DNA of 64,000 bases, taken from contig JAOTVB010000001.1 in NCBI GenBank assembly GCA_029863605.1, positions 62,001 through 126,000 of the forward strand. Reading direction: 5' to 3'. The notes below the pieces were generated by a model that saw only the letters and a list, made by a program, of their open reading frames with translations, searched no databases and was not told the DNA's origin. The DNA comes from Myxococcales bacterium. GTDB lineage: Bacteria; Myxococcota_A; Polyangia; Polyangiales; Houyiibacteriaceae. Shown here piece after piece: positions 1 through 64,000 of the stretch. A program made the position numbers and the translations under genes. Within the stretch, counting starts at the first letter, position 1; each line of letters begins with the position of its first letter.

Positions 1-1
1 C

Positions 2-394
2 ACCGCAGTGCAGGACGAGCTGCGGGAGCATCAAGCGCGCTTGAAGAAGGTCGAGCGGGCGCTCAACGGAGAAGAGACGAGCTCCGCCAGGCCTTCGCTC
101 GAGGCCCAGCGTGTCCGCCACCGACGTTCGATCGACCGACTCCGCGCTCAGCTCCGTGACCTCGACGTCGAGAGCTCCGCCCTGAATGACGCCCTCGACG
201 AGGCCTTCCACCCCTTCTGGGGTTCCAGCTTCAAGGCCGGCAACGAGGTCTCGAGCTTCGGCAATCAGATCGAACAGTACGCTTGCCTCTACACGTCGCG
301 CGCGACGAACTTCGCCCAATATTCGCCCATGCACTACTTCCAGAGCCCGAGGCACCGAATGCCTCACGAGGCGGGGACCGCACCAGGCGCATAG
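2..394 (+). CDS. C-terminal end of a HAD 5'-nucleotidase family protein (partial)
   Basis: The frame is open from the window edge and closes with TAG at 392-394, so the gene begins upstream; a GTG at 8 is only an internal codon. The visible 130 residues start with a charged coiled-coil stretch rich in Arg, Glu and Leu and end in the conserved tail of the HAD-IG 5'-nucleotidase family (cN-II-like). Recognisable pieces are the FHPFWGSSFKAG block, the ERYACLYTSR-like block (here QIEQYACLYTSR) and the terminal SPMHYF...MPHE block. Known members dephosphorylate nucleoside monophosphates in the cytosol. The catalytic DxDxT motif would lie upstream and cannot be checked, so activity is inferred from the C-terminus only. 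Confidence 0.7.
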   Translation, partial: TAVQDELREHQARLKKVERALNGEETSSARPSLEAQRVRHRRSIDRLRAQLRDLDVESSALNDALDEAFHPFWGSSFKAGNEVSSFGNQIEQYACLYTSRATNFAQYSPMHYFQSPRHRMPHEAGTAPGA

Positions 395-422
395 CTCCAC
401 CCGTGCGCGGCTCGTGAGTTTT

Positions 423-453
423 TTGTTCTCACCAGACGGCACTTGTCTATACT
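423..453 (+). promoter_or_regulatory. Putative sigma-70 promoter of the Lys/Ala-rich protein gene
   Basis: A good -10 box TATACT lies at 448-453. The best -35 match, TTGTTC at 423-428, gives a long 19-base spacer. Transcription would start near 460, leaving a short leader with a purine-rich ribosome site (GAAGGGGAG) before the ATG at 482. A GTGAG/CTCAC inverted repeat (414-418 and 428-432) flanks the -35 region and might be an operator or the end of the preceding gene's terminator. Confidence 0.45.
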
Positions 454-481
454 GTCGTCGCAAACAGAAGGGGAGCGCGTC

Positions 482-877
482 ATGGCCACAGCAAGAAAGA
501 AGCGAACGACGAAGAAGCGGACCACGAAGAAAGTGGCGAAGAAGCGGGCAGCGCCCAAAAAGGCCGCCAAGAAGCGGGTAGCGCCCAAGAAGGCCGCCAA
601 GAAGCGGGCAGCGCCCAAGAAGGCCGCCAAGAAGCGGGCAGCACCGAAGAAGGCCGCCAAGAAGCGAAAAGCCTCAGCGACCAAACGGGCAAAGGCTGAA
701 GCGGCCGCTCTAAAGAGGAAGGCTACCCAAGAGGTTGCCGCCCTCAAAAAGAAGATCGGCAAGGCAACGCGGGAGGCAAAGAGGGAAACAACCGCCCTGA
801 AGAGAAAGTTCACGGCCGCGACGAGGCAGCTTCAACACAGGGCTGGGAAGAGACGCCCCACCAGTAGAAAGAAGTAG
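482..877 (+). CDS. Histone H1-like Lys/Ala/Arg-rich DNA-binding protein
   Basis: This 131-residue protein is almost entirely Lys, Ala, Arg and Pro. Residues 20-60 consist of a KKRAAPKKAA-type decapeptide repeated four times, encoded by four near-identical 30-base units (541-660). The second half is more helical, with Ala-Leu-Lys periodicity, and ends GKRRPTSRKK. Such compositions are typical of bacterial H1-like proteins (for example BpH1 of Bordetella, the C-terminus of AlgP), which bind DNA without sequence specificity and compact chromatin. The start at 482 is chosen because GAAGGGGAG precedes it at good distance; an in-frame ATG at 443 would fall inside the promoter. Repeat number is likely to vary between strains. 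The function is inferred from composition. Confidence 0.75.
   Translation: MATARKKRTTKKRTTKKVAKKRAAPKKAAKKRVAPKKAAKKRAAPKKAAKKRAAPKKAAKKRKASATKRAKAEAAALKRKATQEVAALKKKIGKATREAKRETTALKRKFTAATRQLQHRAGKRRPTSRKK
541..660 (+). repeat. Four tandem 30-bp coding repeats
   Basis: Units begin at 541, 571, 601 and 631, each starting GAAGCGGG and ending GCCGCCAA. They differ at only a few bases (for example GGGCAGCGCC versus GGGTAGCGCC). They encode the KKRAAPKKAA repeat of the H1-like protein. Near-identity at the DNA level suggests slippage or recombination rather than old divergence. Confidence 0.95.
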
Positions 878-897
878 AGGCGTCCTGCGCGATTCGG

Positions 898-970
898 TGG
901 AGCGAAGGGGGATCGAACCCCTGACCCCTACACTGCCAGTGTAGTGCTCTCCCAGCTGAGCTACCGCCCC
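898..970 (-). tRNA. tRNA-Ala (anticodon GGC)
   Basis: Read on the minus strand from 970, the sequence folds into a full cloverleaf. The acceptor stem is GGGGCGG paired with UCGCUCC. The D arm is GCUC/GAGC, and the anticodon arm CUACA/UGUAG has loop CUGGCAG, giving anticodon GGC (reads GCC). The T arm is AGGGG/CCCCU with a UUCGAUC loop, and the discriminator is A at 898. The acceptor stem carries the G3:U70 wobble pair that is the main identity element for alanyl-tRNA synthetase, confirming the assignment. The 3' CCA is not encoded (CCG follows) and must be added after transcription. Confidence 0.96.
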
Positions 971-981
971 AAGGGGACGCG

Positions 982-1010
982 TCCTTAGCCCTTTGTCCGC
1001 CGTTTCGCAA
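982..1010 (-). promoter_or_regulatory. Putative promoter of tRNA-Ala
   Basis: On the minus strand TTGCGA (1005-1010) and TAAGGA (982-987) are separated by 17 bases. The -10 box lies 11 bases before the mature 5' end of the tRNA, so the precursor would have a leader of only a few bases. The -10 match is weak, so this is tentative. Confidence 0.4.
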
Positions 1011-1064
1011 CCGGGTTGGGTCGCTTTTTTGACGTCTCGGCGCGGCGGGGGGCAATGGTGAGCC

Positions 1065-2558
1065 ATGCGAGTTGCTGCCGTCCTGTGTGTTCTATGCCTC
1101 GCGGGATGCAATGCCTATGACGACCTTCCGCTCCTCGACATCGAGGCTATCGAACCTCCACAGATCGAGCCTGGAGGGAGGCTCCGCATTCATGGGGAGG
1201 GCTTTCCGCTCGGTAGGCAAGCCGTCGTGAGCCTCCACGGAGCTCTCTATCGACCCGGAGCTCCCGCGAGCCCCATCGAGGTTCATCTCCCTGGGAAGGT
1301 TCAAACCGAGACGCTCATCGAAGCTCCGATCGACGCAGAGCTCATGCGCTCGATCGGTGGCCGTGCCACTTTTGACGGGCGCCTCCGACTTGCCTTTCGA
1401 GCTTCGAACGATCGCCGCGACGTGTTCGCCGAGCAACCCGCCCTCATCGACTTCCTTCCGGACACTTCCACGCAGCTTCGCGACGATCCGGACGCAGACG
1501 AGCTCGCTCGACCCATCGATGCTCGACACTTTGGTGTGACGCTTTCGCGCGAGGAGTCCGGCACGGTCGGGGTGCTTGTCGACGCAGTCGATCCGCATAG
1601 CTTCGCAGCGACCCAAGGGGTGCAGCCGGGCGACACGTTGGTTGGCCTCGATGGCGTGCGACTCTACAGTTGGCGGGACTTCCTTCCCGATCCGGCTCAG
1701 ACCGAGTCCCGTGTCTTGGTCGTGCGGGCGGGTCTAACTGGGGTGCACACGCTGCGCTGGCCGCACGCTGCGACCGAGCGGCGTGCCGATCCGTTGACGT
1801 TTGGGGTTCTCTTGCTCCTTGGGCTCTTGCTTGGCTGGCTTTCGCCGATCGCCCTCTGTTTTGGAAAAGGGTCATCGGCGTCGATCTCGGTCGGGCTGAC
1901 TCGATTGAGCCTCGTTCTCGTGTTTGTAGCTGCCCTCTTCTGTACGCCGGCCCTTCAGTGGACGACGATCTGGATCCTAATCCTCGGATTGCTGGCGGCG
2001 CTGTATTCACTTACCGCGCGCGAGCGTGATGCCACCAGGGGCTTCGCCTTTGCCGTCTCGTCGACCCTCACCGTCATGTTGTTGGCACGTACGGCCAGCA
2101 TAGAGTCCATCGTCGCCGTCCAGGAGGGCGCGGTGCTCGACTGGTATGTCTTTCGAACGCCGGCAACGACGCTCGCCTTTGCCAGTTACTTATACGCACT
2201 CCGCGAACTTACCGCTCAGGGTCGGCTGTCGGCCTCGCTTTTTACTTCCGCTGCTGCAGTTCTCGGAGCCGCGCTGTTTCTCGGTGGATGGGAGGCGGCA
2301 GAGCCGATTGCCGGCATCTTGATGTTGGTCGCAAAGGCCGGTGCCGTTCTGGTGGGCGCACGCTTTTTTCGGATGAGCCGCGAAGTCGCAATCGTGGTGT
2401 CGGGCCTCGCGCTCTCGCTCGCCTTGCTCGGTGTGTGGGTCGGTACCGACGCGCTCCTTCCTTATTGGAGCGCTCTTGCTGCCGGCTCCATCGGCGCACT
2501 GATGATTCGGGCCGTCATTCCGGTCGTTCGACGACCGTCAGCGCCAGCCGTGGCCTAG
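1065..2558 (+). CDS. Membrane lipoprotein: PDZ domain fused to a NuoH-like membrane domain
   Basis: This 497-residue protein begins with a lipoprotein signal (LAGC, Cys15) followed by about 130 residues that may form an Ig-like fold (EPPQIEPGGRLRIHGEGF). A PDZ-like domain spans about 150-235 (HFGVTL..., GVQPGDTLVGLDG). From about 245 it is polytopic, with some eight hydrophobic segments. The C-terminal half recalls NADH dehydrogenase subunit H (NuoH): an ESIVAVQEG...WYVFRTP stretch resembles NuoH's 'IVxAQ...WFVFxQP' region, and LFLGGW (about 404-409) matches a NuoH signature. NuoH is a proton-channel subunit, but no other complex I gene is nearby. The N-terminal lipidation, PDZ and membrane regions together suggest an envelope-sensing role. 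The NuoH link is by eye and moderately supported. Confidence 0.6.
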   Translation: MRVAAVLCVLCLAGCNAYDDLPLLDIEAIEPPQIEPGGRLRIHGEGFPLGRQAVVSLHGALYRPGAPASPIEVHLPGKVQTETLIEAPIDAELMRSIGGRATFDGRLRLAFRASNDRRDVFAEQPALIDFLPDTSTQLRDDPDADELARPIDARHFGVTLSREESGTVGVLVDAVDPHSFAATQGVQPGDTLVGLDGVRLYSWRDFLPDPAQTESRVLVVRAGLTGVHTLRWPHAATERRADPLTFGVLLLLGLLLGWLSPIALCFGKGSSASISVGLTRLSLVLVFVAALFCTPALQWTTIWILILGLLAALYSLTARERDATRGFAFAVSSTLTVMLLARTASIESIVAVQEGAVLDWYVFRTPATTLAFASYLYALRELTAQGRLSASLFTSAAAVLGAALFLGGWEAAEPIAGILMLVAKAGAVLVGARFFRMSREVAIVVSGLALSLALLGVWVGTDALLPYWSALAAGSIGALMIRAVIPVVRRPSAPAVA

Positions 2559-2562
2559 ACCA

Positions 2563-3087
2563 CTAAATGTGCGATCGACGTGCTCTGCTCTGGGATCGCA
2601 CGGCGTCCGCTTCTCCACGTAGCTCGGGATCGTTCGGCCTATCGCGCAATAGGTTCGCGTAGATCGCCAGCGAGCGCTTGTAGTGACCTTGGTCCGCCAA
2701 GATGCGGGCCATCGTACGTGTCGGAAGTGGCTCTTCGAACGCCGAGGGCGCCACTGAAAAGACCCCGACCGGCGCACGTGCAGGGGGACTCGAGCTTGGC
2801 GTCTTCGTGGGCGGTGGAGATTCTGAAGGCGCGTCCGAGGGACGCGCAAAATGCTTGGTCTGACGCTGCTCTTCGTCTTGTGCGAGGGGCGCTGTCGTTT
2901 GCAGAGCCCACTTGGCGAACCCGAGCACGCGCCCCAGCAACCCTTCTGGCGACGGACCCCCGACCCGATCACGGATCGCATGGATCAGCTGAGCTCGGCT
3001 CAAGGCATAAGTGTCGCTCACGCTCAGCCGCTCGGCTTCCGCGCGAAGCTCTGGTGTCGTCAGATTGTAGAGCTTCGTCAGATCCAT
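2563..3087 (-). CDS. Rho_N/SAP-like plus TPR-like hypothetical protein
   Basis: This 174-residue protein has three parts. Residues 1-42 (LTTPELRAEAERL...RAQLIHAIRDRV) look like a Rho N-terminal or SAP-like helical nucleic-acid-binding domain. A Pro/Ser/Thr-rich linker runs to about 115. A helical repeat follows (about 122-160, MARILADQGHYKRSLAIY), typical of a single tetratricopeptide unit. It overlaps the 3' end of ribF by 10 bases, so the two are probably co-transcribed from the ribF side. Proteins with this layout are frequent in Myxococcota, but I know no function. It faces the preceding gene tail to tail, with only 4 bases between stop codons. Confidence 0.6.
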   Translation of the reverse strand: MDLTKLYNLTTPELRAEAERLSVSDTYALSRAQLIHAIRDRVGGPSPEGLLGRVLGFAKWALQTTAPLAQDEEQRQTKHFARPSDAPSESPPPTKTPSSSPPARAPVGVFSVAPSAFEEPLPTRTMARILADQGHYKRSLAIYANLLRDRPNDPELRGEADAVRSQSRARRSHI

Positions 3088-4007
3088 CGAACCAGCTCCC
3101 GGTTGACCTCTTGTAGCGCGTTCTCCGCCTCCCTGCAGTCCCGATCGATCTGGTCTCGCAATTCCTGCAACCCTTCGAACTTGCGCTCACCGCGAATGCG
3201 CGACACGAAGCCGACCCGAACTCTCTTGCCGTAGAGGTCCCCCTCGAAGCCGAAGAAATGTGACTCGACCGAGCGGCCCGCCCCAAACGTGGGGCGCACG
3301 CCGAGGTTCGCGACTCCGGGGAGCAACTGAGCACCAGCTTCGTCGAGCACCCGACCGACGACCGAATAGACTCCGTCCTTGGGCAGTTGCAGCGATTCGA
3401 CATGGAGATTCGCAGTGGGAAAGCCGATCTTCCGACCACGCCGATCGCCCTGGACGACCTTACCTGCGACCTCGTGAACACGGGTCATCATCAGAGCGGC
3501 GTCCGCCACGTTTCCGTCTTCTTTCAATATCCGGCGAATGCGGGTCGAAGAGACCGACTCTCCCTCGTACATGACGGGTTCAACCACCTCGACGGTGAAT
3601 CCCACACGCTCCCCCCACTCGCGCAGCGTGGCGATGTTGCCCGATCGTTTGTGCCCAAAGTGAAAATCCGGCCCAATCACGACGCCTTTGGCGTGACACG
3701 CATCTAGCAAGACGCGCTCGACGAAGGTGTCCGGGCTGGTTTTAGCGAAGTCCGTGTCGAACGGCAGAACAACCACATCATCACACCCCGCCCCCTTCAA
3801 AAGCTCGACCCTTCGCGGCATGTCCGTGAGCAACACCGGCGCGCGGTCTGGCGCCAGGATCACCGTGGGGTGCGGGTCGAAGCACATCGCGAGGGTTTGC
3901 CAGCCATGCTCGTCCGCCGTGCGTTTTGCAGCGTTGACCAGCGCCCTGTGACCAAGGTGCACGCCATCGTGGTTGCCAGGGGTGACGACAGAAGGTGCTC
4001 GGCGCAT
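3078..4007 (-). CDS. ribF: Bifunctional riboflavin kinase / FAD synthetase
   Basis: RibF phosphorylates riboflavin to FMN and adenylylates FMN to FAD in the cytosol. The N-terminal nucleotidyltransferase half carries the (H/T)xGH-type ATP site GNHDGVHLGH at residues 11-20 (normally GNFDGVHxGH) and the GPDFHFGHKRSGN block near 112-125. The C-terminal kinase half has the KIGFPTAN motif at about 192-199, where the PTAN Thr binds metal and ATP phosphate. At 309 residues it is full length. The N-terminus is short, with only ten residues before GNHDG. The gene is divergent from xseB and overlaps the downstream Rho_N/TPR gene. Confidence 0.95.
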   Translation of the reverse strand: MRRAPSVVTPGNHDGVHLGHRALVNAAKRTADEHGWQTLAMCFDPHPTVILAPDRAPVLLTDMPRRVELLKGAGCDDVVVLPFDTDFAKTSPDTFVERVLLDACHAKGVVIGPDFHFGHKRSGNIATLREWGERVGFTVEVVEPVMYEGESVSSTRIRRILKEDGNVADAALMMTRVHEVAGKVVQGDRRGRKIGFPTANLHVESLQLPKDGVYSVVGRVLDEAGAQLLPGVANLGVRPTFGAGRSVESHFFGFEGDLYGKRVRVGFVSRIRGERKFEGLQELRDQIDRDCREAENALQEVNRELVRWI

Positions 4008-4130
4008 CTGTGCAGGAGGGTTTGGAGCGGTGAATGTGCTCCGCCCTCAACCCCCTACAGCGCCCTAGGGAGCACTTCAACTCGAATGCGACCGACACAC
4101 ACGTTGGTGACGTTCGCCTTTCCGTGGGGT

Positions 4131-4409
4131 ATGGTTGAAAACATGAGGAATTCGAAGGGGAGGTCGAATCCGGAGGAAGAGGCTCCGTTTGAGGAGGTCA
4201 TGGAGCGCCTCCAGACCGTGGTGGAGCAGCTCGAAGAAGGAGATTTGCCTCTCGAGCAGTCTTTGGCGATCTTTGAGGAGGGGGTTCGCTTGTCTCGTGC
4301 CGGCGCGAAACGACTGGATGAGGCCGAGCGTAGAGTAGAAGAGCTCCTCGCCGCCGGAGACGAATTGCAAACGAGCCCTCTGGAAGAAAGCGAAGCGGGA
4401 GAAGCATGA
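4131..4409 (+). CDS. xseB: Exodeoxyribonuclease VII small subunit
   Basis: XseB is the small subunit of exonuclease VII, which degrades single-stranded DNA to oligonucleotides together with XseA. The family core is clear: FEEVMERLQTVVEQLEEGDLP, then LEQSLAIFEEGVRLS and LDEAERRVEELL. The product is 92 residues from ATG 4131, or 88 from ATG 4143; neither has a strong ribosome site. The acidic C-terminal tail (SPLEESEAGEA) is family-typical. The TGA overlaps the start of the next gene (ATGA, 4406-4409), implying translational coupling. xseA is not in this window. Confidence 0.9.
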   Translation: MVENMRNSKGRSNPEEEAPFEEVMERLQTVVEQLEEGDLPLEQSLAIFEEGVRLSRAGAKRLDEAERRVEELLAAGDELQTSPLEESEAGEA

Positions 4410-5437
4410 GCCAGGTCCTCACCGTACCGACACATTTCAACGATATCGGAGAGCTCTCCGAGGGCTTTCTGGATCGCGTAGAGCACGACACGCTGATCCT
4501 CTATGGACCCGTTCCCTACGAGGATGGGTCCGACGTCGACTTCCTGGTTCTGCTTGCGGATGGCACGTCGGCCCTCGAAGGTCGGGCGCGGGTCCGCGCC
4601 GCGGTCGATGGTGGCGCCGAGCGCGTTCCCGAAACCCGCTACGACGTCGTCCTCGAAGCGCTCGAGCTAGACGGTCGCTCTGCGGTCGTCTTCGAGCGTC
4701 TCGTCATGGCGCGGCAAGCGGTCTCGGATCGCCCAGCGTCCGATAGCGACGCGCCCGTCACAGCCGAGACGGATGCCGCGTCTCCTGACGGCGAGAACGA
4801 AGCCGAGGACCCCGAGGTCACGGTCGCCGCAGAGGAAGTCTTCTCCGTAAGGCCAGATGAAGTGCAAGACGTCGAGGTCGCCGAAGACGAATCGGTGGAG
4901 CTTTCGATGGACGCACAGGCCACACTCGAGAAATACGCCAGCTCTCACGAGGATGAGGGTCAAGCCGAGCGAGCCTACGAAGACGTCATGGCCTCCGACG
5001 AGACATTCGAAGAGGCGTTTCAGGCCAAGGTCGACGAGGACGGGCAGCCGCTGGTGGCCGCTGAGCCCAATGTCGGCGCGCCGGTTCCAAAGCCTTCGAT
5101 GGCCGCGCCACCCGTCGTACCTCCGGCACCTGCTGGGCTCAACCTCGTTCCGCGGCCAGAAGGGCTCACGCGGCCCTCGCGGGCTAGCGCAGACGAAGAC
5201 CTACGCGCCAGCTACGAAGCCGTCGGAGAGGAAGAAACGTCGGGTCTGTTCAAATACGAGGAGGGGCTCCCGATTCCGTCGAGGCCGCCGCTTCCCGACT
5301 TGGACCCCGCACGCCGGGTCGCCGCGGTTGAAGCAAATGAGGTCGACGACGTCGAAGAGTCGGAGCCACCGGAGGCGAATGATGACTACGAGGAAATTCG
5401 ACTCAGCGAGCTTGCTGAGAGCGCCGAAGAGGGGTGA
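4406..5437 (+). CDS. Acidic protein with possible PilZ-like N-terminal domain
   Basis: The start codon overlaps the xseB stop. Residues 1-105 form a compact beta-rich domain (LILYGPVPYEDGSDVDFLVLL, then GRARVRA) that vaguely resembles the PilZ-like regulatory domains common in myxobacteria, but I cannot see the RxxxR/DxSxxG c-di-GMP-binding residues. Residues 110-343 are a long disordered tail very rich in Glu, Asp, Ala and Pro (for example SEPPEANDDYEEIRLSELAESAEEG). No signal peptide or membrane segment is present, so it is probably cytosolic. The function is unknown. It may belong to an operon running from xseB to the small secreted protein that follows. Confidence 0.5.
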   Translation: MSQVLTVPTHFNDIGELSEGFLDRVEHDTLILYGPVPYEDGSDVDFLVLLADGTSALEGRARVRAAVDGGAERVPETRYDVVLEALELDGRSAVVFERLVMARQAVSDRPASDSDAPVTAETDAASPDGENEAEDPEVTVAAEEVFSVRPDEVQDVEVAEDESVELSMDAQATLEKYASSHEDEGQAERAYEDVMASDETFEEAFQAKVDEDGQPLVAAEPNVGAPVPKPSMAAPPVVPPAPAGLNLVPRPEGLTRPSRASADEDLRASYEAVGEEETSGLFKYEEGLPIPSRPPLPDLDPARRVAAVEANEVDDVEESEPPEANDDYEEIRLSELAESAEEG

Positions 5438-5443
5438 CGTTTC

Positions 5444-5758
5444 ATGAGACGCTTCGTCGCCACAATCCTCTGCGCCTTGAGCCTCCTGGTCACCACCGAG
5501 GCGAGCGCCGATGCGGTGGTACGCGTCCTCGTCCGCAACATGAACGACCAGCCAGTCGACGGCACCGTCCAACTCAAGCCGCTCGGAGACGGCAAGAGCT
5601 TCAGCTGCTCGACGGCGAAGGGCGCCTGTATGATGAGGTCCGTGCCCGGCGGTAGCTACATCGTCACATTCCGGCCCAACAAGGGGAGCGCCCCCAACCC
5701 CCGTAAGGTCATGATCCCGCCCGACGGCGAGGCAGACCTCCATATCTCTGCGAAATAG
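5444..5758 (+). CDS. Small secreted protein with a carboxypeptidase-regulatory-like fold
   Basis: This 104-residue protein starts with a clear Sec signal peptide (MRRFVATILCALSLLVTTEASA, cleavage after about residue 22). The mature part is one beta-sandwich-like domain (VVRVLVRNMNDQPVDGTVQLKPL...GGSYIVTFRP) resembling the CarboxypepD_reg/CNA-B type fold. Two Cys residues (in FSCSTAKGACMM) could form a disulfide in the periplasm. The ATG follows GAGGGG at suitable distance and lies 6 bases after the previous stop. The similar regulatory-like domains in the downstream OmpA protein suggest a common envelope role, which is inference. Confidence 0.6.
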   Translation: MRRFVATILCALSLLVTTEASADAVVRVLVRNMNDQPVDGTVQLKPLGDGKSFSCSTAKGACMMRSVPGGSYIVTFRPNKGSAPNPRKVMIPPDGEADLHISAK

Positions 5759-5822
5759 CGCCGGAGTTGGACCCGGCCGCCCTCAAAATGTAATCATTTC
5801 GAGGGGGAATCTCGCAACGGGG

Positions 5823-7838
5823 ATGGGAAGCAGCCTGACACTGTCCTGCATAGCAGGGATCGTCGCATTAGCGTGCACGGCATCCGTTCGCGCGGATGAT
5901 GATCGACCTGCCGATGCGGAAACTCGAGATCACCAGCTGCTCCTCTCCCAGAACAGCTTCAGCGGCCCGACCGGTGGCATTCGCGTCGTCGATGCTTCCT
6001 CCGGCCCGAAGGGCACCTTCCGGCTTGCGCTGAACACCGAGTTCTTCCTCATCGGGGACTTCTTCGTCCCAGACGACGCGGCGCACCACTTTGCGGGCAA
6101 CCTCTCGCTGAGCGTGACTCCAACCGAGTACCTTGAAGTATTCGCTTCTGCAGAGGTCACGTCGGCATGGGATGATTCCACCAACCCGATGTTGGTGCAG
6201 CGCGTGGCGGACGCATTGATCGGGCTCAAGGGTTTCCATTGGGTCAAGCCCTGGGTCGCGCTCGGAGGCGATTTCAGCATAGGGTTTCCAGGCGGAGTCG
6301 GCGACATGAAGGCGACCTTTCGAGCGACGAGCTTTGGGCTTCGCGGGAATGCGACCCTCGACTTCCGCGCTCGTCACCGGCGGTCAATGCCCCTGATCGC
6401 GAGGTTCAATGCACAATACTGGTTCGACAACTCGGCGAAGCTTACCGAGAGTATCGAAAGGGTGGGTCCGCTCACCCCCTTTGAGCGGTTTGCTTACGGG
6501 ATCAACGAAGCCGACGCGGTCCGGATCGGTGGGGGGATCGAAATGCCGCTCGAAGCTCGAAAAGTGGGTCTACATCCCTTGCTCGACTGGCGTTGGGACA
6601 TTCCCGTCAATCGACAGGGCTTTGGGTGTGCGTCGGCGAGCCTCCCGGTTGGGGACGACTGCCTCGGTAACGTCGGGGTCAAGGCCTATCCGATGACCCT
6701 GACTATCGGTTTTCGCATGTACACCCCTCCCAAAGGACTGGCGTTCACATTTGCTGCTGACATCGGCGTCACGGGAACACGTGATTTCGCACGCGAGCTC
6801 GCGCCGAACGCACCTTACAACGTCATCCTCGGCATCGCCTATGCGGTCGACCCGCGTGCCCGTCATGTCCCCGAGCCGGTGAGCGCGCCGGCGCCTTCCT
6901 ACGAGCCCGCTCCGGAGGGGCGCATCCATGGTTTGGTGGTCGATGCGCCTCGCGGTAAGCCCGTCGCGAACGCTCGCGTCTCGGTGGTTGGGCAGGAAGC
7001 TTCCCCTCAGACCACCGGTGATGACGGACGATTCATCACGTATTCGGTGCCGGCCTCAGAGGTCGCCCTCGAGGTCAGTCATCCCGAATACGAGCCCGGG
7101 CAATGTGTCGCGTCGTTTGCAGAGGTCGATGCGTCGAAAAAGGTCGAGGCAATCACCGAGGTGACCTGCACGCTCACTCCGAGCAGTCTCGACGGTCGTC
7201 TTCAGATCATGATCGTCGGCAAAAAGGGCAGGCCCGTTCCCGCCCTGGCGGTCACGATCCGCGGTCCTTCCGACCACAAGCTCGTGTCCGACGACACCGG
7301 GCAGGCTGGGGTCGAGTTGCCTCCGGGACGCTACACCGCGTACATCGACGACCCCGCGTATCTCATCGCCGTGAGCGAGGTCGAGGTTGCCCCACGAGAG
7401 GAAACCGCGCTTACGCTTCAGGTCTTGGCGAAGCCAACCCGCCCACGGGTCGTGGTACGCGAGAAACAGATCGTCCTTCGCAGTCAGGTGAGCTTTGCGA
7501 CCGGAAGCAACGAGATCCTGCCGAACAGCGAGCCTTTGCTACTCGAGGTGGCCGACGCTCTCCTTCGTGACCCCTCGCTCGAGCTCATCGAGATCCAGGG
7601 TCACACCGACAATCGCGGGGGGCGCGAGCTCAACATGAAGTTGTCGCAGAGCCGCGCCGAAGCCGTAGGGGAATGGTTGATTCGGCACGGCGTCGAGCCC
7701 GCAAGGCTGGTTGCCAAGGGCTATGGCCCCACCCGACCGATCGTGCCGAACATCACTGCGCACAACCGCGCCCGCAACCGTCGGGTTCAGTTCAGGATCG
7801 TGCGTCGCGCGGGGACGAGCGTCGCCGCAACACGGTGA
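5823..7838 (+). CDS. OmpA-family outer-membrane protein with two carboxypeptidase-regulatory-like domains
   Basis: A signal peptide (1-24, cleavage near VRA-DD) leads into about 330 residues of alternating beta strands that look like an outer-membrane barrel or surface domain. Two CarboxypepD_reg-like units follow (about 366-450, RIHGLVVDAPRGKPVANARV; about 455-540, RPVPALAVTIRGPS). The C-terminal 110 residues are an OmpA/MotB peptidoglycan-binding domain, with VSFATGSNEILPNSEPLL, IQGHTDNRGG near 590 and NRRVQFRI at the end. The conserved Asp and Arg of the diaminopimelate site (TDNRG, RAEAV) are present. It should link outer membrane to cell wall. Its last 47 bases overlap the 3' end of the convergent protease gene. 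Confidence 0.88.
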   Translation: MGSSLTLSCIAGIVALACTASVRADDDRPADAETRDHQLLLSQNSFSGPTGGIRVVDASSGPKGTFRLALNTEFFLIGDFFVPDDAAHHFAGNLSLSVTPTEYLEVFASAEVTSAWDDSTNPMLVQRVADALIGLKGFHWVKPWVALGGDFSIGFPGGVGDMKATFRATSFGLRGNATLDFRARHRRSMPLIARFNAQYWFDNSAKLTESIERVGPLTPFERFAYGINEADAVRIGGGIEMPLEARKVGLHPLLDWRWDIPVNRQGFGCASASLPVGDDCLGNVGVKAYPMTLTIGFRMYTPPKGLAFTFAADIGVTGTRDFARELAPNAPYNVILGIAYAVDPRARHVPEPVSAPAPSYEPAPEGRIHGLVVDAPRGKPVANARVSVVGQEASPQTTGDDGRFITYSVPASEVALEVSHPEYEPGQCVASFAEVDASKKVEAITEVTCTLTPSSLDGRLQIMIVGKKGRPVPALAVTIRGPSDHKLVSDDTGQAGVELPPGRYTAYIDDPAYLIAVSEVEVAPREETALTLQVLAKPTRPRVVVREKQIVLRSQVSFATGSNEILPNSEPLLLEVADALLRDPSLELIEIQGHTDNRGGRELNMKLSQSRAEAVGEWLIRHGVEPARLVAKGYGPTRPIVPNITAHNRARNRRVQFRIVRRAGTSVAATR

Positions 7839-8751
7839 GTGTCAGCATGGCGACGAGAAGCGCTGACCACGGGGTCTCGCCAGGGCGGACCTCACGCGCC
7901 GAGCAGCCCCCGCTCGAGGGAATGGTCGCCGGCTCGCAGCTCGGAGGACCATCGTCTTCGCAATTCAGATCCAATCCGTTGATTATTTGGGGTGTGCACG
8001 ACGCATCGAGATTGCCTGGCGGATAGATCGCACACACCGCGTCGATGTCGTCCTGGGCAAGCGTTCGCTTCGACACTTCAGTGCGCGGTGATTGGAAAAA
8101 CATGGTGGCATCCGCGACGTCGGAGTGGCCGATACCGATGAAGTGTCCGGCTTCGTGCGTCACGATGCTCTGCAAGTCCACGGGCCCCAGATTTGATTGC
8201 GTCCCGGGCTCGCACCCCGAGTCCGGGCAGCTCGCGAAAGGGCCGAGGGTTTCGTTGATCAGCATGTCGGCGTCGAGAATCCGGCCGTTCGAGGGATCGA
8301 ACATCACGATGGTGACGGCCAGTGCGTTTTCGTCGAACTTAATGCCGCATTGGTCTTCCCAAGGATCGAGAAATGCGATCGTGTTGACATTGCCGCCCGG
8401 GTTTCGAAACTCGGTTCGCCGGCACGTCGAAGAGTTCAGTGGCTTGAAGATCAAATCGACCGGCTCTCCGTCGCAGGTCTCGTTTTGCCAGGTTGCAAAG
8501 GAGGAGTCGATCGCCTGCACGACGTCGTTGAACTCCATCGAGCTGCTGCCGCGCTCATCGATAGCATACGAAAGGCATGCGACGGGCCATTCGAGAAACT
8601 CGCCGTTCTCGACGCATGCCTGCTCTCCAATTTGCACGCCGCCCTCGGTCGTCATGCGACAATACGCCGAGGCGTGGTCGGCCGTCAGTGCCGCAACCGA
8701 CGCCACCCCGATTGCGAGCGCGAGGAGAATGCGGCTATTCATGGGCTGCAC
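7792..8751 (-). CDS. Matrixin-type secreted zinc metalloprotease with MYXO-CTERM-like tail
   Basis: A signal peptide (cleavage around ADHASA-YC) is followed by a metzincin domain. The zinc motif HEAGHFIGIGHS lies at about 195-206 with a Met-turn-like region nearby (DATMFF), and DDIDAVCAIYPP marks the domain end. The protein ends with a Cys-rich linker and a GGCSAREVR motif, then a hydrophobic helix and RRR, as in MYXO-CTERM sorting tails. Those tails are thought to be recognised by a rhombosortase-like protease and to anchor the protein at the surface. The upstream gene overlaps its start by 17 bases, indicating coupling. An in-frame ATG at 8742 is an alternative start. The substrate is unknown. 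Confidence 0.85.
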   Translation of the reverse strand: MQPMNSRILLALAIGVASVAALTADHASAYCRMTTEGGVQIGEQACVENGEFLEWPVACLSYAIDERGSSSMEFNDVVQAIDSSFATWQNETCDGEPVDLIFKPLNSSTCRRTEFRNPGGNVNTIAFLDPWEDQCGIKFDENALAVTIVMFDPSNGRILDADMLINETLGPFASCPDSGCEPGTQSNLGPVDLQSIVTHEAGHFIGIGHSDVADATMFFQSPRTEVSKRTLAQDDIDAVCAIYPPGNLDASCTPQIINGLDLNCEDDGPPSCEPATIPSSGGCSAREVRPGETPWSALLVAMLTLTVLRRRSSPRDARS

Positions 8752-9334
8752 CCGCTTGGTCTCGCACGATGGTACGCACTCTTTCGATAAAGGCTTCGAG
8801 GCGTTCCTTGCGCGGAAGCGCGCTCGGGCTTTGCTTCAGCAGCCCGTCCGCCCCGCGCCGCACCAGGAGCAGACCTTCGCGGCTCTGGAAGACGGTCTCG
8901 TCTCCTGCGTCCATCCGAATGCGCATCACACCCTGCGCCATACCGACGGGTCGGAACGCGAGCTCATTGCCCTCTTTCATGAAGATAACTGCGCGCTCGC
9001 CGACCGTGAACCTCGGCTCGCCTTCTACGCGCATACCGAGGCTGCCGACCTGGCCCCCGAGCACCTGGACGATCACCTCGGGCTCTGCGTCCCCAGTCGG
9101 GGCATCGCTCCGCAATTCACGCTCGACCTCGACGCGGTACCAAGTGGCGATGGTGCCGTCGCGGCGCTGAAACGCTTCGGCGAGAACGACCCGCCCGATG
9201 ACAATTCGGTCAGACTGCGCGACGAGCTCGGACAAATCGAGGGCCTGAACGATGGATCCGTGGGCGGGGCTGGCTGCGATGAGGGCGGCAAGCAGCGCTC
9301 CGCTCAGCCCCAATGGCGCTCTCAATCTAAGCAT
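8735..9334 (-). CDS. Secreted hypothetical protein, partner of the matrixin-type protease
   Basis: This 199-residue protein has a typical signal peptide (MLRLRAPLGLSGALLAALIAASPAHG, cleavage before SIVQ). The mature part has alternating strands and helices (LVAQSDRIVIGRVV..., FTVGERAVIFMKEG) and ends in a helix rich in Arg and Glu. I recognise it as a small secreted type often found beside matrixin-like proteases in Myxococcota, but no enzymatic motif is visible. The 17-base overlap with the protease start suggests the pair is made together. It could be an inhibitor, chaperone or activator of the protease, which is a guess from context. Confidence 0.55.
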   Translation of the reverse strand: MLRLRAPLGLSGALLAALIAASPAHGSIVQALDLSELVAQSDRIVIGRVVLAEAFQRRDGTIATWYRVEVERELRSDAPTGDAEPEVIVQVLGGQVGSLGMRVEGEPRFTVGERAVIFMKEGNELAFRPVGMAQGVMRIRMDAGDETVFQSREGLLLVRRGADGLLKQSPSALPRKERLEAFIERVRTIVRDQAGAAHE

Positions 9335-9394
9335 TTTTAAACCCTGTAATCCTGAGCCTCGCTCGTCAAGCGATCCGGATCACGACGATCTCCA

Positions 9395-9424
9395 TTGACA
9401 ATTTCACCCAAGGTTTCGTACACC
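9395..9424 (+). promoter_or_regulatory. Putative promoter of the TRAP operon
   Basis: A perfect -35 TTGACA (9395-9400) is followed after 18 bases by TACACC (9419-9424), a weak -10. Transcription would begin at or next to the ATG at 9432, which has no ribosome site, so the mRNA may be leaderless. The 97-base space between divergent starts (9334 and 9432) must also hold the promoter for the opposite strand. Confidence 0.4.
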
Positions 9425-9431
9425 TGCTGGC

Positions 9432-10361
9432 ATGTATGAAGATCTGTTGTCTGCTCGCCTCAGGTGGGTGCTGGCAGGCTGTTGCATCGTGGTGCTGGTC
9501 GCGGGTTGTGACCTCACGAAGCTCACCGCCGAGTCGACGGCCGGTCTGTTCGAGCGTGCCGCCCCGGGTTTCGAAGAGTACTGGGATTACGAGCTTGCCG
9601 GCGAGGCCGTCCCTGCCACCATCGTCCAACTCGAGGGCATCCTCCGCGTCGCGCCCGACAATGACGCGTTGCTCACTCAGTTGTCACAGGCGTATTTCGG
9701 CTATGCGTACGGTTGGATCGACGTCGACGTCGAGGCGCTCGAGTTCGAGGGCAAGTACGATGAGGCAGACGTCCAGCGCCGCCGCGCGGGCACCATGTAC
9801 TTGCGCTCCAAAGATCTCACGATGCATCGGATCAGCCTCCTGCACCCCGGCGTCTACGACGCGTCGAAGGGCTCTGTCGAGGAGCTAGAAGCGTGGCTCG
9901 AGGAATCGTTCAAAGAAAAGGGCGACGCGCCGCTCTTGCTTTGGGCTGGCCAGGCGTGGGGCGCCTACATCAACGCCGCGAAGGACGACATGGTCGCAGT
10001 GGCTGACCTCCCGTACGCCAAAGCCTACGTGCAGCATTCGATCGTGCTCGACCCGGATTATTACCACGCTGCGGGTTATACTTTCATGGGCCTGGTCACC
10101 GCGTCGGAAATGGCGGCCGATCTCGACGCCGCGAAGGCCTATTTCGATAAGGCTCTGGGAATAACCGAGCGGCGCGCGTTGCTGATCCAGGTCAACATGG
10201 CTCGCTACTACGCCGTGCAGGCGGGCGACCGTGCGTTGTTCGACGAGCTCATCGCCGAAGTCCTAGATGCGGGTGATGTGCTTCCCGAAGCCCGCCTGTC
10301 CAATCGCATGGCAAGAGAGCGCGCGGAGCTCTACACCGCCTACGCAGACCAACTTTTCTAG
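9432..10361 (+). CDS. tatT: TatT-like TPR lipoprotein of a TRAP transporter
   Basis: This 309-residue lipoprotein (lipobox VAGC, Cys26) belongs to the TRAP-associated TPR family described as TatT in Treponema pallidum. Residues 60-300 are all-helical repeats, with family-typical pieces such as SQAYFGYAYGWIDVD, LLLWAGQAWGAYINAA and DPDYYHAAGYTFMG. In Treponema, TatT forms a trimer that binds three TatP substrate-binding subunits in the periplasm. Here the gene heads an operon with dctP, dctQ and dctM, in keeping with that role. The start lacks a ribosome site and may be leaderless. The ligand of the system is unknown. Confidence 0.85.
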   Translation: MYEDLLSARLRWVLAGCCIVVLVAGCDLTKLTAESTAGLFERAAPGFEEYWDYELAGEAVPATIVQLEGILRVAPDNDALLTQLSQAYFGYAYGWIDVDVEALEFEGKYDEADVQRRRAGTMYLRSKDLTMHRISLLHPGVYDASKGSVEELEAWLEESFKEKGDAPLLLWAGQAWGAYINAAKDDMVAVADLPYAKAYVQHSIVLDPDYYHAAGYTFMGLVTASEMAADLDAAKAYFDKALGITERRALLIQVNMARYYAVQAGDRALFDELIAEVLDAGDVLPEARLSNRMARERAELYTAYADQLF

Positions 10362-10512
10362 TGATCTCAGGGACAAAACGGGCGTTGGTCAGAAACCCAA
10401 CAGTTTTCGTTGACTAGACACCCGATCACAGTGAATCTTCGGCTTTCTTGAGCCGTACCTGTCGGTGGGGGTCCACCCCACGGGCGCCGTGCCCGGCTCG
10501 AGTGAGGCAACG

Positions 10513-11517
10513 ATGAAACACAGATTGGCACTAACCCTAGCTCTTGCGCTTCTCGCATCCGCCCTTCCAGGAGCAACCGTCAAATCGGCCAACGCGGAGG
10601 ATGCTACCGAGCTTCGGATAGCGACTTTGGCGCCCAGTGGCTCGTCGTGGATGAAGGTATTCAACGCCTGGAACACGACCCTGCAAAAGCAAACCAACAA
10701 CACGCTGAAGCTTCGGTTCTATACGGGTGGGAGCCAAGGGGATGAGCGCGATTTCATCCGCAAGATGCGTGCAGGCCAGATGGACGGCGCGGCCGTCACG
10801 ACGACGGGCCTCGGCATGTTGGTGCGGTCGATTTTGGTATTATCGCTGCCTGGTGTGTTCACCGAATACGAAGAGCTCGATCGGGTGCGCGCGGAGCTCA
10901 ATGCCGAATTCGAGGAGATGTTCGAGAAGGAAGGCTACAAGCTTCTCGGTTGGGGCGATGTCGGCAAGACGCGCATCTTCTCCATGGAAAAGTTCGAGCG
11001 TCCTGCTGATCTCAAGAAGCTGCGGCCCTGGGCTTGGAAAGACGATTTGATCTTTACGGAGTTCTTGAAGGTCGTCGGCGCCAACGGGGTCCGTCTCGGA
11101 GTGCCCGAGGTATACCCCGCGCTTCAAACGAAGATGGTCGACACCCTTCCGTCTTCCGCACTCGCGGCGGTCTCGCTTCAGTGGTACACGCGGCTCAAAT
11201 ACGTCACCGCCGACAACGACGGCATCATCGTCGGCGCCACCATCATCCGAAAAGACAAGTTCGATGCCCTCACGGAGGAGCAGCAACGAATTCTCGTCGA
11301 CACCGGCATTCGCGCCCACAAGGCCCTCAACAAGTCGATCCGCCGCGACGACGACAAGTCCTATGACACCATTTTGAAGCGTGGAATCACTGCGATCGAC
11401 ATCAGCGCTGCCCAGGCCGAATGGGACAAGGCAGCCGAGCAAGTTCGCACCAATCTGACGGGTCGCGTTTACTCGAAGAGCCTGCTCGACGCGGTCGCAA
11501 AAGCCGCGGGGAAATAG
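10513..11517 (+). CDS. dctP: TRAP transporter substrate-binding protein, DctP family
   Basis: This 334-residue periplasmic receptor starts at ATG 10513, preceded by GAGG, with a signal peptide ending around KSANA. DctP features include LRIATLAPSGSSW at the mature N-terminus, FYTGGSQGDERDFIRKMRAGQMDG, and a ligand-loop region LRPWAWKDDLI. The canonical Arg that binds a carboxylate (usually in a 'KxR' strand about residue 170) may correspond to KKLRPWAW, but this needs alignment. The sequence is closer to TatP/DctP7 types found with TatT than to sialic-acid SiaP. The 151 bases between tatT and dctP hold a GTGGGG/CCCCAC hairpin (10465-10481) but no clear promoter. Confidence 0.9.
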   Translation: MKHRLALTLALALLASALPGATVKSANAEDATELRIATLAPSGSSWMKVFNAWNTTLQKQTNNTLKLRFYTGGSQGDERDFIRKMRAGQMDGAAVTTTGLGMLVRSILVLSLPGVFTEYEELDRVRAELNAEFEEMFEKEGYKLLGWGDVGKTRIFSMEKFERPADLKKLRPWAWKDDLIFTEFLKVVGANGVRLGVPEVYPALQTKMVDTLPSSALAAVSLQWYTRLKYVTADNDGIIVGATIIRKDKFDALTEEQQRILVDTGIRAHKALNKSIRRDDDKSYDTILKRGITAIDISAAQAEWDKAAEQVRTNLTGRVYSKSLLDAVAKAAGK

Positions 11518-11521
11518 CCAA

Positions 11522-12199
11522 GTGAAATACGTTCGGCGCCTGGACCGCCAGCTGGCGCGAGGTGAAGCAGCGGTCGCCGCGACGGTCCTCCTGCTCATGA
11601 TCGTGATCGCGGCGGCGCAGGCCACGCTTCGCAACCTCACCAACTTCGACCTCGATTTCGCGAACGTCATGCTCGAACGGATGGCCTGGGCAGACTCCTT
11701 CCTGCAGAAGGGCACCTTGTGGCTTGCCTTCTTCGGTGCCTCGCTCTCGACCTACGACGAAAAGCACATCGCGATCGATGTTCTTCCGAGGCTCTCTCCG
11801 CCCCGAATGAAGCAGTTCCTTCGGGCCATCGTGTCCACCTTTGGCTCGGTGACCTGCTTCTACTTGGGACGCGTGTTCTGGCTTTCGGTGCTCAACAACG
11901 CGATGGAGGTTCCACTCGAGTACTCGCTGCTCGGGCCTGAAGACGAAATGATTCACGTCTGTCAGGCATCGGCTCAGGCGCTCGCAGATGCAGGGCTCTC
12001 GCGACCGGGCATATTTTGCGGGATTCGTAACATGCTGGGGGTATTCGGGGCGGAGATGTCGACGCCGGACGTCGCCCTTCAGCTGATCGTCCCATCCATG
12101 TTCATCTTCATGTCGGTGCGCTTCCTCCTGCGCGCGATCGCTGCTGGCGTCGCCTTCGTTACCAAGAACTACCCCGACAGCGCCGAAGGGAAGATTTGA
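11522..12199 (+). CDS. dctQ: TRAP transporter small membrane subunit, DctQ family
   Basis: DctQ packs against DctM and is needed for transport. The 225-residue protein has four hydrophobic helices (about 18-38, 64-80, 105-128 and 185-208), the usual DctQ number, with the conserved cytoplasmic motif KHIAIDVLPRL after helix 2. Unlike the 160-170-residue standard, it carries an extra stretch of about 55 residues between helices 3 and 4 (about 130-185) containing two Cys (CQASAQ, IFCGIRN), which may contact the periplasmic DctP/TatT. It starts with GTG 4 bases after dctP and ends 1 base before dctM, so the three are translated as a unit. Confidence 0.85.
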   Translation: MKYVRRLDRQLARGEAAVAATVLLLMIVIAAAQATLRNLTNFDLDFANVMLERMAWADSFLQKGTLWLAFFGASLSTYDEKHIAIDVLPRLSPPRMKQFLRAIVSTFGSVTCFYLGRVFWLSVLNNAMEVPLEYSLLGPEDEMIHVCQASAQALADAGLSRPGIFCGIRNMLGVFGAEMSTPDVALQLIVPSMFIFMSVRFLLRAIAAGVAFVTKNYPDSAEGKI

Positions 12200-12200
12200 G

Positions 12201-13730
12201 ATGGATGGCATTTGGATCGTCATCCTCACCGTCCTCGCCATCCTCGGTGCGCCATTGTTCGCGATCTTTGGTGCTGCATCGATGCTGCTTTTCGGAGCGC
12301 TTGCCGACACCAGCATCACTGGTACCGCGAACGACGTCTTCAGCGAGAAGTTCGCCGATTCCCCGCTGCTGGTCACCATTCCGTTGTTCACCTTTGCCGG
12401 CTATCTCATGGCCGAGAGCGGGACACCGCAACGCCTCGTGAAGCTATCCCGCGCCTGGCTCGGGTGGATGCCGGGTGGGTTGGCGATGGTGTGTCTGGTC
12501 GCGTCTGCTTTCTTCACGACGTTCACCGGCGGCAGCGGCATCACCATCGTCGCCATCGGCGGCCTGCTTTTTCCAGCTCTCCTGGCCGACAAGTACAAAG
12601 AGAACTTCTCCCTCGGCTTGGTCACGACTGGAGGCTCACTCGGGCTCCTGTTCCCCCCGAGCGTCCCGATGATCCTCTACGGCGTCGTCGCCGGCGTCAT
12701 GATCGAGAAGCTCTTCTTGGCCGGCATGATCCCAGGGGTCATCACGGTGGCTACCCTCGGAATCTACAGCGCGTTCACAGGCGTCAAGCACAAGATGCCC
12801 CGGACGTCGTTCCACCGGAAAGAGGCGCTGTCGTCTTTCTGGGAGGCCAAGTGGGAGGTGGCGCTCCCGGTGGGCCTTCTTGGCGGGATGTACAGCGGCC
12901 TGCTTCGCATTCACGAGGCCGCGGCGTTTACCGCCATCTACACCCTCATCATCGAGGTGTTTATATACCGCGACGTGAGCTTCCGGAGGGATCTTCCGCG
13001 AATCATTAGAGAAGCGATGACTCTCGTGGGCGCGATCCTGGTCATTCTCGCGACTGCGATTGGATTCACCGCGTTCCTGATTCAAGCGCGAGTTCCCATG
13101 CTGATCCTCGACGGCATGGAGGGCTTCATCACTTCGCAGCTGATGTTCCTCGTCGCCCTCAACTTCTTCTTGATCGGCGTCGGGATGTTGATGGATATCT
13201 TCTCGGCGATTGTGGTCGTGGTGCCGCTGATAGTCCCGATCGCTTTGCGCTTTGGGGTGGACCCATACCATCTCGGCGTCATCTTCCTGCTCAACCTGGA
13301 GATCGGCTACCTGACTCCACCGGTCGGCTTGAATCTCTTCATCTCGAGCTTCCGATTCAACAAGCCCATCACTCAGCTCTATAGATCCGTCTTGCCCTTC
13401 ATCGGCTTGCTCGCCATCGCGCTGATCATCGTCACCTACATTCCGTCCCTCTCGACCTGGCTCCCGGGCCTGATCGAGGACCAATCGGTGAGCCTCGATA
13501 GCCCAACCGACGACGAAGACGACGTCGGGTTCGACCTCAACGCGCTCGAGGAAGCCGGCGACGACTTCGACCTCGACGACCTCGACGGCGCTGACGAAGA
13601 CGAGCTGGATCTAGACGCACTCGAAGGTGACGACGAGGAGCTGGACCTCGAGGCGCTCGAAGAGGACGGGGGACCAATGGACTTGGACGCCCTCGAGGAC
13701 ACCCCAGACGCCCAGCCAGAAACCCAATAG
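12201..13730 (+). CDS. dctM: TRAP transporter large membrane subunit, DctM family, with acidic repeat tail
   Basis: DctM is the ion-coupled permease. Residues 1-430 hold about 12 hydrophobic segments with family motifs (FAGYLMAESGTPQRL, the TGGSGITI-type loop, GLLFPPSVPMILYG, and IDLEMGYLTPP-like LEIGYLTPPVGLNLF). Beyond the last helix the protein has an unusual 75-residue acidic tail. This is built from five imperfect units of about 13 residues, each with a core like FDLNALEE, LDLDALEG, LDLEALEE or MDLDALED. Standard DctM ends soon after the last helix, so the tail is an addition of unknown use, perhaps a cytoplasmic binding or tethering region. It is the last gene of the operon and is followed by a palindromic terminator-like element. 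Confidence 0.9.
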   Translation: MDGIWIVILTVLAILGAPLFAIFGAASMLLFGALADTSITGTANDVFSEKFADSPLLVTIPLFTFAGYLMAESGTPQRLVKLSRAWLGWMPGGLAMVCLVASAFFTTFTGGSGITIVAIGGLLFPALLADKYKENFSLGLVTTGGSLGLLFPPSVPMILYGVVAGVMIEKLFLAGMIPGVITVATLGIYSAFTGVKHKMPRTSFHRKEALSSFWEAKWEVALPVGLLGGMYSGLLRIHEAAAFTAIYTLIIEVFIYRDVSFRRDLPRIIREAMTLVGAILVILATAIGFTAFLIQARVPMLILDGMEGFITSQLMFLVALNFFLIGVGMLMDIFSAIVVVVPLIVPIALRFGVDPYHLGVIFLLNLEIGYLTPPVGLNLFISSFRFNKPITQLYRSVLPFIGLLAIALIIVTYIPSLSTWLPGLIEDQSVSLDSPTDDEDDVGFDLNALEEAGDDFDLDDLDGADEDELDLDALEGDDEELDLEALEEDGGPMDLDALEDTPDAQPETQ

Positions 13731-13745
13731 AGGGGACCGTCCCCT
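13731..13745. terminator. GGGGACCGTCCCC palindrome between convergent genes
   Basis: AGGGGAC and GTCCCCT flank a single central C, immediately after the dctM stop and just before the stop of the opposite-strand exbD (13748). As RNA it forms a short stem with an ACCGU loop, followed by four Us in the plus direction. It probably ends transcription from both sides. The same core recurs at 24483-24507. Confidence 0.55.
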
Positions 13746-13747
13746 TT

Positions 13748-14353
13748 TCACTCGCCCTTCTTGTTCACCACGAAGCGGAGGTTTTTGAACTCGGTTTGGC
13801 CGAGGGTGTAGATCACTTCGGAGAGCGTTCGGTAGGGGGTGCGTTTGTCGGCGATGATCTGGACATTCCCGACGAAGGGCTGGTTCGCGAAGCGCTGGGC
13901 TGTGCGCTTCTTACGGTCGCGGATCTCACTCAGTCTCTTGTAGAGAGGAGTGATCAGAAAGCCGCTGCTGCCGCCTTGCTTGAGGCTTGGGTCGACGATC
14001 CCGTTTCGAAGCTCGAGGACCGACTTTCCGTCGACGGCTACCTCGCTTCGCGAGATCTGCACCGCTAGAGCGTCACTCAGCTCGACCTTGGAGGTGGAGT
14101 AGGGGATTCGGAGCTCGCTACTTTCCTGGACTGCCGCCGCGGAGGACGTGGCGAACATCGCCATCATATAGACCAGCAGAATCGTCAGCATGTCCATCAT
14201 CGGATAGATGTTCAGCCCGAAGTGCTCGGGCTCCGCCCGCCGACGGAGCTTGGCCCGGATCACACGGTTCACATAGGCCATCGACACCGGCTCTTCTTCG
14301 ACCGGCGGCGCCAAAGAGTTTCGCGTGGGCCTCTTGCCTTCGTTCGTCGTCAT
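13748..14353 (-). CDS. ExbD/TolR-family protein (AglQ/AglS-like), module A second copy
   Basis: This 201-residue protein has a cytosolic N-terminus, one membrane helix at about 50-70 and a periplasmic domain. The helix carries the proton-binding Asp of the family (YPMMDML, Asp54). The periplasmic part ends with a typical TolR fold (VQIIADKRTPYRTLSEVIYTL...NLRFVVNKKG). It is the last gene of a TolQ-ExbD-ExbD operon and overlaps the upstream ExbD by 4 bases (ATGA). In Myxococcus the same gene set, AglR-AglQ-AglS, forms a proton-driven motor for gliding or spore-coat assembly. Here the role is inferred from composition and order only. Confidence 0.85.
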   Translation of the reverse strand: MTTNEGKRPTRNSLAPPVEEEPVSMAYVNRVIRAKLRRRAEPEHFGLNIYPMMDMLTILLVYMMAMFATSSAAAVQESSELRIPYSTSKVELSDALAVQISRSEVAVDGKSVLELRNGIVDPSLKQGGSSGFLITPLYKRLSEIRDRKKRTAQRFANQPFVGNVQIIADKRTPYRTLSEVIYTLGQTEFKNLRFVVNKKGE

Positions 14354-14910
14354 CGAATCCCCGCCGAGAGCAAGACGTCAGGGAACAGCACTTTGCCTTC
14401 ATCGCCGCGCACCGCATCCATGGCTGCAACCAAGTGCTCGTAGGGCACCTCCGGGTCAGCGCTGAGCGTGACGCGTGTCTCATCCTCGAACTGCTGCTTG
14501 ACCCGCGTCACGCACGTCGTGAGCCCCGTCCAATCCTGCTCCCCATTCATTCTGGCTGGCACGGTGAGCACTTTGCCAGGGGCGGTGGTGGCGCATCCGC
14601 GCGCGAGCTTGCCGCCCGAACCAGACACGATGACACCGGCGCTCGTCACCGTGACATTGAGGTTCAGGGCCTCGTTCTGAGCGGCTCGGCTCCCGACGCC
14701 GCCTTTGCGGTACTGGGGGAGTGCAGCCTCGACCTGAGAGAAGAACGCAATCGTAGTCAAGCTCATCAGCAGGAACATGATGATGTTCACCACGATGTCC
14801 AAGAACGGTACGATGTTGAGCTCCTCGCTCACCTCGGACGGATCCGGGTCGGGGATGTTGACGCGCTTTCGAACGTAGGCTCGTTGGCGTGGCGTGAGTC
14901 GTGCGGGCAT
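14350..14910 (-). CDS. ExbD/TolR-family protein (AglQ/AglS-like), module A first copy
   Basis: This 186-residue ExbD-like protein has a single membrane helix about residues 33-55, with the functional Asp in VPFLDIVVNI (Asp38). Its periplasmic domain contains two Cys (RGCATTAPG and LTTCVTRV) that could form a disulfide, a feature absent from the second copy. The end (EVPYEHLVAAMDAVRGDEG...LFPDVLLSAG) matches the TolR C-terminal fold. It lies 12 bases downstream of the TolQ-like gene and overlaps the second ExbD. Two different ExbD partners per TolQ match the AglRQS pattern and suggest a heteromeric stator peg. Confidence 0.85.
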   Translation of the reverse strand: MPARLTPRQRAYVRKRVNIPDPDPSEVSEELNIVPFLDIVVNIIMFLLMSLTTIAFFSQVEAALPQYRKGGVGSRAAQNEALNLNVTVTSAGVIVSGSGGKLARGCATTAPGKVLTVPARMNGEQDWTGLTTCVTRVKQQFEDETRVTLSADPEVPYEHLVAAMDAVRGDEGKVLFPDVLLSAGIR

Positions 14911-14922
14911 CTTAGGCCCCGG

Positions 14923-15555
14923 TCAACCGCCCTGGCGACGCAACGTGAGGAGGTTTTCGAGCTGCATCGTGACCTTTTCCATCTCGTGCTTGTGTCGCTT
15001 GGTGAGTCCATGCAACACGAGGTGAGCGATCATGAAGATCACCGCGATCAAGAGACCGAGGAAGGTGTTCCACATCGCTTCGGCGATGCCTGCGGAGAGC
15101 AGCGCCGTCTTTTGAGAAGGGTCGTCGATCGTGCCGACCGCCTTGAACGCGCGAATCAAACCACTGATCGTCCCGAGCAGGCCGATCAAGGTCGCGATGT
15201 TCGCCAGAGTCCAAAGAGAGCCCGTGCGCTTTTCAAGCGCGGGGATCACCTCGGACATCTTTTCCTCCATCGAAGCGATGACGGCTTCTTCGCCGCGGTT
15301 CACCTGCGTGAGCCCCGACTTGACGACCTCGAGCAGTGGTATGGCCTTGGCTTCGCATTGACGTATTGCACGGTCGATGTTTCCGGCCTGCACGAGCTTG
15401 CGAATTCGATTCATGAATTCGGGCGCATCGACGCTGTAGTTCATCCGGATGTACCAGGCGCGGTCGATGATGACGCCGACGCCAAAAGCCAAAACCCCGA
15501 GATTGATGAACGAAAACGGAGCACCTTCGACTAGTGCCTCCCAGATTTCATGCAT
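14923..15555 (-). CDS. MotA/TolQ/ExbB proton-channel protein (AglR-like), module A
   Basis: This 210-residue protein has three membrane helices: about 14-34, then two C-terminal helices around 115-135 and 155-178. The cytosolic loop between helices 1 and 2 is typical of TolQ/ExbB, as is the LWTLANIATLIGLLGTISGLI segment with its conserved Thr and Gly residues. It would form the pentameric proton channel that works with the two ExbD partners encoded next. It is the first gene of the minus-strand module. Its promoter probably lies at 15702-15731. It shares only family-level similarity with the plus-strand copy, so the two modules are not a recent duplication. Confidence 0.88.
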   Translation of the reverse strand: MHEIWEALVEGAPFSFINLGVLAFGVGVIIDRAWYIRMNYSVDAPEFMNRIRKLVQAGNIDRAIRQCEAKAIPLLEVVKSGLTQVNRGEEAVIASMEEKMSEVIPALEKRTGSLWTLANIATLIGLLGTISGLIRAFKAVGTIDDPSQKTALLSAGIAEAMWNTFLGLLIAVIFMIAHLVLHGLTKRHKHEMEKVTMQLENLLTLRRQGG

Positions 15556-15701
15556 GCTTGCGGCTCCCTCCAGCTCGCCCGAGATTCTCGGCGAGACACC
15601 CCGATTTTTCGCTCCCCTTCAGTCGCGCTGGAATTCGGACCCATGAGCCGGAATCCATTGAAATCATTACGACTGTCGGGGCAGACCCCTTGTGGACGGG
15701 G

Positions 15702-15731
15702 ACGCTACCCCACGCCCGTGAGCGTTGTCAA
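15702..15731 (-). promoter_or_regulatory. Putative promoter of TolQ/ExbD module A
   Basis: On the minus strand a perfect TTGACA (15726-15731) is followed after 18 bases by TAGCGT (15702-15707). The -10 is weak and sits inside the loop of a GGGG/CCCC hairpin, which could be regulatory. The leader to the ATG at 15555 would be about 140 bases. Confidence 0.35.
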
Positions 15732-15810
15732 CGCGACTACAGCTTTTTCCGTTCTTCTGACCCAAGCTCCCCGCCTGGCGGGTTTCTAAGGAGTTGAGTA
15801 AGACACGATA

Positions 15811-15838
15811 TTGACTTGCTGGATCCAACCGTTATCAT
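15811..15838 (+). promoter_or_regulatory. Putative sigma-70 promoter of TolQ/ExbD module B
   Basis: TTGACT (15811-15816) and TATCAT (15833-15838) are separated by 16 bases, with local A/T richness and a likely start near 15845. This is the best promoter match in the intergenic region and explains the long leader that follows. Confidence 0.55.
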
Positions 15839-15844
15839 CCCTAT

Positions 15845-15985
15845 GTAGTAAGCAAACCGTGGGAATGCTTACTGTTCTGGGGGGAACAGCGAGTTTTAAG
15901 CAGAAGACAGTGGTGGGGATTGCACCGTACTCACTCGGGGTCCGGATAACACTGTCAAAGTAAAGTTCGCAGGAGGCAGTACAAA
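15845..15985 (+). promoter_or_regulatory. Structured 5' leader of TolQ/ExbD module B
   Basis: The predicted 140-base leader contains three helices: AGTAAGCA/TGCTTACT (15847-15854 with 15866-15873), CTGTTC/GAACAG (15872-15877 with 15884-15889) and GACAGTG/CACTGTC (15906-15912 with 15950-15956). The first two share two bases. The word ACTGT occurs at both 15871 and 15951, and either copy could pair with ACAGT at 15907, so alternative folds are possible. A strong AGGAGG (15971-15976) sits 9 bases before the ATG. It may be a regulatory RNA element; no known riboswitch was recognised. Confidence 0.4.
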
Positions 15986-16636
15986 ATGGCCAAGTTGGCG
16001 TATCACTTTGAAGCGGGCGGATGGGCGATGTGGCTAATCCTCATTTGTCTCGTGGTTGCGATCGGCTTCACCGTCGAGCGCGCGATGTACCTCTACAAGT
16101 CGTCGATCGATAAAGACGAGTTCATCGCCAAGATGCAGAAGTGCATCACCGCCGGAGACGTGGCGGGGGCGATCAAGGTCTGCTCGGCAGAGCACAACCC
16201 GCTCGCTCGGATCGTCAAGCAGGGTTTGCTGAAAGTGAACCGGCCCGACGCCGAGGTGCAAGCGGCCATGGATGAAGCTGCTCTCAAAGAGCTTCCGCAG
16301 ATCGAGCGTCGCACGCCGTATCTCGGTCTGCTCGCAAACGTCGGTATGCTTTTTGGTCTTTTCGGAACCGTCGTCGGTTTGATCACCGCGTTCGGCGAGG
16401 TGGCCAAGGCCGATGCAGCCAGCAAGGCGACCGGTCTCGCAAAAGGCATCGAAGAAGCGATGAACTGCACTGCTTTCGGTCTCATCACGGCGGTTTTCGC
16501 GCTTCTGATGATGGGCATCCTGAATGGCAGGACGCAGAAGATCATCGATGACATCAACGCGGCGACCGTGCAGGTTCTGAACCTGGTGGTCGGGAACCGC
16601 TCTAAGGTCGATCTGCAAAACATGCCGGCCGAGTAG
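15986..16636 (+). CDS. MotA/TolQ/ExbB proton-channel protein (AglR-like), module B
   Basis: This 216-residue protein has three membrane helices (about 12-32, 112-134 and 155-178). It has the TolQ/ExbB signature region GLLANVGMLFGLFGTVVGLITAF in the second helix and a conserved Glu/Asn-rich third helix (EEAMNCTAFGLITAVFALL). It has an excellent ribosome site (AGGAGG) and starts an operon of four genes. It is expected to form a proton channel with the two ExbD proteins that follow. Compared with module A it lacks the extended C-terminus and keeps only family-level identity. Confidence 0.88.
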   Translation: MAKLAYHFEAGGWAMWLILICLVVAIGFTVERAMYLYKSSIDKDEFIAKMQKCITAGDVAGAIKVCSAEHNPLARIVKQGLLKVNRPDAEVQAAMDEAALKELPQIERRTPYLGLLANVGMLFGLFGTVVGLITAFGEVAKADAASKATGLAKGIEEAMNCTAFGLITAVFALLMMGILNGRTQKIIDDINAATVQVLNLVVGNRSKVDLQNMPAE

Positions 16637-16654
16637 CGGCGAAAGGGCGTCCAA

Positions 16655-17146
16655 GTGGCATCGATCGAAACAGGCGGAAGCGGCTCTGGGAAGAAAGCGG
16701 TCAATCAGGAAATCCCCCTGATTCCGTTTATCGACCTCCTGCTTTGCTGCGTGATGTTCTTGTTGGCGACCGCGGTCTGGAACCAGCTCGCCGCGATGAA
16801 CGCCAACCAGCAAGTCCCAGGGCAGGCCTCGACCGAGGATGCTCCACCCGAAGACGAAAAGGTGAAGCTCATCCTGCAGGTACGGAACTCCGGCTACGTG
16901 CTGGGGTCTTCGGCGGGGGAGAGCATCGATATCAAGAAGCGGGTCGTCGCTGACCAGCGCGAGTTCGATGTCGACGAGCTCGAAGCCAAGCTGGCGCAGT
17001 GGAAGCAAGCTTGGGACAAGCGCGAGGACTTGATCGTCGCGCCCGAAGATGGCGTCCGGTACGAGGACGTGATCGTGGCAATGGATGTCGCGTCAGCGGC
17101 CGGGTTCAAAGCCCTGTCGATGGCCGACGGAGCAGCGTTCCTGTAG
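16655..17146 (+). CDS. ExbD/TolR-family protein, module B first copy
   Basis: This 163-residue protein has a GTG start 18 bases after the TolQ-like gene. A Gly/Ser-rich N-terminus precedes the single membrane helix with the functional Asp27 (IPLIPFIDLLL). The periplasmic part is shorter than usual in strands and ends in a TolR-like alpha/beta unit (VRYEDVIVAMDVASAAGFKALSM). The Pro-Leu-Ile-Pro-Phe-Ile-Asp motif is identical in the next ExbD gene, suggesting that these two arose by duplication inside the module while specialising in their periplasmic parts. Confidence 0.82.
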   Translation: MASIETGGSGSGKKAVNQEIPLIPFIDLLLCCVMFLLATAVWNQLAAMNANQQVPGQASTEDAPPEDEKVKLILQVRNSGYVLGSSAGESIDIKKRVVADQREFDVDELEAKLAQWKQAWDKREDLIVAPEDGVRYEDVIVAMDVASAAGFKALSMADGAAFL

Positions 17147-17158
17147 GAGGGAAGAGCG

Positions 17159-17695
17159 ATGGCAATCAAACGGCCACAACCAGAGCTGCTTCACCACATT
17201 CCGCTGAGGTTCGTCCGGAACCGCGTTGCCGGTCATGGGCGAAAGGCGGTCGACCATCAGATCCCCTTGATTCCGTTCATCGACTTCTTGATCGTTCTCG
17301 TGATCTTCTTGCTGATGTCTTTCTCGGCATCCGGCGAGCTGATCGCCCAACAGCCGACCATTACCATGCCAGCGGCGTCGAACACCGAGCAGATCGAGAT
17401 CTCGCCGGTCGTGGCGGTCGACGAGCGCGTGATCACGCTCGACGGTAGCCGGGTCGCCGACACTCAGACGTTGGGCGCGACGGCTCAGGTCGATCGCATC
17501 GAGCCGCTCATTCAGGGGCTCGAGGCCGAAAAGCGCAAGTGGGAGACCATCCATCCTTCGGAGCCGTTTGCCGGGCAGGTCATCGTCCAGGCCGATCGCA
17601 ACATCGACTTCCGAGTCGTAAAGAAGGTGATGTTCTCCGCTGCTGCTGCAGGCTACGGAAACGTGAGCTTCGCGGTCAATCAGCGCGAAAAGTAG
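17159..17695 (+). CDS. ExbD/TolR-family protein, module B second copy
   Basis: This 178-residue protein starts at ATG 17159 after GGAGGGAAGAGCG, a good ribosome site. The membrane helix around 36-57 holds Asp42 in IPLIPFIDFLIV. The periplasmic domain has a clear TolR C-terminal core (GQVIVQADRNIDFRVVKKVM...NVSFAVNQREK). Together with the preceding copy and the TolQ-like channel it makes an AglRQS-type set. Conservation of the Asp in all four ExbD proteins of the region argues that both modules are working proton machines. Confidence 0.85.
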   Translation: MAIKRPQPELLHHIPLRFVRNRVAGHGRKAVDHQIPLIPFIDFLIVLVIFLLMSFSASGELIAQQPTITMPAASNTEQIEISPVVAVDERVITLDGSRVADTQTLGATAQVDRIEPLIQGLEAEKRKWETIHPSEPFAGQVIVQADRNIDFRVVKKVMFSAAAAGYGNVSFAVNQREK

Positions 17696-17708
17696 TACTG
17701 TTCTCACC

Positions 17709-18575
17709 ATGGGGCCCTCGGAGCTCACTCCTGCCGAGTTCGAAGGCGTTCGCAAGAACCGATACCGGCCCCGACTGCCGTGGAAGCGCATCGGTTTGTT
17801 GCTTGCGCTCGTGGCGCTGGTCGTCGGTGGCTACTTCTGGCGACAAAAGGTTCGCGCCGACGAGCTCCGAGAGCGGGTGTACACCCAGCACGCCAAGCAG
17901 GTGGCGCCAACGCTCCACGCGCTCGAAGAGACGCGCATCGACCTTCGCCGAAAGGCGCTGGACGCGAAGGCCGGAGCGGCAAATCGACTGGTCGAAGCCG
18001 AGGTTCCACTTTCGGCGCTGCACGACGAGAAGGTCATCTATCTGAAGGTGCTTGCAACCGACCTCGCCTCCGAAGAGGCGCTACAAACCGCGATCGAGGC
18101 AGACGAGGAAGACGCGGTTGGCGCTTGCCTAGGCCTCGACCTGATCGAGCTCTCAGCGCTTTCGGATGTGCCCGAGGTGCTGACCGCGAAATGGCTCGCC
18201 AGCGCCGAGGATACCAACGACATGATGCGGCTGAGCGTTCGCGAGGAACAGCTCACCCGGGCGATCGAACGAGAGCTTCCGGCGCTGCAAGAGCTGGTAC
18301 CCGCCGAGTATTTCCTCTTGTTGGTCGTTCAAGGGCAGAGCCGCCTTCGCGATCCCGTCGACGTGTTTCTGTGGGATCTCGTCGACGACCGGTTGGTACT
18401 TCGATCCCGGACGGAGAACCGTGGACGGCTGATCACCGTGCTCAGCCGGATCGGACCGAACACCGATGGGTCGCGCGCCAATGGCGATCCGATCGTCACG
18501 GCGGACTGCTCGATCGCGGCGCACATCAAGGCCCAGCTTGGAGAACCGACGATGGACCTAGCATCGTCGGACTGA
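17709..18575 (+). CDS. Single-pass membrane protein of module B, unknown function
   Basis: This 288-residue protein has a basic cytosolic N-terminus, one membrane helix (about 28-44, IGLLLALVALVVGGYFW) and a large exported domain. The exported part starts with a likely coiled coil (about 50-105, RVYTQHAKQVAPTLHALEETR) and continues as an alpha/beta domain with AACLGLDL-like and YFLLLVVQG segments. It starts 13 bases after the second ExbD and is probably the fourth gene of the operon. In TolQ/ExbD systems a further bitopic protein such as TonB or TolA transmits force to a partner, but no TonB box-like or Pro-rich spacer is seen. Its last 50 bases overlap the convergent peptidase gene. Confidence 0.5.
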   Translation: MGPSELTPAEFEGVRKNRYRPRLPWKRIGLLLALVALVVGGYFWRQKVRADELRERVYTQHAKQVAPTLHALEETRIDLRRKALDAKAGAANRLVEAEVPLSALHDEKVIYLKVLATDLASEEALQTAIEADEEDAVGACLGLDLIELSALSDVPEVLTAKWLASAEDTNDMMRLSVREEQLTRAIERELPALQELVPAEYFLLLVVQGQSRLRDPVDVFLWDLVDDRLVLRSRTENRGRLITVLSRIGPNTDGSRANGDPIVTADCSIAAHIKAQLGEPTMDLASSD

Positions 18576-20814
18576 CCTGCCCGGTTTGGGCGTACTCGAT
18601 CCGCTCTATCCAGCGCTGTGCGTCGGCGGCGGCGGCCGGGCTGATCGACTTGCGCCGTTGCCAAACCTCTTGCGACTCGGCATAGGCATCTTCTGCAAAG
18701 AGTGCGACGCCGAGCATGTGTCCCAGCTCGCGCTCCAAACGCTCGGTCGGAACCCCAAGTGCCTCGGCTTCTTGCAGCAAGGGCAGCGCTAGACCGTATC
18801 GCCCCTGGAACAACAACTGCCTTCCCTCGAGATACCGCCCCAGGCCATCGGTTCTCGCGTCGGCCAAAGCCTGCGCGATGTGGACCGCGACCGGTGGTGA
18901 AGGCGGCTCGATCAGCATCTGGTACACGAGCGCCTGCTCCTCGGGGCTTCCGGCAAGGGCGAGCTTCTTCACTTCGCTTTGCCTGGCAGGACCGTCGGTC
19001 CGGGGAATCGAAAGAAGCTCGTCGTAGAGCGCCGCTGCCTGTGCGAGATCGCCCAGCGTCCAGATCGCGTCGGCGAATTGCTCGAGGGCGTTTGCAACGA
19101 TCGGCTTCGGTGCATTCATCGCCGCGCGGAGGGCATCGAGCTCGGTGCGGGCTTGCGCTTCATTGCCGGTTCTCGCTAGTGCGCCGATCAGCGCGGCGTG
19201 CGCTTGGGGGTCGTTCATATCGACATCCAAAATCGCACGGCAAGTCTCGAGGGTGCGCGTGTCATCGCGCGCAGCTGCGTCACCAGCCAGGTCTGCCCGG
19301 AGCTTTGCCAAACGGTGCGGGCAGACCGCAGCGAAAATGCTCGGCTCCGCGAGGGCGACTTCGGCGATACCGCGTTCGTGATCGGTCACCTGTACCTTGG
19401 AAAGATAGGCGTGCCACTCCGTTTCGAGGGTATCGAGGTCGTCGATCGCACCGTCGCGATAATCGCGTAGGAACGAGTCGGTGCCACGGGTCACGATCAG
19501 AAACCGCATGAGAGACCCCGCAGCCATATAGGCGCGCCTGGGCGGCAGAGCGCTGAATCGAAGGCCCGTCAAGCTTCCGGCCGGAGGCAGCTCATCACGA
19601 TCGAGCATGATTCGCGACCACTGATCGGGATCCATGTCGTCGCGTAGGTCCCAGGCGAGCGCCACGGCTGCCCCTTCGATGACGCCGGGGTTCGGGAGCA
19701 GACCCCCGAAGCGTCCAGCGACCGAGAATGGACCCATGGCTGCGTCTTTGAGCACCGCGTGGGCCACTTCGTGTCCAAGCACGGGGTGCGGCCAGCCACC
19801 GACCTGTAGATAGACCTCGCTGCGCCAGGGCTTGGCGATCAAAGTTCGGCCTACCCCGATCAGCGCCTTCTTCTCGTCCCGAGTTCGGAAGAAATACGCC
19901 GTCACCGGCTCCGTCGATTCGAGACCGAGCAGACTCCGCGTCCGCGCGACCTGAAAGTCGCAGTCTTCGACGAGGCGCTTTGCGTTCGGTGGGGGCGTCT
20001 CTCGGGGCATGTAGACCACGCAGTGCTTGCCCGACTCGCTCTTTCCCAGCCGTTCCGAGAGATAATCCGCAGTGATCCAGAAACCGAGGTGGTTGCCGAC
20101 CGAATACGAACCCGCGACGAGCCCCAGCATGGCAAGGCCCACGACGAGAGTGCCCGGTCGGTAACGCCACCCGCGTCCGAAATGGAGGAGCTCGGAGACT
20201 CGATCCCAGAGCGCGTCGAAGAGCAGCACCAACGCGACGGTCGTGACCAGGGTGACACTCCTGTAGGTGAGATACCGCTCTGGGATGGGAACGAAGTCGT
20301 CGTAGATCGCGCCTGGGAAATATCCTGCGAATGCCCCGAAGACGTAGACCGTCGGCGTCGTATAGAAAGCCCAGAGGCCCCACAGAAGGCCGCCGATGGG
20401 CACCGCGGCCGCCACCCATGGAGACCAACGCGAACTCGGCAACAGGGCGGCGACCCAGACCCCCGTGACCGCCGCCAACGCACACCCGATCGCGGGGCCC
20501 AACACCATGAAAGCCAAGCCCTCCCAAGGCGCACACTGGCGCACACGAAGGGAGTTCAACGCCAGAATTACTACGGGAATGGACCAAATGACGAGCCCGC
20601 TGCCTATCGCACGAGACATCAGGTCGATGCCCCGCACTGCGCCTTCTCGGCGCTGGTAGTTGGCTGCGGTGGCGGCGACCCACGGTGGCAAGAGGATGCC
20701 CAAGGCGAGCGCGCTTTCGACTCCATGTACACCGAGCAATGGATTGAGGGCCAGCGCGGTGCCGACGACGACTCCAACCAAAGCGGACAACCAAAACGTG
20801 AGCGATGTCGTCAC
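18526..20814 (-). CDS. Polytopic membrane metallopeptidase (MA-type) with C-terminal TPR region
   Basis: This 762-residue protein begins with about seven hydrophobic helices (1-265). A soluble domain follows with a gluzincin motif GHEVAHAVLKDA (HExxH, about 345-350) and a downstream Glu (GVIEGAAVALA, about 378) that would be the third zinc ligand, as in peptidase MA/M1-type families. From about 490 to the end there are helical tetratricopeptide-like repeats (PQAHAALIGALARTG, DLAQAAALYDELLS). The zinc site probably lies in the periplasm or membrane face. It starts 3 bases after the lon stop, so it is probably co-transcribed with that quality-control protease. Substrates are unknown. Confidence 0.7.
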   Translation of the reverse strand: MTTSLTFWLSALVGVVVGTALALNPLLGVHGVESALALGILLPPWVAATAANYQRREGAVRGIDLMSRAIGSGLVIWSIPVVILALNSLRVRQCAPWEGLAFMVLGPAIGCALAAVTGVWVAALLPSSRWSPWVAAAVPIGGLLWGLWAFYTTPTVYVFGAFAGYFPGAIYDDFVPIPERYLTYRSVTLVTTVALVLLFDALWDRVSELLHFGRGWRYRPGTLVVGLAMLGLVAGSYSVGNHLGFWITADYLSERLGKSESGKHCVVYMPRETPPPNAKRLVEDCDFQVARTRSLLGLESTEPVTAYFFRTRDEKKALIGVGRTLIAKPWRSEVYLQVGGWPHPVLGHEVAHAVLKDAAMGPFSVAGRFGGLLPNPGVIEGAAVALAWDLRDDMDPDQWSRIMLDRDELPPAGSLTGLRFSALPPRRAYMAAGSLMRFLIVTRGTDSFLRDYRDGAIDDLDTLETEWHAYLSKVQVTDHERGIAEVALAEPSIFAAVCPHRLAKLRADLAGDAAARDDTRTLETCRAILDVDMNDPQAHAALIGALARTGNEAQARTELDALRAAMNAPKPIVANALEQFADAIWTLGDLAQAAALYDELLSIPRTDGPARQSEVKKLALAGSPEEQALVYQMLIEPPSPPVAVHIAQALADARTDGLGRYLEGRQLLFQGRYGLALPLLQEAEALGVPTERLERELGHMLGVALFAEDAYAESQEVWQRRKSISPAAAADAQRWIERIEYAQTGQVSPTMLGPSSVLQAGP

Positions 20815-20817
20815 GGC

Positions 20818-23181
20818 CTATTCGGCGGCCGCCGGCGCGGTCGTGGGATCGGGCGCTGAGACCAGGTCCAGTATCTCGTCGACTCGGGACACGAGGCAGA
20901 TCTCGATCCCTTCGCGGATCTCCTGGGGGACCTCCTCGAGGTCTGGCTCGTTGCGTTTCGGCAACAGGATCCGCCTCACGCCTGCGCGATAGGCAGCGAG
21001 GCACTTTTCTTTGATTCCGCCGACCCTGAGCACGTTGCCGCGCAGAGTGATCTCGCCGCTCATCGCGACGTCGGGTCGTACCTTGAGCTCAGTGAGCACC
21101 GAAGCAAGTGCCACGTAGAGCGGGACACCGGCCGACGCGCCGTCTTTAGGAGTCGCACCAGCCGGCAGGTGGACGTGAATGTCGATGTGGCTAACGAAGT
21201 CCTCTGCAAGGCCGAGCTCCTCGGCCCGCGCTCGGACGAAAGTAAACGCCGCAGCCGCCGACTCTTTGAGGACGTCGCCCATGCTGCCAGTCAGGTGAAG
21301 CTTGCCGGTCCCCGGCATTCGAGTGGCTTCGACGAAGAGTAGGTCTCCTCCAGCCGGCGTCCACGCCAAACCCGTTGCGACTCCAGGGCGAGCGGCCCGC
21401 TCCGGTCGTTGCCTCTTCGCCTTGGCGGCGCCCAAGACCTCCGCGATGAACGGCGGATCGGCCATAATCGACACGTCTTCTCCGTTTGCAAGGCGCACCG
21501 CCACCGCGCGGCACACTGCCGCAGCCTGTTGCTCGAGCTTTCGAACCCCCGCTTCATGTGTGTACGATTCAACCATGACGTCGATCGCTTCGTCCGAAAA
21601 GTCGAGCCGCTCGATCGAAAGACCGTGCTCGTGCAGCTGCCTCGGAACGAGGAAGTCGCGCGCGATGGAACGCTTCTCCCGAGGTGTGTAGCCCGGAATT
21701 TCGATGACTTCCATTCGATCGAGCAGCGGGCTCGGAATCGTGCTCCGCTGATTGGCCGTTGCGATGAACATCACCTTGCTCAGATCGAAAGGCGCGTCGA
21801 TGTAGTGGTCGGTGAACTGATGGTTCTGCTCTGGGTCGAGCACCTCGAGGAGCGCGCTCGAAGGGTCGCCGCGCTGGTCTCGTCCGAGCTTGTCGATTTC
21901 GTCGAGGATCATCACCGGGTTGTTCGACGCCGCTTTCTTTAGCCCTGAGATGATACGTCCGGGGAAAGCGCCTACGTATGTGCGTCGGTGCCCACGGATC
22001 TCGGCTTCGTCGTAAACGCCACCGAGCGACACGCGAACGAACTGCCTGCCGGCGGCTCGGGCAATCGATCGTGCAAGAGACGTCTTGCCGACTCCAGGAG
22101 GACCGACGAAACAGAGAATCGGAGCGCGACCGTCCCGCCGGAGCTTTCGGACTGCGATGTATTCCACGATGCGCTTCTTGGGCTTCTCGAGGCCGTAGTG
22201 ATCTTCGTCGAGTACAGTCCGAGCCGCCGTCACATCCAAGCGGTCGGGCGTGGATTTCTTCCAGGGGAGGTCAGCAAGCCATTCGACGTACGAGCGAGCG
22301 ACTTGGTATTCGCTGCTTGCGGTATTCATGTTGCTCATGCGTCGCAGCTCTCGCTTGGCCGATTGCTCGGCGTCCGAAGGGAGGCCCGACAGGGCGATCC
22401 GCTCGCGAAGGGCCTCGATATCGTCCTCGTCGACATCGGTTTCGCCGAGCTCACGTCGAATGGCCTTGACCTGCTGTCGGAGTAGGTACTCCCTTTGCGA
22501 GCTGGACATTTCCTCTTCGACCATGGTTGATATCTCTTGCTTCACTCGCAAGACTTCGTTCTGGCGTTGGACCTGGTCGAGCACCTTTCGAATGCGGTCG
22601 CGTACATCGAGGGTCTCGAGCACCTCTTGCTTGGACTCGTTCGATACTGGGAGGTTCGATTCGATCAGGTCCGCTAGGGCGCCTGGCTCTCGCACGTTGT
22701 CGAGGATGTGAAGCGACTCGCGCGACGCGGTGGGCAGGTCGTTCAGAAGCCGGCGCGCAGATTCGCGCAAGTGCGCCGAGAGCGCCTCGATTTCGACATC
22801 GACGACGGGAGCCTCGCGGAATCGCTGCACGCGGGCTCGCATCGTAGGGTGGCGGCCGAGGGGTTCTTCGATACGCATCCGGCTGACGCCCTGGAGCACC
22901 ACGCTGTACTGCCCCGAGTTCAAGCGGATCACTTTCAGGACGCGCGCGATCGTTCCGGTCTGATAGACCTGCTCGAACGTGGGATCCTCCACTTCGGGCT
23001 TGTGCTGGGTCACCACTCCGATCGCAGGTCGCTCGCGGCCACACGCCTCCTCGATCAAGCGGACCGAACGCGCGCGACCCACGTTGACCGGTACGACCGT
23101 CGCCGGAAACAACACTGAGTTCCGAAGCGGCAGGATCGGCAAGATCGGCTCGGCGCCTGCTGGAAAGATCGAGTCCGACAT
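20818..23181 (-). CDS. lon: ATP-dependent Lon protease
   Basis: Lon unfolds and degrades damaged or regulatory proteins in the cytosol. The 787-residue protein is full length. The N-terminal substrate domain (PILPLRNSVLFPATVVPV) is followed by the Walker A motif GPPGVGKTS (about 358-366), Walker B (VMILDEIDKLG), and the protease domain. The Ser-Lys dyad is in PKDGASAG (Ser about 682; most Lon have DGPSAG) and GGIKEK (Lys about 723). The GDVLKESA element is also conserved. It heads an operon with the MA-type membrane peptidase. In Myxococcus two Lon proteins (LonV, LonD) exist and this cannot be told apart here. Confidence 0.97.
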   Translation of the reverse strand: MSDSIFPAGAEPILPILPLRNSVLFPATVVPVNVGRARSVRLIEEACGRERPAIGVVTQHKPEVEDPTFEQVYQTGTIARVLKVIRLNSGQYSVVLQGVSRMRIEEPLGRHPTMRARVQRFREAPVVDVEIEALSAHLRESARRLLNDLPTASRESLHILDNVREPGALADLIESNLPVSNESKQEVLETLDVRDRIRKVLDQVQRQNEVLRVKQEISTMVEEEMSSSQREYLLRQQVKAIRRELGETDVDEDDIEALRERIALSGLPSDAEQSAKRELRRMSNMNTASSEYQVARSYVEWLADLPWKKSTPDRLDVTAARTVLDEDHYGLEKPKKRIVEYIAVRKLRRDGRAPILCFVGPPGVGKTSLARSIARAAGRQFVRVSLGGVYDEAEIRGHRRTYVGAFPGRIISGLKKAASNNPVMILDEIDKLGRDQRGDPSSALLEVLDPEQNHQFTDHYIDAPFDLSKVMFIATANQRSTIPSPLLDRMEVIEIPGYTPREKRSIARDFLVPRQLHEHGLSIERLDFSDEAIDVMVESYTHEAGVRKLEQQAAAVCRAVAVRLANGEDVSIMADPPFIAEVLGAAKAKRQRPERAARPGVATGLAWTPAGGDLLFVEATRMPGTGKLHLTGSMGDVLKESAAAAFTFVRARAEELGLAEDFVSHIDIHVHLPAGATPKDGASAGVPLYVALASVLTELKVRPDVAMSGEITLRGNVLRVGGIKEKCLAAYRAGVRRILLPKRNEPDLEEVPQEIREGIEICLVSRVDEILDLVSAPDPTTAPAAAE

Positions 23182-23282
23182 TGGATTTGCCTAACGATAT
23201 TCGAGATGTACGGTGCCAGCAACGCGGCGCTGCAGCCGGGTAGCGCGGTGAGCCGAGGGCTGGTATCAATCGGGCGCCCGAG

Positions 23283-23429
23283 ATGCTGGAAAAGAAGCTA
23301 ATGAGGGGTGCGGGTGTGCTCGGTCTGGCAGCGCTTGGCGGCTGTCACGGCGGGATCACGCTTCACACGATTGTACTGCTGATTTCGCTCGGTATCTTCG
23401 TGAGCACGATCTTGCTGGATCGATCCTAG
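23283..23429 (+). CDS. Small (48-residue) predicted lipoprotein or membrane protein
   Basis: An ATG at 23283 opens a 48-codon frame ending TAG at 23427-23429, only 2 bases before the GTG of the next gene. The N-terminus is MLEKKLMRG, then a hydrophobic stretch ending in a lipobox (LGGC, Cys21). A short HGG linker leads to a second hydrophobic segment (HTIVLLISLGIFVSTILL) and a charged end (DRS). No strong ribosome site is seen (only GAG near). The frame is compatible with a real small lipoprotein that is anchored and possibly spans the membrane. It is too short for most gene finders, and its tight linkage to the TIGR04552-like gene supports co-translation. Confidence 0.5.
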   Translation: MLEKKLMRGAGVLGLAALGGCHGGITLHTIVLLISLGIFVSTILLDRS

Positions 23430-23431
23430 CC

Positions 23432-24484
23432 GTGGCTGCGCCCGAACTTCGCAAGCTTAGTGATTTCACGTTGGCGGACCTCGAGGGTATCCGCGTCCTC
23501 TTGCGGGGCGGGTCGGTGGTCGACTGGCATCGGCTCAATTTTGGCACCGACGCCGAGGCTCGAAAATTCATTGCCGTGCAAGAAATCGACCTCGATGACC
23601 CCCGGGACCGAGCTCGCGTCGACCAGATCAAAGAAGCGGCGATCGACTATCTTCGACGCCACTTCGACTTTCCCGTCCCCAAGCCCGTCGCCAGGAAGGA
23701 CTTGGTAGGGCTTTTGATGCTGGCCTCGTCGAAGGGACATCGGCAGATTTGTGCATGCGCGATTTTGAAGGTGATGCACATCATCCATCACCTCGAGGCG
23801 CGCGAGCTGTTGTTCTTGCTGCCGGTCGCCGACGAAGAGATCTTCCACCTCGTAGAGCGCAAGGTCTATCAAGTCATGGGGTCTGCGCTCGCAAACGACT
23901 TTCCAATCTTGGAGTTCATCGGAGGGCGAAAGAACAAGGACTCCCTCTACACCAAGCTTCTTTCGAAACCCGACGTGAGCGCCTCCCAGATCTACGACAA
24001 GGTTCGCTTTCGAATCGTCACGCGCTCCTCGGAAGACATTTTTCCGGTGCTCAACTTCATTCAGCGGAGCGTCGTGCCTTTCAACTTCGTCATCCCGGGG
24101 CAGTCGACGAACACTCTCCTGCGATTTCACGAGTACTGTCGATCCGAGCCCGCCCTCGACGAGTTGGCGGCGTCTTTGCAGCTACCGCTCGACGTCGAGG
24201 ACGGGCTGTCGCCCATCGACAACCGATTTACCGCACCCAGCTATCGCGTGGTGCACTTCGTCGCTGACGTTCCGGTTCGTGTACCGCAGCACGTGCTCGA
24301 TGCAGCGGCGTCGGCCACGGCAAATCTCGGACGGATCATCTTCGTCCAGGCCGAGTTCCAAGTGATCGACAGGGCAACCGATCAGACCAACGAATCGGGC
24401 GACGCCAGCCACGAGAACTACAAAGAGCGTCAAAAGCTCGCCGTCATGCACCGACTCAAGGTCGGCGGCCTGTCAAAGTCTTGA
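23432..24484 (+). CDS. TIGR04552-like family protein, possible RelA/SpoT-like nucleotidyltransferase fold
   Basis: This 350-residue cytosolic protein (GTG start, no signal peptide) resembles a family restricted mostly to myxobacteria and labelled TIGR04552 in my memory. The first half is helical. From about 190 a pattern recalls ppGpp synthetase domains: IYDKVRFRIVTRSSEDIFPVLNF (compare 'DxxGxRI'), YRVVHFVADV (compare 'YQSIHxxV') and FVQAEFQVIDRA...GDASHENYKERQ (compare 'EIQIRT...AEHxxYK'). The order matches the RelA/SpoT core, but the key Gly and Asp residues are not all evident, so catalytic ability is uncertain. It follows the small lipoprotein with 2 bases between, and its stop is embedded in a long palindrome. 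Confidence 0.6.
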   Translation: MAAPELRKLSDFTLADLEGIRVLLRGGSVVDWHRLNFGTDAEARKFIAVQEIDLDDPRDRARVDQIKEAAIDYLRRHFDFPVPKPVARKDLVGLLMLASSKGHRQICACAILKVMHIIHHLEARELLFLLPVADEEIFHLVERKVYQVMGSALANDFPILEFIGGRKNKDSLYTKLLSKPDVSASQIYDKVRFRIVTRSSEDIFPVLNFIQRSVVPFNFVIPGQSTNTLLRFHEYCRSEPALDELAASLQLPLDVEDGLSPIDNRFTAPSYRVVHFVADVPVRVPQHVLDAAASATANLGRIIFVQAEFQVIDRATDQTNESGDASHENYKERQKLAVMHRLKVGGLSKS

Positions 24485-24507
24485 GAAAGGGGACCGTCCC
24501 CTTTCTC
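24483..24507. terminator. Perfect 12-bp inverted repeat between convergent genes
   Basis: GAGAAAGGGGAC and its complement GTCCCCTTTCTC flank one central C. The arms include the TGA of the TIGR04552-like gene (24482-24484) and touch the stop of the opposite propeller gene (24506-24508). In RNA it gives a ten-pair stem with an ACCGU loop in either direction, well suited as a bidirectional terminator, though without a long U-run. It shares its core with the element at 13731. Confidence 0.6.
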
Positions 24508-26551
24508 ATTTGCCGGTCTTGACCGTAATCTCTCGATTGGCTTGGTTGCCCGCCGCGTCGAACGCGCGGATCGCTACGATGTGACTCTTGCCGGGTAGAT
24601 CGCCCAGGTCGAGCTCGAACGCTTTGCTCCGGCTATCGAGCAGCAAGTCCTTGGGGAAGATGTCACGCCACACACCTGCATCGATCGAGGCTTGAATACG
24701 CGCGATCGGTCCAAGCGAATCGACGACTCGACCTTCGACCCGCCGGTTGCGAAACCCAAGCTTCTCGATCTGGGGCGGATGGTTGTCGATGAGAATCGGC
24801 TCCGACACCGCTTCCGAGTGAAGCATGAGGTTGGCCGGGTTGGCCTCCTCGTCGGACGCCTCCACCTTCACGACGTAGTACCCGTCGGGAATGCTCCCCG
24901 TGTCCCAAGTGTACTTTGGTTCGTTCACCACCCGATCTTCGAGGAACATCGGTCGCCACACCGGCTGCCCCTCCTGCTGATACGAAAGCCGATAGCGCAA
25001 GATGTCGCCGTCCGGGTTGTCGACGACCCAGCTGAGGTTCAACAACGTGGTTGGTGCTGGCGGCCCTTGGGCTGGCTGGCCAGGTTTGGGTGGGGGTGGG
25101 GGTGGTCCGCCTGTGATCGACGAAACCCGCGCCCTCTGGTTTTGGGGCAGGTAGTAGAGCTCGACAGCACGAAGCTCTGCAGATGCGTCGGTTGGAAACA
25201 GGGCGCGCACCTGCGCAAAGCGTCCAGGGGGGCTCGCGACCCGACCCGGCTCCCTGAGCTTTTTCGACCATGAGCTCCAGGTATCGTCTGGTTCCTTCGT
25301 GTTGCCGGAGCGGGTTTGAAAGGTGAGCTTGCCACGGCCCCGCCAAGTCAGCCGCCCCCACTGCGATCCGAAACCGGTGTCGAGAGAATCGCTGGTCCAC
25401 ACCGGTTTACGGGGTGTGCCTCGCTCGACCCAATAGATCGCCGCCCCGTCGCCCGTGACGAAGACCGGCGTCTTCGCGCGTAGCGAGAGGCCGAGCACTT
25501 GTCGCTCTTCGACGTCTGCCCAAATGGCGTACTTCGCATCGGGCTCGACTCGAAAGACCTGACCTTCGGTCCCACCGCCTGCGAAAATCGCTCCGTCGGT
25601 GCCCCACTCGATGGAAGAGAAGTGCGTATCTTGGCGATCGAGCAAGCGCTCCACCCGACCGTCGTTGGAGACACGCCAGAGCTGGCCTTTGCCTGGGCTG
25701 GGGCGGCCCACGTGGCTCGCGGCGGCCGCTGGAGGGGGGGGTACTGGCACCGGAGCGCCAGCCCTGAACCGAGCGCCGGGCTGGACTTTGAACTCGTTTG
25801 CGGCGACTGCGAGCTGGCCATTGTAGTAGTCGATCGCGGTCACTTCATTGCCCGGGAAGTCGTGGACGACCGTCACCTTGTCGTCCAACGCGACCTTCAT
25901 CACCAGGGCGCTGTCACTCGTGCCGGCATAAATCGTGCCCTTACCGTCCCCCGCGAGCGACATGACGTGGGAGGCGTCGCCCTTGTGCAGGAGCTTGGCC
26001 GCGCCAATCGGATTGATAGCGAAGATCGCTCCCTCCGGCCCCGTGCCGGCGATCAGCCGCCCGCGCTTCGAGTCGTAGTGCAGCGCCCAGATATGCTTTG
26101 CACCTTCGGGCTTCGAAAAGCGTTCGATCTTGCCTGTCTTGGGGTTGATCTTGAAGATCCGCCCGTTGGGCAGCGTGCCCGCATAGAGCGTTCCGTCAGT
26201 GGCAAACGCCAACGAAGATACCAACAGCTCACCGGTCGCGTACTTCTTGGTCGGCTTCTTTCCGTCAAAACGGAAGATCATCCCGCCCGTCCCCGTGCCG
26301 ATGTATACGACGTTGCCACGCTGTGCGACGCTGTACGCGATCGGTACGTTCTCGAGCTCCGTACGCCTTTTCGAAGCCCCCAGCCGCACGGAGCCATCGG
26401 AGTGCACCGCCGTCCCTTCGAGCTCACCGGTCGAGAAGCTCTCGGCGCTGTCGATCGTGAAGTGTTGGGTAGTGACCGCGGCCACGGTGACACTCGAAGC
26501 GATCACGAGACCCGCGAGCGCGATTAGGATGGTCGTTCTTGAGGTTTTCAT
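24506..26551 (-). CDS. Secreted beta-propeller protein with C-terminal Fn3-like region
   Basis: This 681-residue protein has an N-terminal signal or anchor helix (about 8-26) and a long repeat region of beta-propeller type. Repeats include GNVVYIGTGTGGMIFRFDGK, TDGTLYAGTLPNGRIFKINP, KGTIYAGTSDSALVMKV and TDGAIFAGGGTEGQVFRV. A Pro-rich linker (TGGPPPPPPKPGQP) precedes a region with fibronectin-like features (RYRLSYQQEG, YYVVKVEASDEEANP, IRAFDAAGNQANREI). It starts 5 bases after the SpoIVB-like protease, so the two should be co-expressed and exported. Such propellers commonly bind proteins or sugars; no catalytic motif was seen. Confidence 0.7.
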   Translation of the reverse strand: MKTSRTTILIALAGLVIASSVTVAAVTTQHFTIDSAESFSTGELEGTAVHSDGSVRLGASKRRTELENVPIAYSVAQRGNVVYIGTGTGGMIFRFDGKKPTKKYATGELLVSSLAFATDGTLYAGTLPNGRIFKINPKTGKIERFSKPEGAKHIWALHYDSKRGRLIAGTGPEGAIFAINPIGAAKLLHKGDASHVMSLAGDGKGTIYAGTSDSALVMKVALDDKVTVVHDFPGNEVTAIDYYNGQLAVAANEFKVQPGARFRAGAPVPVPPPPAAAASHVGRPSPGKGQLWRVSNDGRVERLLDRQDTHFSSIEWGTDGAIFAGGGTEGQVFRVEPDAKYAIWADVEERQVLGLSLRAKTPVFVTGDGAAIYWVERGTPRKPVWTSDSLDTGFGSQWGRLTWRGRGKLTFQTRSGNTKEPDDTWSSWSKKLREPGRVASPPGRFAQVRALFPTDASAELRAVELYYLPQNQRARVSSITGGPPPPPPKPGQPAQGPPAPTTLLNLSWVVDNPDGDILRYRLSYQQEGQPVWRPMFLEDRVVNEPKYTWDTGSIPDGYYVVKVEASDEEANPANLMLHSEAVSEPILIDNHPPQIEKLGFRNRRVEGRVVDSLGPIARIQASIDAGVWRDIFPKDLLLDSRSKAFELDLGDLPGKSHIVAIRAFDAAGNQANREITVKTGK

Positions 26552-26556
26552 ATGTG

Positions 26557-28428
26557 CTATTTGCCCAGAAACTGGTCTCGCGCGGTCTTGCGCACCCGTA
26601 GACGAAGGTTAGCTCCGCCAGTCACGACTTGGGGCATCTTCACTTCGGTATGCGACCTCGTGACGAACGGTCGGCTGTTCTCGGTGGTGCTCACGAGCTG
26701 AAGCGCGTTCAGGGCCGAGGCGGGGAGCGAGTCGACCACGTGGCCCTCGAACCGGAGCCCTCGGCTGGGCATGCGCAAAGAGACGACCATCGACGTCGCA
26801 GGAAATCGCTCGATGGCCTGCTCGATCAGGTCGTCGAGTGAGGCCGGACGAGGGCGTTCGATCTGAACCCTGTTCCCGGCGGAGATCGAGACGTTGAGCG
26901 TCTGGCCGGCGGCTGCCTCGGGGATTCGGATTTTGACGGCGCGAGTCGTCTCGCCGGTTCCTACCTGTCGAAAGCGAACGTAGATGGTGACCTCCTGGCC
27001 CGGGTCGACTTCGTCGAACGCGATCGAGGCGTCTGAGATTTGGAACACCTCTCGGCTGAACTCGAGGTCGAAATCGAGCTCGACCGAGGTGATGCGAGAG
27101 ACTTCGAACGGATTGGCGAACGCCGCCTCCATCAACCCGAACATCCGAAGTTGTGACAACGCGAGCGGGCTCGCGGCACCCATCGGGGAAAACCCTTGCT
27201 CATCGAGCTCAACCACCCCGTGGCCGTCGATCCCGACCTTGCTGCGAGCGCGAAAAATCACGTCGTCGACGTCCCCTGCCGTCGATTTGAGGGCGTTGGC
27301 AATCACCGCGAATGCGATCGCGGGGGTGAGCGCCCGATGGCTCGCGATCCTGACGTTCCACTCGGTTTTCTGCGCGCCCTCTGCCCCTCGTACCCGAATG
27401 CGTACCGGAATGCGGGCGGCCTGGATCTCGGGGTCCACAACGATCGCGGCCTGCCGGTCTTGGACGAGGGTGCCCAAGGGTCGCGCCGCCTCGGCGATCT
27501 TGAAGGAGCGAAACTCGCTCACCAGCACGTGAAGGACACGCGCCGTAGCGGTCGGAAGGCCAATCGCCCCAGCGTCCATCATGGGGTGCCCAAACGCCAG
27601 CGCTCGATCTCCTCGTGCAACGTAGGTGACTGTGCCGACACCTACCATCGAGACATCTCCCTGAGCCAGCTCGACTGCGATGGCTCCGCCATTTTCGAAG
27701 TCAGCTGGCCCACCCCTGCCAGAGCCGCTCGAGCCGGCCTGGGCCGCTTCGAAACCGAGAGGCCGGAGCTCGTCGGCTACCATCTTCGCGACCGAGTCGG
27801 TGAGGCCGCCAAGCATCACGGGGGTGGTCGCGGCTTTCATGCCTACCGGACCGTGAGAGCTATCCCGCCTCTTGGCTACCGCGCGAACCATGGAGAACGC
27901 GTCGACCTCGTGGCGACCGGTGAATGGGGGGAGTCCCGCGAATCGGTGGTTCGTGGGTCGCGTTCGTGTCCGGCTTGCCCGTGGGCTCTTCCCCGGCAGA
28001 GGTTTGGCGCCCGGGAACATCTCGAGCCGCACCGGCCGCTTGAGCTCGGCGAGCATGTTGGCGATCGGTGTAACCCCGACGACAGGCTCGGTCCCGTAGG
28101 GCCAGCCGTACGCATACGCGCCCGCGAGCCGACCATCGAAATAAATCGGGCTCCCGCTCATGCCGGCCACCCCGCGTGCCCGATCGAGCAGCGGATGTGG
28201 GGTACGCACCAAGATCAGGTCCTGAGACGGGCGAAAATTCCTAAGGACATCGATGACTTCGACGTCGAAGCGCTCGGGTTCGGTGCCCTTCAAGACGGTG
28301 AGACCATACCCCTTCATCCCAGGTCGAATCTCGTCGACCCCGATGAAGCCCGGTGACGACTGCGCGATGGCGGCCCCCACTAGGGACGCGCTCAGCACGA
28401 AACACAAGCCAGACAGCAGCCGTTTCAC
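26557..28428 (-). CDS. Secreted SpoIVB-like (S55) serine protease-type protein
   Basis: A signal peptide (1-22, cleavage AIA-QS) is followed by the S55 (SpoIVB peptidase) domain: GVDEIRPGMKGYGLTVLKG near the start, GVAGMSGSPIYFDGRLAGAY at 86-104 with the nucleophile Ser in the GMSGSP block, and GDRALAFGHPMMDAG further on. The remaining half (about 400-623) forms beta-sandwich domains. SpoIVB in Bacillus is a PDZ-containing protease of sporulation signalling, but related proteins with this Ser region also occur in deltaproteobacteria without a known role. It is the middle gene of receiver - S55 - propeller (gaps 19 and 5 bases). Activity on a periplasmic partner, perhaps the propeller, is a guess. 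Confidence 0.75.
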   Translation of the reverse strand: MKRLLSGLCFVLSASLVGAAIAQSSPGFIGVDEIRPGMKGYGLTVLKGTEPERFDVEVIDVLRNFRPSQDLILVRTPHPLLDRARGVAGMSGSPIYFDGRLAGAYAYGWPYGTEPVVGVTPIANMLAELKRPVRLEMFPGAKPLPGKSPRASRTRTRPTNHRFAGLPPFTGRHEVDAFSMVRAVAKRRDSSHGPVGMKAATTPVMLGGLTDSVAKMVADELRPLGFEAAQAGSSGSGRGGPADFENGGAIAVELAQGDVSMVGVGTVTYVARGDRALAFGHPMMDAGAIGLPTATARVLHVLVSEFRSFKIAEAARPLGTLVQDRQAAIVVDPEIQAARIPVRIRVRGAEGAQKTEWNVRIASHRALTPAIAFAVIANALKSTAGDVDDVIFRARSKVGIDGHGVVELDEQGFSPMGAASPLALSQLRMFGLMEAAFANPFEVSRITSVELDFDLEFSREVFQISDASIAFDEVDPGQEVTIYVRFRQVGTGETTRAVKIRIPEAAAGQTLNVSISAGNRVQIERPRPASLDDLIEQAIERFPATSMVVSLRMPSRGLRFEGHVVDSLPASALNALQLVSTTENSRPFVTRSHTEVKMPQVVTGGANLRLRVRKTARDQFLGK

Positions 28429-28447
28429 CGCCGATCAGCCTAGCAGG

Positions 28448-28888
28448 TTACTCCGCGGGAGCCGGGGTAAGTTGGAGTGATTCGATCAGCGCTCGAAGCG
28501 CATCGAATCGGAATGGCTTCGGAAGATACGCGGTGATGTGGGGCGACTGAGGTTTTCGGACAGGCGCAACGACTTCTTCCCCCATCAGGATGACGACGAG
28601 GTTCGGGTGGTGGGCGCGAAGCCTCTTCGCCACCTCGAGGCCGTTCATGCCAGGCAGCTTTGCCGCGACGAGAGCAAGGTCTGCAGGCCACTCCGAGATG
28701 ACGGTAAGCGCCCCATCCCCCGAGCTCGTCCCCACGACTCGGTTGCCGTCTACCGTCAGCACGCGAGCGAGGTGCCACTGAAGATCCGGGTCGCTCTCGA
28801 CGATGAGCACGCTCCGGTGTCGCGGGCGGTTCTCCGCGATCGATTTCGCAGCACTTTCCAGAATATCTGGGCTTGGTTCGATCCCCAT
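28448..28888 (-). CDS. Receiver-domain protein lacking the phosphoacceptor Asp
   Basis: This 146-residue protein is a stand-alone CheY-like receiver with no output domain. It keeps the first acidic position (VLIVESDPDLQW, Glu31/Asp33), the LPGMNGLEVAKRL loop and the conserved Lys124 (YLPKPF). The residue that should be the phospho-Asp is Ala75 (DLALVAAKLPGM, compare DLVLLDxRMPGM). It therefore cannot be phosphorylated in the normal way and is better viewed as a pseudo-receiver acting by protein contact. It leads the operon with the S55 protease and the propeller, which is odd because the other two are exported. A promoter lies at 28974-29002. Confidence 0.8.
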   Translation of the reverse strand: MGIEPSPDILESAAKSIAENRPRHRSVLIVESDPDLQWHLARVLTVDGNRVVGTSSGDGALTVISEWPADLALVAAKLPGMNGLEVAKRLRAHHPNLVVILMGEEVVAPVRKPQSPHITAYLPKPFRFDALRALIESLQLTPAPAE

Positions 28889-28973
28889 CAGTCGATGCCA
28901 ATCACTCGCAACCGGCGGCTCACATCTAAACAGGGGCCCCCCACAATTGTTCCAGGCTCCCGGTCAGGGACTC

Positions 28974-29002
28974 AGTTTAGAGATCTCGAGAGGTCGATGC
29001 AA
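28974..29002 (-). promoter_or_regulatory. Putative promoter of the receiver-S55-propeller operon
   Basis: On the minus strand TTGCAT (28997-29002) and TAAACT (28974-28979) are 17 bases apart. The leader to the ATG at 28888 would be about 80 bases. The downstream half contains GTTTAG/CTAAAC in inverted orientation (28975-28980 with 28926-28931) and the palindromes GGGGCCCC and ACAATTGT, possible operator sites. The 12-base word spanning this -10 also occurs at the moaA promoter. Confidence 0.5.
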
Positions 29003-29034
29003 TCGATCCAGACGGAACCCTGTGATTTCAGCAG

Positions 29035-31254
29035 TTAAGCCGTCGCGCGCGCCGCAGGCCCCCCTGGGCGGGCAGCGGCGCCGCCGGGCTCGACGGCATC
29101 GGGGCCATGGAAAGTCTGGCCCGTCCGCGCGATCTGTTCGAGAATCGGCGCTGGTGAGAATCGAGGCCCGAGCTTCTTTTCGAGCTCTCTCAGTCGGCCG
29201 AGGATCTCCTTCGCACCTACCTGGTCGACGAATCGGAACGGCCCGCCTCGGAACGGTGGGAAGCCGAGGCCGAATACCGCTCCCACGTCGCCGTCACGCG
29301 CACTCCGAAGAATCCCCTCGCCGAAGCAACGGCAGGCCTCGTCGACGAACCGAAGGGCGCAACGCCAGGCGATATCCTCTGCCGAGATGCTCTTGTTGTC
29401 GGGCTTGACGCCGAGGACGTCGTAGATGCTCTCATCGACCCCTTTCTTTTTTCCACCGTAGAGGTAGAACCCGCGGCCGTTCTTGCGCCCCAAGCGATTG
29501 TCTTTGAGCAAGTTCTCCAAGCCCTCGGGCCCGCTCATGCGCTCGCCGAAAGCTTCGAGCATGATCTTGCCAACCTTGGCGCCGACATCGATGCCGACTT
29601 CATCGGTGAGCTTGATCGGGCCGACCGGGAATCCCCAATTGAGCATTGCCGTGTCGATCTTCTCGACCGGCACGCCTTCGGCAACCAAATGAGCTGCCTC
29701 GTTCATCAGCGGCGAGAGAATGCGGCTGGTGTAGAACCCAACCCCATCGTGGACGACGATCACGTGCTTACCTTGGCGTTTACCGAGGTCGACGCAGGTG
29801 GCAGTCACCCAATCGGCGGTTTTGTCGGTCACGACGATCTCGAGGAGGGGCATTTTGTGGACTGGCGAGAAGTAGTGCATGCCGATCACGGTTTCTGGAT
29901 GCTTGCTGGCCTCGGCGATCTTCGTAATCGGCAGCGACGATGTGTTGGACGCGAAAATTACATCGTCTTTGCCGGTCTCTTCGATGTCTCGAACCATGGT
30001 CTGCTTGAGCGAGAGATCTTCGAACACGGCCTCGATGACTACGTCGGCGTCTTGGAAGCCCTCGTACCCGGTCGTGGCCGTGGTTTGCAGCATCAAGTGG
30101 TCGGCTTCTCGCGCGGTGAGCCTCTTTCGCTTCACCCGGCCGTCGATGATCTTACGAATGTACCGAAGTCCTGAGAGCACGCCATCACGGTCACGGTCTT
30201 TGAGCCGCACCGGGATCTTGGCCGACGCGGTGGTTACGTACGCGATGCCTGCCCCCATCAATCCGGCGCCGAGCATGCCGACCTTTTTGATCGGACGTGG
30301 CTTTACGCTCGGGTCGTCTACGCCGGAATCCTTCTTGAGCGCCGTCGTGGCGAAGAAGACGCTCATCAGGTTTGCGGCTTCGGGTGTCGTGAGTAGCTTC
30401 CCGAACCCGCGCGCTTCCGCGTCGAGCCCGGCCTCGAATCCACGTTCGAGGCCCGTTTTCACGATGTCGATGATGAGATCTTGCGCCGGGTAGTTTCCGC
30501 GCGTTTGTTTGTGGAGCTGCTTGCGCGCCTGGTCGAAAAGGAATTTGCGCCCGACCGGGTTCTTTGCGAGGGCGAACTCGGTGATGGCGTCCTTGTCCTT
30601 GAGCTGGTCGATGAAACTGTCGCGCTTGGGCTTCTTACCGACGCGAGCGAGGGCGAGCTCGGCCGCCGTCTCGATAAGGATCGACGGAGGCACGACGTCG
30701 TCCACCAAGCCGAGCTTGAGGGCTTTCTTCGCTGGGACCTGCTTGCCGGTCAGCATCATGTCGAGCGCGGGCTGGACGCCGATCAGCCGCGGCAGTCGCT
30801 GAGTGCCACCCCCGCCTGGCAGCAGGCCGAGCTGCGACTCGGGTAGCCCGAGCTTCGTCTTCGAGCTGTCGGTCGCGACTCGCGCATGACACGCCAACGC
30901 CACCTCGAGGCCGCCGCCGAGAGCGACGCCGTGAATCGCTGCGACGACCGGTTTCGAAAACTTCTCGATCCGGTTCATCGCACCATGGCCGGCCTTCGAG
31001 ACGCGTTCTCCGTCCTCGGCGGTCTTCACCTGTTGCAGCATCGTGATGTCCGCGCCGGCGATAAAGCTGTCCTTCTTGCCGGACATGAAAACGATCGCCT
31101 TCACGTCGGCGTCGTTCTCGAGGGTGCTAAAGACCTCGTCGAAGGTGTCTACGAAATCGCGCTTCAGTGTGTTCATCGGCTCGCCGGGGATGTCCATGCG
31201 AACGACGGCGACACCATCGCTCCGTTTGTCGATCGTCAATCCTTCGTGCGCCAT
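29035..31254 (-). CDS. fadJ: Fatty acid oxidation complex subunit: enoyl-CoA hydratase / 3-hydroxyacyl-CoA dehydrogenase
   Basis: This 739-residue bifunctional protein hydrates enoyl-CoA and oxidises 3-hydroxyacyl-CoA with NAD. The N-terminal crotonase domain has AAIHGVALGGGLEVALACH (oxyanion-hole region) and the LGLPESQLGLLPGGGGTQRLPR catalytic segment. The dehydrogenase domain starts around 320 with GAGLMGAGIAY and has HYFSPVHKMPL, with the catalytic His. The start at 31254 overlaps the fadI stop (TAATG), so it is coupled to the thiolase. A longer in-frame start would run into fadI. The gene order fadI-fadJ matches the FadJI type used in anaerobic or long-chain beta-oxidation. The C-terminus ends in an Ala/Gly/Pro-rich tail. 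Confidence 0.95.
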   Translation of the reverse strand: MAHEGLTIDKRSDGVAVVRMDIPGEPMNTLKRDFVDTFDEVFSTLENDADVKAIVFMSGKKDSFIAGADITMLQQVKTAEDGERVSKAGHGAMNRIEKFSKPVVAAIHGVALGGGLEVALACHARVATDSSKTKLGLPESQLGLLPGGGGTQRLPRLIGVQPALDMMLTGKQVPAKKALKLGLVDDVVPPSILIETAAELALARVGKKPKRDSFIDQLKDKDAITEFALAKNPVGRKFLFDQARKQLHKQTRGNYPAQDLIIDIVKTGLERGFEAGLDAEARGFGKLLTTPEAANLMSVFFATTALKKDSGVDDPSVKPRPIKKVGMLGAGLMGAGIAYVTTASAKIPVRLKDRDRDGVLSGLRYIRKIIDGRVKRKRLTAREADHLMLQTTATTGYEGFQDADVVIEAVFEDLSLKQTMVRDIEETGKDDVIFASNTSSLPITKIAEASKHPETVIGMHYFSPVHKMPLLEIVVTDKTADWVTATCVDLGKRQGKHVIVVHDGVGFYTSRILSPLMNEAAHLVAEGVPVEKIDTAMLNWGFPVGPIKLTDEVGIDVGAKVGKIMLEAFGERMSGPEGLENLLKDNRLGRKNGRGFYLYGGKKKGVDESIYDVLGVKPDNKSISAEDIAWRCALRFVDEACRCFGEGILRSARDGDVGAVFGLGFPPFRGGPFRFVDQVGAKEILGRLRELEKKLGPRFSPAPILEQIARTGQTFHGPDAVEPGGAAARPGGPAARATA

Positions 31255-32546
31255 TACTCTGCCTCCAAGACCATGGCTGCGCCCAAGCCACCCGCCGCAC
31301 ATGCGGTGCAAAGGGCCAGGTTTCCACCGCGTCGCTTCAGCTCACGAAGTGTCTGCGTGATCTGACGGGCGCCCGTCGCCGCAAAGGGGTGGCCGATCGA
31401 GATCGAGCCGCCCGTGACATTGAACTTGTCCCAGTCGATGTCGCCGATCTTTTCGGAACGCCCGAGGTGTCTCTCTGCCCATTCTTTGGATTCGAAGGCC
31501 TGGGTGTTCGAGAGGATCTGCGCCGCGAAAGCTTCGTGCATGTCGATCAGGTCGAGGTCGGATGTCTTGACCCCGGCGCGGTCGAGGGCGATCGGGGTCG
31601 CATAGGATGGCCCCATCAAGAGCTGGCCTGCCGGGTCGAGCGCCGCGAAGGCGTAACTCCGAATGAAGCCGAGCACGTCGAAGCCGTGCGCCCTCGCCTT
31701 GTCCTCGCGCATCAGCACCAGCGCGCTCGCGCCATCGGTGAGCGGCGAGCTGTTGCCCGCCGTCACGGTGCCGTGCTTTCGGTCGAACGCGGGCTTGAGC
31801 TTGGCGTATTTGTCGATTGCCGTATCCGTCCGGACGAGGTTGTCCTGTCGGATCTCCTCTTTGAAGCGGTTTGGGACGAACACTTCCATCACCTCGTCAT
31901 CGAACTTGCCTTCGGCCCAGGCCTTGGCGGCTAGGGAGTGGCTCCGATGCGCGAACTCGTCTTGGGCCTGCCGCGTGATGTGGTTCTCCTTCGCCATCTT
32001 CTCGGCGCTCTCGCCCATGGTGAGCCCCGTCGAGTACTCCTTGATGGCGGGCGGTACCGGTGCGAGGTCTCGCGGACGAAGCCCGGCAAAGGCCTGCAGC
32101 CGCTCGCCTATGCTCCGGGCTTTCGTGGCCTCGACTAGGGCGTCAGCCAAACGCTTGGAGACCGTGATAGGAACATTGCTCGCGCTGTCGGCGCCGCCCG
32201 CAACCCCGGTATCGATGGTACCCGCCATGATCGCCTCGGCGACATTGACGGTCGACTGGTAGCTAGTCGCACATGCACGCGAGACGCTGTACGCCTCGAT
32301 CTCTTTGGGCATTCCGGTCGCGAGGACGACCTCTCTTGCAATATTCGGCGCTTCGACCGAAGGGACGACCTGACCGTAGACGACCTGTTGGATTTCGTGC
32401 GGGTCGAGCTCGATCCGTTGCAGCATTTCGGCGACGACGATGTTGGCGAGGTCGAGGGCGCTGACCTCCCGGTAGGCGGTCCATTGCTTTGCGAACGGCG
32501 TTCGCAAGCCTGCGACGATCGCTACGCGCTTTCCATTTGATTGCAT
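31254..32546 (-). CDS. fadI: Acetyl-CoA C-acyltransferase (3-ketoacyl-CoA thiolase)
   Basis: FadI cleaves 3-ketoacyl-CoA to acetyl-CoA and a shorter acyl-CoA, and is the partner of FadJ. The 430-residue protein starts at ATG 32546, preceded by AGGAG at 8 bases. The nucleophile is Cys92 ([10 protein letters not shown]). The other thiolase residues are in [25 protein letters not shown] (His) and [13 protein letters not shown] (second Cys). Size and motif spacing are full length. Transcription probably initiates in the 119 bases shared with the divergent moaA. It ends with TAA overlapping the fadJ ATG. Confidence 0.95.
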
Positions 32547-32630
32547 GCGCTGAGCTCCTGAAATGAATGGGGATTCAGTCGAGGCGTGAGCGTGGATCGA
32601 CACCCGACGATGTCAAGGCGCACGGCCCCG

Positions 32631-32658
32631 TTGACCCGCTCCAAACGATCTCTAAACT
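32631..32658 (+). promoter_or_regulatory. Promoter of moaA, likely leaderless
   Basis: TTGACC (32631-32636) and TAAACT (32653-32658) have a 16-base spacer. The predicted start of transcription falls on or just before the moaA ATG at 32666, which has no ribosome site. The word GATCTCTAAACT is shared with the minus-strand promoter near 28974. Confidence 0.5.
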
Positions 32659-32665
32659 CTGCTCG

Positions 32666-33739
32666 ATGCGCCGACTGCCCCTCGTAGAGAGCCGCTCCGC
32701 GGTCTATGATGACTGGCCCCCGCGCCCAGACGATTTCGAAGCGATTCCGCACCTCCGTGACTCGCGTGGCAGGCGTTACACGTACCTTCGCTTGAGCGTC
32801 ACCGACCGCTGCGATCTTGCATGCGTCTACTGCATGCCCCCGAGCGGCGAGGAGGATCACGCGCTCCGGCGCGAGCTCATGACCTTCGAGGAGGCGGCCC
32901 GATTGGTCTCGGTGTTTGCAGTTGCTGGCATCCGCCGCGTTCGACTGACCGGTGGTGAGCCTCTGGTGCGCAAAGACATCGTGCGACTGGTCGATCTCAT
33001 TCATCGGCGCACCGAAGTCGAGCAACTGGTGATGACCACCAACGCGACGCGGCTCTCGGAGCTTGCCCTGCCCCTTCGCGATGCCGGGCTGTTCGGCGTG
33101 AACATTTCGATCGACACCCTCGACGCGGAGCGGTTCAACGAGATCACGCGGGGCGGCGATTTGGGTCGCGTGCTGGCCGGTATCCACGCGGCTCTCGACG
33201 TGGGGCTGGAGGTCAAGCTCAACACGGTGCCACTTCGAGGTCGCAACGATGACGAGCTCGTGCGTATCGTCGAGTTCGCCTGGTCTCTCGGTGTAACCCC
33301 CCGTTTCATAGAGCTGATGCCACTCGGGGAAGGCGCGAAGCTGCCGTCGAGCATGCGGATGAACGCCGATGACGTCATGACCGCGCTTGGCGATCGGCTG
33401 TGCAAGGCCACCGCGACCGGGGTCGAGGGGCACGGACCTGCCCGCTACCTCTCGGCGAGCGACGGCTCAGGTCAACGGGTAGGGTTCATTACGCCGATCA
33501 GCAACGAGTTTTGCGACACTTGCAATCGGGTGCGTGTGACGGCACGCGGCGACATTCGCGCCTGTCTCGCGTCGAGACGAGCGGTCAACTTGAGGAACAT
33601 CATGCGTGCCGGGGGGAGCGACCTGGATCTCGCATGGGCGATGGTATGGTCGCTTTCCGGCAAAGACCGCGGGCACTACTTTCTCGACACCGACGAGCAC
33701 GAGCACGAGCACGTCGGGATGAGCTTGATCGGCGGATAG
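32666..33739 (+). CDS. moaA: GTP 3',8-cyclase (molybdenum cofactor biosynthesis MoaA)
   Basis: MoaA is the radical-SAM enzyme that converts GTP to 3',8-cyclo-GTP at the start of molybdopterin synthesis. The 357-residue protein has the N-terminal CxxxCxxC cluster (Cys49, Cys53 and Cys56 in RCDLACVYC) and the second, GTP-binding iron-sulfur cluster (FCDTCNRVR...IRAC). It also has LTGGEPLVRKD for SAM binding and the essential C-terminal Gly-Gly (LIGG). It is full length. The start at 32666 is chosen over an earlier ATG because the family begins with this segment and the promoter abuts it. No moaC or other mo genes are in the window. Confidence 0.95.
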   Translation: MRRLPLVESRSAVYDDWPPRPDDFEAIPHLRDSRGRRYTYLRLSVTDRCDLACVYCMPPSGEEDHALRRELMTFEEAARLVSVFAVAGIRRVRLTGGEPLVRKDIVRLVDLIHRRTEVEQLVMTTNATRLSELALPLRDAGLFGVNISIDTLDAERFNEITRGGDLGRVLAGIHAALDVGLEVKLNTVPLRGRNDDELVRIVEFAWSLGVTPRFIELMPLGEGAKLPSSMRMNADDVMTALGDRLCKATATGVEGHGPARYLSASDGSGQRVGFITPISNEFCDTCNRVRVTARGDIRACLASRRAVNLRNIMRAGGSDLDLAWAMVWSLSGKDRGHYFLDTDEHEHEHVGMSLIGG

Positions 33740-33753
33740 GCTGCGGGGGGCGA

Positions 33754-34164
33754 GTGTTGAAGAAGGTCATTCTGGTGTGGGCGCTGCTGTTCACATGCGC
33801 CGCGGACGCTTGTTCCATCGAGCCGGAACCGCTTCGGGTGTGGACCGCCGCCGACCACGCCCACCCACCCGACAATCTGGTCGACCCCACCCGCGTCCCG
33901 CAACAAGAACGCCCCGACCTCACGGTCGGTGAGCTGCTCTGGCAAGGTCGATGTGCGCGATGCCACGGGCCAACAGGGCAGGGCGGCAGAGAGGCGTCCG
34001 TGAACTTCACCAGCCTAGAGTGGCAAGCAAGCATGGACGACCGCAGGATCGCCCAAACGATCGCTGCCGGGAAGCCCCCCAACATGCCGTCTTTCGCGGA
34101 TCTATTGAGTGGTACGCAGATCGAAGAGCTGGTCAAACACATCCGCGCCTTTGCGCGCGACTAG
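33754..34164 (+). CDS. Exported c-type cytochrome
   Basis: This 136-residue protein starts with GTG 33754 after a GGGGGG-rich site, 14 bases after moaA. An N-terminal export helix (LKKVILVWALLFTCAADA) is followed by a class I cytochrome domain with haem motif CARCHG near residue 68. The probable axial Met is in GKPPNMPSFADLL near 110. The C-terminal helix (TQIEELVKHIRAFA) is typical of small mono-haem cytochromes. The Cys of FTC or ADAC could be lipidated, but the lipobox is imperfect. It would carry electrons in the periplasm; its partner is unknown. Co-transcription with moaA is suggested by spacing only. Confidence 0.8.
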   Translation: MLKKVILVWALLFTCAADACSIEPEPLRVWTAADHAHPPDNLVDPTRVPQQERPDLTVGELLWQGRCARCHGPTGQGGREASVNFTSLEWQASMDDRRIAQTIAAGKPPNMPSFADLLSGTQIEELVKHIRAFARD

Positions 34165-34242
34165 CGCTCGGCACTCTGGGTCACCTACTCCTCGAGAACA
34201 GGTGCAGTGCCAGTGTCGGTGCCAGTTTCAGCGCGCTGCGGG

Positions 34243-34698
34243 CTAGATTTCTTGCGCAGGCTCGCTCGGGTAGGCGACGGTGGCTGGCGGGCCTGCGCCG
34301 AACATCTTCGCCACCGACGGCCGCGAAAGAACCAACATTGTCAGGATTCCGAGTGCTGTTCCGTACGGCATTCCGAGCATGGTGATGACGGCCACCACGT
34401 AACAGAGGGTGCGCGAATTTCGCTCCCGCAGTGCTTTGGCAACCCGGAGCTTCGCAGCCGCAATAGCGAGACCGATCACCGTGATCAGGATGCCAACAAC
34501 TATGAACATCAAGATGAATGCCTCGGGCGGAGCGTCGCCCTTCTTGAAAGGCAATGAGCTCATGAGCGCTCCCATCCCGACGTAGGCCAGCCCGAAGAGC
34601 GAGAAGAAGGCGGTGAACCCTGCCGACACGAAGTACCCCCACCGCAGGAGTTTTAGGTGCTCCGCATCGACAATCACCTGCCTCGCTTCTTCATCCAC
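34243..34698 (-). CDS. Four-helix membrane protein, unknown function
   Basis: This 151-residue protein has a cytosolic N-terminus (MDEEARQVIVDAEHLKLL) and four hydrophobic helices: about 18-42, 58-83, 98-112 and 114-127, with RERNSRTL between helices 2 and 3. It ends in a short Pro-rich tail. It resembles small four-helix proteins common in Myxococcota and Planctomycetes with no assigned role. It faces the cytochrome gene tail to tail; the 78 bases between carry a degenerate GTGCCAGTG motif but no clear terminator. Confidence 0.55.
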   Translation of the reverse strand: MDEEARQVIVDAEHLKLLRWGYFVSAGFTAFFSLFGLAYVGMGALMSSLPFKKGDAPPEAFILMFIVVGILITVIGLAIAAAKLRVAKALRERNSRTLCYVVAVITMLGMPYGTALGILTMLVLSRPSVAKMFGAGPPATVAYPSEPAQEI

Positions 34699-34759
34699 GA
34701 CCTCAGGTTATCACCCGAGGTTGGAAACGGCCCGCTTTCAAAGGTCCGAACTGACGCTC

Positions 34760-35884
34760 CTAGCGCCCCTTCGGCGCGATCAGATCGGCGCGGATATCCT
34801 CGATCGTCGCGCAGCCTGCCAGGGCCATGGCCAAGTCGAGCTCGGTTCGGAGCAACGAAAGCGCATGCTCTACGCCGGCTTGTCCGCCGGCTGCGAGGCC
34901 CCATAGGACCGGTCGGCCGATCAAGACCGCGTGCGCCCCCAGGGCCAGCGCCTTCAGGATGTCCGTGCCGCGCCGAATACCGCCGTCGAGCAGAAGCAGA
35001 GCCTCGTCGCCGACCTCTGCTGCAACGTCGGGCAAGGCTTCGATCGTCGCAACGCTTGTATCGAGTTGACGACCGCCGTGGTTGGACACGATGATGCCGT
35101 CTGCGCCGTGCTCGATCGACCGTCGGGCGTCGTCGGCCCGGACGATGCCTTTGACCAGCACCGGCATGGGAGAGATCGATCGCAACCAGTCCAAGTCTTT
35201 CCAGCAGAGGGACGGGTCGAGCAGCCGCGCAAAATAGGCCGCTAGACCCGAGTCGCCTTCTGCCGCGTCGACCCGGGCATAGCCGTCGGCAAGCATGTTC
35301 TCGATGCCCATCCCCTCCGGCAGTGCAAAGCCAGTCCGAATGTCTCGCTCGCGGCGACCGAGGAGCGGCGCGTCGACGGTGAGCACCAACGCCTTGCAGC
35401 CCGCTGCATGGACGCGCTGCACCAACGCCTCGGTCGCACCACGGTCGCAATAGACGTAGAGTTGAAACCAGATGTCGCGCTCGGCCGCGGACACGACCTC
35501 TTCGACTCCGGTCGTGCTCAGGGTGCTCAGCACCATCGTCGTCCCGACTGCGGTCGCCGCGCGGGCGGTCGCCACCTCGCCATCCGGATGCGCGAGCTTG
35601 TGAAAGGCGGTTGGCGCCACCAACACCGGCAGCTCGAGCTTGCTACCCAACACGGTCGCCGAGAGGTCGCGCTCGCCGACGTCGACGAGCACTCGGTAAC
35701 GCAACGAAATGTCCTCATAAGCCGCACGATTGCGACGCAAGGTCACCTCGTCGTCGGCCCCACCATAGTAGTAACCCCAGGTCATCGCCGACAGCTCGCG
35801 CTCGGCGAGCTTTTCGAGCGCCATCAGGTTGAGCGCATCCACGGCGCCCGAGTCTAGACTACGCCCCCGGAGGTTACTAGCCAC
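34760..35884 (-). CDS. FMN-dependent alpha-hydroxy-acid oxidase/dehydrogenase (lactate/glycolate type)
   Basis: This 374-residue protein belongs to the family of lactate dehydrogenase LldD, glycolate oxidase and lactate oxidase, which oxidise 2-hydroxy acids with FMN. Motifs include YYYGGADDEVTLRRN near the N-terminus, LVAPTAFHKLAHPDGE, and TVDAPLLGRRERDIRTGF. The catalytic site is SNHGGRQLD (the base His and the substrate-binding Arg). LLDGGIRRGTDILKALALGA and IGRPVLWGLA complete the phosphate site. It starts with GTG 35884 directly after a TAG; a start at ATG 35824 is possible. The closest subtype cannot be told by eye. Confidence 0.88.
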   Translation of the reverse strand: MASNLRGRSLDSGAVDALNLMALEKLAERELSAMTWGYYYGGADDEVTLRRNRAAYEDISLRYRVLVDVGERDLSATVLGSKLELPVLVAPTAFHKLAHPDGEVATARAATAVGTTMVLSTLSTTGVEEVVSAAERDIWFQLYVYCDRGATEALVQRVHAAGCKALVLTVDAPLLGRRERDIRTGFALPEGMGIENMLADGYARVDAAEGDSGLAAYFARLLDPSLCWKDLDWLRSISPMPVLVKGIVRADDARRSIEHGADGIIVSNHGGRQLDTSVATIEALPDVAAEVGDEALLLLDGGIRRGTDILKALALGAHAVLIGRPVLWGLAAGGQAGVEHALSLLRTELDLAMALAGCATIEDIRADLIAPKGR

Positions 35885-35917
35885 CTAGCTCAAGAGCCGA
35901 GGGAACTAGCACTGGCA

Positions 35918-36147
35918 CTACGGTGCTTCGTCGATCATGCCATCGCAGTCTTCGTCGACCGGGGTTTCCCCGGGCGGCATGGCGACTTCGCGAGTAGGCA
36001 CGACTTCTCCGATGCACTCGGCCCAGCCGGGGCCCTCGGCATTGCAGGTTTCGGAGCCGGTCGTGCAGGCTCCGATGGTCTCGGTACCGGGTGGACCCGT
36101 GTAGCAATCGCGCATCGAACCGGGATCACAATCGATGGTCGCAACGC
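35918..36147 (-). pseudogene. Remnant of a MopE-like Cys-rich surface protein
   Basis: In one frame the sequence between the TraR/DksA-type stop (36148) and 35918 encodes CDPGSMRDCYTGPPGTETIG and later CNAEGPGWAECIGEV and VDEDCDGMIDEAP. This is a single copy of the MopE/putative-metal-binding repeat common in large secreted myxobacterial proteins. There is no start codon or ribosome site for it here, and the frame upstream belongs to the neighbouring gene. It looks like the 3' end of a once longer gene left after a deletion. It could instead be a short gene with an unrecognised start. Confidence 0.5.
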
Positions 36148-36503
36148 CTAGACGTCCGCGGCCCGCTGGCACTGCAGGCAAAACGGTGCCTCGGGTTTGG
36201 CGCACAGGCGACGGTAACCGATCGGTTCTTCGCACTTGCGGCAAAGGCCGTACTCGCCGCTGTCGAAGGTGGACAGCGCGAGCTTGCACTGGGTTAGGCG
36301 AAGTTGGGTTTTTTCCCGCGTGGCCTTGGCCATGGCTTGCTGCTGCATCGCGTCCATGCGCGATAGCCGGCCAACCGTGCTCTGGTCGAGCACCACTGGA
36401 TCGGCCGCGTCGGTACTAGCGTGCAGGGTCTTTTCGAGCTCGGCGACCAGCTCGAGAGCTGCTTCCTCAACGTTTCGGCTTGCTTCTCGGAAAGTTCTTC
36501 CAC
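36148..36503 (-). pseudogene. TraR/DksA-type C4 zinc-finger protein with an apparent 1-base frameshift
   Basis: A GTG at 36503, 14 bases after the metallothionein gene, begins [16 protein letters not shown] in one frame. The continuation expected for the family, [15 protein letters not shown]...[15 protein letters not shown], lies in the next frame from about 36456, and reaches the C4 finger [25 protein letters not shown] before TAG at 36148. One missing base near 36456 restores a standard 118-residue protein, and 356 bases is one short of 119 codons. TraR/DksA proteins bind RNA polymerase. Alternatively translation starts at ATG 36549 in the finger frame without the N-terminal helix. It may be a real mutation or an assembly error. 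Confidence 0.65.
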
Positions 36504-36517
36504 CTCGCGGGCCTGGG

Positions 36518-36664
36518 CTATTCGGCGGCTTCGCCGCAGGTGCACCCATCGTGGCCACAGGATTGGCCTTGAGCACACTCCGTACTGCAGTAGCGTTTGC
36601 CGTCCTGCTCGACGTAGTTCTCCGAGACGTCGCAGTTGCGTCCCTCGTGAGCGCACGTGTCCAT
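36518..36664 (-). CDS. Bacterial metallothionein-like protein
   Basis: This 48-residue Cys-rich protein starts at ATG 36664 after a very strong ribosome site (GAGGAGG, 6 bases away). It shows the family pattern of SmtA/BmtA-type metallothioneins: an N-terminal Cys-His pair ([11 protein letters not shown]), then the segment [18 protein letters not shown] and a [10 protein letters not shown] tail, with nine Cys counting the N-terminus. Such proteins sequester Zn, Cd or Cu in the cytosol and lower free metal. It is followed directly by the zinc-finger TraR/DksA-type gene, so the pair could be a zinc-responsive unit. It is too short for most automated gene calls. Confidence 0.8.
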
Positions 36665-36778
36665 GGGAACCTCCTCGGCCGAGTATACTGGACTCCCATC
36701 GCAGCGTGAACGCAAGAGAGCCGACCGTCGATGGAGCGGCCGCTGCCGACCGGCCTTTGATCACCTCATTTCCCGATC

Positions 36779-37606
36779 TCACGCTTTCGGCCCGATGCAG
36801 GCGTCCATGACTTCGTCGCCGTACATCATGCGGTTGAGCTCCTCGAAGTCGTCGCCCTGTGGGATGATCAGTCCGCCGCAGACTCCCAAGACCTGGCCGG
36901 TGACCCACTTGCCGGTATCACTCGCGAAGTAGAGAACCGCATCTCCGATCTCTTCGGGCGCGCCCGGCCGTCCAAGCGGCGTGCGCGTGACGAGATCGGC
37001 TCGGAATTCCTCAGAGAAATGCTCTTCGGTCACCTCGGTGACGATGTAGCCGGGGGCGATGCAGTTCACTCGGATCTGAAAGGGTGCGAGTTCGACGGCA
37101 GCGCAACGGGTGAGCATCTCGAGGCCGGCTTTGCTCGTGCTGTACGCTGCCATCCACTTTTCGACTTTCGATCCGGCAACCGAAGAGATCGTGATGATGC
37201 TGCCGCCGCCATGGTCCTTCATCGAGAGACCGGCGTGCTTGATGCACATCGCGGTACCGACGATGTTGAGCTCACAGCAGAACTGCCACGCGTCGATCGG
37301 CGCATCGAGAATCGGCCCTGGGTAGCCGCTCCCCGCGTTCGCCACCAGGATATCGAGCCCCGCATCGCCTGCCGCAGCGGCGACCGCCGCTTGCACGTCT
37401 TCTTCGTTGGTGATGTCGCACGCCTGAAAAGAAGCCTTGCCCTCGGGCACGACTGCTTGGAGCCGTCCAAGCGCCTCCTCTAGAACGTCATCGCGTCGGC
37501 CGACGATCAGCACCTCGGCGCCGTGCTCTAGCAAGCGCCGCGCGCATCCAAATCCAACCCCCGTGCCTCCACCGGTCACCAACGCTCGCTTGCCTGCTAC
37601 TTGCAT
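36779..37606 (-). CDS. Short-chain dehydrogenase/reductase
   Basis: This 275-residue SDR starts at ATG 37606, where the family N-terminus MQVAGKRALVTGGGTGVGFG begins. It has the Rossmann Gly motif, the NAG motif (VANAGSG), the catalytic Ser (ISSVAGS), and YSTSK (Tyr and Lys). The C-terminal part (LGRPGAPEEIGDAVLYFASD) and the tail NRMMYGDEVMDACIG are full length. It likely oxidises or reduces a hydroxyl/keto group using NAD(P). The substrate is not predictable. Only 17 bases separate it from the divergent methyltransferase gene, so their promoters must overlap the coding ends. Confidence 0.85.
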   Translation of the reverse strand: MQVAGKRALVTGGGTGVGFGCARRLLEHGAEVLIVGRRDDVLEEALGRLQAVVPEGKASFQACDITNEEDVQAAVAAAAGDAGLDILVANAGSGYPGPILDAPIDAWQFCCELNIVGTAMCIKHAGLSMKDHGGGSIITISSVAGSKVEKWMAAYSTSKAGLEMLTRCAAVELAPFQIRVNCIAPGYIVTEVTEEHFSEEFRADLVTRTPLGRPGAPEEIGDAVLYFASDTGKWVTGQVLGVCGGLIIPQGDDFEELNRMMYGDEVMDACIGPKA

Positions 37607-37623
37607 CGCCCTACTATGAGCCG

Positions 37624-38487
37624 ATGCGAAAGGGTCTGCCAAGCGGCACGTCGTTCGTGGTTTCGTTTGCACGCGGGCTCGGGGTGGACGACCAGGTGCT
37701 CGATCCAGTCGCGAGAGATCTCTTGCCATCTTGGCTTGGCCGGATGGCCGATGCACCGCGTCACCTCGGAGGGGCCGCAGCGCTTTACCGCAAGGCGATG
37801 CGCGCCACAACGTTCGGGCTCATCGACCATGCGGTGCTTCGGACCCGAGCGATCGATACCCACCTCGCCTCGGCACTGCAGTCGGGAATCGATCAGGTCG
37901 TAATTCTAGGAGCGGGGCTCGATGCGCGTGCCTGGCGTTTGCCCGGGTTGGGGATGACCACCGTGTTCGAGGTCGACCACCCGGCTACCCAGCAATACAA
38001 GCAGAGGCGCATCGGTGGAAGGACACCGCGCGCCGAGGTTCGCTACGTGGCGGTCGATTTCGAGAAGGAGCGGTTCTCAGAGGGCCTCGAACGGGCAGGG
38101 TTTCGTTCGGCCGATGCGAGCATGTGGATCTGGGAAGGCGTCGCGATGTATCTGCGGCGCGATGCCATTCGCGACACGCTCGAGCAGTTGACGCGGCTTT
38201 CGGCTGCCGGGAGCGAGCTTGCGATGACCTACCGCGTGCCCGGTATGCTCCCGTTTGGTGCTCTTGGGCGCGCCGCGATTCCCGCGCTGTTCAAGGCCGC
38301 TGGTGAACCGCTCAAGGGCACCCTCGAGCCCCACGATCTGGTGTCTACCGTCACGCCGGAGTGGGATGTCGTTTACGACGATGATGCGCGTGGGTGGCAG
38401 AAGCTCACGGGCTCTCTCGCCGACCCCGCCCGCAGCTTTCTCGGCGAGCGGCTGGCGGTCGCAAGGCGATCATCGCAAACCGACTAG
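37624..38487 (+). CDS. SAM-dependent methyltransferase (LCM/TIGR00027-like)
   Basis: This 287-residue protein has the class I methyltransferase fold typical of the leucine carboxyl methyltransferase-like family. It has an N-terminal helical lid, the SAM motif VVILGAGLDARAWRL (about 92-106), FEVDHPATQQYKQRR, and the MWIWEGVAMYL motif (about 168-178) of that family. The C-terminus ends in GERLAVARR. Many members methylate small polyketide or lipid carboxylates; the substrate here is unknown. It is divergent from the SDR, and the two may be functionally connected because SDR and this methyltransferase type recur together. Confidence 0.8.
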   Translation: MRKGLPSGTSFVVSFARGLGVDDQVLDPVARDLLPSWLGRMADAPRHLGGAAALYRKAMRATTFGLIDHAVLRTRAIDTHLASALQSGIDQVVILGAGLDARAWRLPGLGMTTVFEVDHPATQQYKQRRIGGRTPRAEVRYVAVDFEKERFSEGLERAGFRSADASMWIWEGVAMYLRRDAIRDTLEQLTRLSAAGSELAMTYRVPGMLPFGALGRAAIPALFKAAGEPLKGTLEPHDLVSTVTPEWDVVYDDDARGWQKLTGSLADPARSFLGERLAVARRSSQTD

Positions 38488-38645
38488 CGAGGCGGGTAAC
38501 GTTGTCCCCCAATTTATGGACTTCAGGATCGAGCAATGGGGACGGCGACGCAAATTTGGACCAGGACTACAACGCTGCCCTACTGTACCGTCGGCGTTGC
38601 CAGCTGACCTCTGAGCCCTATACCGATCGCCGAGGAGGCGTCGTC

Positions 38646-39653
38646 ATGAAGGCAATGGTCGTGAGAGAAGCGGGTGGGCCCTTTGAGCTCGAGGAGCGAG
38701 AGGTTCCCGAGCCCGGGCCGGGTGAGATTCGAATCAAGGTCGAGGCCTGCGGCATCTGTCACAGTGACGCTTTCGTGAAGTTCGGTCAGTTTCCTGGCCT
38801 CGAGCTGCCAAGGGTCCCGGGTCACGAAGTTGCCGGAGCGGTAGACGCGCTTGGCGACGGTGTTGACCTGTTCTCCGTCGGTGACCGAGTCGGTGTGGGT
38901 TGGCACGGCGGCCACTGCTTCAAGTGCGATCCTTGCCGCCGCGGTGATTTCCTCAACTGCAAGAGCCCCAAGGTTTGCGGCATCAGTTATGATGGGGGTT
39001 ACCAGGAGTACTTGGTCTGTCCGTGGGAGGCGGTGGCACGGATTCCGGATGCGCTCAGTGCGGTCGATGCAGCTCCTCTCCTGTGCGCCGGGATCACCAC
39101 GTACAACGCGCTTCGAAACAGCGGCGCCCGGCCGGGCGATGTCGTTGCCGTACAAGGCGTCGGTGGGCTCGGCCATCTGGCGCTGCAGTATGCGAATCGC
39201 ATGGGCTTTCACACGGTGGCCCTCTCGCGCGGCAAAGACAAAGAAGCACTCGCCCGAAAGCTCGGCGCGCACCAATACATCGATGCGACTGCCCAAGACG
39301 AAGTGAAGGAGCTCCAAAAACTCGGGGGTGCCGACGTGATCTTGGCGACCGCCCCGAGTGGCAAGGCGATCGAAGGCGTGGTCAACGGCCTGAGCGGTCG
39401 TGGCAAGCTGATGCTCGTGGCCGCGGCGCCTGATCCCTTTTCCGTCAACGCCTTCGGCATGCTTTCGGGCAAGATGATTCACGGCTGGCCGAGTGGCTCG
39501 GCGATCGACAGCGAAGACACGATGCGCTTCTCTGCCCTGACCGACGTACGCCCCCAGGTCGAGCGCTTCCCTCTCGAGGGTGCCGACGAAGCGTTCGCGA
39601 AAGTCATGGAAAACACCATCCGCTTTCGCGCCGTCCTCGACATCGCGAGCTAG
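38646..39653 (+). CDS. Zinc-dependent alcohol dehydrogenase (MDR family)
   Basis: This 335-residue protein starts at ATG 38646 after GAGGAGG. It has the catalytic zinc site (ACGICHSDAF and GHEVAG), the structural zinc loop CFKCDPCRRGDFLNC and the NAD-binding GVGGLGHLALQYA around 172-184. The family core is AdhP/AdhA-like alcohol dehydrogenase, active on primary or aromatic alcohols. The 158 bases upstream hold no obvious coding sequence and may contain its promoter. It is the end of a plus-strand run (methyltransferase, then this gene). Confidence 0.9.
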   Translation: MKAMVVREAGGPFELEEREVPEPGPGEIRIKVEACGICHSDAFVKFGQFPGLELPRVPGHEVAGAVDALGDGVDLFSVGDRVGVGWHGGHCFKCDPCRRGDFLNCKSPKVCGISYDGGYQEYLVCPWEAVARIPDALSAVDAAPLLCAGITTYNALRNSGARPGDVVAVQGVGGLGHLALQYANRMGFHTVALSRGKDKEALARKLGAHQYIDATAQDEVKELQKLGGADVILATAPSGKAIEGVVNGLSGRGKLMLVAAAPDPFSVNAFGMLSGKMIHGWPSGSAIDSEDTMRFSALTDVRPQVERFPLEGADEAFAKVMENTIRFRAVLDIAS

Positions 39654-39686
39654 GGATCTTCGCCGGTTGAAGCAATACGCCGTGGT

Positions 39687-40001
39687 TCAGTTCAGGCACT
39701 CGGGATGGTCGATGCAATCGGCACAGACACAACCCTCCCGGAAGGTCGTGCACTCGCCATCGTTCACGCAATTCTCTGGGTCGCTGCAAAAGAGGTCGGT
39801 GTCGCAATCGCAGCAGACGCAGTCGTCGTCGCTGCAGTCGTTGTTGTTGGTGCACAGATCGCTGCCGCCGCCCGGCTCGCAAGCTCTGGCGTCACCGCCC
39901 ATTCCGCCCGTGCCACCCGTTCCGCCGGTAGCTGACGTACCACCGGTTCCGTCAGCGCCACCGTCCGCACAAACGCGCGCCAAGAGTATGCTTGCTGTCA
40001 C
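39687..40001 (-). CDS. Small Cys-rich secreted protein with Gly/Thr linker
   Basis: A GTG at 40001 gives a 104-residue product. A short hydrophobic N-terminus (TASILLARVCADGG) might be a lipoprotein signal with Cys near 11, though an Arg is inside the hydrophobic stretch. It is followed by a GGTGGTGGMGG-type linker and a region with 15 or more Cys (CEPGGGSDLC, CVCCDCDTD, CVCADCIDHPEC). Such Asp/Cys-rich, Gly-linked proteins are common in Myxococcota as exported, disulfide-bonded surface proteins. It begins 17 bases after the thioesterase stop, on the same strand. The start is uncertain because the open frame continues upstream inside the thioesterase gene. Confidence 0.55.
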   Translation of the reverse strand: MTASILLARVCADGGADGTGGTSATGGTGGTGGMGGDARACEPGGGSDLCTNNNDCSDDDCVCCDCDTDLFCSDPENCVNDGECTTFREGCVCADCIDHPECLN

Positions 40002-40017
40002 TGGTCTTCGATAGTTG

Positions 40018-40782
40018 TCAGCGGGCGAGCTCGAAATCTGCCTGTTCGGTTTTGAGCGCGATCCAGGTTGCGCGGCCCAGCGCGCAGGGGTTTCCGTCTT
40101 CGTCGAAGACGGCGCTCCCGGACCAGAGCTTTCGGCCTTCGCTGCCGATCTTCCAGCCGACGGCAACGTACCGCTCCCCGACACGGGCCCCGCGAAGAAG
40201 CTTGCCGTGGAGGCGCCCGAGGACGGCGACCGCCCCATAGTGAGGAAAGTAGCTCGTGCAATCGAGGGCGGCCCAGACGATTTCATCGTCGATGCGCTCG
40301 TTGTCGTTTGGCATCGAAGGATCGGGCGTCCACGGCGACGCGACCAGCTCGCGTTCAGCGATCCAACCGGGAAAGATGTTCATGCCATCGTGGGCGGGGC
40401 GGCCCGGCCCGCAGACAAAGCACGTTGGGAAGCCATGCGCTTCGAACCCGGGGAACCGTTTCGATGCTTCGACTGCCTCTTCGAACGACGGCGGCTCGGG
40501 AATTTCGAGGTTGAGCTCCTCGGCAACCGCTTCGCCGATCACGGTCTCGCCGTCCCGCAACACAGCCTGGCCGCCGTCCTGCATCTCCAACACAAGCTCC
40601 CGCTCGAGCGGTGGAGGCTTCCTCAAGGTAACGATCGATGGCCCTTCGACAACATCGGCAACAACCCCGCAGGTGTAACCACCATTTCCGGAATTAGGAG
40701 GGCCGTTAAACCGACTCTCGATGATCACCCGAGCCACAGGCGGTGAGCCTATCGCTGCCCCACCGTTTTCGGCAAGCGCCAA
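40018..40782 (-). CDS. Hotdog-fold thioesterase-like protein
   Basis: This 254-residue protein has features of the double-hotdog thioesterase family: SRFNGPPNSGNGGYTCGVVA (active-site-type loop with Asn/Gly), GFPTCFVCGPGRPAHDGMNIFPG in the middle, and VWAALDCTSYFPHYGAVAVLGRLHGKL in the second half. It is cytosolic with no signal peptide. It may hydrolyse acyl-CoA or acyl-ACP esters; the catalytic residues cannot be confirmed by eye. It faces the divergent small membrane gene, with 47 bases between starts. Confidence 0.7.
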   Translation of the reverse strand: MALAENGGAAIGSPPVARVIIESRFNGPPNSGNGGYTCGVVADVVEGPSIVTLRKPPPLERELVLEMQDGGQAVLRDGETVIGEAVAEELNLEIPEPPSFEEAVEASKRFPGFEAHGFPTCFVCGPGRPAHDGMNIFPGWIAERELVASPWTPDPSMPNDNERIDDEIVWAALDCTSYFPHYGAVAVLGRLHGKLLRGARVGERYVAVGWKIGSEGRKLWSGSAVFDEDGNPCALGRATWIALKTEQADFELAR

Positions 40783-40829
40783 ACCGAGACTGTGAGAGGA
40801 TGGGCAAAATGTCGCCGTAAGGACCTGAG

Positions 40830-41082
40830 ATGAAGTTCTTCCGCTCTCTCTATGTGTACTGGACCGTTCTCTTGTTCGCCGTCACGGTCGTCGTCGGTTG
40901 GCTGTACGATCCCGCGAAGATCGGGAGCGGTAGCCTATTACATGCCAAACATCATCCTCGGCCACAGTTCACACATTCTGATCTCGAATCTAGACCGAGT
41001 GATCGCCTCCGCCTGGATTTGGGTCTCCGTCGGTCTCACGATCCGCACCGTTCGACAGTTGCAGCACCCCCAGGCGCGCTGA
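40830..41082 (+). pseudogene. Small membrane protein gene broken by a 1-base frameshift
   Basis: An ATG at 40830 after AAGGA begins MKFFRSLYVYWTVLLFAVTVVVGWLYDPAKIGSG, a single membrane helix in frame. From about 40935 the sensible continuation, AYYMPNIILGHSSHILISNLDRVIAS (a loop and second helix) ending QLQHPQAR at TGA 41082, is in the +1 frame. The original frame runs on as low-complexity Arg/His-rich sequence. One base too many in the GAGCGGTAGCC region would explain it. The intact protein would be about 83 residues with two helices. Either the gene is decayed or the assembly has an indel. Confidence 0.55.
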
Positions 41083-41107
41083 CGCTCGCACCACTACTGC
41101 CAGTTTG

Positions 41108-42034
41108 TCAGACGCTTTCCTCTAGAAACTGCGCGATCAGCCCAGCCACCGAGTACACCCGCAAAAAGTCCCCGTCCGCGAGCGCTTGCACGTGAGGCCT
41201 CGTGTTGGTGCACGCAATTCCCTTCAATACGCCGCTCGCCCGGAGCTTGCTGAGTGATTCCTTCGCAAACACGCCGTGGGTGCACACGGCGTAGACTTCG
41301 CCTGCTCCGGCTTCTTGGTAGGATCGTGCGGCGGAGAGGAGCGAGCCGCCAGTGCGGATCATGTCGTCGTAGATGACCACCGACCGGCCTTCTACGTCAG
41401 CGGCCAATGCCGTGACGTCGGTTTGGGTGTCGGACAGCCGGCGTTTGAAGACGAATCCGGCGTCGACCTGGAGGTCGTTTGCGAGACGCTCGACCCACTT
41501 GGCTCGGCCCGCGTCCGTGGCGCCCAGCACGAAGTCTTCTCCGCCAAAGTCGCGGATCGCTTGAAGGACCACCGACCGCGCCTGAAGGTGCACCGGCCGA
41601 ATGTCGCCGCTGAAATATTGCGGGATGCCTTCTGAGTGGAGGTCGATCAGCACCGCGCGATTGCCCGAGCCCGCTGTGGGAATCGAAGAGAGAAGCCTCG
41701 CGCGGTTTTTGGCCGCGACGATCTCTCCACGCTTCGAGGCGCGCTCCATCGTTTGATAGCCAAACCAGGGAAGCACGAGCGTGAGTGTATGCACTCCTTC
41801 CTGCACCAGACCTGACGCAAGGTCGTAGATCTCCAACGTGTCGACGTCATCCACGGTGCCCCCTACCACGGTCACATCACGCCTTGCCACGTCGGTTTCG
41901 ATCCGGCGATAGCGCTCTCCGTCGGGGAATACCTTACGCTCGACGACCCCGAGGTCGAAGCCTCCCGCGCCGGCGATGTCGTCACCAAGCTCTTGGTAGC
42001 GTTCCGTTGCAAAGAGCAGCATGGGCTGATTCAT
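41108..42034 (-). CDS. Ribose-phosphate pyrophosphokinase (PRPP synthetase) family
   Basis: This 308-residue protein shows the family layout: an N-terminal half with VERKVFPDGERYRRIE (the FPDGE phosphate-binding element) and DLHSEGIPQYFSG, and a C-terminal half with the PRPP loop VVIYDDMIRTGGSLLSAARSY. It would make phosphoribosyl diphosphate from ribose 5-phosphate and ATP for nucleotide, His and Trp synthesis. It is somewhat diverged from the main Prs (no HDL-type NDLHAxQIQGFF block intact), so it may be a specialised or secondary enzyme. The 3' end lies 25 bases from the frameshifted membrane gene. Confidence 0.8.
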   Translation of the reverse strand: MNQPMLLFATERYQELGDDIAGAGGFDLGVVERKVFPDGERYRRIETDVARRDVTVVGGTVDDVDTLEIYDLASGLVQEGVHTLTLVLPWFGYQTMERASKRGEIVAAKNRARLLSSIPTAGSGNRAVLIDLHSEGIPQYFSGDIRPVHLQARSVVLQAIRDFGGEDFVLGATDAGRAKWVERLANDLQVDAGFVFKRRLSDTQTDVTALAADVEGRSVVIYDDMIRTGGSLLSAARSYQEAGAGEVYAVCTHGVFAKESLSKLRASGVLKGIACTNTRPHVQALADGDFLRVYSVAGLIAQFLEESV

Positions 42035-42072
42035 CGTCGTGACTCCATGACAACACAGGATCGTTTCGATGG

Positions 42073-42864
42073 CTAGCGCTTGGCGAGCACCTCGAGGAGA
42101 ACATCAGGCAGATCGGTGATGATGGCATCTACGCCCGCATCGAGCAGCTCGCGCATCTGTGCGGGGTCGTCGATCGTCCAGACATGAACCTGGATCCCGT
42201 GGTGATGCGCGGCCTCGACGAAACGCGCCGTGGTCAAGCGGAGATTGCGATAAGTAGGCGGAATCTGGAGCGCGTCGAAGGCAAACGAGCCCCATCTCGC
42301 GGTGCGCGAAAGAACCCGCATCCAAAAGCCCATCGCACCGCGAAAGCCTGCAGACGTCGCCACCAGGCCCTTGCTCACCTTGCGAAAGGCGTCGCCGACT
42401 TCGTCATGTTCGGACGCCACGAGCACGCGATCGTGAATCCGATGGTGGGAGATGAACTCCCAAAGTCGCAGCGCCCCGGTGGGATCCTTTGCCTTGAGGT
42501 CGAGATTGTAGTGAAGGCCCGCATCCAGCGAGAGCGCCTCCTCGAGGGTCGGAATCCGAACGCCCTCCTTGCGATAAGGGTACTGGCCCCCGCGCTCGAA
42601 GTGATGTGCGGCGTCAAGCTTCTGAAGCTCGGCGAGTGTGTAGTCGCGAACGAAGCCGCGCCCGTTGGTGATGCGTTCGACCGTGTCGTCGTGGAAACAG
42701 ACGAAATGGCCGTCCGCCGTTTCGCGCAGGTCGGTTTCGATATGTCGAATGCCCAGGTCGGCCGACGAGCGAAACGCAAGGAGCGTGTTCTCCGGCCAAC
42801 GCTTCGCGCCGCCGCGGTGTGCAAACGGAAAGGGCGTGGTCGGGCCGAAATAGGGATGAGGCAT
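42073..42864 (-). CDS. Glycerophosphodiester phosphodiesterase
   Basis: This 263-residue GDPD-family enzyme cleaves glycerophosphodiesters to glycerol-3-phosphate and an alcohol. The catalytic HRGGAKRWPENT (His near 18) and the FHDDTVERITNGRG metal/acid block are intact, with ETDLRETADGHFVCFHDD giving the divalent-metal ligands. There is no signal peptide, so it is cytosolic. The start at ATG 42864 matches the family N-terminus; an upstream extension of 54 codons is rejected as low-quality sequence. The gene is 38 bases downstream of the PRPP synthetase gene start. Confidence 0.88.
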   Translation of the reverse strand: MPHPYFGPTTPFPFAHRGGAKRWPENTLLAFRSSADLGIRHIETDLRETADGHFVCFHDDTVERITNGRGFVRDYTLAELQKLDAAHHFERGGQYPYRKEGVRIPTLEEALSLDAGLHYNLDLKAKDPTGALRLWEFISHHRIHDRVLVASEHDEVGDAFRKVSKGLVATSAGFRGAMGFWMRVLSRTARWGSFAFDALQIPPTYRNLRLTTARFVEAAHHHGIQVHVWTIDDPAQMRELLDAGVDAIITDLPDVLLEVLAKR

Positions 42865-42964
42865 GAGAGCCCGAGGAGCATAGCGCCGATCGCGCCGCCG
42901 CGTGCCCACGGGATTTGGTGCGGGTCGGTTTGTCTGCGGTGGATGTGACCGATAGGGTCCTGAG

Positions 42965-43789
42965 ATGAAAAAGAGCTTCGCGGGCAAGGTCGCGATCATC
43001 ACGGGCAGCGCCCAGGGGATAGGCAAAGCACTTGCCGAGGAGTTGGGGGACCGCGGCTGCTACCTGGTGCTCGCCGACATCAACGGCGCGCTCCTCGAAA
43101 AGGTCGCCTCGGACTTGCGCGCCGCCGGAGCCGACGTCGAAGCCACGAAAGTGGACGTGCGCGATCCGCGGCAGGTCGAGGTGCTCATTCGAGGGGCCTT
43201 TCAGGAGCTCGGGCGCATCGACTACCTGTTCAACAACGCGGGGATCAACGTGCTGGCGGAGCTCCTCGATACGTCACTGGGCGACTGGAATCGGTTGATC
43301 GACGTCAACCTGCGCGGCGTCGTGCATGGCGTGCACGCGGCATACCCCCTCATGTGCGAACAGGGTTTTGGTCACATCATCAACATCGCTTCGGTTGCGG
43401 GACTGGCACCAACCCCCGCCGAGGGCGCCTACGCCGCCACCAAGCACGCGGTCGTCGGTCTTTCGACGACCCTCAGAATCGAGGCAGCGGCGTTTGGGAT
43501 CAAGGTTAGTGTCGTGTGTCCCGGCGCGGTCGACACCCCAATTCTTCACGCTTCCAAACACGTGAAATTCGACTCTGACGCGATCACTGAGTTGTCTCCC
43601 GAGAAGCCAATGGCACCACGACAGGCCGCGCGCTTGATCTTGCGCGGTGTCGAGCGCGGCCGCTTTTTCATCGTCATCTCCAAGACGGCAAACGCATTCT
43701 GGCGCGCCTACCGACTTGCACCCGAAGGCTCGCTCTTGCTCGGGCAGCTGGCGATGAAACGGATCCGCGCGATCAAGCGGGACGCGTAA
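42965..43789 (+). CDS. Short-chain dehydrogenase/reductase
   Basis: This 274-residue SDR has TGSAQGIGKALA (cofactor site), NNAGINVLAE, the Ser in INIASVAG and YAATK (Tyr, Lys). It matches classical SDRs that act on ketones or hydroxy-acyl compounds. The C-terminal 80 residues (RFFIVISKTANAFWRAYRLAPEG) are hydrophobic-aromatic, hinting at membrane association or lipid substrates. It stops 2 bases before the convergent lipid kinase stop, with no gap for an independent terminator. Confidence 0.82.
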   Translation: MKKSFAGKVAIITGSAQGIGKALAEELGDRGCYLVLADINGALLEKVASDLRAAGADVEATKVDVRDPRQVEVLIRGAFQELGRIDYLFNNAGINVLAELLDTSLGDWNRLIDVNLRGVVHGVHAAYPLMCEQGFGHIINIASVAGLAPTPAEGAYAATKHAVVGLSTTLRIEAAAFGIKVSVVCPGAVDTPILHASKHVKFDSDAITELSPEKPMAPRQAARLILRGVERGRFFIVISKTANAFWRAYRLAPEGSLLLGQLAMKRIRAIKRDA

Positions 43790-43791
43790 GC

Positions 43792-44736
43792 TCAGCGGAA
43801 CTCCTGCCCGATTCCGATCACGCCAAGCGCACCCTCGTGAATGCGGAATTCTGCGGGCCCCGTCCCCGGGGCTTCGCCATCGATGTCCATGTAGGCGGTG
43901 TTTGCAGTCACATCGACTTCGACGTGTTTGCCGCGGAACGTGCTGACCGTCGATGACTCGATGTGTGTGCCTTTATAGAGGCCTGCCATGACGGGAAGAC
44001 CTCGCAGCGTGGAGGTGGCCCGCATGACGATGATGTCGAATTCACCGTCGGCGACTCGCGCGTTCGGGGCAAACCTCATGCCGCCGCCTGCCCAGCGGCC
44101 GTTGCAGACGCACACGACGCTGATGTCATGCTCGCCTCGGTCTTCTCCGTCGACCCGGAGACTTATTCGGGCCGGCTTGTATTCGAGTTGCGCACGAAGC
44201 GTTGCCAAGAAGTACTTGGCCTTGCCGCTACGACGCGATTTGGACGCTGCAACATAGCGGTCGACCAGCCCGCTCATTCCCATCGATGTGATGTTCAGGA
44301 AGTAGCGACTCGCCCGGCCACCATCATCGTGTGTGTACTCGACCCAACCGATGTCGATCGGAACAGGCTCTCCATCGCGAATGATTGCGCATCCGCGTTC
44401 GAGCTCGTCCGCTCCCTCGATCATCTTCCGAAAGTCGCCGCCGGTGCCGGCGTGCAACACACCGAGCGCAACTTCTCTGTTGCGCCCCGATCGCATGATG
44501 CCGTCGACGATCTCACTGTGGGTGCCGTCGCCTCCGAACGAAACGATCGTTCGGGCGCCCCCGGCTGCTGCGTTCCGCGCGATCTCGGTTGCGTGTCCGA
44601 CGGATTCGGTCAGCCGCAAACGGACGGGGCCGAGCACCTCCTGGACTTTGGCGCCGAGGGTAGGCCAATTGTCCCCCACGAAACCGTGACCCGCCGCTGG
44701 GTTTGCAACTACAACGGTCTTTTCAGGCTCGAACAT
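43792..44736 (-). CDS. Diacylglycerol kinase-type lipid kinase
   Basis: This 314-residue protein belongs to the DAGK catalytic (YegS/BmrU/LCB5) family, which phosphorylates lipids with ATP. It has VVVANPAAGHGFVGDNW at the N-terminus, the catalytic SFGGDGTHSEIVDG (the Asp of GGDGT), and VLHAGTGGDFRKM. The all-beta second half (LNITSMGMSGLVDRY, CVCNGRWAGGGMRFAP, FDIIVMR) is complete. It is likely cytosolic, membrane-peripheral. The ATG lies 49 bases from the divergent rhodanese lipoprotein. Confidence 0.87.
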   Translation of the reverse strand: MFEPEKTVVVANPAAGHGFVGDNWPTLGAKVQEVLGPVRLRLTESVGHATEIARNAAAGGARTIVSFGGDGTHSEIVDGIMRSGRNREVALGVLHAGTGGDFRKMIEGADELERGCAIIRDGEPVPIDIGWVEYTHDDGGRASRYFLNITSMGMSGLVDRYVAASKSRRSGKAKYFLATLRAQLEYKPARISLRVDGEDRGEHDISVVCVCNGRWAGGGMRFAPNARVADGEFDIIVMRATSTLRGLPVMAGLYKGTHIESSTVSTFRGKHVEVDVTANTAYMDIDGEAPGTGPAEFRIHEGALGVIGIGQEFR

Positions 44737-44785
44737 CGTAGAAGGCCTCGTACCGCATTTCGTCTGTTTCCGGTAGAGTTACTGC

Positions 44786-45691
44786 ATGGATTTGAAGTTC
44801 TTTGTCGCGCTTTTGATCGGGGTGCTCGTCGGATGTGGCGGAAGCGCGGTCGACGCAAACGATGGCGGCTTGCCCGACGGCTCGGCCCCCGACGGTGGCT
44901 CGTCCCCAATATCGTCGCTCGTCGTCGACGCGGATTGGCTGATGGCGAACCTCGATGACCCGAATCTCCAACCGGTCGATACACGGGGTGCGCCCGCATT
45001 CGAGGTTGCCCGAATCCCGGGCGCGGTGCGCCTCAGCCCAGAGCAGGTCGCGATGAGCGACGGAAATGTACCGATGCAGGTCGCCCCACCGATGCAGGCC
45101 GAGCCCGTGCTACGGGCGGCAGGGCTACGGAACGACTCGATTGCGGTGGTGTATGGCGCAGCTCCCGAGTACGACCCCGCGCGCGTCGTCTGGACACTCC
45201 GCTACTATGGACATGGGGATGTACGCTATCTCGACGGAGGCTATGCCGCGTGGCTAGACGCGGGCGGAACGGTAGACACTGATCCTCCGACCACGGGAGC
45301 CACCGACTACACGATCACGGATCTAAACGAGGACCTTCGCGTCACGGGGGATTCGGTGCTGTCAGGGCTTGGCGACGCGCCCTACGAGATGCCGTCGATC
45401 CAGCTGGTCGATGCGCGGTCGCCCCAAGAATACGACGCCGGCCGAATACCCACCGCTCGCCACGTGCAATGGACCGCCAGCCTGGATGCGGGCTTTCTCC
45501 GATCGATGACCGAGATCCAAGCGCTCCACGATCGCCTCGACCCTTCCGAGCCGACGGTGACCTATTGTCTCACCGGATGGCGGGGTTCCTTCGCCTGGCT
45601 AGCGCTCACCTATCTCGGCTACGAGAACGTCCAGCTGTACGATGGATCTTGGGCGGAGTGGGAAAATGGGGCGTTCCCTGTAGAGCAGTGA
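44786..45691 (+). CDS. Periplasmic lipoprotein with tandem rhodanese domains
   Basis: This 301-residue lipoprotein (lipobox LVGC, Cys17) has an Asp/Gly-rich spacer (NDGGLPDGSAPDGGSS) and two rhodanese domains. The first (about 45-150) lacks an active Cys (its loop reads YGAAPEYDP). The second carries CLTGWRGS (Cys about 260), fitting the CxxGxR active loop of sulfurtransferases. It therefore resembles thiosulfate or mercaptopyruvate sulfurtransferases with an inert first domain, exported to the periplasm. The ATG follows TAGAGT at six bases with no ribosome site, so it may be leaderless. The acceptor is unknown. Confidence 0.82.
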   Translation: MDLKFFVALLIGVLVGCGGSAVDANDGGLPDGSAPDGGSSPISSLVVDADWLMANLDDPNLQPVDTRGAPAFEVARIPGAVRLSPEQVAMSDGNVPMQVAPPMQAEPVLRAAGLRNDSIAVVYGAAPEYDPARVVWTLRYYGHGDVRYLDGGYAAWLDAGGTVDTDPPTTGATDYTITDLNEDLRVTGDSVLSGLGDAPYEMPSIQLVDARSPQEYDAGRIPTARHVQWTASLDAGFLRSMTEIQALHDRLDPSEPTVTYCLTGWRGSFAWLALTYLGYENVQLYDGSWAEWENGAFPVEQ

Positions 45692-45704
45692 CGACGGCGG
45701 GCGA

Positions 45705-46343
45705 CTATTTATTGGGCTGCGGCGTCATCCGCAGGTAGGGCCTGAGCTCGCGATGCCCCTTCGGGAACTTCTTCGCGATCTCATCCGGATCGGTGATCGA
45801 AGGGACGATCACCACCTCGTCGCCGTCTTTCCAGTTGCCCGGTGTGGCGACCTGGTGGCTGTCGGTCAGCTGAAGTCCATCGAGCACGCGCAACACCTCG
45901 TCGAAGTTGCGGCCGGTGGCGGGCGGGTAGGTGATGGTTGCGCGAACCTTCTTGTTGGGGTCGATGAAGAAAACCGATCGGACGGTCACCTTCGCATCGG
46001 CCTCTGGGTGGATCATGTCGTAGAGCGTCGCGACTTTTTGGCCGGGGTCCGCGACGATCGGGAAGTTCATCCGAACATCCTGCGTTTCTTCGATGTCCTT
46101 GATCCACTCCTTGTGTGAGTCGAGCGGATCGACGCTGATGGCGAGTGCCTTGGCGCCGCGTTTCGCGAGGTTGTTCTTGAGCTTGGCGACGAGGCCGAGC
46201 TCAGTGGTGCAAACGGGAGTGAAGTCGGCGGGGTGCGAAAAGAAAATCACCCAGTCGTCACCGGCCCAGTCGTGAAAGCGAATCTTGCCTTCGGTGGTCT
46301 CTGCTTCGAAATCCGGTGCGGTGGTTCCTAGCCGTAGGCTCAT
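45705..46343 (-). CDS. 1-Cys peroxiredoxin (Prx6 type)
   Basis: This 212-residue peroxiredoxin reduces peroxides via one catalytic Cys. It starts at ATG 46343 preceded by GGAGCCAGCC. The peroxidatic Cys45 is in ADFTPVCTTELG. The Prx6-type core follows (VDPLDSHKEWIKDIEE), and PPATGRNFDEVLRVLDGLQ is the characteristic subgroup motif. The C-terminal domain (PGNWKDGDEVVIVPSI) is complete. It is divergent from the acyl-CoA synthetase gene, with about 113 bases between. Confidence 0.92.
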   Translation of the reverse strand: MSLRLGTTAPDFEAETTEGKIRFHDWAGDDWVIFFSHPADFTPVCTTELGLVAKLKNNLAKRGAKALAISVDPLDSHKEWIKDIEETQDVRMNFPIVADPGQKVATLYDMIHPEADAKVTVRSVFFIDPNKKVRATITYPPATGRNFDEVLRVLDGLQLTDSHQVATPGNWKDGDEVVIVPSITDPDEIAKKFPKGHRELRPYLRMTPQPNK

Positions 46344-46456
46344 GGCTGGCTCCTTTGGAGTTGGTGGGGCCGTGGGACCCAATAGCAGGCCCCCTTTCGC
46401 AAGCGGCGTCAAGGGGTATTCGAGACAATCAGGCGACAAGCTGGTATCGCACCCGG

Positions 46457-47923
46457 GTGCCCGAGCTCTTCCCACGATTGGTGTCTCCTGAGTCACGTCT
46501 CGCACTCGTCGTGGGTGACGAACCGTGGACTTATCGAGAGCTCGCCGGTGCGGCTCTTCGACACGCGGACAGAGTCGAGGGTTCAGGAGTCCGACCGGGT
46601 GACAGGATCGCGGTCTGGGCGCACCCGACCCCCAGTACGGCAGCAGCCATCCTAGGCAACATGACAGCCGGCGCCGTCACGGTGCTGCTGAGCCCGAAGC
46701 TCGGGACACAGGAGCTCGCCCACATCGTGCATGACGCGTCCCCCCGACTGGCGTTCTCCGATTCCGGCCATCCGACGCCGCATGACGTGGAGGGGATCGT
46801 CTGCCTTAGGGAGCGCTATGACGCTCACGCGGGATCGCTCGGGTCCCTGATTGTCGACGACAATGCCGCTCTGATCCTCTACACGTCGGGGACCACCGGC
46901 CCCCCAAAAGGCGCTGTCATTACCCGCCGCAACATCGCCACGAATCTCGACGCCCTGAACAAGACTTGGGAGTGGACCGATCGCGACACCGTCGTCCACT
47001 CGCTTCCTTGGATTCACGTGCACGGTTTGGTCCTCGGGCTATTCGGAAGCCTCCGCGTCGGGGGTGCGCTCCATCACGTGCCGCGCTTCACACCCCGGGG
47101 GGTCGCCGCAGCGTTGACCGACCCGCGCCACGAACAGACGTTGTTGTTTGCGGTACCAACGATGTACCATCGGCTCGCTGAAGCCGCAGAGTCCGACGCG
47201 GCCCTCGTCGAGGCATTGAGGCGCCCACGGCTGCTCATCTCTGGGTCGGCGGGCCTTTCTCTGCGCGAGCACGGGCGCATCCATCGATTGACTGGCCGTG
47301 GCGTGCACGAACGCTACGGTCTGACCGAGACCCTGATCAACTGCGGAGTGCCTGCGTCACGCGCCCCGACGCCCGGGTTCGTGGGTCCACCGTTGCCGGG
47401 CGTGGAGCTCATCTTGGTGGACGACGAGCGCGGCCGGATCGACGCACACGACGACGAAGCGATAGGCGAGATCGTGGTGCGTAGTCCCTCGGTCTTCGCG
47501 GGATATCTCAATCGCCCTGATGCCACTGCCGAGGTGTTGGACGAGGAGGGTTGGTTTTACACGGGCGATCTCGCGACGCGGGCCGAGGACGGCTCGATTC
47601 GCATTCTCGGTCGGCGAAGCACCGACCTGATCAAAACCGGAGGGTACCGCGTTGGGGCCGGCGAGATCGAAGCGTGCTTACTGGATCACCCCGCCGTTGC
47701 GGAAGTCGCAGTGGTGGGCGCACCCGACGACGATCTCGGGCAACGGATCGTGGCGTTCGTGGTCGTCCGGTCTGGCGGGGGAATCGATCACACGAGATCT
47801 CTCATCGACTTCGTCGCCGAGCGCTTGAGCCCTCACAAGCGGCCACGTGACATTCGGCTCGTCCGCCAGCTGCCCCGAAACGCAATGGGCAAGGTGCAAA
47901 AGAAACAGCTTGTGGACGTATAG
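46457..47923 (+). CDS. AMP-binding acyl-CoA synthetase (malonyl-CoA synthetase-like)
   Basis: This roughly 488-residue ligase activates a carboxylate with ATP and joins CoA. Motifs are YTSGTTGPPKGAVITRRN (P-loop), HSLPWIHVHGLVLGLFGSLR, ISGSAGLS, ERYGLTETLINCG and YTGDLATRAEDGSIRILGR, ending with PRNAMGKVQKKQL (catalytic Lys of GKxxK). The HVHGL segment and overall layout resemble MatB-type malonyl-CoA ligases more than fatty-acyl ligases. The open frame extends upstream into the peroxiredoxin start, so a GTG at 46457 (VPELFPRLVSPES) is taken as the likely start; TTG/GTG at 46478-46481 are alternatives. Confidence 0.85.
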   Translation: MPELFPRLVSPESRLALVVGDEPWTYRELAGAALRHADRVEGSGVRPGDRIAVWAHPTPSTAAAILGNMTAGAVTVLLSPKLGTQELAHIVHDASPRLAFSDSGHPTPHDVEGIVCLRERYDAHAGSLGSLIVDDNAALILYTSGTTGPPKGAVITRRNIATNLDALNKTWEWTDRDTVVHSLPWIHVHGLVLGLFGSLRVGGALHHVPRFTPRGVAAALTDPRHEQTLLFAVPTMYHRLAEAAESDAALVEALRRPRLLISGSAGLSLREHGRIHRLTGRGVHERYGLTETLINCGVPASRAPTPGFVGPPLPGVELILVDDERGRIDAHDDEAIGEIVVRSPSVFAGYLNRPDATAEVLDEEGWFYTGDLATRAEDGSIRILGRRSTDLIKTGGYRVGAGEIEACLLDHPAVAEVAVVGAPDDDLGQRIVAFVVVRSGGGIDHTRSLIDFVAERLSPHKRPRDIRLVRQLPRNAMGKVQKKQLVDV

Positions 47924-47926
47924 CCC

Positions 47927-48676
47927 CTATGCCGTCAATGATAAGGTCTTGCGGGTGACTCCGCAGGCCAGGGCGACGGCATCCCGGTATGCTCGCCACG
48001 CTTCTACGGCTTGTGCCATGGCTTCGACCACTGCCGTTCGCTCCCCGATGGGCACGTGATCGAGCATCACTTTCCACGCTGCTGTTCGATGCTCCCCTTC
48101 GACCGCCCGGTGCGCTTTGGTGAGCGCGAGACATTCCAAGGGCAGACCGTAGTGTTTCACGAGCGGGTGTTCCTCGAGCGGTGGTGCCGGCCTGGCGGGC
48201 GCCGAATCATCTAGCTCATGTCGCTCGTAGGCGGTGCCTTCGATGAACAGGGTCGCGACTGCTGCCGCGACGGCCCATCCTCGCTTGCTGGTCGCATCGT
48301 CGAGGAAGCTTCGATACCGGTGCGCGCCACGCAAGAGCTCCACGCTTGCGAAGCGCTCGATGTCCATTCCAAGACCGCGCGGGTACTCAAGGAATAGCTC
48401 AGGGTGCGGCTTTCCCGCCACGAGCCCGCCTGTCTCTTCTTCGTAGATGTTCTCGGCGAGCTCGCGTCGAACCTCGGCGATGGGGCACTGTACGTAGGCC
48501 CGCCCTACGAGCACTGGGAAGTCGCGGACGTACACTTCCCACTCCTGCTCGAGGTGAATGTGGAGTTTGTCTTTGGCGACGATCCCCTGGGTGAACGCCG
48601 GCCAAGCCCAGTGCGTCTTCCGCTCCATTTGCCGGAGAAGCGCCTCTTGAAACTCGGAGGGATCCACTGGTTTCAA
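47927..48676 (-). CDS. TenA/PqqC haem-oxygenase-fold protein
   Basis: This 249-residue all-helical protein has the spacing of the haem-oxygenase-like superfamily (TenA, PqqC and diiron oxidases). It has carboxylate/His motifs in LEQEWEVYVRDF, ELAENIYEEETGGL and LTKAHRAVEGEHRTAAW. The ExxxxEExxG and HxxxExxH patterns could bind two irons, as in the diiron oxidases of this group. It stops 3 bases before the synthetase stop on the opposite strand. No partner pathway is visible, so assignment to thiamine, PQQ or a diiron oxidase is open. Confidence 0.7.
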   Translation of the reverse strand: MKPVDPSEFQEALLRQMERKTHWAWPAFTQGIVAKDKLHIHLEQEWEVYVRDFPVLVGRAYVQCPIAEVRRELAENIYEEETGGLVAGKPHPELFLEYPRGLGMDIERFASVELLRGAHRYRSFLDDATSKRGWAVAAAVATLFIEGTAYERHELDDSAPARPAPPLEEHPLVKHYGLPLECLALTKAHRAVEGEHRTAAWKVMLDHVPIGERTAVVEAMAQAVEAWRAYRDAVALACGVTRKTLSLTA

Positions 48677-48768
48677 GGTAGGCGCTCGAACCTCTGGTGT
48701 CGAAAACCGGCCGAAAGCTTCGCGTTTTGGGTCAGGTCTCGACGGGCAGATGCCGGCGCCGATACAGC

Positions 48769-50685
48769 CTAGGCGTCGCCCTTGAGATACGTGTAGCCCC
48801 GCAGGCTTTCTTCGTAGTGCTGCATGAAGGTGCGGAGCTGCGGAAGGGTCATGCGGCCGTGGTTGAGCGCGCGTTCTGCCTGTTTGCGTACTCGCTCGAC
48901 CATCTCGTCGGGGTCGTGCTGGAGGTACCGCAATACATCGTCGATGGCGTCGCCCTTGATTACGTTGGCCACGCTGTAGCCGTAGTCTTCGACTCGTACG
49001 TGAACGGCATTGGTGTCACCGAATAGATTGTGAAGGTCGCCGAGGATCTCTTGATACGCCCCGCCGAGGAACATGGCGAGGAGATACGGCTCACCGTCAC
49101 GCACCGGGTGAAGGTCGATGCCGCGCTGGACTTCCTCGACATCGATGAAGTGGTCGACGATCCCATCGGAGTCGCAGGTCAAGTCTGCGAGTCTTGCACG
49201 AACGGTGGGCTCTTCGTCCAACCTATGAATCGGCATGAAGGGAAACAGCTGGTCCATGGCCCAGATGTCCGGCGCAGACTGGAACAGTGAGAAGTTACAG
49301 TAGTAGATAGCGCCTAGGAGCTCCTCCACGACGTTGAGCTCCTCGGGAATGTACTTCAGGCGTCGCATGCTATGGCTGATCTTCGCGCAGCAGCTCCAAA
49401 ACAAGTGCTCGGCGCGCGCGAGCTCGCGAATCCCGAGGTAGCCAAACTTGAAAAGGCTCCGGGCTTCCTCGAGGGCTTGTTGTGCATCGTGCCATGATTC
49501 CTGCACGTTTTTCGGCTGCACCCCTTTCCACGTCTCGTAGAACTCGTCGAGGATGCGGTGGTCTTCGGGGCTGGGCGGCGTCGGGTCTTCGAATCGGACG
49601 GAATCGACGCCGAGCGCGTCGAAGATCAACACCGACTGATACGCAGCGATCGAACGGCCGCTTTCGCTGACGATGGTAGGGGGCTTGACGCTCGCCTTTT
49701 CGCAGGCTTCTTGGACCGCGAACACGACATCGTATGCGTACTCCTGAAGGTCGTAGTTCATCGAGCCTCGGAAGTCGGTTTTCGAGCCGTCGTAGTCGAC
49801 GGCGAGGCCACCACCGACATCGAGGAAACCCATCGAGCAGCCCATTTTCACGAGCTCGACATAGATCTGAGCGGCCTCGCGCATCGCATTCTTGACAGGG
49901 ATGATGCTCGAGACCTGGCTTCCGAGGTGGAAGTGCAGGAGCTTGAGACAGTCGCCCATGTCTCGCTTCTCGAGCTCGTCGATGACTTGGACGATCTCCG
50001 ACATGGTCAGACCAAACTTCGCCCGGTCGCCCGCCGACTCCGCCCAGCGTCCGATCCCCTTGCTGCTGAGCTTGGCTCGCAAGCCGAGGCAGGGGCGTAT
50101 GCCCAGCTTTTCGGAAGCCCGAAAGGCAAGGTCCAGCTCTTCGATGCGTTCGAGCACGACCACCACCGTGTTGTCGAACCGTTGGGCGACCAGCGCGGTC
50201 TCGAGATAGGCGAGGTCTTTATACCCATTGCAGATGATCAACCCGTCTTCGTCATCCATCGCCGCAAGGGCGATCAAGAGCTCGGGCTTCGAGCCCGCCT
50301 CCAACCCGAAACGCCACGGCCGACCCGATTCGACGATCTCTTCGACGACATGTCGTTGCTGGTTGACCTTGATCGGAAAAACACCTCGATACCGGCCCTT
50401 GTACTCATACTCCGAGATCGCATTCTCGAAGCAGTGATTGAGCAGCCGAATGCGGTCTTGGATGATGTTTGGAAACCGGATCAAAAGCGGGAGATCGAGC
50501 CCACGTTCACCGAGCTGTTTGGTGAGGTCAAACAGATCGATCGACTGGTCGACGGTTGGATCGGGACGCACTTCCACATGGCCTCGCTCGTTGATCCGGA
50601 AGTAGGGCTCACCCCAGCCCTTGATCTGGTAGAGCTTCGTGCTCTTCTTGACGCTCCACTCCCGGGGCTGGCCGTTACCGTCCAT
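48769..50685 (-). CDS. speA: Biosynthetic arginine decarboxylase
   Basis: This 638-residue PLP-dependent enzyme makes agmatine from arginine for polyamine synthesis. The PLP Lys is in FPIKVNQQRHVVEEI (about residue 106). HFHLGSQVSSI and LDVGGGLAVDYDGSKTD form the cofactor and substrate sites of the alanine racemase-like barrel. The C-terminal beta domain (FQSAPDIWAMDQLFPFMPIHRL) is family-specific. It is full length and the size matches E. coli SpeA. It is divergent from the sulfatase-fold gene with 101 bases between. Downstream speB is not seen. Confidence 0.96.
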   Translation of the reverse strand: MDGNGQPREWSVKKSTKLYQIKGWGEPYFRINERGHVEVRPDPTVDQSIDLFDLTKQLGERGLDLPLLIRFPNIIQDRIRLLNHCFENAISEYEYKGRYRGVFPIKVNQQRHVVEEIVESGRPWRFGLEAGSKPELLIALAAMDDEDGLIICNGYKDLAYLETALVAQRFDNTVVVVLERIEELDLAFRASEKLGIRPCLGLRAKLSSKGIGRWAESAGDRAKFGLTMSEIVQVIDELEKRDMGDCLKLLHFHLGSQVSSIIPVKNAMREAAQIYVELVKMGCSMGFLDVGGGLAVDYDGSKTDFRGSMNYDLQEYAYDVVFAVQEACEKASVKPPTIVSESGRSIAAYQSVLIFDALGVDSVRFEDPTPPSPEDHRILDEFYETWKGVQPKNVQESWHDAQQALEEARSLFKFGYLGIRELARAEHLFWSCCAKISHSMRRLKYIPEELNVVEELLGAIYYCNFSLFQSAPDIWAMDQLFPFMPIHRLDEEPTVRARLADLTCDSDGIVDHFIDVEEVQRGIDLHPVRDGEPYLLAMFLGGAYQEILGDLHNLFGDTNAVHVRVEDYGYSVANVIKGDAIDDVLRYLQHDPDEMVERVRKQAERALNHGRMTLPQLRTFMQHYEESLRGYTYLKGDA

Positions 50686-50786
50686 GAGGCACGAGACTTA
50701 GCACACCGCAGCCACAAAGGGATGGCACCGGCTTCGTTGCCCCGGCGCCCCGACCGTGGTAGCCGAACACGCGAGGGGATAGGCCA

Positions 50787-53147
50787 ATGAAGAGCCGCTT
50801 GGCGCTGATTTTTGTCTTTGTATTGTCAGGACCCGGATGCTCGGAGGCCGCCGGGAAGTCGGAGTTGCGACCGGCGGAGGCTGTCCAAGAGGAAATTCAA
50901 GCAGAGGCTCGAAAGCAGTTACCCCTTTCAGCCGCCGACCCGCTTGCCGCCACAGGCGCGGGCACGTCGACGTACATGGATCTCGTAGCGCTTTCTCACC
51001 TTGCGGATGTCTACGATCCGGCCGGGCTGTTCATCGACTTCGGAACCGCTTCGCGACTGAAGTACACCAACGGCAATTGGAACAGCGGTTGGCGAGGCGA
51101 CCTCGAAGAGGGAGGCCAAACCGTGTCGACCTTCGGGAAGACGGCGCGGCTCTACCTGCCCATGGAAGGCGCCCAGCCTGTGCAACTCCGCATTCGGGCA
51201 AAAGCGTACGTCTCCGGGCCCCTGATCACATACCTCAACGGCAAGACGCTCAAGGAGCTGCGTGCATCTACAAACGAAGGCTTCGTCGAGCTCGTCGTCC
51301 CAATCCCTAGTAAGAGCGTCCAACCTGGCGAAAACGCGATCTTGTTTCGCGCCACCAAGACCCGTCAGGTTCGCGGCAAGGCGCGTTCGTTTGCAGTCGA
51401 TTGGGTGCGCCTCGAGGCTGTGTCGCCAGAGGGTGAAACTCCGGTCGCGCCCATACGAGTCGCCGCCGAAGAGCTCTTAGTCGGCGGTGTGAACCGACGC
51501 TCCATTCGCCTCGCACCCGGAGCGCAGGCCGACTGGTTCGTCGAGGTACCGAAGGACGCATCGCTGATGTTCGGTGTAGCGACGACGTCTGATGGCGCGG
51601 GCGCGCTCGAGGTCGGCACCAAGAGCGACCGAAAGGCGACTCGCCAGGAGTTGCCCGTGCAGGGCGTCTGGTCCGATCACCGAATTTCGTTGACCAGCCT
51701 CGCCGGCGACGTCGTGCAGGTCCGGTTTCGCAATTCGGGTTCGGCAGGGCTCGCGTTGAGCAACGTACGAATCACGAAGAAGGCGGGCCAACCGATCGCG
51801 ATCGACAAACCCGCGCGCAACGTCATCGTCCTCCTCATCGACACCCTGCGGGCGAGCAAGCTGGCGATCTACAATCCAAAGACCCGCGTAAAAACTCCGG
51901 CTCTCGATACGTTTGCAGCGGAGGGAGTCGTCTTCGAGCGGCCTCAAGCCCCCGAGAACTGGACCAAGCCTTCGGTGGCCAGCGTGCTGACCTCGCTCCA
52001 TCCGGTGACGCACAACACCAAGGAAGACGCATCGAAGCTCCCAAAGTCGGCGCTCATGTTGAGTGAGGTTTACCAAAAGGCCGGATTCGAGACCGGAAGC
52101 TTCATCGCCAACGGATACGTGTCCAATGCGTTCGGGTTCGACCAGGGATGGGACCACTACACGAACTACATTCGGGAGCGCCGCAATACCAATGCCTCGA
52201 ACGTGTTTGGCGAGGCGGCGTCTTGGATCGAGAAGAACAAGGACAAGCGCTTCTTCGCGTACATCCAGACTATCGACCCGCATGTCCCATACGACCCGCC
52301 CGACAAGTTCCTGAAGATGTACGACCCCAATCCGTATAAGGGCCAAGTTCAAAATCGCCGGACCCACCTGATGCTCGACGAGGCCAAGAAGAATCCCAAG
52401 AAATACTCATTTACCAAGCGCGATAAAGAGCGCATCGAAGCATTACATGACGGGGAGATCAGTTATCACGACGAACACTTCGGGAAGTTTCTCGTCAAGC
52501 TGCGGGAGCTCGGCCTAGACGACGACACCCTCATCGTCATCACCTCGGACCACGGCGAGGAGTTTCAGGAGCACGGCTCGTGGGGGCACGGGCATTCGGT
52601 CTACCAAGAGCTTCTCGGCGTGCCGCTGTTGTTTCGATGGCCTGGGGTCATCCCGGCAGGCGCGCGGGTCGGGCCGGTCGTCAGCACCACGGACATCGCG
52701 CCCACGGTTCTCGAAGCCACCGGCGTTCCGATCCCTCGAGAGTTCGAAGGCCACAGCTTGATGGGGTTCATTCGGGGTGATTGGCCGATGGGGCCATATG
52801 TCGCGTTTAGCGATTTCCTCGACCATCGCCGTGTGATCCGCGGCGGCGACTGGAAGCTGATCATCCGCGGCAACCTGTCGCAGGTGATCTTTGATCTAGA
52901 GAGCGATCCTTGGGAGCAGACGGAGCTCGACGGGCGTGCCAACCCCATCACACAGCGCTACCTTCGAACGCTTCACGGCCAGTTCCTCGGCGCGCAAGAC
53001 CGGGGAAAGTGGCTGGCTGCGGAGACAGGCGCATCGGGCGACAAGCGCTTGAGCCGAGAAAAGCAGGAGATGACTCCCGAGCTTTGCCGACAGCTCGTAG
53101 CGCTCGGCTACATCAGCGCTGAATGCGACCAGGTCCTGAGTAACTGA
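50787..53147 (+). CDS. Sulfatase-fold (alkaline phosphatase superfamily) exported protein with Thr nucleophile
   Basis: This 786-residue protein has a signal (MKSRLALIFVFVLSGPGCSEA; Cys18 may be lipidated but the lipobox is weak). A roughly 330-residue N-terminal region follows, then a sulfatase-family catalytic domain from about 345: NVIVLLIDTLRASKL (metal Asp), PENWTKPSVASVLTSLHP (nucleophile position about 392), and ITSDHGEEFQEHGSWGHGHS (metal and acid residues). Classic sulfatases have C/S-x-P-x-R here, modified to formylglycine. This one has Thr and no Arg, as in phosphoglycerol- and phosphoethanolamine-transferase relatives. It may therefore cleave or transfer phosphodiesters in the periplasm. 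Confidence 0.82.
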   Translation: MKSRLALIFVFVLSGPGCSEAAGKSELRPAEAVQEEIQAEARKQLPLSAADPLAATGAGTSTYMDLVALSHLADVYDPAGLFIDFGTASRLKYTNGNWNSGWRGDLEEGGQTVSTFGKTARLYLPMEGAQPVQLRIRAKAYVSGPLITYLNGKTLKELRASTNEGFVELVVPIPSKSVQPGENAILFRATKTRQVRGKARSFAVDWVRLEAVSPEGETPVAPIRVAAEELLVGGVNRRSIRLAPGAQADWFVEVPKDASLMFGVATTSDGAGALEVGTKSDRKATRQELPVQGVWSDHRISLTSLAGDVVQVRFRNSGSAGLALSNVRITKKAGQPIAIDKPARNVIVLLIDTLRASKLAIYNPKTRVKTPALDTFAAEGVVFERPQAPENWTKPSVASVLTSLHPVTHNTKEDASKLPKSALMLSEVYQKAGFETGSFIANGYVSNAFGFDQGWDHYTNYIRERRNTNASNVFGEAASWIEKNKDKRFFAYIQTIDPHVPYDPPDKFLKMYDPNPYKGQVQNRRTHLMLDEAKKNPKKYSFTKRDKERIEALHDGEISYHDEHFGKFLVKLRELGLDDDTLIVITSDHGEEFQEHGSWGHGHSVYQELLGVPLLFRWPGVIPAGARVGPVVSTTDIAPTVLEATGVPIPREFEGHSLMGFIRGDWPMGPYVAFSDFLDHRRVIRGGDWKLIIRGNLSQVIFDLESDPWEQTELDGRANPITQRYLRTLHGQFLGAQDRGKWLAAETGASGDKRLSREKQEMTPELCRQLVALGYISAECDQVLSN

Positions 53148-53150
53148 ACG

Positions 53151-54149
53151 CTAGCGTCGACGGGGGGTAGCGCCACCGATCCGCGCCACCAGGGTCGTGA
53201 TCAGATATCCCAGGCCGACCAAGCCGAGAGCCATCATCACGTCGGTGAACGAGGGTGCGTAGAACGCGGTCGGGTATTTGTCGGGCGCGAGCTCGGCGAG
53301 GCGCTCTACTGTTAGGATCTCCCCCTTGAACACTTCGCCGACCGCCGGTGCGAGGCCTTCTTGGAACGGCCAAAGGCCGAACACTGCACCCACCAAGAGC
53401 CCCATCAGTACGCCGAGGGTCAGCTGCTCGTACCGTTCGAGCACGACCTTGACGAGGTTGCTGATCAGCAAGACTCCCACGGCGACCCCGACGCCTACGG
53501 GCAACACGACGTCGAGGACGGGCTCGGTAGCGCTCTCGAGCGCGTTGGCCTTGAGGGCCTCCTTGAGTGCATCGATCGCGCTTAGCACCGGCACATATAC
53601 GCCGAGCACCAAGAGGAGATAACCTCCGCTCACGCCAGGGAGGATCATGGCGCTGGCGCCCACAACCCCGGCGACGAACATCATCAGCGCCCCCTCGCGG
53701 TGGGCTCCTTCGGCCGAGCCCGCGACTTGCAGCCACGCAAGCGCTGCCATGGCGATGAGACCCGCGGCCGCTCCCACCCAAAATCTACCGCTCGGAGGTC
53801 GCGCCATGTCCCAGAGGACCGGAACTCCACCCAAGGTGAGGCCGATGAAGAGGCTGTACATCGCCCAGCGATGCTCGACGACGGCATCCTTGACCGGCCC
53901 GGCGCCCAGCAGGATCGCCACCACAGCGGCCGCGCCGACCAACCCCAAGACCGCCAATGCGCTCCGTCGAAAGCGGAGGCTACTCAGGTCGGCCAAAGCC
54001 TCGATGAACTTCGGGTAGACCCCAGCTGCGAGCAGCATGGTGCCACCGCTGATACCCGGCACCAGGTTCGCCAGACCCATGAGCACGCCGCCTAGAACAC
54101 ATCGAACGCCCCACTTCGGGCTCATCGCGGCACTCGGTTCTCCGCTCAT
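53151..54149 (-). CDS. DUF368 membrane protein, undecaprenyl-phosphate translocase family
   Basis: This 332-residue polytopic protein (about eight to ten helices) carries the two DUF368 hallmark motifs: LVPGISGGTMLLAAGVY near 30-45 and ILPGVSGGYLLLVLGVYVP in the second half, each repeating the PGxSGG re-entrant pattern. DUF368 proteins (PopT) have recently been shown to recycle undecaprenyl phosphate across the membrane for cell-wall and O-antigen synthesis. It is divergent from fxsA, with 88 bases between. The C-terminus ends GGATPRRR. Confidence 0.9.
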   Translation of the reverse strand: MSGEPSAAMSPKWGVRCVLGGVLMGLANLVPGISGGTMLLAAGVYPKFIEALADLSSLRFRRSALAVLGLVGAAAVVAILLGAGPVKDAVVEHRWAMYSLFIGLTLGGVPVLWDMARPPSGRFWVGAAAGLIAMAALAWLQVAGSAEGAHREGALMMFVAGVVGASAMILPGVSGGYLLLVLGVYVPVLSAIDALKEALKANALESATEPVLDVVLPVGVGVAVGVLLISNLVKVVLERYEQLTLGVLMGLLVGAVFGLWPFQEGLAPAVGEVFKGEILTVERLAELAPDKYPTAFYAPSFTDVMMALGLVGLGYLITTLVARIGGATPRRR

Positions 54150-54237
54150 TGCGAGGGTTTACGGCAAATAGGCCGCCTGTCCAAAGAAAAGGAGCCGTGC
54201 GGTGGCTGTTGGCGACCGGCTGACCTAGGTTCTCCCA

Positions 54238-54738
54238 ATGGGCCGCCTCTTCCTCCTGTTCACGGTCGTTCCGCTGGTAGAGCTCTATCTGTTGATCGCG
54301 ATCGGGCGATTCCTCGGGCCAGTACCGACCATCGGGTTGGTCCTGGTGACGGGGGCGCTTGGCGCCTGGTTTGCCCGACTCGAGGGCGCGCGGGTGATCC
54401 GTCGCTGGCAAGAGGCCCTCGCCCGGCAGGAGCTCCCGAAGGACGGGGTGATCGATGGGCTCCTGATTTTCGTGGGTGGGCTGATGCTGATCACCCCTGG
54501 AATTCTGACCGACATTGCAGGGCTTTCGATGGTCATGCCGCCGACGCGGCGTGTCATCGCGCGATTCGTGCGCGCCTGGTTTGAGCGTCAAATCGCGACA
54601 GGTCGGGTGCGCGCGTATGGCCCCAGCTACGCCTCTCCGCGAAACCGACCTGGTGATGTCATCGATGTCGAGGGTGAAGTGATCGAGGTAGTCGAGGTGC
54701 GGGAAGCATCCGACATCCCGCCACAGCTTGAGAAGTAG
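54238..54738 (+). CDS. fxsA: FxsA family membrane protein
   Basis: This 166-residue protein matches FxsA: the N-terminal hydrophobic helix FTVVPLVELYLLIAIG with the conserved Glu, GPVPTIGLVLVTGALGAW, GVIDGLLIFVGGLMLITPGILTD and LPPTRRVIARF-like MPPTRRVIARF. FxsA in E. coli affects phage T7 exclusion by F-plasmid PifA and is otherwise uncharacterised. The C-terminal 40 residues are acidic and extend past the E. coli core. It sits before the FKBP lipoprotein gene with 33 bases between, and may be co-transcribed. Confidence 0.85.
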   Translation: MGRLFLLFTVVPLVELYLLIAIGRFLGPVPTIGLVLVTGALGAWFARLEGARVIRRWQEALARQELPKDGVIDGLLIFVGGLMLITPGILTDIAGLSMVMPPTRRVIARFVRAWFERQIATGRVRAYGPSYASPRNRPGDVIDVEGEVIEVVEVREASDIPPQLEK

Positions 54739-54771
54739 ACATGTCGCGTCACGTCGGCTAGGACGCCGTTC

Positions 54772-55713
54772 ATGAAATCACCCTGGACCCTCCTATGCTG
54801 CGTGGTGCTCGCCGCTGCGCTTACCGCTTGCAAGAGCAGCGCGCCCGCCCCAACCGAGGGCGAATCCGAAGCTGAGGCGGCGACCGACGAGGGCGCGAAG
54901 ACAGAAGCCGCGGCCGCGCCCGCCGAGAAACCTGCTGCGAAGCCCGACATCCCCGCACCGCCCGATGTCGCCGCACCGCCCGAGGATGCCAAGCGGAGCA
55001 AATCGGGTCTTGCTTGGACGGTCTTGACCAAGGGCGAGGGCGACAAGCACCCCGGGAAGTTCGACATCGTTACGGTGAACTACACCGGATGGACCACCGA
55101 GGGCCGGATGTTCGACAGCTCGGTGAAGCGGGGCAAGCCGGCGGAGTTTCCCCTGAATCGGGTCATCCCCGGGTGGACCGAGGCCTTGCAGTTGATGGTG
55201 CCCGGCGAGAAACGCCGATTCTGGATCCCGGGCAACCTCGCTTATGGCGAAGCCGGGGGCGATGACCCGCACGCACAGTTCGGCCCGCCCAAAGGCACCC
55301 TCGTCTTCGATATCGAGCTGCTCAGCTTCAAGGAAGCTCCCAAGCCGCCCGACGCACCGAAAGACGTTGCCAAGATTCCCAAGAATGCCAAAAAGACCGA
55401 CTCCGGCCTAGCGTCGCGCGTGCTCGAGAAGGGCGATGGCGAGCAGCACCCGTCGGCAACCAGCACCGTGACCGTCAACTACTCGGGTTGGACGACCGAT
55501 GGCAAGATGTTCGACAGCTCGATCGTTCGCGGCAAGCCAGCGACCTTCGGGTTGAATCAGGTGATCCCGGGCTGGACCGAGGGTCTTCAGCTCATGGTGG
55601 TCGGCGAGAAGCGACGCCTTTGGATCCCCGAGAATTTGGCCTATGCCGGCCGACCTGGGCGTCCCCAGGGCATGCTCGTGTTCGACGTCGAGCTGCTCGA
55701 CATCAAGAACTGA
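54772..55713 (+). CDS. Lipoprotein with two FKBP-type peptidyl-prolyl isomerase domains
   Basis: This 313-residue lipoprotein (lipobox LTAC, Cys20) is followed by an acidic Ala/Glu/Pro linker to about 75. FKBP domain 1 spans about 75-187 (VNYTGWTTEGRMFDSS, VIPGWTEALQLM, WIPGNLAYGE, VFDIELLSF). Domain 2 spans about 205-313 (VNYSGWTTDGKMFDSS, VIPGWTEGLQLM, WIPENLAYAG, VFDVELL). Each keeps the FD and VIPGW active-site positions, so both may be active. Such proteins speed periplasmic protein folding. The two halves are close in sequence, pointing to internal duplication. Confidence 0.92.
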   Translation: MKSPWTLLCCVVLAAALTACKSSAPAPTEGESEAEAATDEGAKTEAAAAPAEKPAAKPDIPAPPDVAAPPEDAKRSKSGLAWTVLTKGEGDKHPGKFDIVTVNYTGWTTEGRMFDSSVKRGKPAEFPLNRVIPGWTEALQLMVPGEKRRFWIPGNLAYGEAGGDDPHAQFGPPKGTLVFDIELLSFKEAPKPPDAPKDVAKIPKNAKKTDSGLASRVLEKGDGEQHPSATSTVTVNYSGWTTDGKMFDSSIVRGKPATFGLNQVIPGWTEGLQLMVVGEKRRLWIPENLAYAGRPGRPQGMLVFDVELLDIKN

Positions 55714-55783
55714 AGCCGCCCCCGAAGGGTCGATAGATCCAAAGCTTCCCTCGCGCGTCTACCCGAGAAGTGAGGAGCAAAGC

Positions 55784-57388
55784 ATGAAGCAAACAATCGC
55801 TGTTTTGGGTCTGTGCGCGGCCATGGCATGGCCAACGACGTCGCGCGCGTTTTGTGGCTTTTACGTGAGCGGGGCGGATGCGTCGCTCTACAACAACGCG
55901 ACCATGGTCGTCATGATGCGAGAGGGCACTCGGACGGTGCTCTCGATGCAGAATAACTACCAAGGGCCCCCGGAAGACTTCGCGATGGTCGTTCCGGTTC
56001 CGGTCGTCTTGCAAGAAGAGAACGTGAAGACGCTGCCCCGGCAGATCTTTTCTCGGGTCGACAAGCTCGCCGCTCCGCGCTTGGTCGAGTATTGGGAGCA
56101 AGACCCTTGTCGTCCGATGGTGATGGAGGATATGGCACTGCCCAGGTCGGCAAAGGCACGTCGCAGCATGGGGGCCGCTGCCGACAGCGCCGAGGAGTAC
56201 GGCGTCACCATCGAGGCACAGTTCAAGGTGGCCGAGTACGATATCGTCATCTTGAGCGCGAAGGACTCGGGTGGCCTCGACAAGTGGCTCCGAAAGAACA
56301 AGTACAATATTCCCAAGGGTGCCAACAAGGTGCTTCGTCCGTACGTCGAGCAGAACACCAAGTTCTTCGTCGCCAAGGTCGATGCCGAGAAGGTGAAGTT
56401 TCAGGATGGGAAGGCCGTGCTGTCTCCGCTTCGGTTTCACTATGATGCGCCGACGTTCACGCTCCCTGTTCGCCTCGGGCTACTCAATAGCGGCGGCCAG
56501 CAGGACCTGATCGTCCACATCCTCGCCAAGGGCCAGCGCTACGAGGTGGCCAACTACAAGAATACTTCGATCCCGACCAACATCCGGGTCGACGACAGCG
56601 TTCGAGGGACATTCGGAGGCTTTTACAACGCGTTGTTCGAGCGCACGGTCGAAAAGAACCCCGGCGCCGTCGTCACCGAATACTCGTGGGATGCGACCAG
56701 TTGCGACCCTTGTCCGGAGCCGCCCCTCACCCCGCAAGAGCTAACGACGCTCGGCGGAGACGTGATCATACCGGGTGCGCAAGACCCGTACTCGGACATT
56801 CCCGGCGTCGTCCCGCCGAAGGCCCGACGCGTGGTTTGGCAACCCTATGGGTTCGTTCTGACGCGTCTCCACTACCGCTACGACAAGAGCGGGCTCGACG
56901 AGGACTTGGTCTTCCGAACGGCTGGGCCAATCGTCGGCGGGCGGGGCATGCCGGACCAAAACGGCGACCTTCACGAGCGCCGTGCGCAGGCGTCGGGGAT
57001 GAACAACTTCCAAGGGAGATACGTGATTCTCCATCGGTGGGAAGGCGCGATCGCGTGCCAAAACCCCCAGCGTGGCATGTGGGGTGGCCCGCCCGGACGC
57101 CCGCAGCCGAAGCCCTTTGCGGCACCCAACACCATGCTCGAAGGTGGCGCGACGCGCACGCTCACCAATCAACTGCCCGGGCTCATCCAAACCGACATCC
57201 CGGAGCTCGACCTGAAGGCACGACCACAGGAGCCAGAGCCGAAGACACAAGACGGTACGGGTCCCGCGAGTGGCGATGCCGGCACTTCGGATGGCTGCAG
57301 TGTGAGCGCCGCGAGAACCGCATCGCTCGGTTGGATCGCGCTGATCATGGTTGCTATGTGGCTGACCAGGCGAAGAGCCGTCTATTAG
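55784..57388 (+). CDS. Secreted DUF2330 protein with MYXO-CTERM-like tail
   Basis: This 534-residue protein starts at ATG 55784 after GAGGAGC. The signal peptide ends around SRA-FCG. DUF2330 begins with FCGFYVSGADASLYNNATMVVMM and continues through the conserved DFAMVVPVPVVLQEENV block. C-terminal residues 500-534 have GCSVSAARTASLGW, a hydrophobic helix and TRRR, matching MYXO-CTERM surface tails. DUF2330 proteins are exported; their function is unknown. It is followed 3 bases later by ettA, but the envelope and ribosome roles differ, so co-transcription may be incidental. Confidence 0.85.
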   Translation: MKQTIAVLGLCAAMAWPTTSRAFCGFYVSGADASLYNNATMVVMMREGTRTVLSMQNNYQGPPEDFAMVVPVPVVLQEENVKTLPRQIFSRVDKLAAPRLVEYWEQDPCRPMVMEDMALPRSAKARRSMGAAADSAEEYGVTIEAQFKVAEYDIVILSAKDSGGLDKWLRKNKYNIPKGANKVLRPYVEQNTKFFVAKVDAEKVKFQDGKAVLSPLRFHYDAPTFTLPVRLGLLNSGGQQDLIVHILAKGQRYEVANYKNTSIPTNIRVDDSVRGTFGGFYNALFERTVEKNPGAVVTEYSWDATSCDPCPEPPLTPQELTTLGGDVIIPGAQDPYSDIPGVVPPKARRVVWQPYGFVLTRLHYRYDKSGLDEDLVFRTAGPIVGGRGMPDQNGDLHERRAQASGMNNFQGRYVILHRWEGAIACQNPQRGMWGGPPGRPQPKPFAAPNTMLEGGATRTLTNQLPGLIQTDIPELDLKARPQEPEPKTQDGTGPASGDAGTSDGCSVSAARTASLGWIALIMVAMWLTRRRAVY

Positions 57389-57391
57389 CCC

Positions 57392-59065
57392 ATGGCAGAA
57401 TTCATCTACACGATGAAGGGGGTCACCAAGGTTCACCCCCCCGACAAGAAGATCATCGAAGACCTCTATCTCTCGTTCTTTCCGGATGCGAAGATAGGGG
57501 TCATCGGCGTCAACGGGACGGGAAAGTCTTCGTTGCTCCGCATCATGGCGGGCGAGGACAACACCTTTAGTGGAGAAGCTTGGTTTCGCCCCGGCGCAAA
57601 GGTCGGGTTTCTCCCCCAGGAGCCGGACCTCGGAGATGCGAAGACGGTGCTCGAGGCGGTCGAGGCCGGCGTCGCGCCGGTTCGCGCGCTTCTTGAAGAG
57701 TTCAACGAGCTCAGCATGAAGCTCGGTGAACCGATGAGCGATGAGGAGATGGCAAAGCTTCTAGACCGGCAGGGCGCGCTTCAAGACCGCATCGACGCGG
57801 TCGACGGCTGGACCCTCGAGAGCACGCTGGAGATCGCGATGGACGCGCTACGGCTACCCCCCGCCGATGCCGACCCCAAGTCTCTGTCGGGTGGTGAGAA
57901 GCGGCGCGTCGCGCTCTGCAGGCTTCTCCTCGAAAAACCGGAGCTTCTTTTGCTCGATGAACCGACCAACCACCTCGATGCCGAGTCGGTGGCGTGGCTT
58001 CAGGGCTATCTTCAGCAGTACCCGGGGTGCGTCATCCTCGTGACACACGACAGGTATTTCCTAGACGAGATCGTGCAATGGATTTTGGAGCTCGACCGCG
58101 GCGAGGCGCATCCGTTCGAGGGCAATTATTCGCAATGGCTCGAAGCGAAGGGCGAGCGCCTGGCCCAGGAAGACAAAAAAGACAGCGCGCGGAAGCGGAA
58201 GATCGCGCACGAGCTCGAGTGGGTCCGATCGTCGCCGAAGGCACGACAGGCCAAGAGCAAAGCGCGCATCACCGCGTTCGAGAGTCTGGTGGCCGAAGCA
58301 GCCAAAGCGAGGCGCGACCCAAACGAGATCCGAATCCCGCCTGGGCCTCGACTGGGGACGCAGGTATTCGAAGTCAAAGGGCTCACCAAAGGGTACGGCG
58401 ACAAGCTCTTGTTCGAGGACTTGAACTTTCGGGTGCCGCGCGGCGCGATCGTGGGAATCGTCGGTCCGAACGGCGCCGGAAAGACGACGCTCTTCCGAAT
58501 GCTGGTAGGTGACGAAAAGCCCGACGCGGGCACCATCACCGTCGGTGAGACGGTCAAGATCGCCTACGTCGACCAGAGCCGCGACGCCCTCGATGACGGC
58601 AACAACGTGTTTAAGGAGATCACCGGCGAAGCCGACGAGATCGACATCGGCGCAGGCACCGTGAAATCGAGAGCATACGTGGGCTGGTTCAATTTCCGGG
58701 GGAGCGACCAACAAAAGCCGGTCAAGAACCTCTCGGGGGGAGAACGCAACCGCGTGCATCTTGCGAAGCTCCTCAAAAGCGGCGGGAACGTGCTGCTTCT
58801 CGACGAGCCCACCAACGACATCGACGTCGACACCCTTCGTTCTCTCGAGGAAGCCATCTTGGGTTTTCCGGGTTGCGCGATGATCATCAGCCATGATCGT
58901 TGGTATCTCGACCGCATTTGCACCCACATCCTCGCCTTCGAGGGCGACAGCCGGGCCGTTTGGTTCGAGGGCTCGTACTCTGACTATGCCGCCGACCGCA
59001 AAGCCCGTCTGGGCACGGACGCGGAGGTTCCGCATCGGATCAAGTATCGAAAGTTCTCTCGCTAG
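57392..59065 (+). CDS. ettA: Energy-dependent translational throttle protein EttA (ABC-F)
   Basis: EttA binds the ribosomal E site and gates entry into elongation according to ADP/ATP. The 557-residue protein has two ABC domains: Walker A GVNGTGKSS at 39-47, signature LSGGEKRRVALCR and DEPTNHLD in the first; GPNGAGKTT, LSGGERNRVHLAK and DEPTNDIDVD in the second. The linker (about 240-320) is the P-site-tRNA interaction motif region of EttA. The C-terminal VPHRIKYRKF is family-typical. It overlaps the end of the convergent proline iminopeptidase by 4 bases. The start follows the previous stop by 3 bases with no obvious ribosome site. Confidence 0.95.
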   Translation: MAEFIYTMKGVTKVHPPDKKIIEDLYLSFFPDAKIGVIGVNGTGKSSLLRIMAGEDNTFSGEAWFRPGAKVGFLPQEPDLGDAKTVLEAVEAGVAPVRALLEEFNELSMKLGEPMSDEEMAKLLDRQGALQDRIDAVDGWTLESTLEIAMDALRLPPADADPKSLSGGEKRRVALCRLLLEKPELLLLDEPTNHLDAESVAWLQGYLQQYPGCVILVTHDRYFLDEIVQWILELDRGEAHPFEGNYSQWLEAKGERLAQEDKKDSARKRKIAHELEWVRSSPKARQAKSKARITAFESLVAEAAKARRDPNEIRIPPGPRLGTQVFEVKGLTKGYGDKLLFEDLNFRVPRGAIVGIVGPNGAGKTTLFRMLVGDEKPDAGTITVGETVKIAYVDQSRDALDDGNNVFKEITGEADEIDIGAGTVKSRAYVGWFNFRGSDQQKPVKNLSGGERNRVHLAKLLKSGGNVLLLDEPTNDIDVDTLRSLEEAILGFPGCAMIISHDRWYLDRICTHILAFEGDSRAVWFEGSYSDYAADRKARLGTDAEVPHRIKYRKFSR

Positions 59066-60006
59066 CGAGTGAAAGACTCGGTTGCGGCGACGAGCTGGGC
59101 GGTGGTGCCGGGCTCGAGCGCGGAGTGACCGGCGTCAGGGACAACCTGGAGCTGGCTATTCGGCCACGCGCAGTGAAGCTCATAGGCGCTTTCGGCTGGG
59201 CAGACGACGTCATAGCGGCCTTGAACGATGATCGCGGGGAGATGCCGGATGCGTGCGATGTTCGCGAGGAGCTCGCCGTCCTCTTTGAAGAAACCGCCGT
59301 TGATGAAATAGTGGCACTCGATGCGTGCAAACGCCTCGGCGAATTGGTCCTCGCTAATTCGTTTGATGAGATCGGCGTCGGGGATGAGGCGGCTCGTGCT
59401 GCCTTCCCATTTGCTCCATGCACGAGCAGCAGCCATTCGAACATCCCGCTCGTTGCTCGTGAGTCGTTTGTAGTAAGCCCCCACCATGTCGTCGCGTTCG
59501 TCGACGGGAATCGGAGCGAGGTACTCCTGCCACGCCTCTGGGAAGATTCGGCTCGCTCCCTCTTGGTAGTACCAAAGAATCTCTCGGCGCCTAAGGAGGA
59601 AGATGCCGCGGAGCACGAGCTCGGTGACGCGACTCGGATGCTGTTGTGCGTAGGCGAGGGACAAGGTGCTGCCCCACGAACCCCCGAAGAGTTGCCAACG
59701 GTCGATCCCCAGTTGTTCACGGAGCTGCTCCATGTCGTCGACAATGTTCCAGGTCGTGTTGTTTCGGAGCTCAGCATGCGGGGTGCTCCGTCCGCATCCG
59801 CGCTGGTCGAATAGGACGATGCGGTACACCGAGGGGTCCCAAAAGCGCCGGTGCACCGCGTTGCAACCCCCACCGGGCCCTCCATGGACGAAAACCGCGG
59901 GTTTGCCGTCCGGATTGCCGCATTGCTCGTAGTAGACCGAGTGGATGTCGTCGACGCCGAGAAATCCGTAGTCGTATGGCTCGATTTCTGGAAATAGCCC
60001 TGCCAT
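59062..60006 (-). CDS. pip: Proline iminopeptidase (alpha/beta hydrolase S33)
   Basis: This 314-residue peptidase removes N-terminal proline. It has an FVHGGPGGGCN oxyanion site (41-49), the DQRGCGRSTPH motif of the family (67-77), and the nucleophile Ser110 in FGGSWGSTLSLAYAQ. The DVVCPAESAYELHCAWP and DAGHS segments give the Asp and His of the triad. The ATG at 60006 fits the family N-terminus (MAGLFPEIEPYDYGFL), with the longer extension rejected. It is divergent from prfC, 72 bases between. Confidence 0.92.
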   Translation of the reverse strand: MAGLFPEIEPYDYGFLGVDDIHSVYYEQCGNPDGKPAVFVHGGPGGGCNAVHRRFWDPSVYRIVLFDQRGCGRSTPHAELRNNTTWNIVDDMEQLREQLGIDRWQLFGGSWGSTLSLAYAQQHPSRVTELVLRGIFLLRRREILWYYQEGASRIFPEAWQEYLAPIPVDERDDMVGAYYKRLTSNERDVRMAAARAWSKWEGSTSRLIPDADLIKRISEDQFAEAFARIECHYFINGGFFKEDGELLANIARIRHLPAIIVQGRYDVVCPAESAYELHCAWPNSQLQVVPDAGHSALEPGTTAQLVAATESFTR

Positions 60007-60078
60007 CGCCGAGCGCGCATCACAGCACGTTCGCAGACTGGCGCAACTGACGACAATGATTATCTTGCCGCCCGGGCC

Positions 60079-61671
60079 ATGACCCAAACCGAATTCGAAC
60101 GACGGCGCACGTTTGCGATTATCTCGCACCCGGACGCAGGAAAGACGACGTTGACCGAGAAGCTCCTGCTTTACGGTGGCGCCATCCATGCGGCCGGCGC
60201 GGTCAAATCGCGCAAAGCCAAGCGCTCGGCGGTGAGCGACTGGATGGCGCTAGAGAAGCAGCGTGGCATTTCCGTCACGACTTCGGTCCTACAGTTCGAG
60301 TACGACGACGTGCATTGGAATCTCCTCGACACGCCTGGCCACAACGACTTCAGCGAGGACACGTATCGGACGCTGATGGCGGCCGATTGTGGGGTCATGA
60401 TTCTCGATGCAGCCAAGGGCGTCGAGCCCCAGACCCGAAAGTTGTTTCACGTATGCCGCCTGCGGCATACGCCCGTCGTCACCTTCATCAACAAGATGGA
60501 CCGTCCGGCGCGGGACGCGTTCGGGCTCATGAGTCAGGTCGAGGAAGTGCTTGGGATCAACACGTTCCCCTTCACGTGGCCCATCGGGAGCGGGGATCTT
60601 TTTCAGGGGGTCTACGACCGCATCCACAAGTTGGTGATTCGGTTTGAACGCTCCGCAGAGGGCCAGTCGAAGCGGGCGGAGATGAAGGTGACCGGGCTCG
60701 ACGATCCTGAGCTCGATTCGCTGCTCGGCGAGGAAGCGGCCACGACACTTCGCGAGGAGGTCGACCTGCTCGACGGCGCGGGGGAGGAATGGGACGAACA
60801 GAGGTTCTTGGCGGGCGAAATCACGCCGGTCTTTTTTGGAAGCGCCCTGACCAACTTCGGAGTCGAGCCCTTCCTTCACTCGTTCAAGGGGCTTTGTCCC
60901 CCTCCAGGGCCGCGCCAAGCTGCGGGGGAGGTGAGCGTCAATCCTGCCGACGATCGTTTCACCGCGTTCGTGTTCAAAGTCCAGGCCAACATGGACCCTT
61001 CGCACCGAGATCGCATCGCATTCGCGCGGATCTGCTCGGGGCGCTTCGAGGGCGGGATGCGCGTGCATCACTATCGGCTCGGGAAGGCGGTTCGCCTCAA
61101 CAGGGCCGAGCAGTTCTTCGCGCAAGAGCGGGAGAGCGTTCTGGAAGCGTACGCCGGCGACATCGTGGGGCTCTACGACCCCGGACTCTTTCGTATCGGT
61201 GACACCCTTTCTACGGAAGGGCCGATGAGCTTCGATGCCGTGCCACGATTTTCGCCGGAGCACTTCGCCCGATTGCAGTTGCTCGATCCTCTCAAACGCA
61301 AGCAGCTCCAAAAGGGCATCCGAGAGCTCTCGGAGGAAGGGACTGTTCAGTTGTTCACCGAGCCGGGACGAGAGAAGGATCCGGTATGCGGCGTCGTGGG
61401 ACGGCTCCAATTCGACGTGCTGATCTTCCGACTCGAGCACGAATATGGTGCGAAGGTCAGCTTCGACATTCTGCCCTACCACCATGCTCGCTGGGTGGAT
61501 GGGGTAGGCGGGTGTGACGAACTGAAGGCGCGCCGGATCCCCATGGCGGTGGAGGATCGAGACAACCGTCCCGTAGCGCTTTTCCGCGACGAATGGGAGC
61601 TCCACAGGGCCGCGCGCGACAACCAGGGCTGGACGTTTCACGAGACGGCCCCGATAGTCGCCGCAGCTTGA
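60079..61671 (+). CDS. prfC: Peptide chain release factor 3
   Basis: RF3 is a GTPase that recycles RF1/RF2 after translation termination. At 530 residues it is full length. It has HPDAGKTTLTEKLL (G1), the DWMALEKQRGISVTTS switch region (G2), DTPGHNDFSEDTYR (G3) and FINKMDRPARD (G4). A -10-like TATCTT (60061-60066) sits 12 bases before the ATG, and there is no ribosome site, so a very short leader is likely. Its neighbour ettA also acts on the ribosome. Confidence 0.97.
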   Translation: MTQTEFERRRTFAIISHPDAGKTTLTEKLLLYGGAIHAAGAVKSRKAKRSAVSDWMALEKQRGISVTTSVLQFEYDDVHWNLLDTPGHNDFSEDTYRTLMAADCGVMILDAAKGVEPQTRKLFHVCRLRHTPVVTFINKMDRPARDAFGLMSQVEEVLGINTFPFTWPIGSGDLFQGVYDRIHKLVIRFERSAEGQSKRAEMKVTGLDDPELDSLLGEEAATTLREEVDLLDGAGEEWDEQRFLAGEITPVFFGSALTNFGVEPFLHSFKGLCPPPGPRQAAGEVSVNPADDRFTAFVFKVQANMDPSHRDRIAFARICSGRFEGGMRVHHYRLGKAVRLNRAEQFFAQERESVLEAYAGDIVGLYDPGLFRIGDTLSTEGPMSFDAVPRFSPEHFARLQLLDPLKRKQLQKGIRELSEEGTVQLFTEPGREKDPVCGVVGRLQFDVLIFRLEHEYGAKVSFDILPYHHARWVDGVGGCDELKARRIPMAVEDRDNRPVALFRDEWELHRAARDNQGWTFHETAPIVAAA

Positions 61672-61735
61672 ATAGCGGGGAAGTAACCCACGTCCTAGAA
61701 TGTCGTAGAGAGATTAGAGCGAGGAGAAGAGGGGC

Positions 61736-62359
61736 ATGATTCACAAGACGAGCAAGGTCGCGTTGATCTTGGCAGTTTGTTTGGTCACACCAGCGATCTC
61801 ACAAGCCGACGCTGCCAAGTTTCAAGTCCGCAAAGGCAACGCGACCTTCGTGTCGGATGCGCCGCTCGAGACGATGGAGGGGACCACCTCGAAGGTAACC
61901 GGGACCGTGACATTCGACCCGACCGACCTCTCGACGACGAAAGGCACCTTCAAAGCGCCTGTTGTCTCGATGCGAACCGGCAACGACCTGCGCGATGAGC
62001 ATCTCCAAAGCGATAGCTGGCTCGACGCAAAGAAAAACCCGCACATCGTCTTCGAGATCGTGGAGGTAAGCGGGGTAGAGGCACTCAAGCCCAAAAAGAG
62101 CCACAAGGTCAAGGTGAAGGGGAAGTTCACCGCACATGGGATAACGAAAATCGTCGATGCCAAGGGAACCGTGAAATGGACTCCGGTAGACGGAGGCAAG
62201 GACGACCTCCGCATCAAGGCCAACTTCACGGCCATACTCGAAGATCACGACGTATCGGTGCCGTCGATCGTGCGCTTGAAGGTCGCTAACGAGATAGCCG
62301 TGTCGGTCGATCTCCAAGCGACGGCCGACAGCGCGTCAACACAAAGCGCGTCGCGCTAG
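61736..62359 (+). CDS. YceI family periplasmic lipid-binding-like protein
   Basis: This 207-residue protein has a signal peptide (MIHKTSKVALILAVCLVTPAISQA-DAA) and the YceI lipocalin-like barrel. It contains GTVTFDPTDLSTTKGTFKAPVVSM, RDEHLQSDSWLDAKKNPHIVFE and GKFTAHGITK, then LKANFTAILEDHDVSVP-like strands. YceI proteins bind isoprenoid or fatty-acid ligands in the periplasm. The C-terminal Ser/Ala tail (DSASTQSASR) is unusual. The TAG overlaps the stop of the convergent oligopeptidase gene by 4 bases. Confidence 0.88.
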   Translation: MIHKTSKVALILAVCLVTPAISQADAAKFQVRKGNATFVSDAPLETMEGTTSKVTGTVTFDPTDLSTTKGTFKAPVVSMRTGNDLRDEHLQSDSWLDAKKNPHIVFEIVEVSGVEALKPKKSHKVKVKGKFTAHGITKIVDAKGTVKWTPVDGGKDDLRIKANFTAILEDHDVSVPSIVRLKVANEIAVSVDLQATADSASTQSASR

Positions 62360-63999
62360 AGCAAGCCGGCGCGTTCGAGCAGCGGCTCCAGCTCGGGGCC
62401 TCGGCCCATGAAATCCTCGTAGAGCTTGCCAGCCTCGTCGCTGTTCCCCTTCGCCAAGATCGTCTCACGAAATGCGCGGCCAACGTCGGGGTTGGTGATG
62501 CCCTCCTTCTTGAACCGCGTAAATGCATCGGCGTCGAGGACTTCGGCCCACTTGTAGCTGTAGTAACCCGCCGCGTAGCCGATGGGGTGCCCAAAGACGT
62601 GGCCGAAGCCAGCGAGCATCCCGTAGTCGTCCGGGAGCTCTGCTGCCAAGTGCGGCTGAAGAATCTCCCGCGCGTAAGACATCACGTCCCCGCCACTCCC
62701 TGGGTCGTAGTCACGATGGAGCGCGAGGTCGACGGTGGCGAACCCTAGCTGGCGCATTTGTGCGTTGGCTGCGCGATAGGTTCGGGCACGAATCATCTTC
62801 TGGTAGAGCTCATCTGGGATGGGTTCACCCGTCTCGTAGTGCGTGGCGAACAAGTCGAGCCCGCTTCGCTCCCAGCACCAGTTTTCCATGATCTGGGAAG
62901 GGAGCTCGACGAAATCCCACGCGACGTTGGTCCCGGCCAAGCTCCGTACGCTCACCCGGCTCAAACAGTGGTGAAGCAAATGGCCGAATTCGTGAAAGAG
63001 GGTTTCGACCTCGCGGTGGGTCAAAAGCGCTGGCTTCCCACCGACCGGCGGGTTCACGTTGGCGCAGAACAAACCGAGGTGTGGAGATGTGCTGCCCGGT
63101 CGATGCGCCGCGGCGATGAGACCGTTCATCCAAGCTCCTCCCCGCTTGTTTTCTCGGGGGAACAGGTCGACGTAGAAGGCTGCGATCATCGTGCCGTCGG
63201 CGTCTTCGATCGCATATGTCTTCACCGCATCGTCCCACGTTGCCGCTTCGCGTTCGATTATCCGAATGTCGTAGAGGGCCTGGGCAGTCGCAAAGAGGCC
63301 GTCGAGCACCCGGTCGAGTGGGAAATACGGCCGGAGCTGTTCTTCGTTGAAGTCGTACTCGTCTTGTCTCTGTTTTTCGGCGTAGTACGCAAGGTCCCAC
63401 AGTTGGATTGGAGCCGCGCTGGCGCCTTCGATCCTGCGTCGGTACTTCGCGAGCACGTCGTTCTCCCGATCGAATGCCGCTTGGGTCTTCTTGCGTAGGT
63501 CGTCGATGAACGCTTGCGCCCTGTCACCCGTCTTGGCCATGCGGTCCTCGGTGACGAGGTCCGAGAAGTCGGCGTAACCCAAGAGTCGTGCTTTTTCGTT
63601 GCGCAGCTCGAGAATGCGCTCGATGATCGGGCGGTTGTCGTGGTCTCCTGCAATTGCGCGGGTGTTGTACGCTCGCCAAACCTGCTTGCGGATCTCGGCG
63701 TCGTCGAGGTACGTGAGCAGCGGGATCAGGCTCGGCGCTTGCAAAGTGAACCGCCAGCCCTCGAGGCCTTTGGCGCGTGCGTTTTCTGCCGCCGCGAGCT
63801 TGGCGGTCGCCGGCAGGCCCTCGAGCTTGGCTTCATCGGCAATCACCAGCTCGAACGCATTGGTCTCGTCGAGCACGTTCTGCGAAAATTCGGTGGTGAG
63901 CTTCGTGAGATCGACCTCGAGCGCTTTGAGCTTCGCTTTGTCTTTCGGGGCGAGCTCCGCCCCGTGCCGCCGAAAGTCGTCGAGAGTCTTTTTCAAAAA
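62356..63999 (-). CDS. M3-family oligopeptidase (OpdA/thimet-like), 5' part outside window
   Basis: The frame is open to the window edge (63999), so the N-terminus is missing; the first visible Leu codons are internal. About 548 residues of a zinc metallopeptidase of the M3 clan are present. The zinc motif is HEFGHLLHHCLS (HExxH) with the third-ligand Glu in FVELPSQIMENW downstream. GTNVAWDFVELPSQ and DPGSGGDVMSYAREIL also match oligopeptidase A. It would be about 680-700 residues, cytosolic, degrading short peptides. The C-terminus is complete (ERAGLL). Confidence 0.93.
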   Translation of the reverse strand, partial: FLKKTLDDFRRHGAELAPKDKAKLKALEVDLTKLTTEFSQNVLDETNAFELVIADEAKLEGLPATAKLAAAENARAKGLEGWRFTLQAPSLIPLLTYLDDAEIRKQVWRAYNTRAIAGDHDNRPIIERILELRNEKARLLGYADFSDLVTEDRMAKTGDRAQAFIDDLRKKTQAAFDRENDVLAKYRRRIEGASAAPIQLWDLAYYAEKQRQDEYDFNEEQLRPYFPLDRVLDGLFATAQALYDIRIIEREAATWDDAVKTYAIEDADGTMIAAFYVDLFPRENKRGGAWMNGLIAAAHRPGSTSPHLGLFCANVNPPVGGKPALLTHREVETLFHEFGHLLHHCLSRVSVRSLAGTNVAWDFVELPSQIMENWCWERSGLDLFATHYETGEPIPDELYQKMIRARTYRAANAQMRQLGFATVDLALHRDYDPGSGGDVMSYAREILQPHLAAELPDDYGMLAGFGHVFGHPIGYAAGYYSYKWAEVLDADAFTRFKKEGITNPDVGRAFRETILAKGNSDEAGKLYEDFMGRGPELEPLLERAGLL

Positions 64000-64000
64000 T

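What the first reader, a model, noticed from the sequence alone, without database searches (positions are those of the whole stretch)
13748..18575. Two divergent TolQ-ExbD-ExbD motor modules back to back
Two complete 1 TolQ + 2 ExbD sets sit head to head, and all four ExbD proteins keep the membrane Asp needed for proton use (Asp54, Asp38, Asp27, Asp42). This is the gene arrangement of AglRQS-type motors in Myxococcus, here doubled and accompanied by a fourth bitopic protein (17709-18575). The two sets differ enough to suggest separate jobs. The role, whether gliding, surface-polymer or outer-membrane energisation, is inferred.
Basis: partly seen in the sequence, partly recalled or inferred. 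Interest (0 to 1): 0.6.

Follow-up and report, generated by a model that had tools for sequence, protein, structure and literature searches.

The report
Paired head-to-head Agl-type proton motors
A myxobacterium-like genome carries two different proton-driven membrane motors of the kind that powers gliding in Myxococcus; they sit back to back in nearly all relatives of the same order, and each probably drives its own cell-surface transport machine encoded elsewhere in the genome.

Summary
Two complete 1 MotA/TolQ/ExbB + 2 ExbD cassettes lie head to head (Da2-Da1-Ba / Bb-Db1-Db2), all four ExbDs keep the membrane Asp, and a one-TM protein (BIT) follows. Phylogeny rejects ordinary TolQ/ExbB (AU p 5e-113). 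Both sets belong to a 1+2 clade whose members elsewhere in the phylum sit inside gltC-gltD-gltE-[motor]-gltG operons, so the AglRQS-type reading is supported. They are not a recent tandem duplication (AU p 6e-6) but two ancient motor lineages, unlinked in other orders and joined head to head in the window's order (27 of 31 genomes). The genome also has a normal Tol-Pal, a lone ExbBD, two motor-less Glt core clusters (one with FHA-type GltG, one with short GltG), a GltJ-like protein and MglA/MglB. Outside the order the Ba set lies beside the second-type GltD in 26 of 35 genomes; a genus that lost Ba also lost that GltD. Best reading: two Agl-class motors, each for its own Glt/Nfs-like machine, with BIT an order-specific, sometimes lost add-on to the Bb motor. 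The Bb set is the likelier AglRQS equivalent. Not tested: direct comparison with M. xanthus AglR. The cargo is inferred.

The parts
13748..14353 (-). Da2: second ExbD of set A (AglS-position), 201 aa, Asp54
14350..14910 (-). Da1: first ExbD of set A (AglQ-position), 186 aa, Asp38; overlaps Da2 start by 4 bp
14923..15555 (-). Ba: MotA/TolQ/ExbB subunit of set A, 210 aa, 3 TM; clade of motors found in gltC-D-E-[motor]-G operons
15556..15985 (.). 430-bp divergent intergenic region; GGAGG-like ribosome sites before Ba and Bb
15986..16636 (+). Bb: MotA/TolQ/ExbB subunit of set B, 216 aa, 3 TM; likelier AglR equivalent
16655..17146 (+). Db1: first ExbD of set B, 163 aa, Asp27 (compare published AglQ: 162 aa, Asp28)
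17159..17695 (+). Db2: second ExbD of set B, 178 aa, Asp42
17709..18575 (+). BIT: one-TM protein of unknown family, periplasmic part with two invariant Cys (C140, C267); stays with set B when set A is lost; restricted to the order
9432..13730 (+). Neighbouring TRAP transporter set TatT-DctP-DctQ-DctM; recurrent but not constant neighbour, probably not part of the motor
18526..20814 (-). Neighbouring polytopic protein with HEVAH motif and TPR-like C-terminal part; recurrent neighbour with Lon

Best explanation
The locus encodes two Agl-class proton motors. In each, a Ba or Bb ring (pentamer by homology) encloses ExbD subunits whose membrane Asp and the ring Thr residues carry protons; the motion is passed to a TonB-like one-TM transducer (GltG or GltJ type) made elsewhere in the genome, and on to periplasmic and outer-membrane Glt proteins. 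Set A (Ba-Da1-Da2) is the motor of the second Glt cluster (contig C10, short GltG). Set B (Bb-Db1-Db2) most likely serves the FHA-GltG cluster (contig C5), the AglRQS-Glt equivalent. BIT is an order-specific accessory or anchor of the set B motor. The two motors were brought together head to head in the ancestor of this order, possibly for joint expression. Shown: gene content, invariant residues, phylogeny, linkage and co-loss patterns. Inferred: proton flow, partner assignment for set B, role of BIT, and gliding or surface-polymer transport as output.
For: 1+2 cassettes separate from TolQ/ExbB and TolR/ExbD. Ba relatives within 12 kb of GltD2-type genes in 26 of 35 non-order genomes and of GltD1-type in 0 of 33, in operons with GltE and GltG. 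Genus g32 lost Ba and has no detectable GltD2 while keeping Bb and GltD1. Bb lies one gene from full-length GltG in G193. The window's genome has two motor-less Glt clusters and no other 1+2 motor, plus GltJ-like and MglAB. Db1 matches published AglQ in length, ExbD span and Asp position (PMC3169522; PMC3858216). AglR binds GltG (PMC3169522).
Against: No Myxococcus AglR sequence could be compared. Bb-GltG linkage was seen in one genome only; Bb was never within 12 kb of a GltD gene. Some genomes break the pairing (G193 has Ba without detectable GltD2; G115 likewise). Co-occurrence tests are not corrected for kinship. One Agl motor serves two Glt-like complexes in M. xanthus, so one-to-one pairing is not necessary.
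Confidence: 0.66

Rival explanations
1. The motors energise outer-membrane uptake coupled to the adjacent TRAP/TatT transporter, in the manner of ExbBD-TonB, with BIT as the transducer.
For: TatT-DctP-DctQ-DctM is next to the block here, and DctM lies in the fetched stretch in 13 of 38 order loci from several families.
Against: The motor pair persists where no TRAP genes are near (families f5, f7, f12). No TonB-type protein or receptor was found at the locus. Phylogeny rejects ExbB/TolQ kinship. BIT is missing in some genera that keep both motors.
Confidence: 0.1
2. The two cassettes form one composite machine: Ba and Bb (or their ExbDs) mix in one complex or are mechanically joined through BIT.
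For: Head-to-head linkage conserved in 27 of 31 order genomes with gaps under about 1 kb.
Against: Genus g32 keeps the Bb set without the Ba set; the sets are unlinked in other orders; Ba and Bb share only 38% identity.
Confidence: 0.1
3. Both cassettes are Agl-class, but partner assignment is the reverse or shared: one motor drives both Glt clusters, and the other has a different output, as for the silent M. xanthus set MXAN_3003-5.
For: In M. xanthus AglRQS drives both Glt and Nfs, while MXAN_3003-5 is dispensable for motility and sporulation and MXAN_3003 does not bind GltG or NfsG (PMC3858216). Many genomes here have two Glt clusters but only a Ba-type motor.
Against: Ba relatives are operonic with GltD2-type genes in 26 genomes, and Ba and GltD2 are lost together in g32.
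Confidence: 0.14

Closest known systems
AglRQS motor of Myxococcus xanthus (MXAN_6862-6860) with the Glt gliding complex
   Same: One MotA/TolQ/ExbB plus two ExbD genes in the same order; Asp in both ExbDs; genome has gltC-D-E-G, GltJ-like and mglAB; Db1 has the size and Asp position published for AglQ.
   Different: Two such cassettes head to head, a fourth one-TM gene, and no Glt gene beside them. Direct sequence orthology untested.
Second Agl set of M. xanthus, MXAN_3003-3005 (M2)
   Same: A second complete Agl-type cassette in a genome with several Glt-like clusters.
   Different: In Myxococcus the two cassettes carry distant locus numbers, and MXAN_3003-5 has no known role; here they are adjacent. 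Which window set is M2-like is undecided.
Agl-Nfs spore-coat machine of M. xanthus
   Same: Agl motor coupled to a Glt paralogue; a model for set A with the second Glt cluster.
   Different: Nfs uses the AglRQS motor itself; the second Glt cluster here differs (short GltG without FHA).
TolQR and ExbBD
   Same: Same superfamily and the same proton-path residues.
   Different: 1+1 gene sets, separate clade, and both already present elsewhere in this genome.

Membership tests
AglRQS-type motor class | One MotA/TolQ/ExbB gene followed by two ExbD genes | tested here: met
   first and second ExbDs form separate clades shared by both sets
AglRQS-type motor class | Membrane Asp in both ExbDs and channel Thr in the B subunit | tested here: met
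AglRQS-type motor class | Phylogenetic separation from TolQ/ExbB and shared clade with motors in glt operons | tested here: met
AglRQS-type motor class | Co-encoded GltG partner and Glt core | tested here: met
   two clusters, scores below NCBIfam equivalog cut-offs
AglRQS (orthology to M. xanthus AglR) | Grouping with the AglR sequence itself | not tested
   no Myxococcus genome or AglR sequence was reachable; only published lengths, domain spans and Asp28 compared
AglRQS-type motor class | Proton conduction, focal adhesion localisation, AglR-GltG binding | not testable with these tools
   needs experiments
Tol-Pal (TolQR) | B subunit in TolQ clade, linked to tolA-tolB-pal | tested here: not met
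   the genome's Tol-Pal is at C28:642 kb (L092)
ExbBD-TonB | B subunit in ExbB clade, one ExbD, linked TonB or receptor | tested here: not met
   the lone ExbB-ExbD pair is at contig C49 (L093)

The most novel reading that the evidence does not exclude
The head-to-head pair is a co-regulated two-motor unit: two Agl-class motors of different origin work at the same envelope site, each driving its own Glt-type machine, with BIT tying the set B motor to a partner or to the cell wall. This would be a dual-motor surface transport system not described in Myxococcus.
Probability: 0.2. Interest if true: 0.75.

Novelty: new variant of a known kind. Interest (0 to 1): 0.52.

Why it matters
M. xanthus also has a second Agl-type motor (MXAN_3003-5) and extra Glt-like clusters of unknown role. 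This locus shows that the second motor type is an old lineage kept across the phylum, suggests which Glt-type complex the set A motor drives, and gives a single small locus where two motors and one accessory protein, with their two Glt complexes elsewhere in the genome, can be deleted one by one.

Tried and rejected
AlphaFold2 of BIT with 16 close homologues gave mean pLDDT 46: unusable, no fold search made. AlphaFold2 of the TPR neighbour gave pLDDT 64 with the HEVAH region poor; not pursued. BIT has no Pfam, NCBIfam or PDB match and no relative outside the order in the loci held. A BIT-like role for the 399-aa one-TM protein upstream of the Ba set in L113 was tested by profile comparison and rejected (probability 1.3). 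Myxococcus AglR could not be fetched: the one genome-contig scan went to BIT, and no genome with a GltG over the curated cut-off was in the phylum sample. The text search for aglQ D28N failed under that spelling, but PMC3858216 states it. The AU test on Da1+Db1 without the third-set ExbDs is uninformative because the third set nests within that group. Recent tandem duplication of the cassettes was rejected.

Full report
WHAT IS THERE. Two are MotA/TolQ/ExbB proteins and four are ExbD proteins, all above Pfam cut-offs. The 17709-18575 product (called BIT here) has one hydrophobic segment at residues 23-41 and no match in Pfam, NCBIfam or PDB sequences. I call the sets A (Ba-Da1-Da2, minus strand) and B (Bb-Db1-Db2-BIT, plus strand). 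Asp54, Asp38, Asp27 and Asp42 are exactly where stated and invariant in 30, 46, 55 and 55 orthologues. Both B proteins keep the Thr residues equivalent to E. coli TolQ T145 and T178. Ba and Bb are 38% identical; the ExbDs are 21-32% identical over local alignments.

GENOME INVENTORY. The genome has four MotA_ExbB genes and six ExbD genes. Besides the window, there is one TolQ-TolR pair in a pal-tolQ-tolR-tolA-tolB cluster (L092) and one lone ExbB-ExbD pair (L093). So the two window cassettes are the only 1+2 motors. The nearest named relatives are Myxococcales/Polyangiaceae-type metagenome-assembled genomes.

CONSERVATION. The block Da2-Da1-Ba / Bb-Db1-Db2 recurs in relatives from many genera of the same order. 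In the phylum sample, 27 of 31 genomes of the order have Ba and Bb divergent with a 292-1019 bp gap; one of the four exceptions is split at contig ends (G101), in one Ba was not found (G013), and two of one genus (g32) lack Ba. In four genomes from other orders of the class, Ba and Bb are on different contigs; in G120, G128 and G193 the fetched stretches hold one set without the other.

PHYLOGENY. With 63 B proteins, all 1+2 motors split from TolQ/ExbB with 100/100 support; Ba of the order plus outside relatives form one clade (92/96) and Bb plus relatives another (88/84) (a 95-row tree agrees). Holding the window's Ba and Bb with TolQ/ExbB is rejected (AU p 4.9e-113). Holding Ba and Bb of the order as one clade, as a recent tandem duplication would require, is rejected (AU p 6.3e-6). 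In the ExbD tree the first-position ExbDs (Da1, Db1) and second-position ExbDs (Da2, Db2) form separate clades, both apart from TolR/ExbD (100/97). The simplest reading is that a whole three-gene cassette was duplicated long ago, before the classes and orders sampled here diverged.

LINK TO GLT MACHINES. In families of other classes the Ba-type cassette lies in an operon GltC/GltD-GltE-[motor]-GltG; in L110 the neighbours match NCBIfam GltE (83 bits), GltG (191 bits) and the AgmX/PglI tail domain (104 bits, over its cut-off) (layouts). The window's genome has two Glt core clusters without motor genes. Cluster 1 (L156, contig C5): GltC (281 bits), a 1205-aa GltD-like TPR protein, GltE (115 bits), FHA-type GltG (392 bits) and a TPR protein. 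Cluster 2 (L207, contig C10): a 796-aa GltC-like protein, a 1293-aa GltD-like protein, GltE-like (99 bits) and a short GltG without FHA (163 bits). Scores are under the NCBIfam equivalog cut-offs, which appear tuned to close relatives of Myxococcus (inference). A GltJ-like protein (zinc ribbon, GYF domain, AgmX tail; L208) and an MglA-MglB-like pair (GTPase with an Arf match plus Roadblock protein; L213) are also present. The names MglA and MglB rest on my own knowledge of these sequences.

PARTNER ASSIGNMENT. Across the phylum sample, Ba is within 12 kb of a cluster-2-type GltD in 26 of 35 non-order genomes that have both, and never near cluster-1-type GltD (0 of 33); Bb is near neither (0 of 13, 0 of 12). 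Inside the order Ba is never linked to GltD2 (0 of 27): the motor has left its operon. The genus that lost Ba (G054, G133) also has no GltD2 match while keeping Bb and GltD1. Counter-cases are G193 (Ba, no GltD2 match) and G115. In G193 the Bb set is one gene away from full-length GltG (424 bits). Published data give AglQ as 162 aa with ExbD at 15-158 (PMC3169522) and Asp28 as essential for proton conductance (PMC3858216); Db1 is 163 aa with ExbD at 15-157 and Asp27, whereas Da1 is 186 aa with Asp38. So set B is the likelier AglRQS equivalent and set A the motor of the second Glt complex. M. xanthus has exactly one other complete Agl set, MXAN_3003-5, dispensable for motility and sporulation, whose AglR homologue does not bind GltG or NfsG (PMC3858216); M2 and two Glt-like regions there have unknown function (PMC3169522). 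Whether set A corresponds to M2 could not be tested.

BIT. It follows Db2 in most order loci, stays with the Bb set when Ba is lost (L083), and has Cys140, Pro191 and Cys267 invariant in 44 sequences. It is missing in genera g8 and g26, which keep both motors, and no relative was found outside the order in the loci held. It is therefore more likely an accessory or anchor than the main force transducer, which would be GltG or GltJ.

NEIGHBOURS. A TRAP transporter set lies next to the block; DctM is present in 13 of 38 order loci, absent in families f5, f7 and f12. A polytopic HEVAH/TPR protein and Lon are also recurrent neighbours. Compared with other genera, the motor block is inverted relative to these flanks in the window's genus. 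This looks like old gene order rather than function, but a link to uptake is not excluded.

VERDICT. The output (gliding, polymer transport or both) remains inferred.

Noticed in passing
window 9432-13730: TRAP transporter set with TatT component beside the motor block; the DctM protein carries an acidic repeat tail (DLDALEG-type) at its C-terminus.
   Followed up: partly
window 18526-20814 (-): Polytopic membrane protein with invariant HExxH-type motif (HEVAH) and TPR-like C-terminal half, overlapping the 3' end of BIT by 50 bp; recurrent neighbour of the motors and Lon.
   Followed up: partly
L120 8200-9522, L121 7854-9179: In genus g75 of family f33, two tandem Bb-type B genes share one Db1-Db2 pair.
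   Followed up: no
L160-L163: A third, divergent 1+2 motor set occurs in several larger genomes of the order next to 655-709 aa genes.
   Followed up: partly
L083 (G054) and G133: Genus g32 kept Bb-Db1-Db2-BIT but lost the Ba set and has no cluster-2 GltD match.
   Followed up: yes
L053, L055, L056, L059, L069, L071 against window 9432-23181: The seven-gene motor block is inverted between constant flanks (TRAP on one side, TPR-Lon on the other) in the window's genus compared with other genera.
   Followed up: partly
L113 5037-8158 (-): In another order of the class the Ba operon begins with a 399-aa one-TM protein and a 641-aa lipoprotein-like protein; not related to BIT by profile comparison.
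   Followed up: partly
L066 12442-13448: A second Db1-Db2 pair lies downstream of BIT in one genome of family f8.
   Followed up: no
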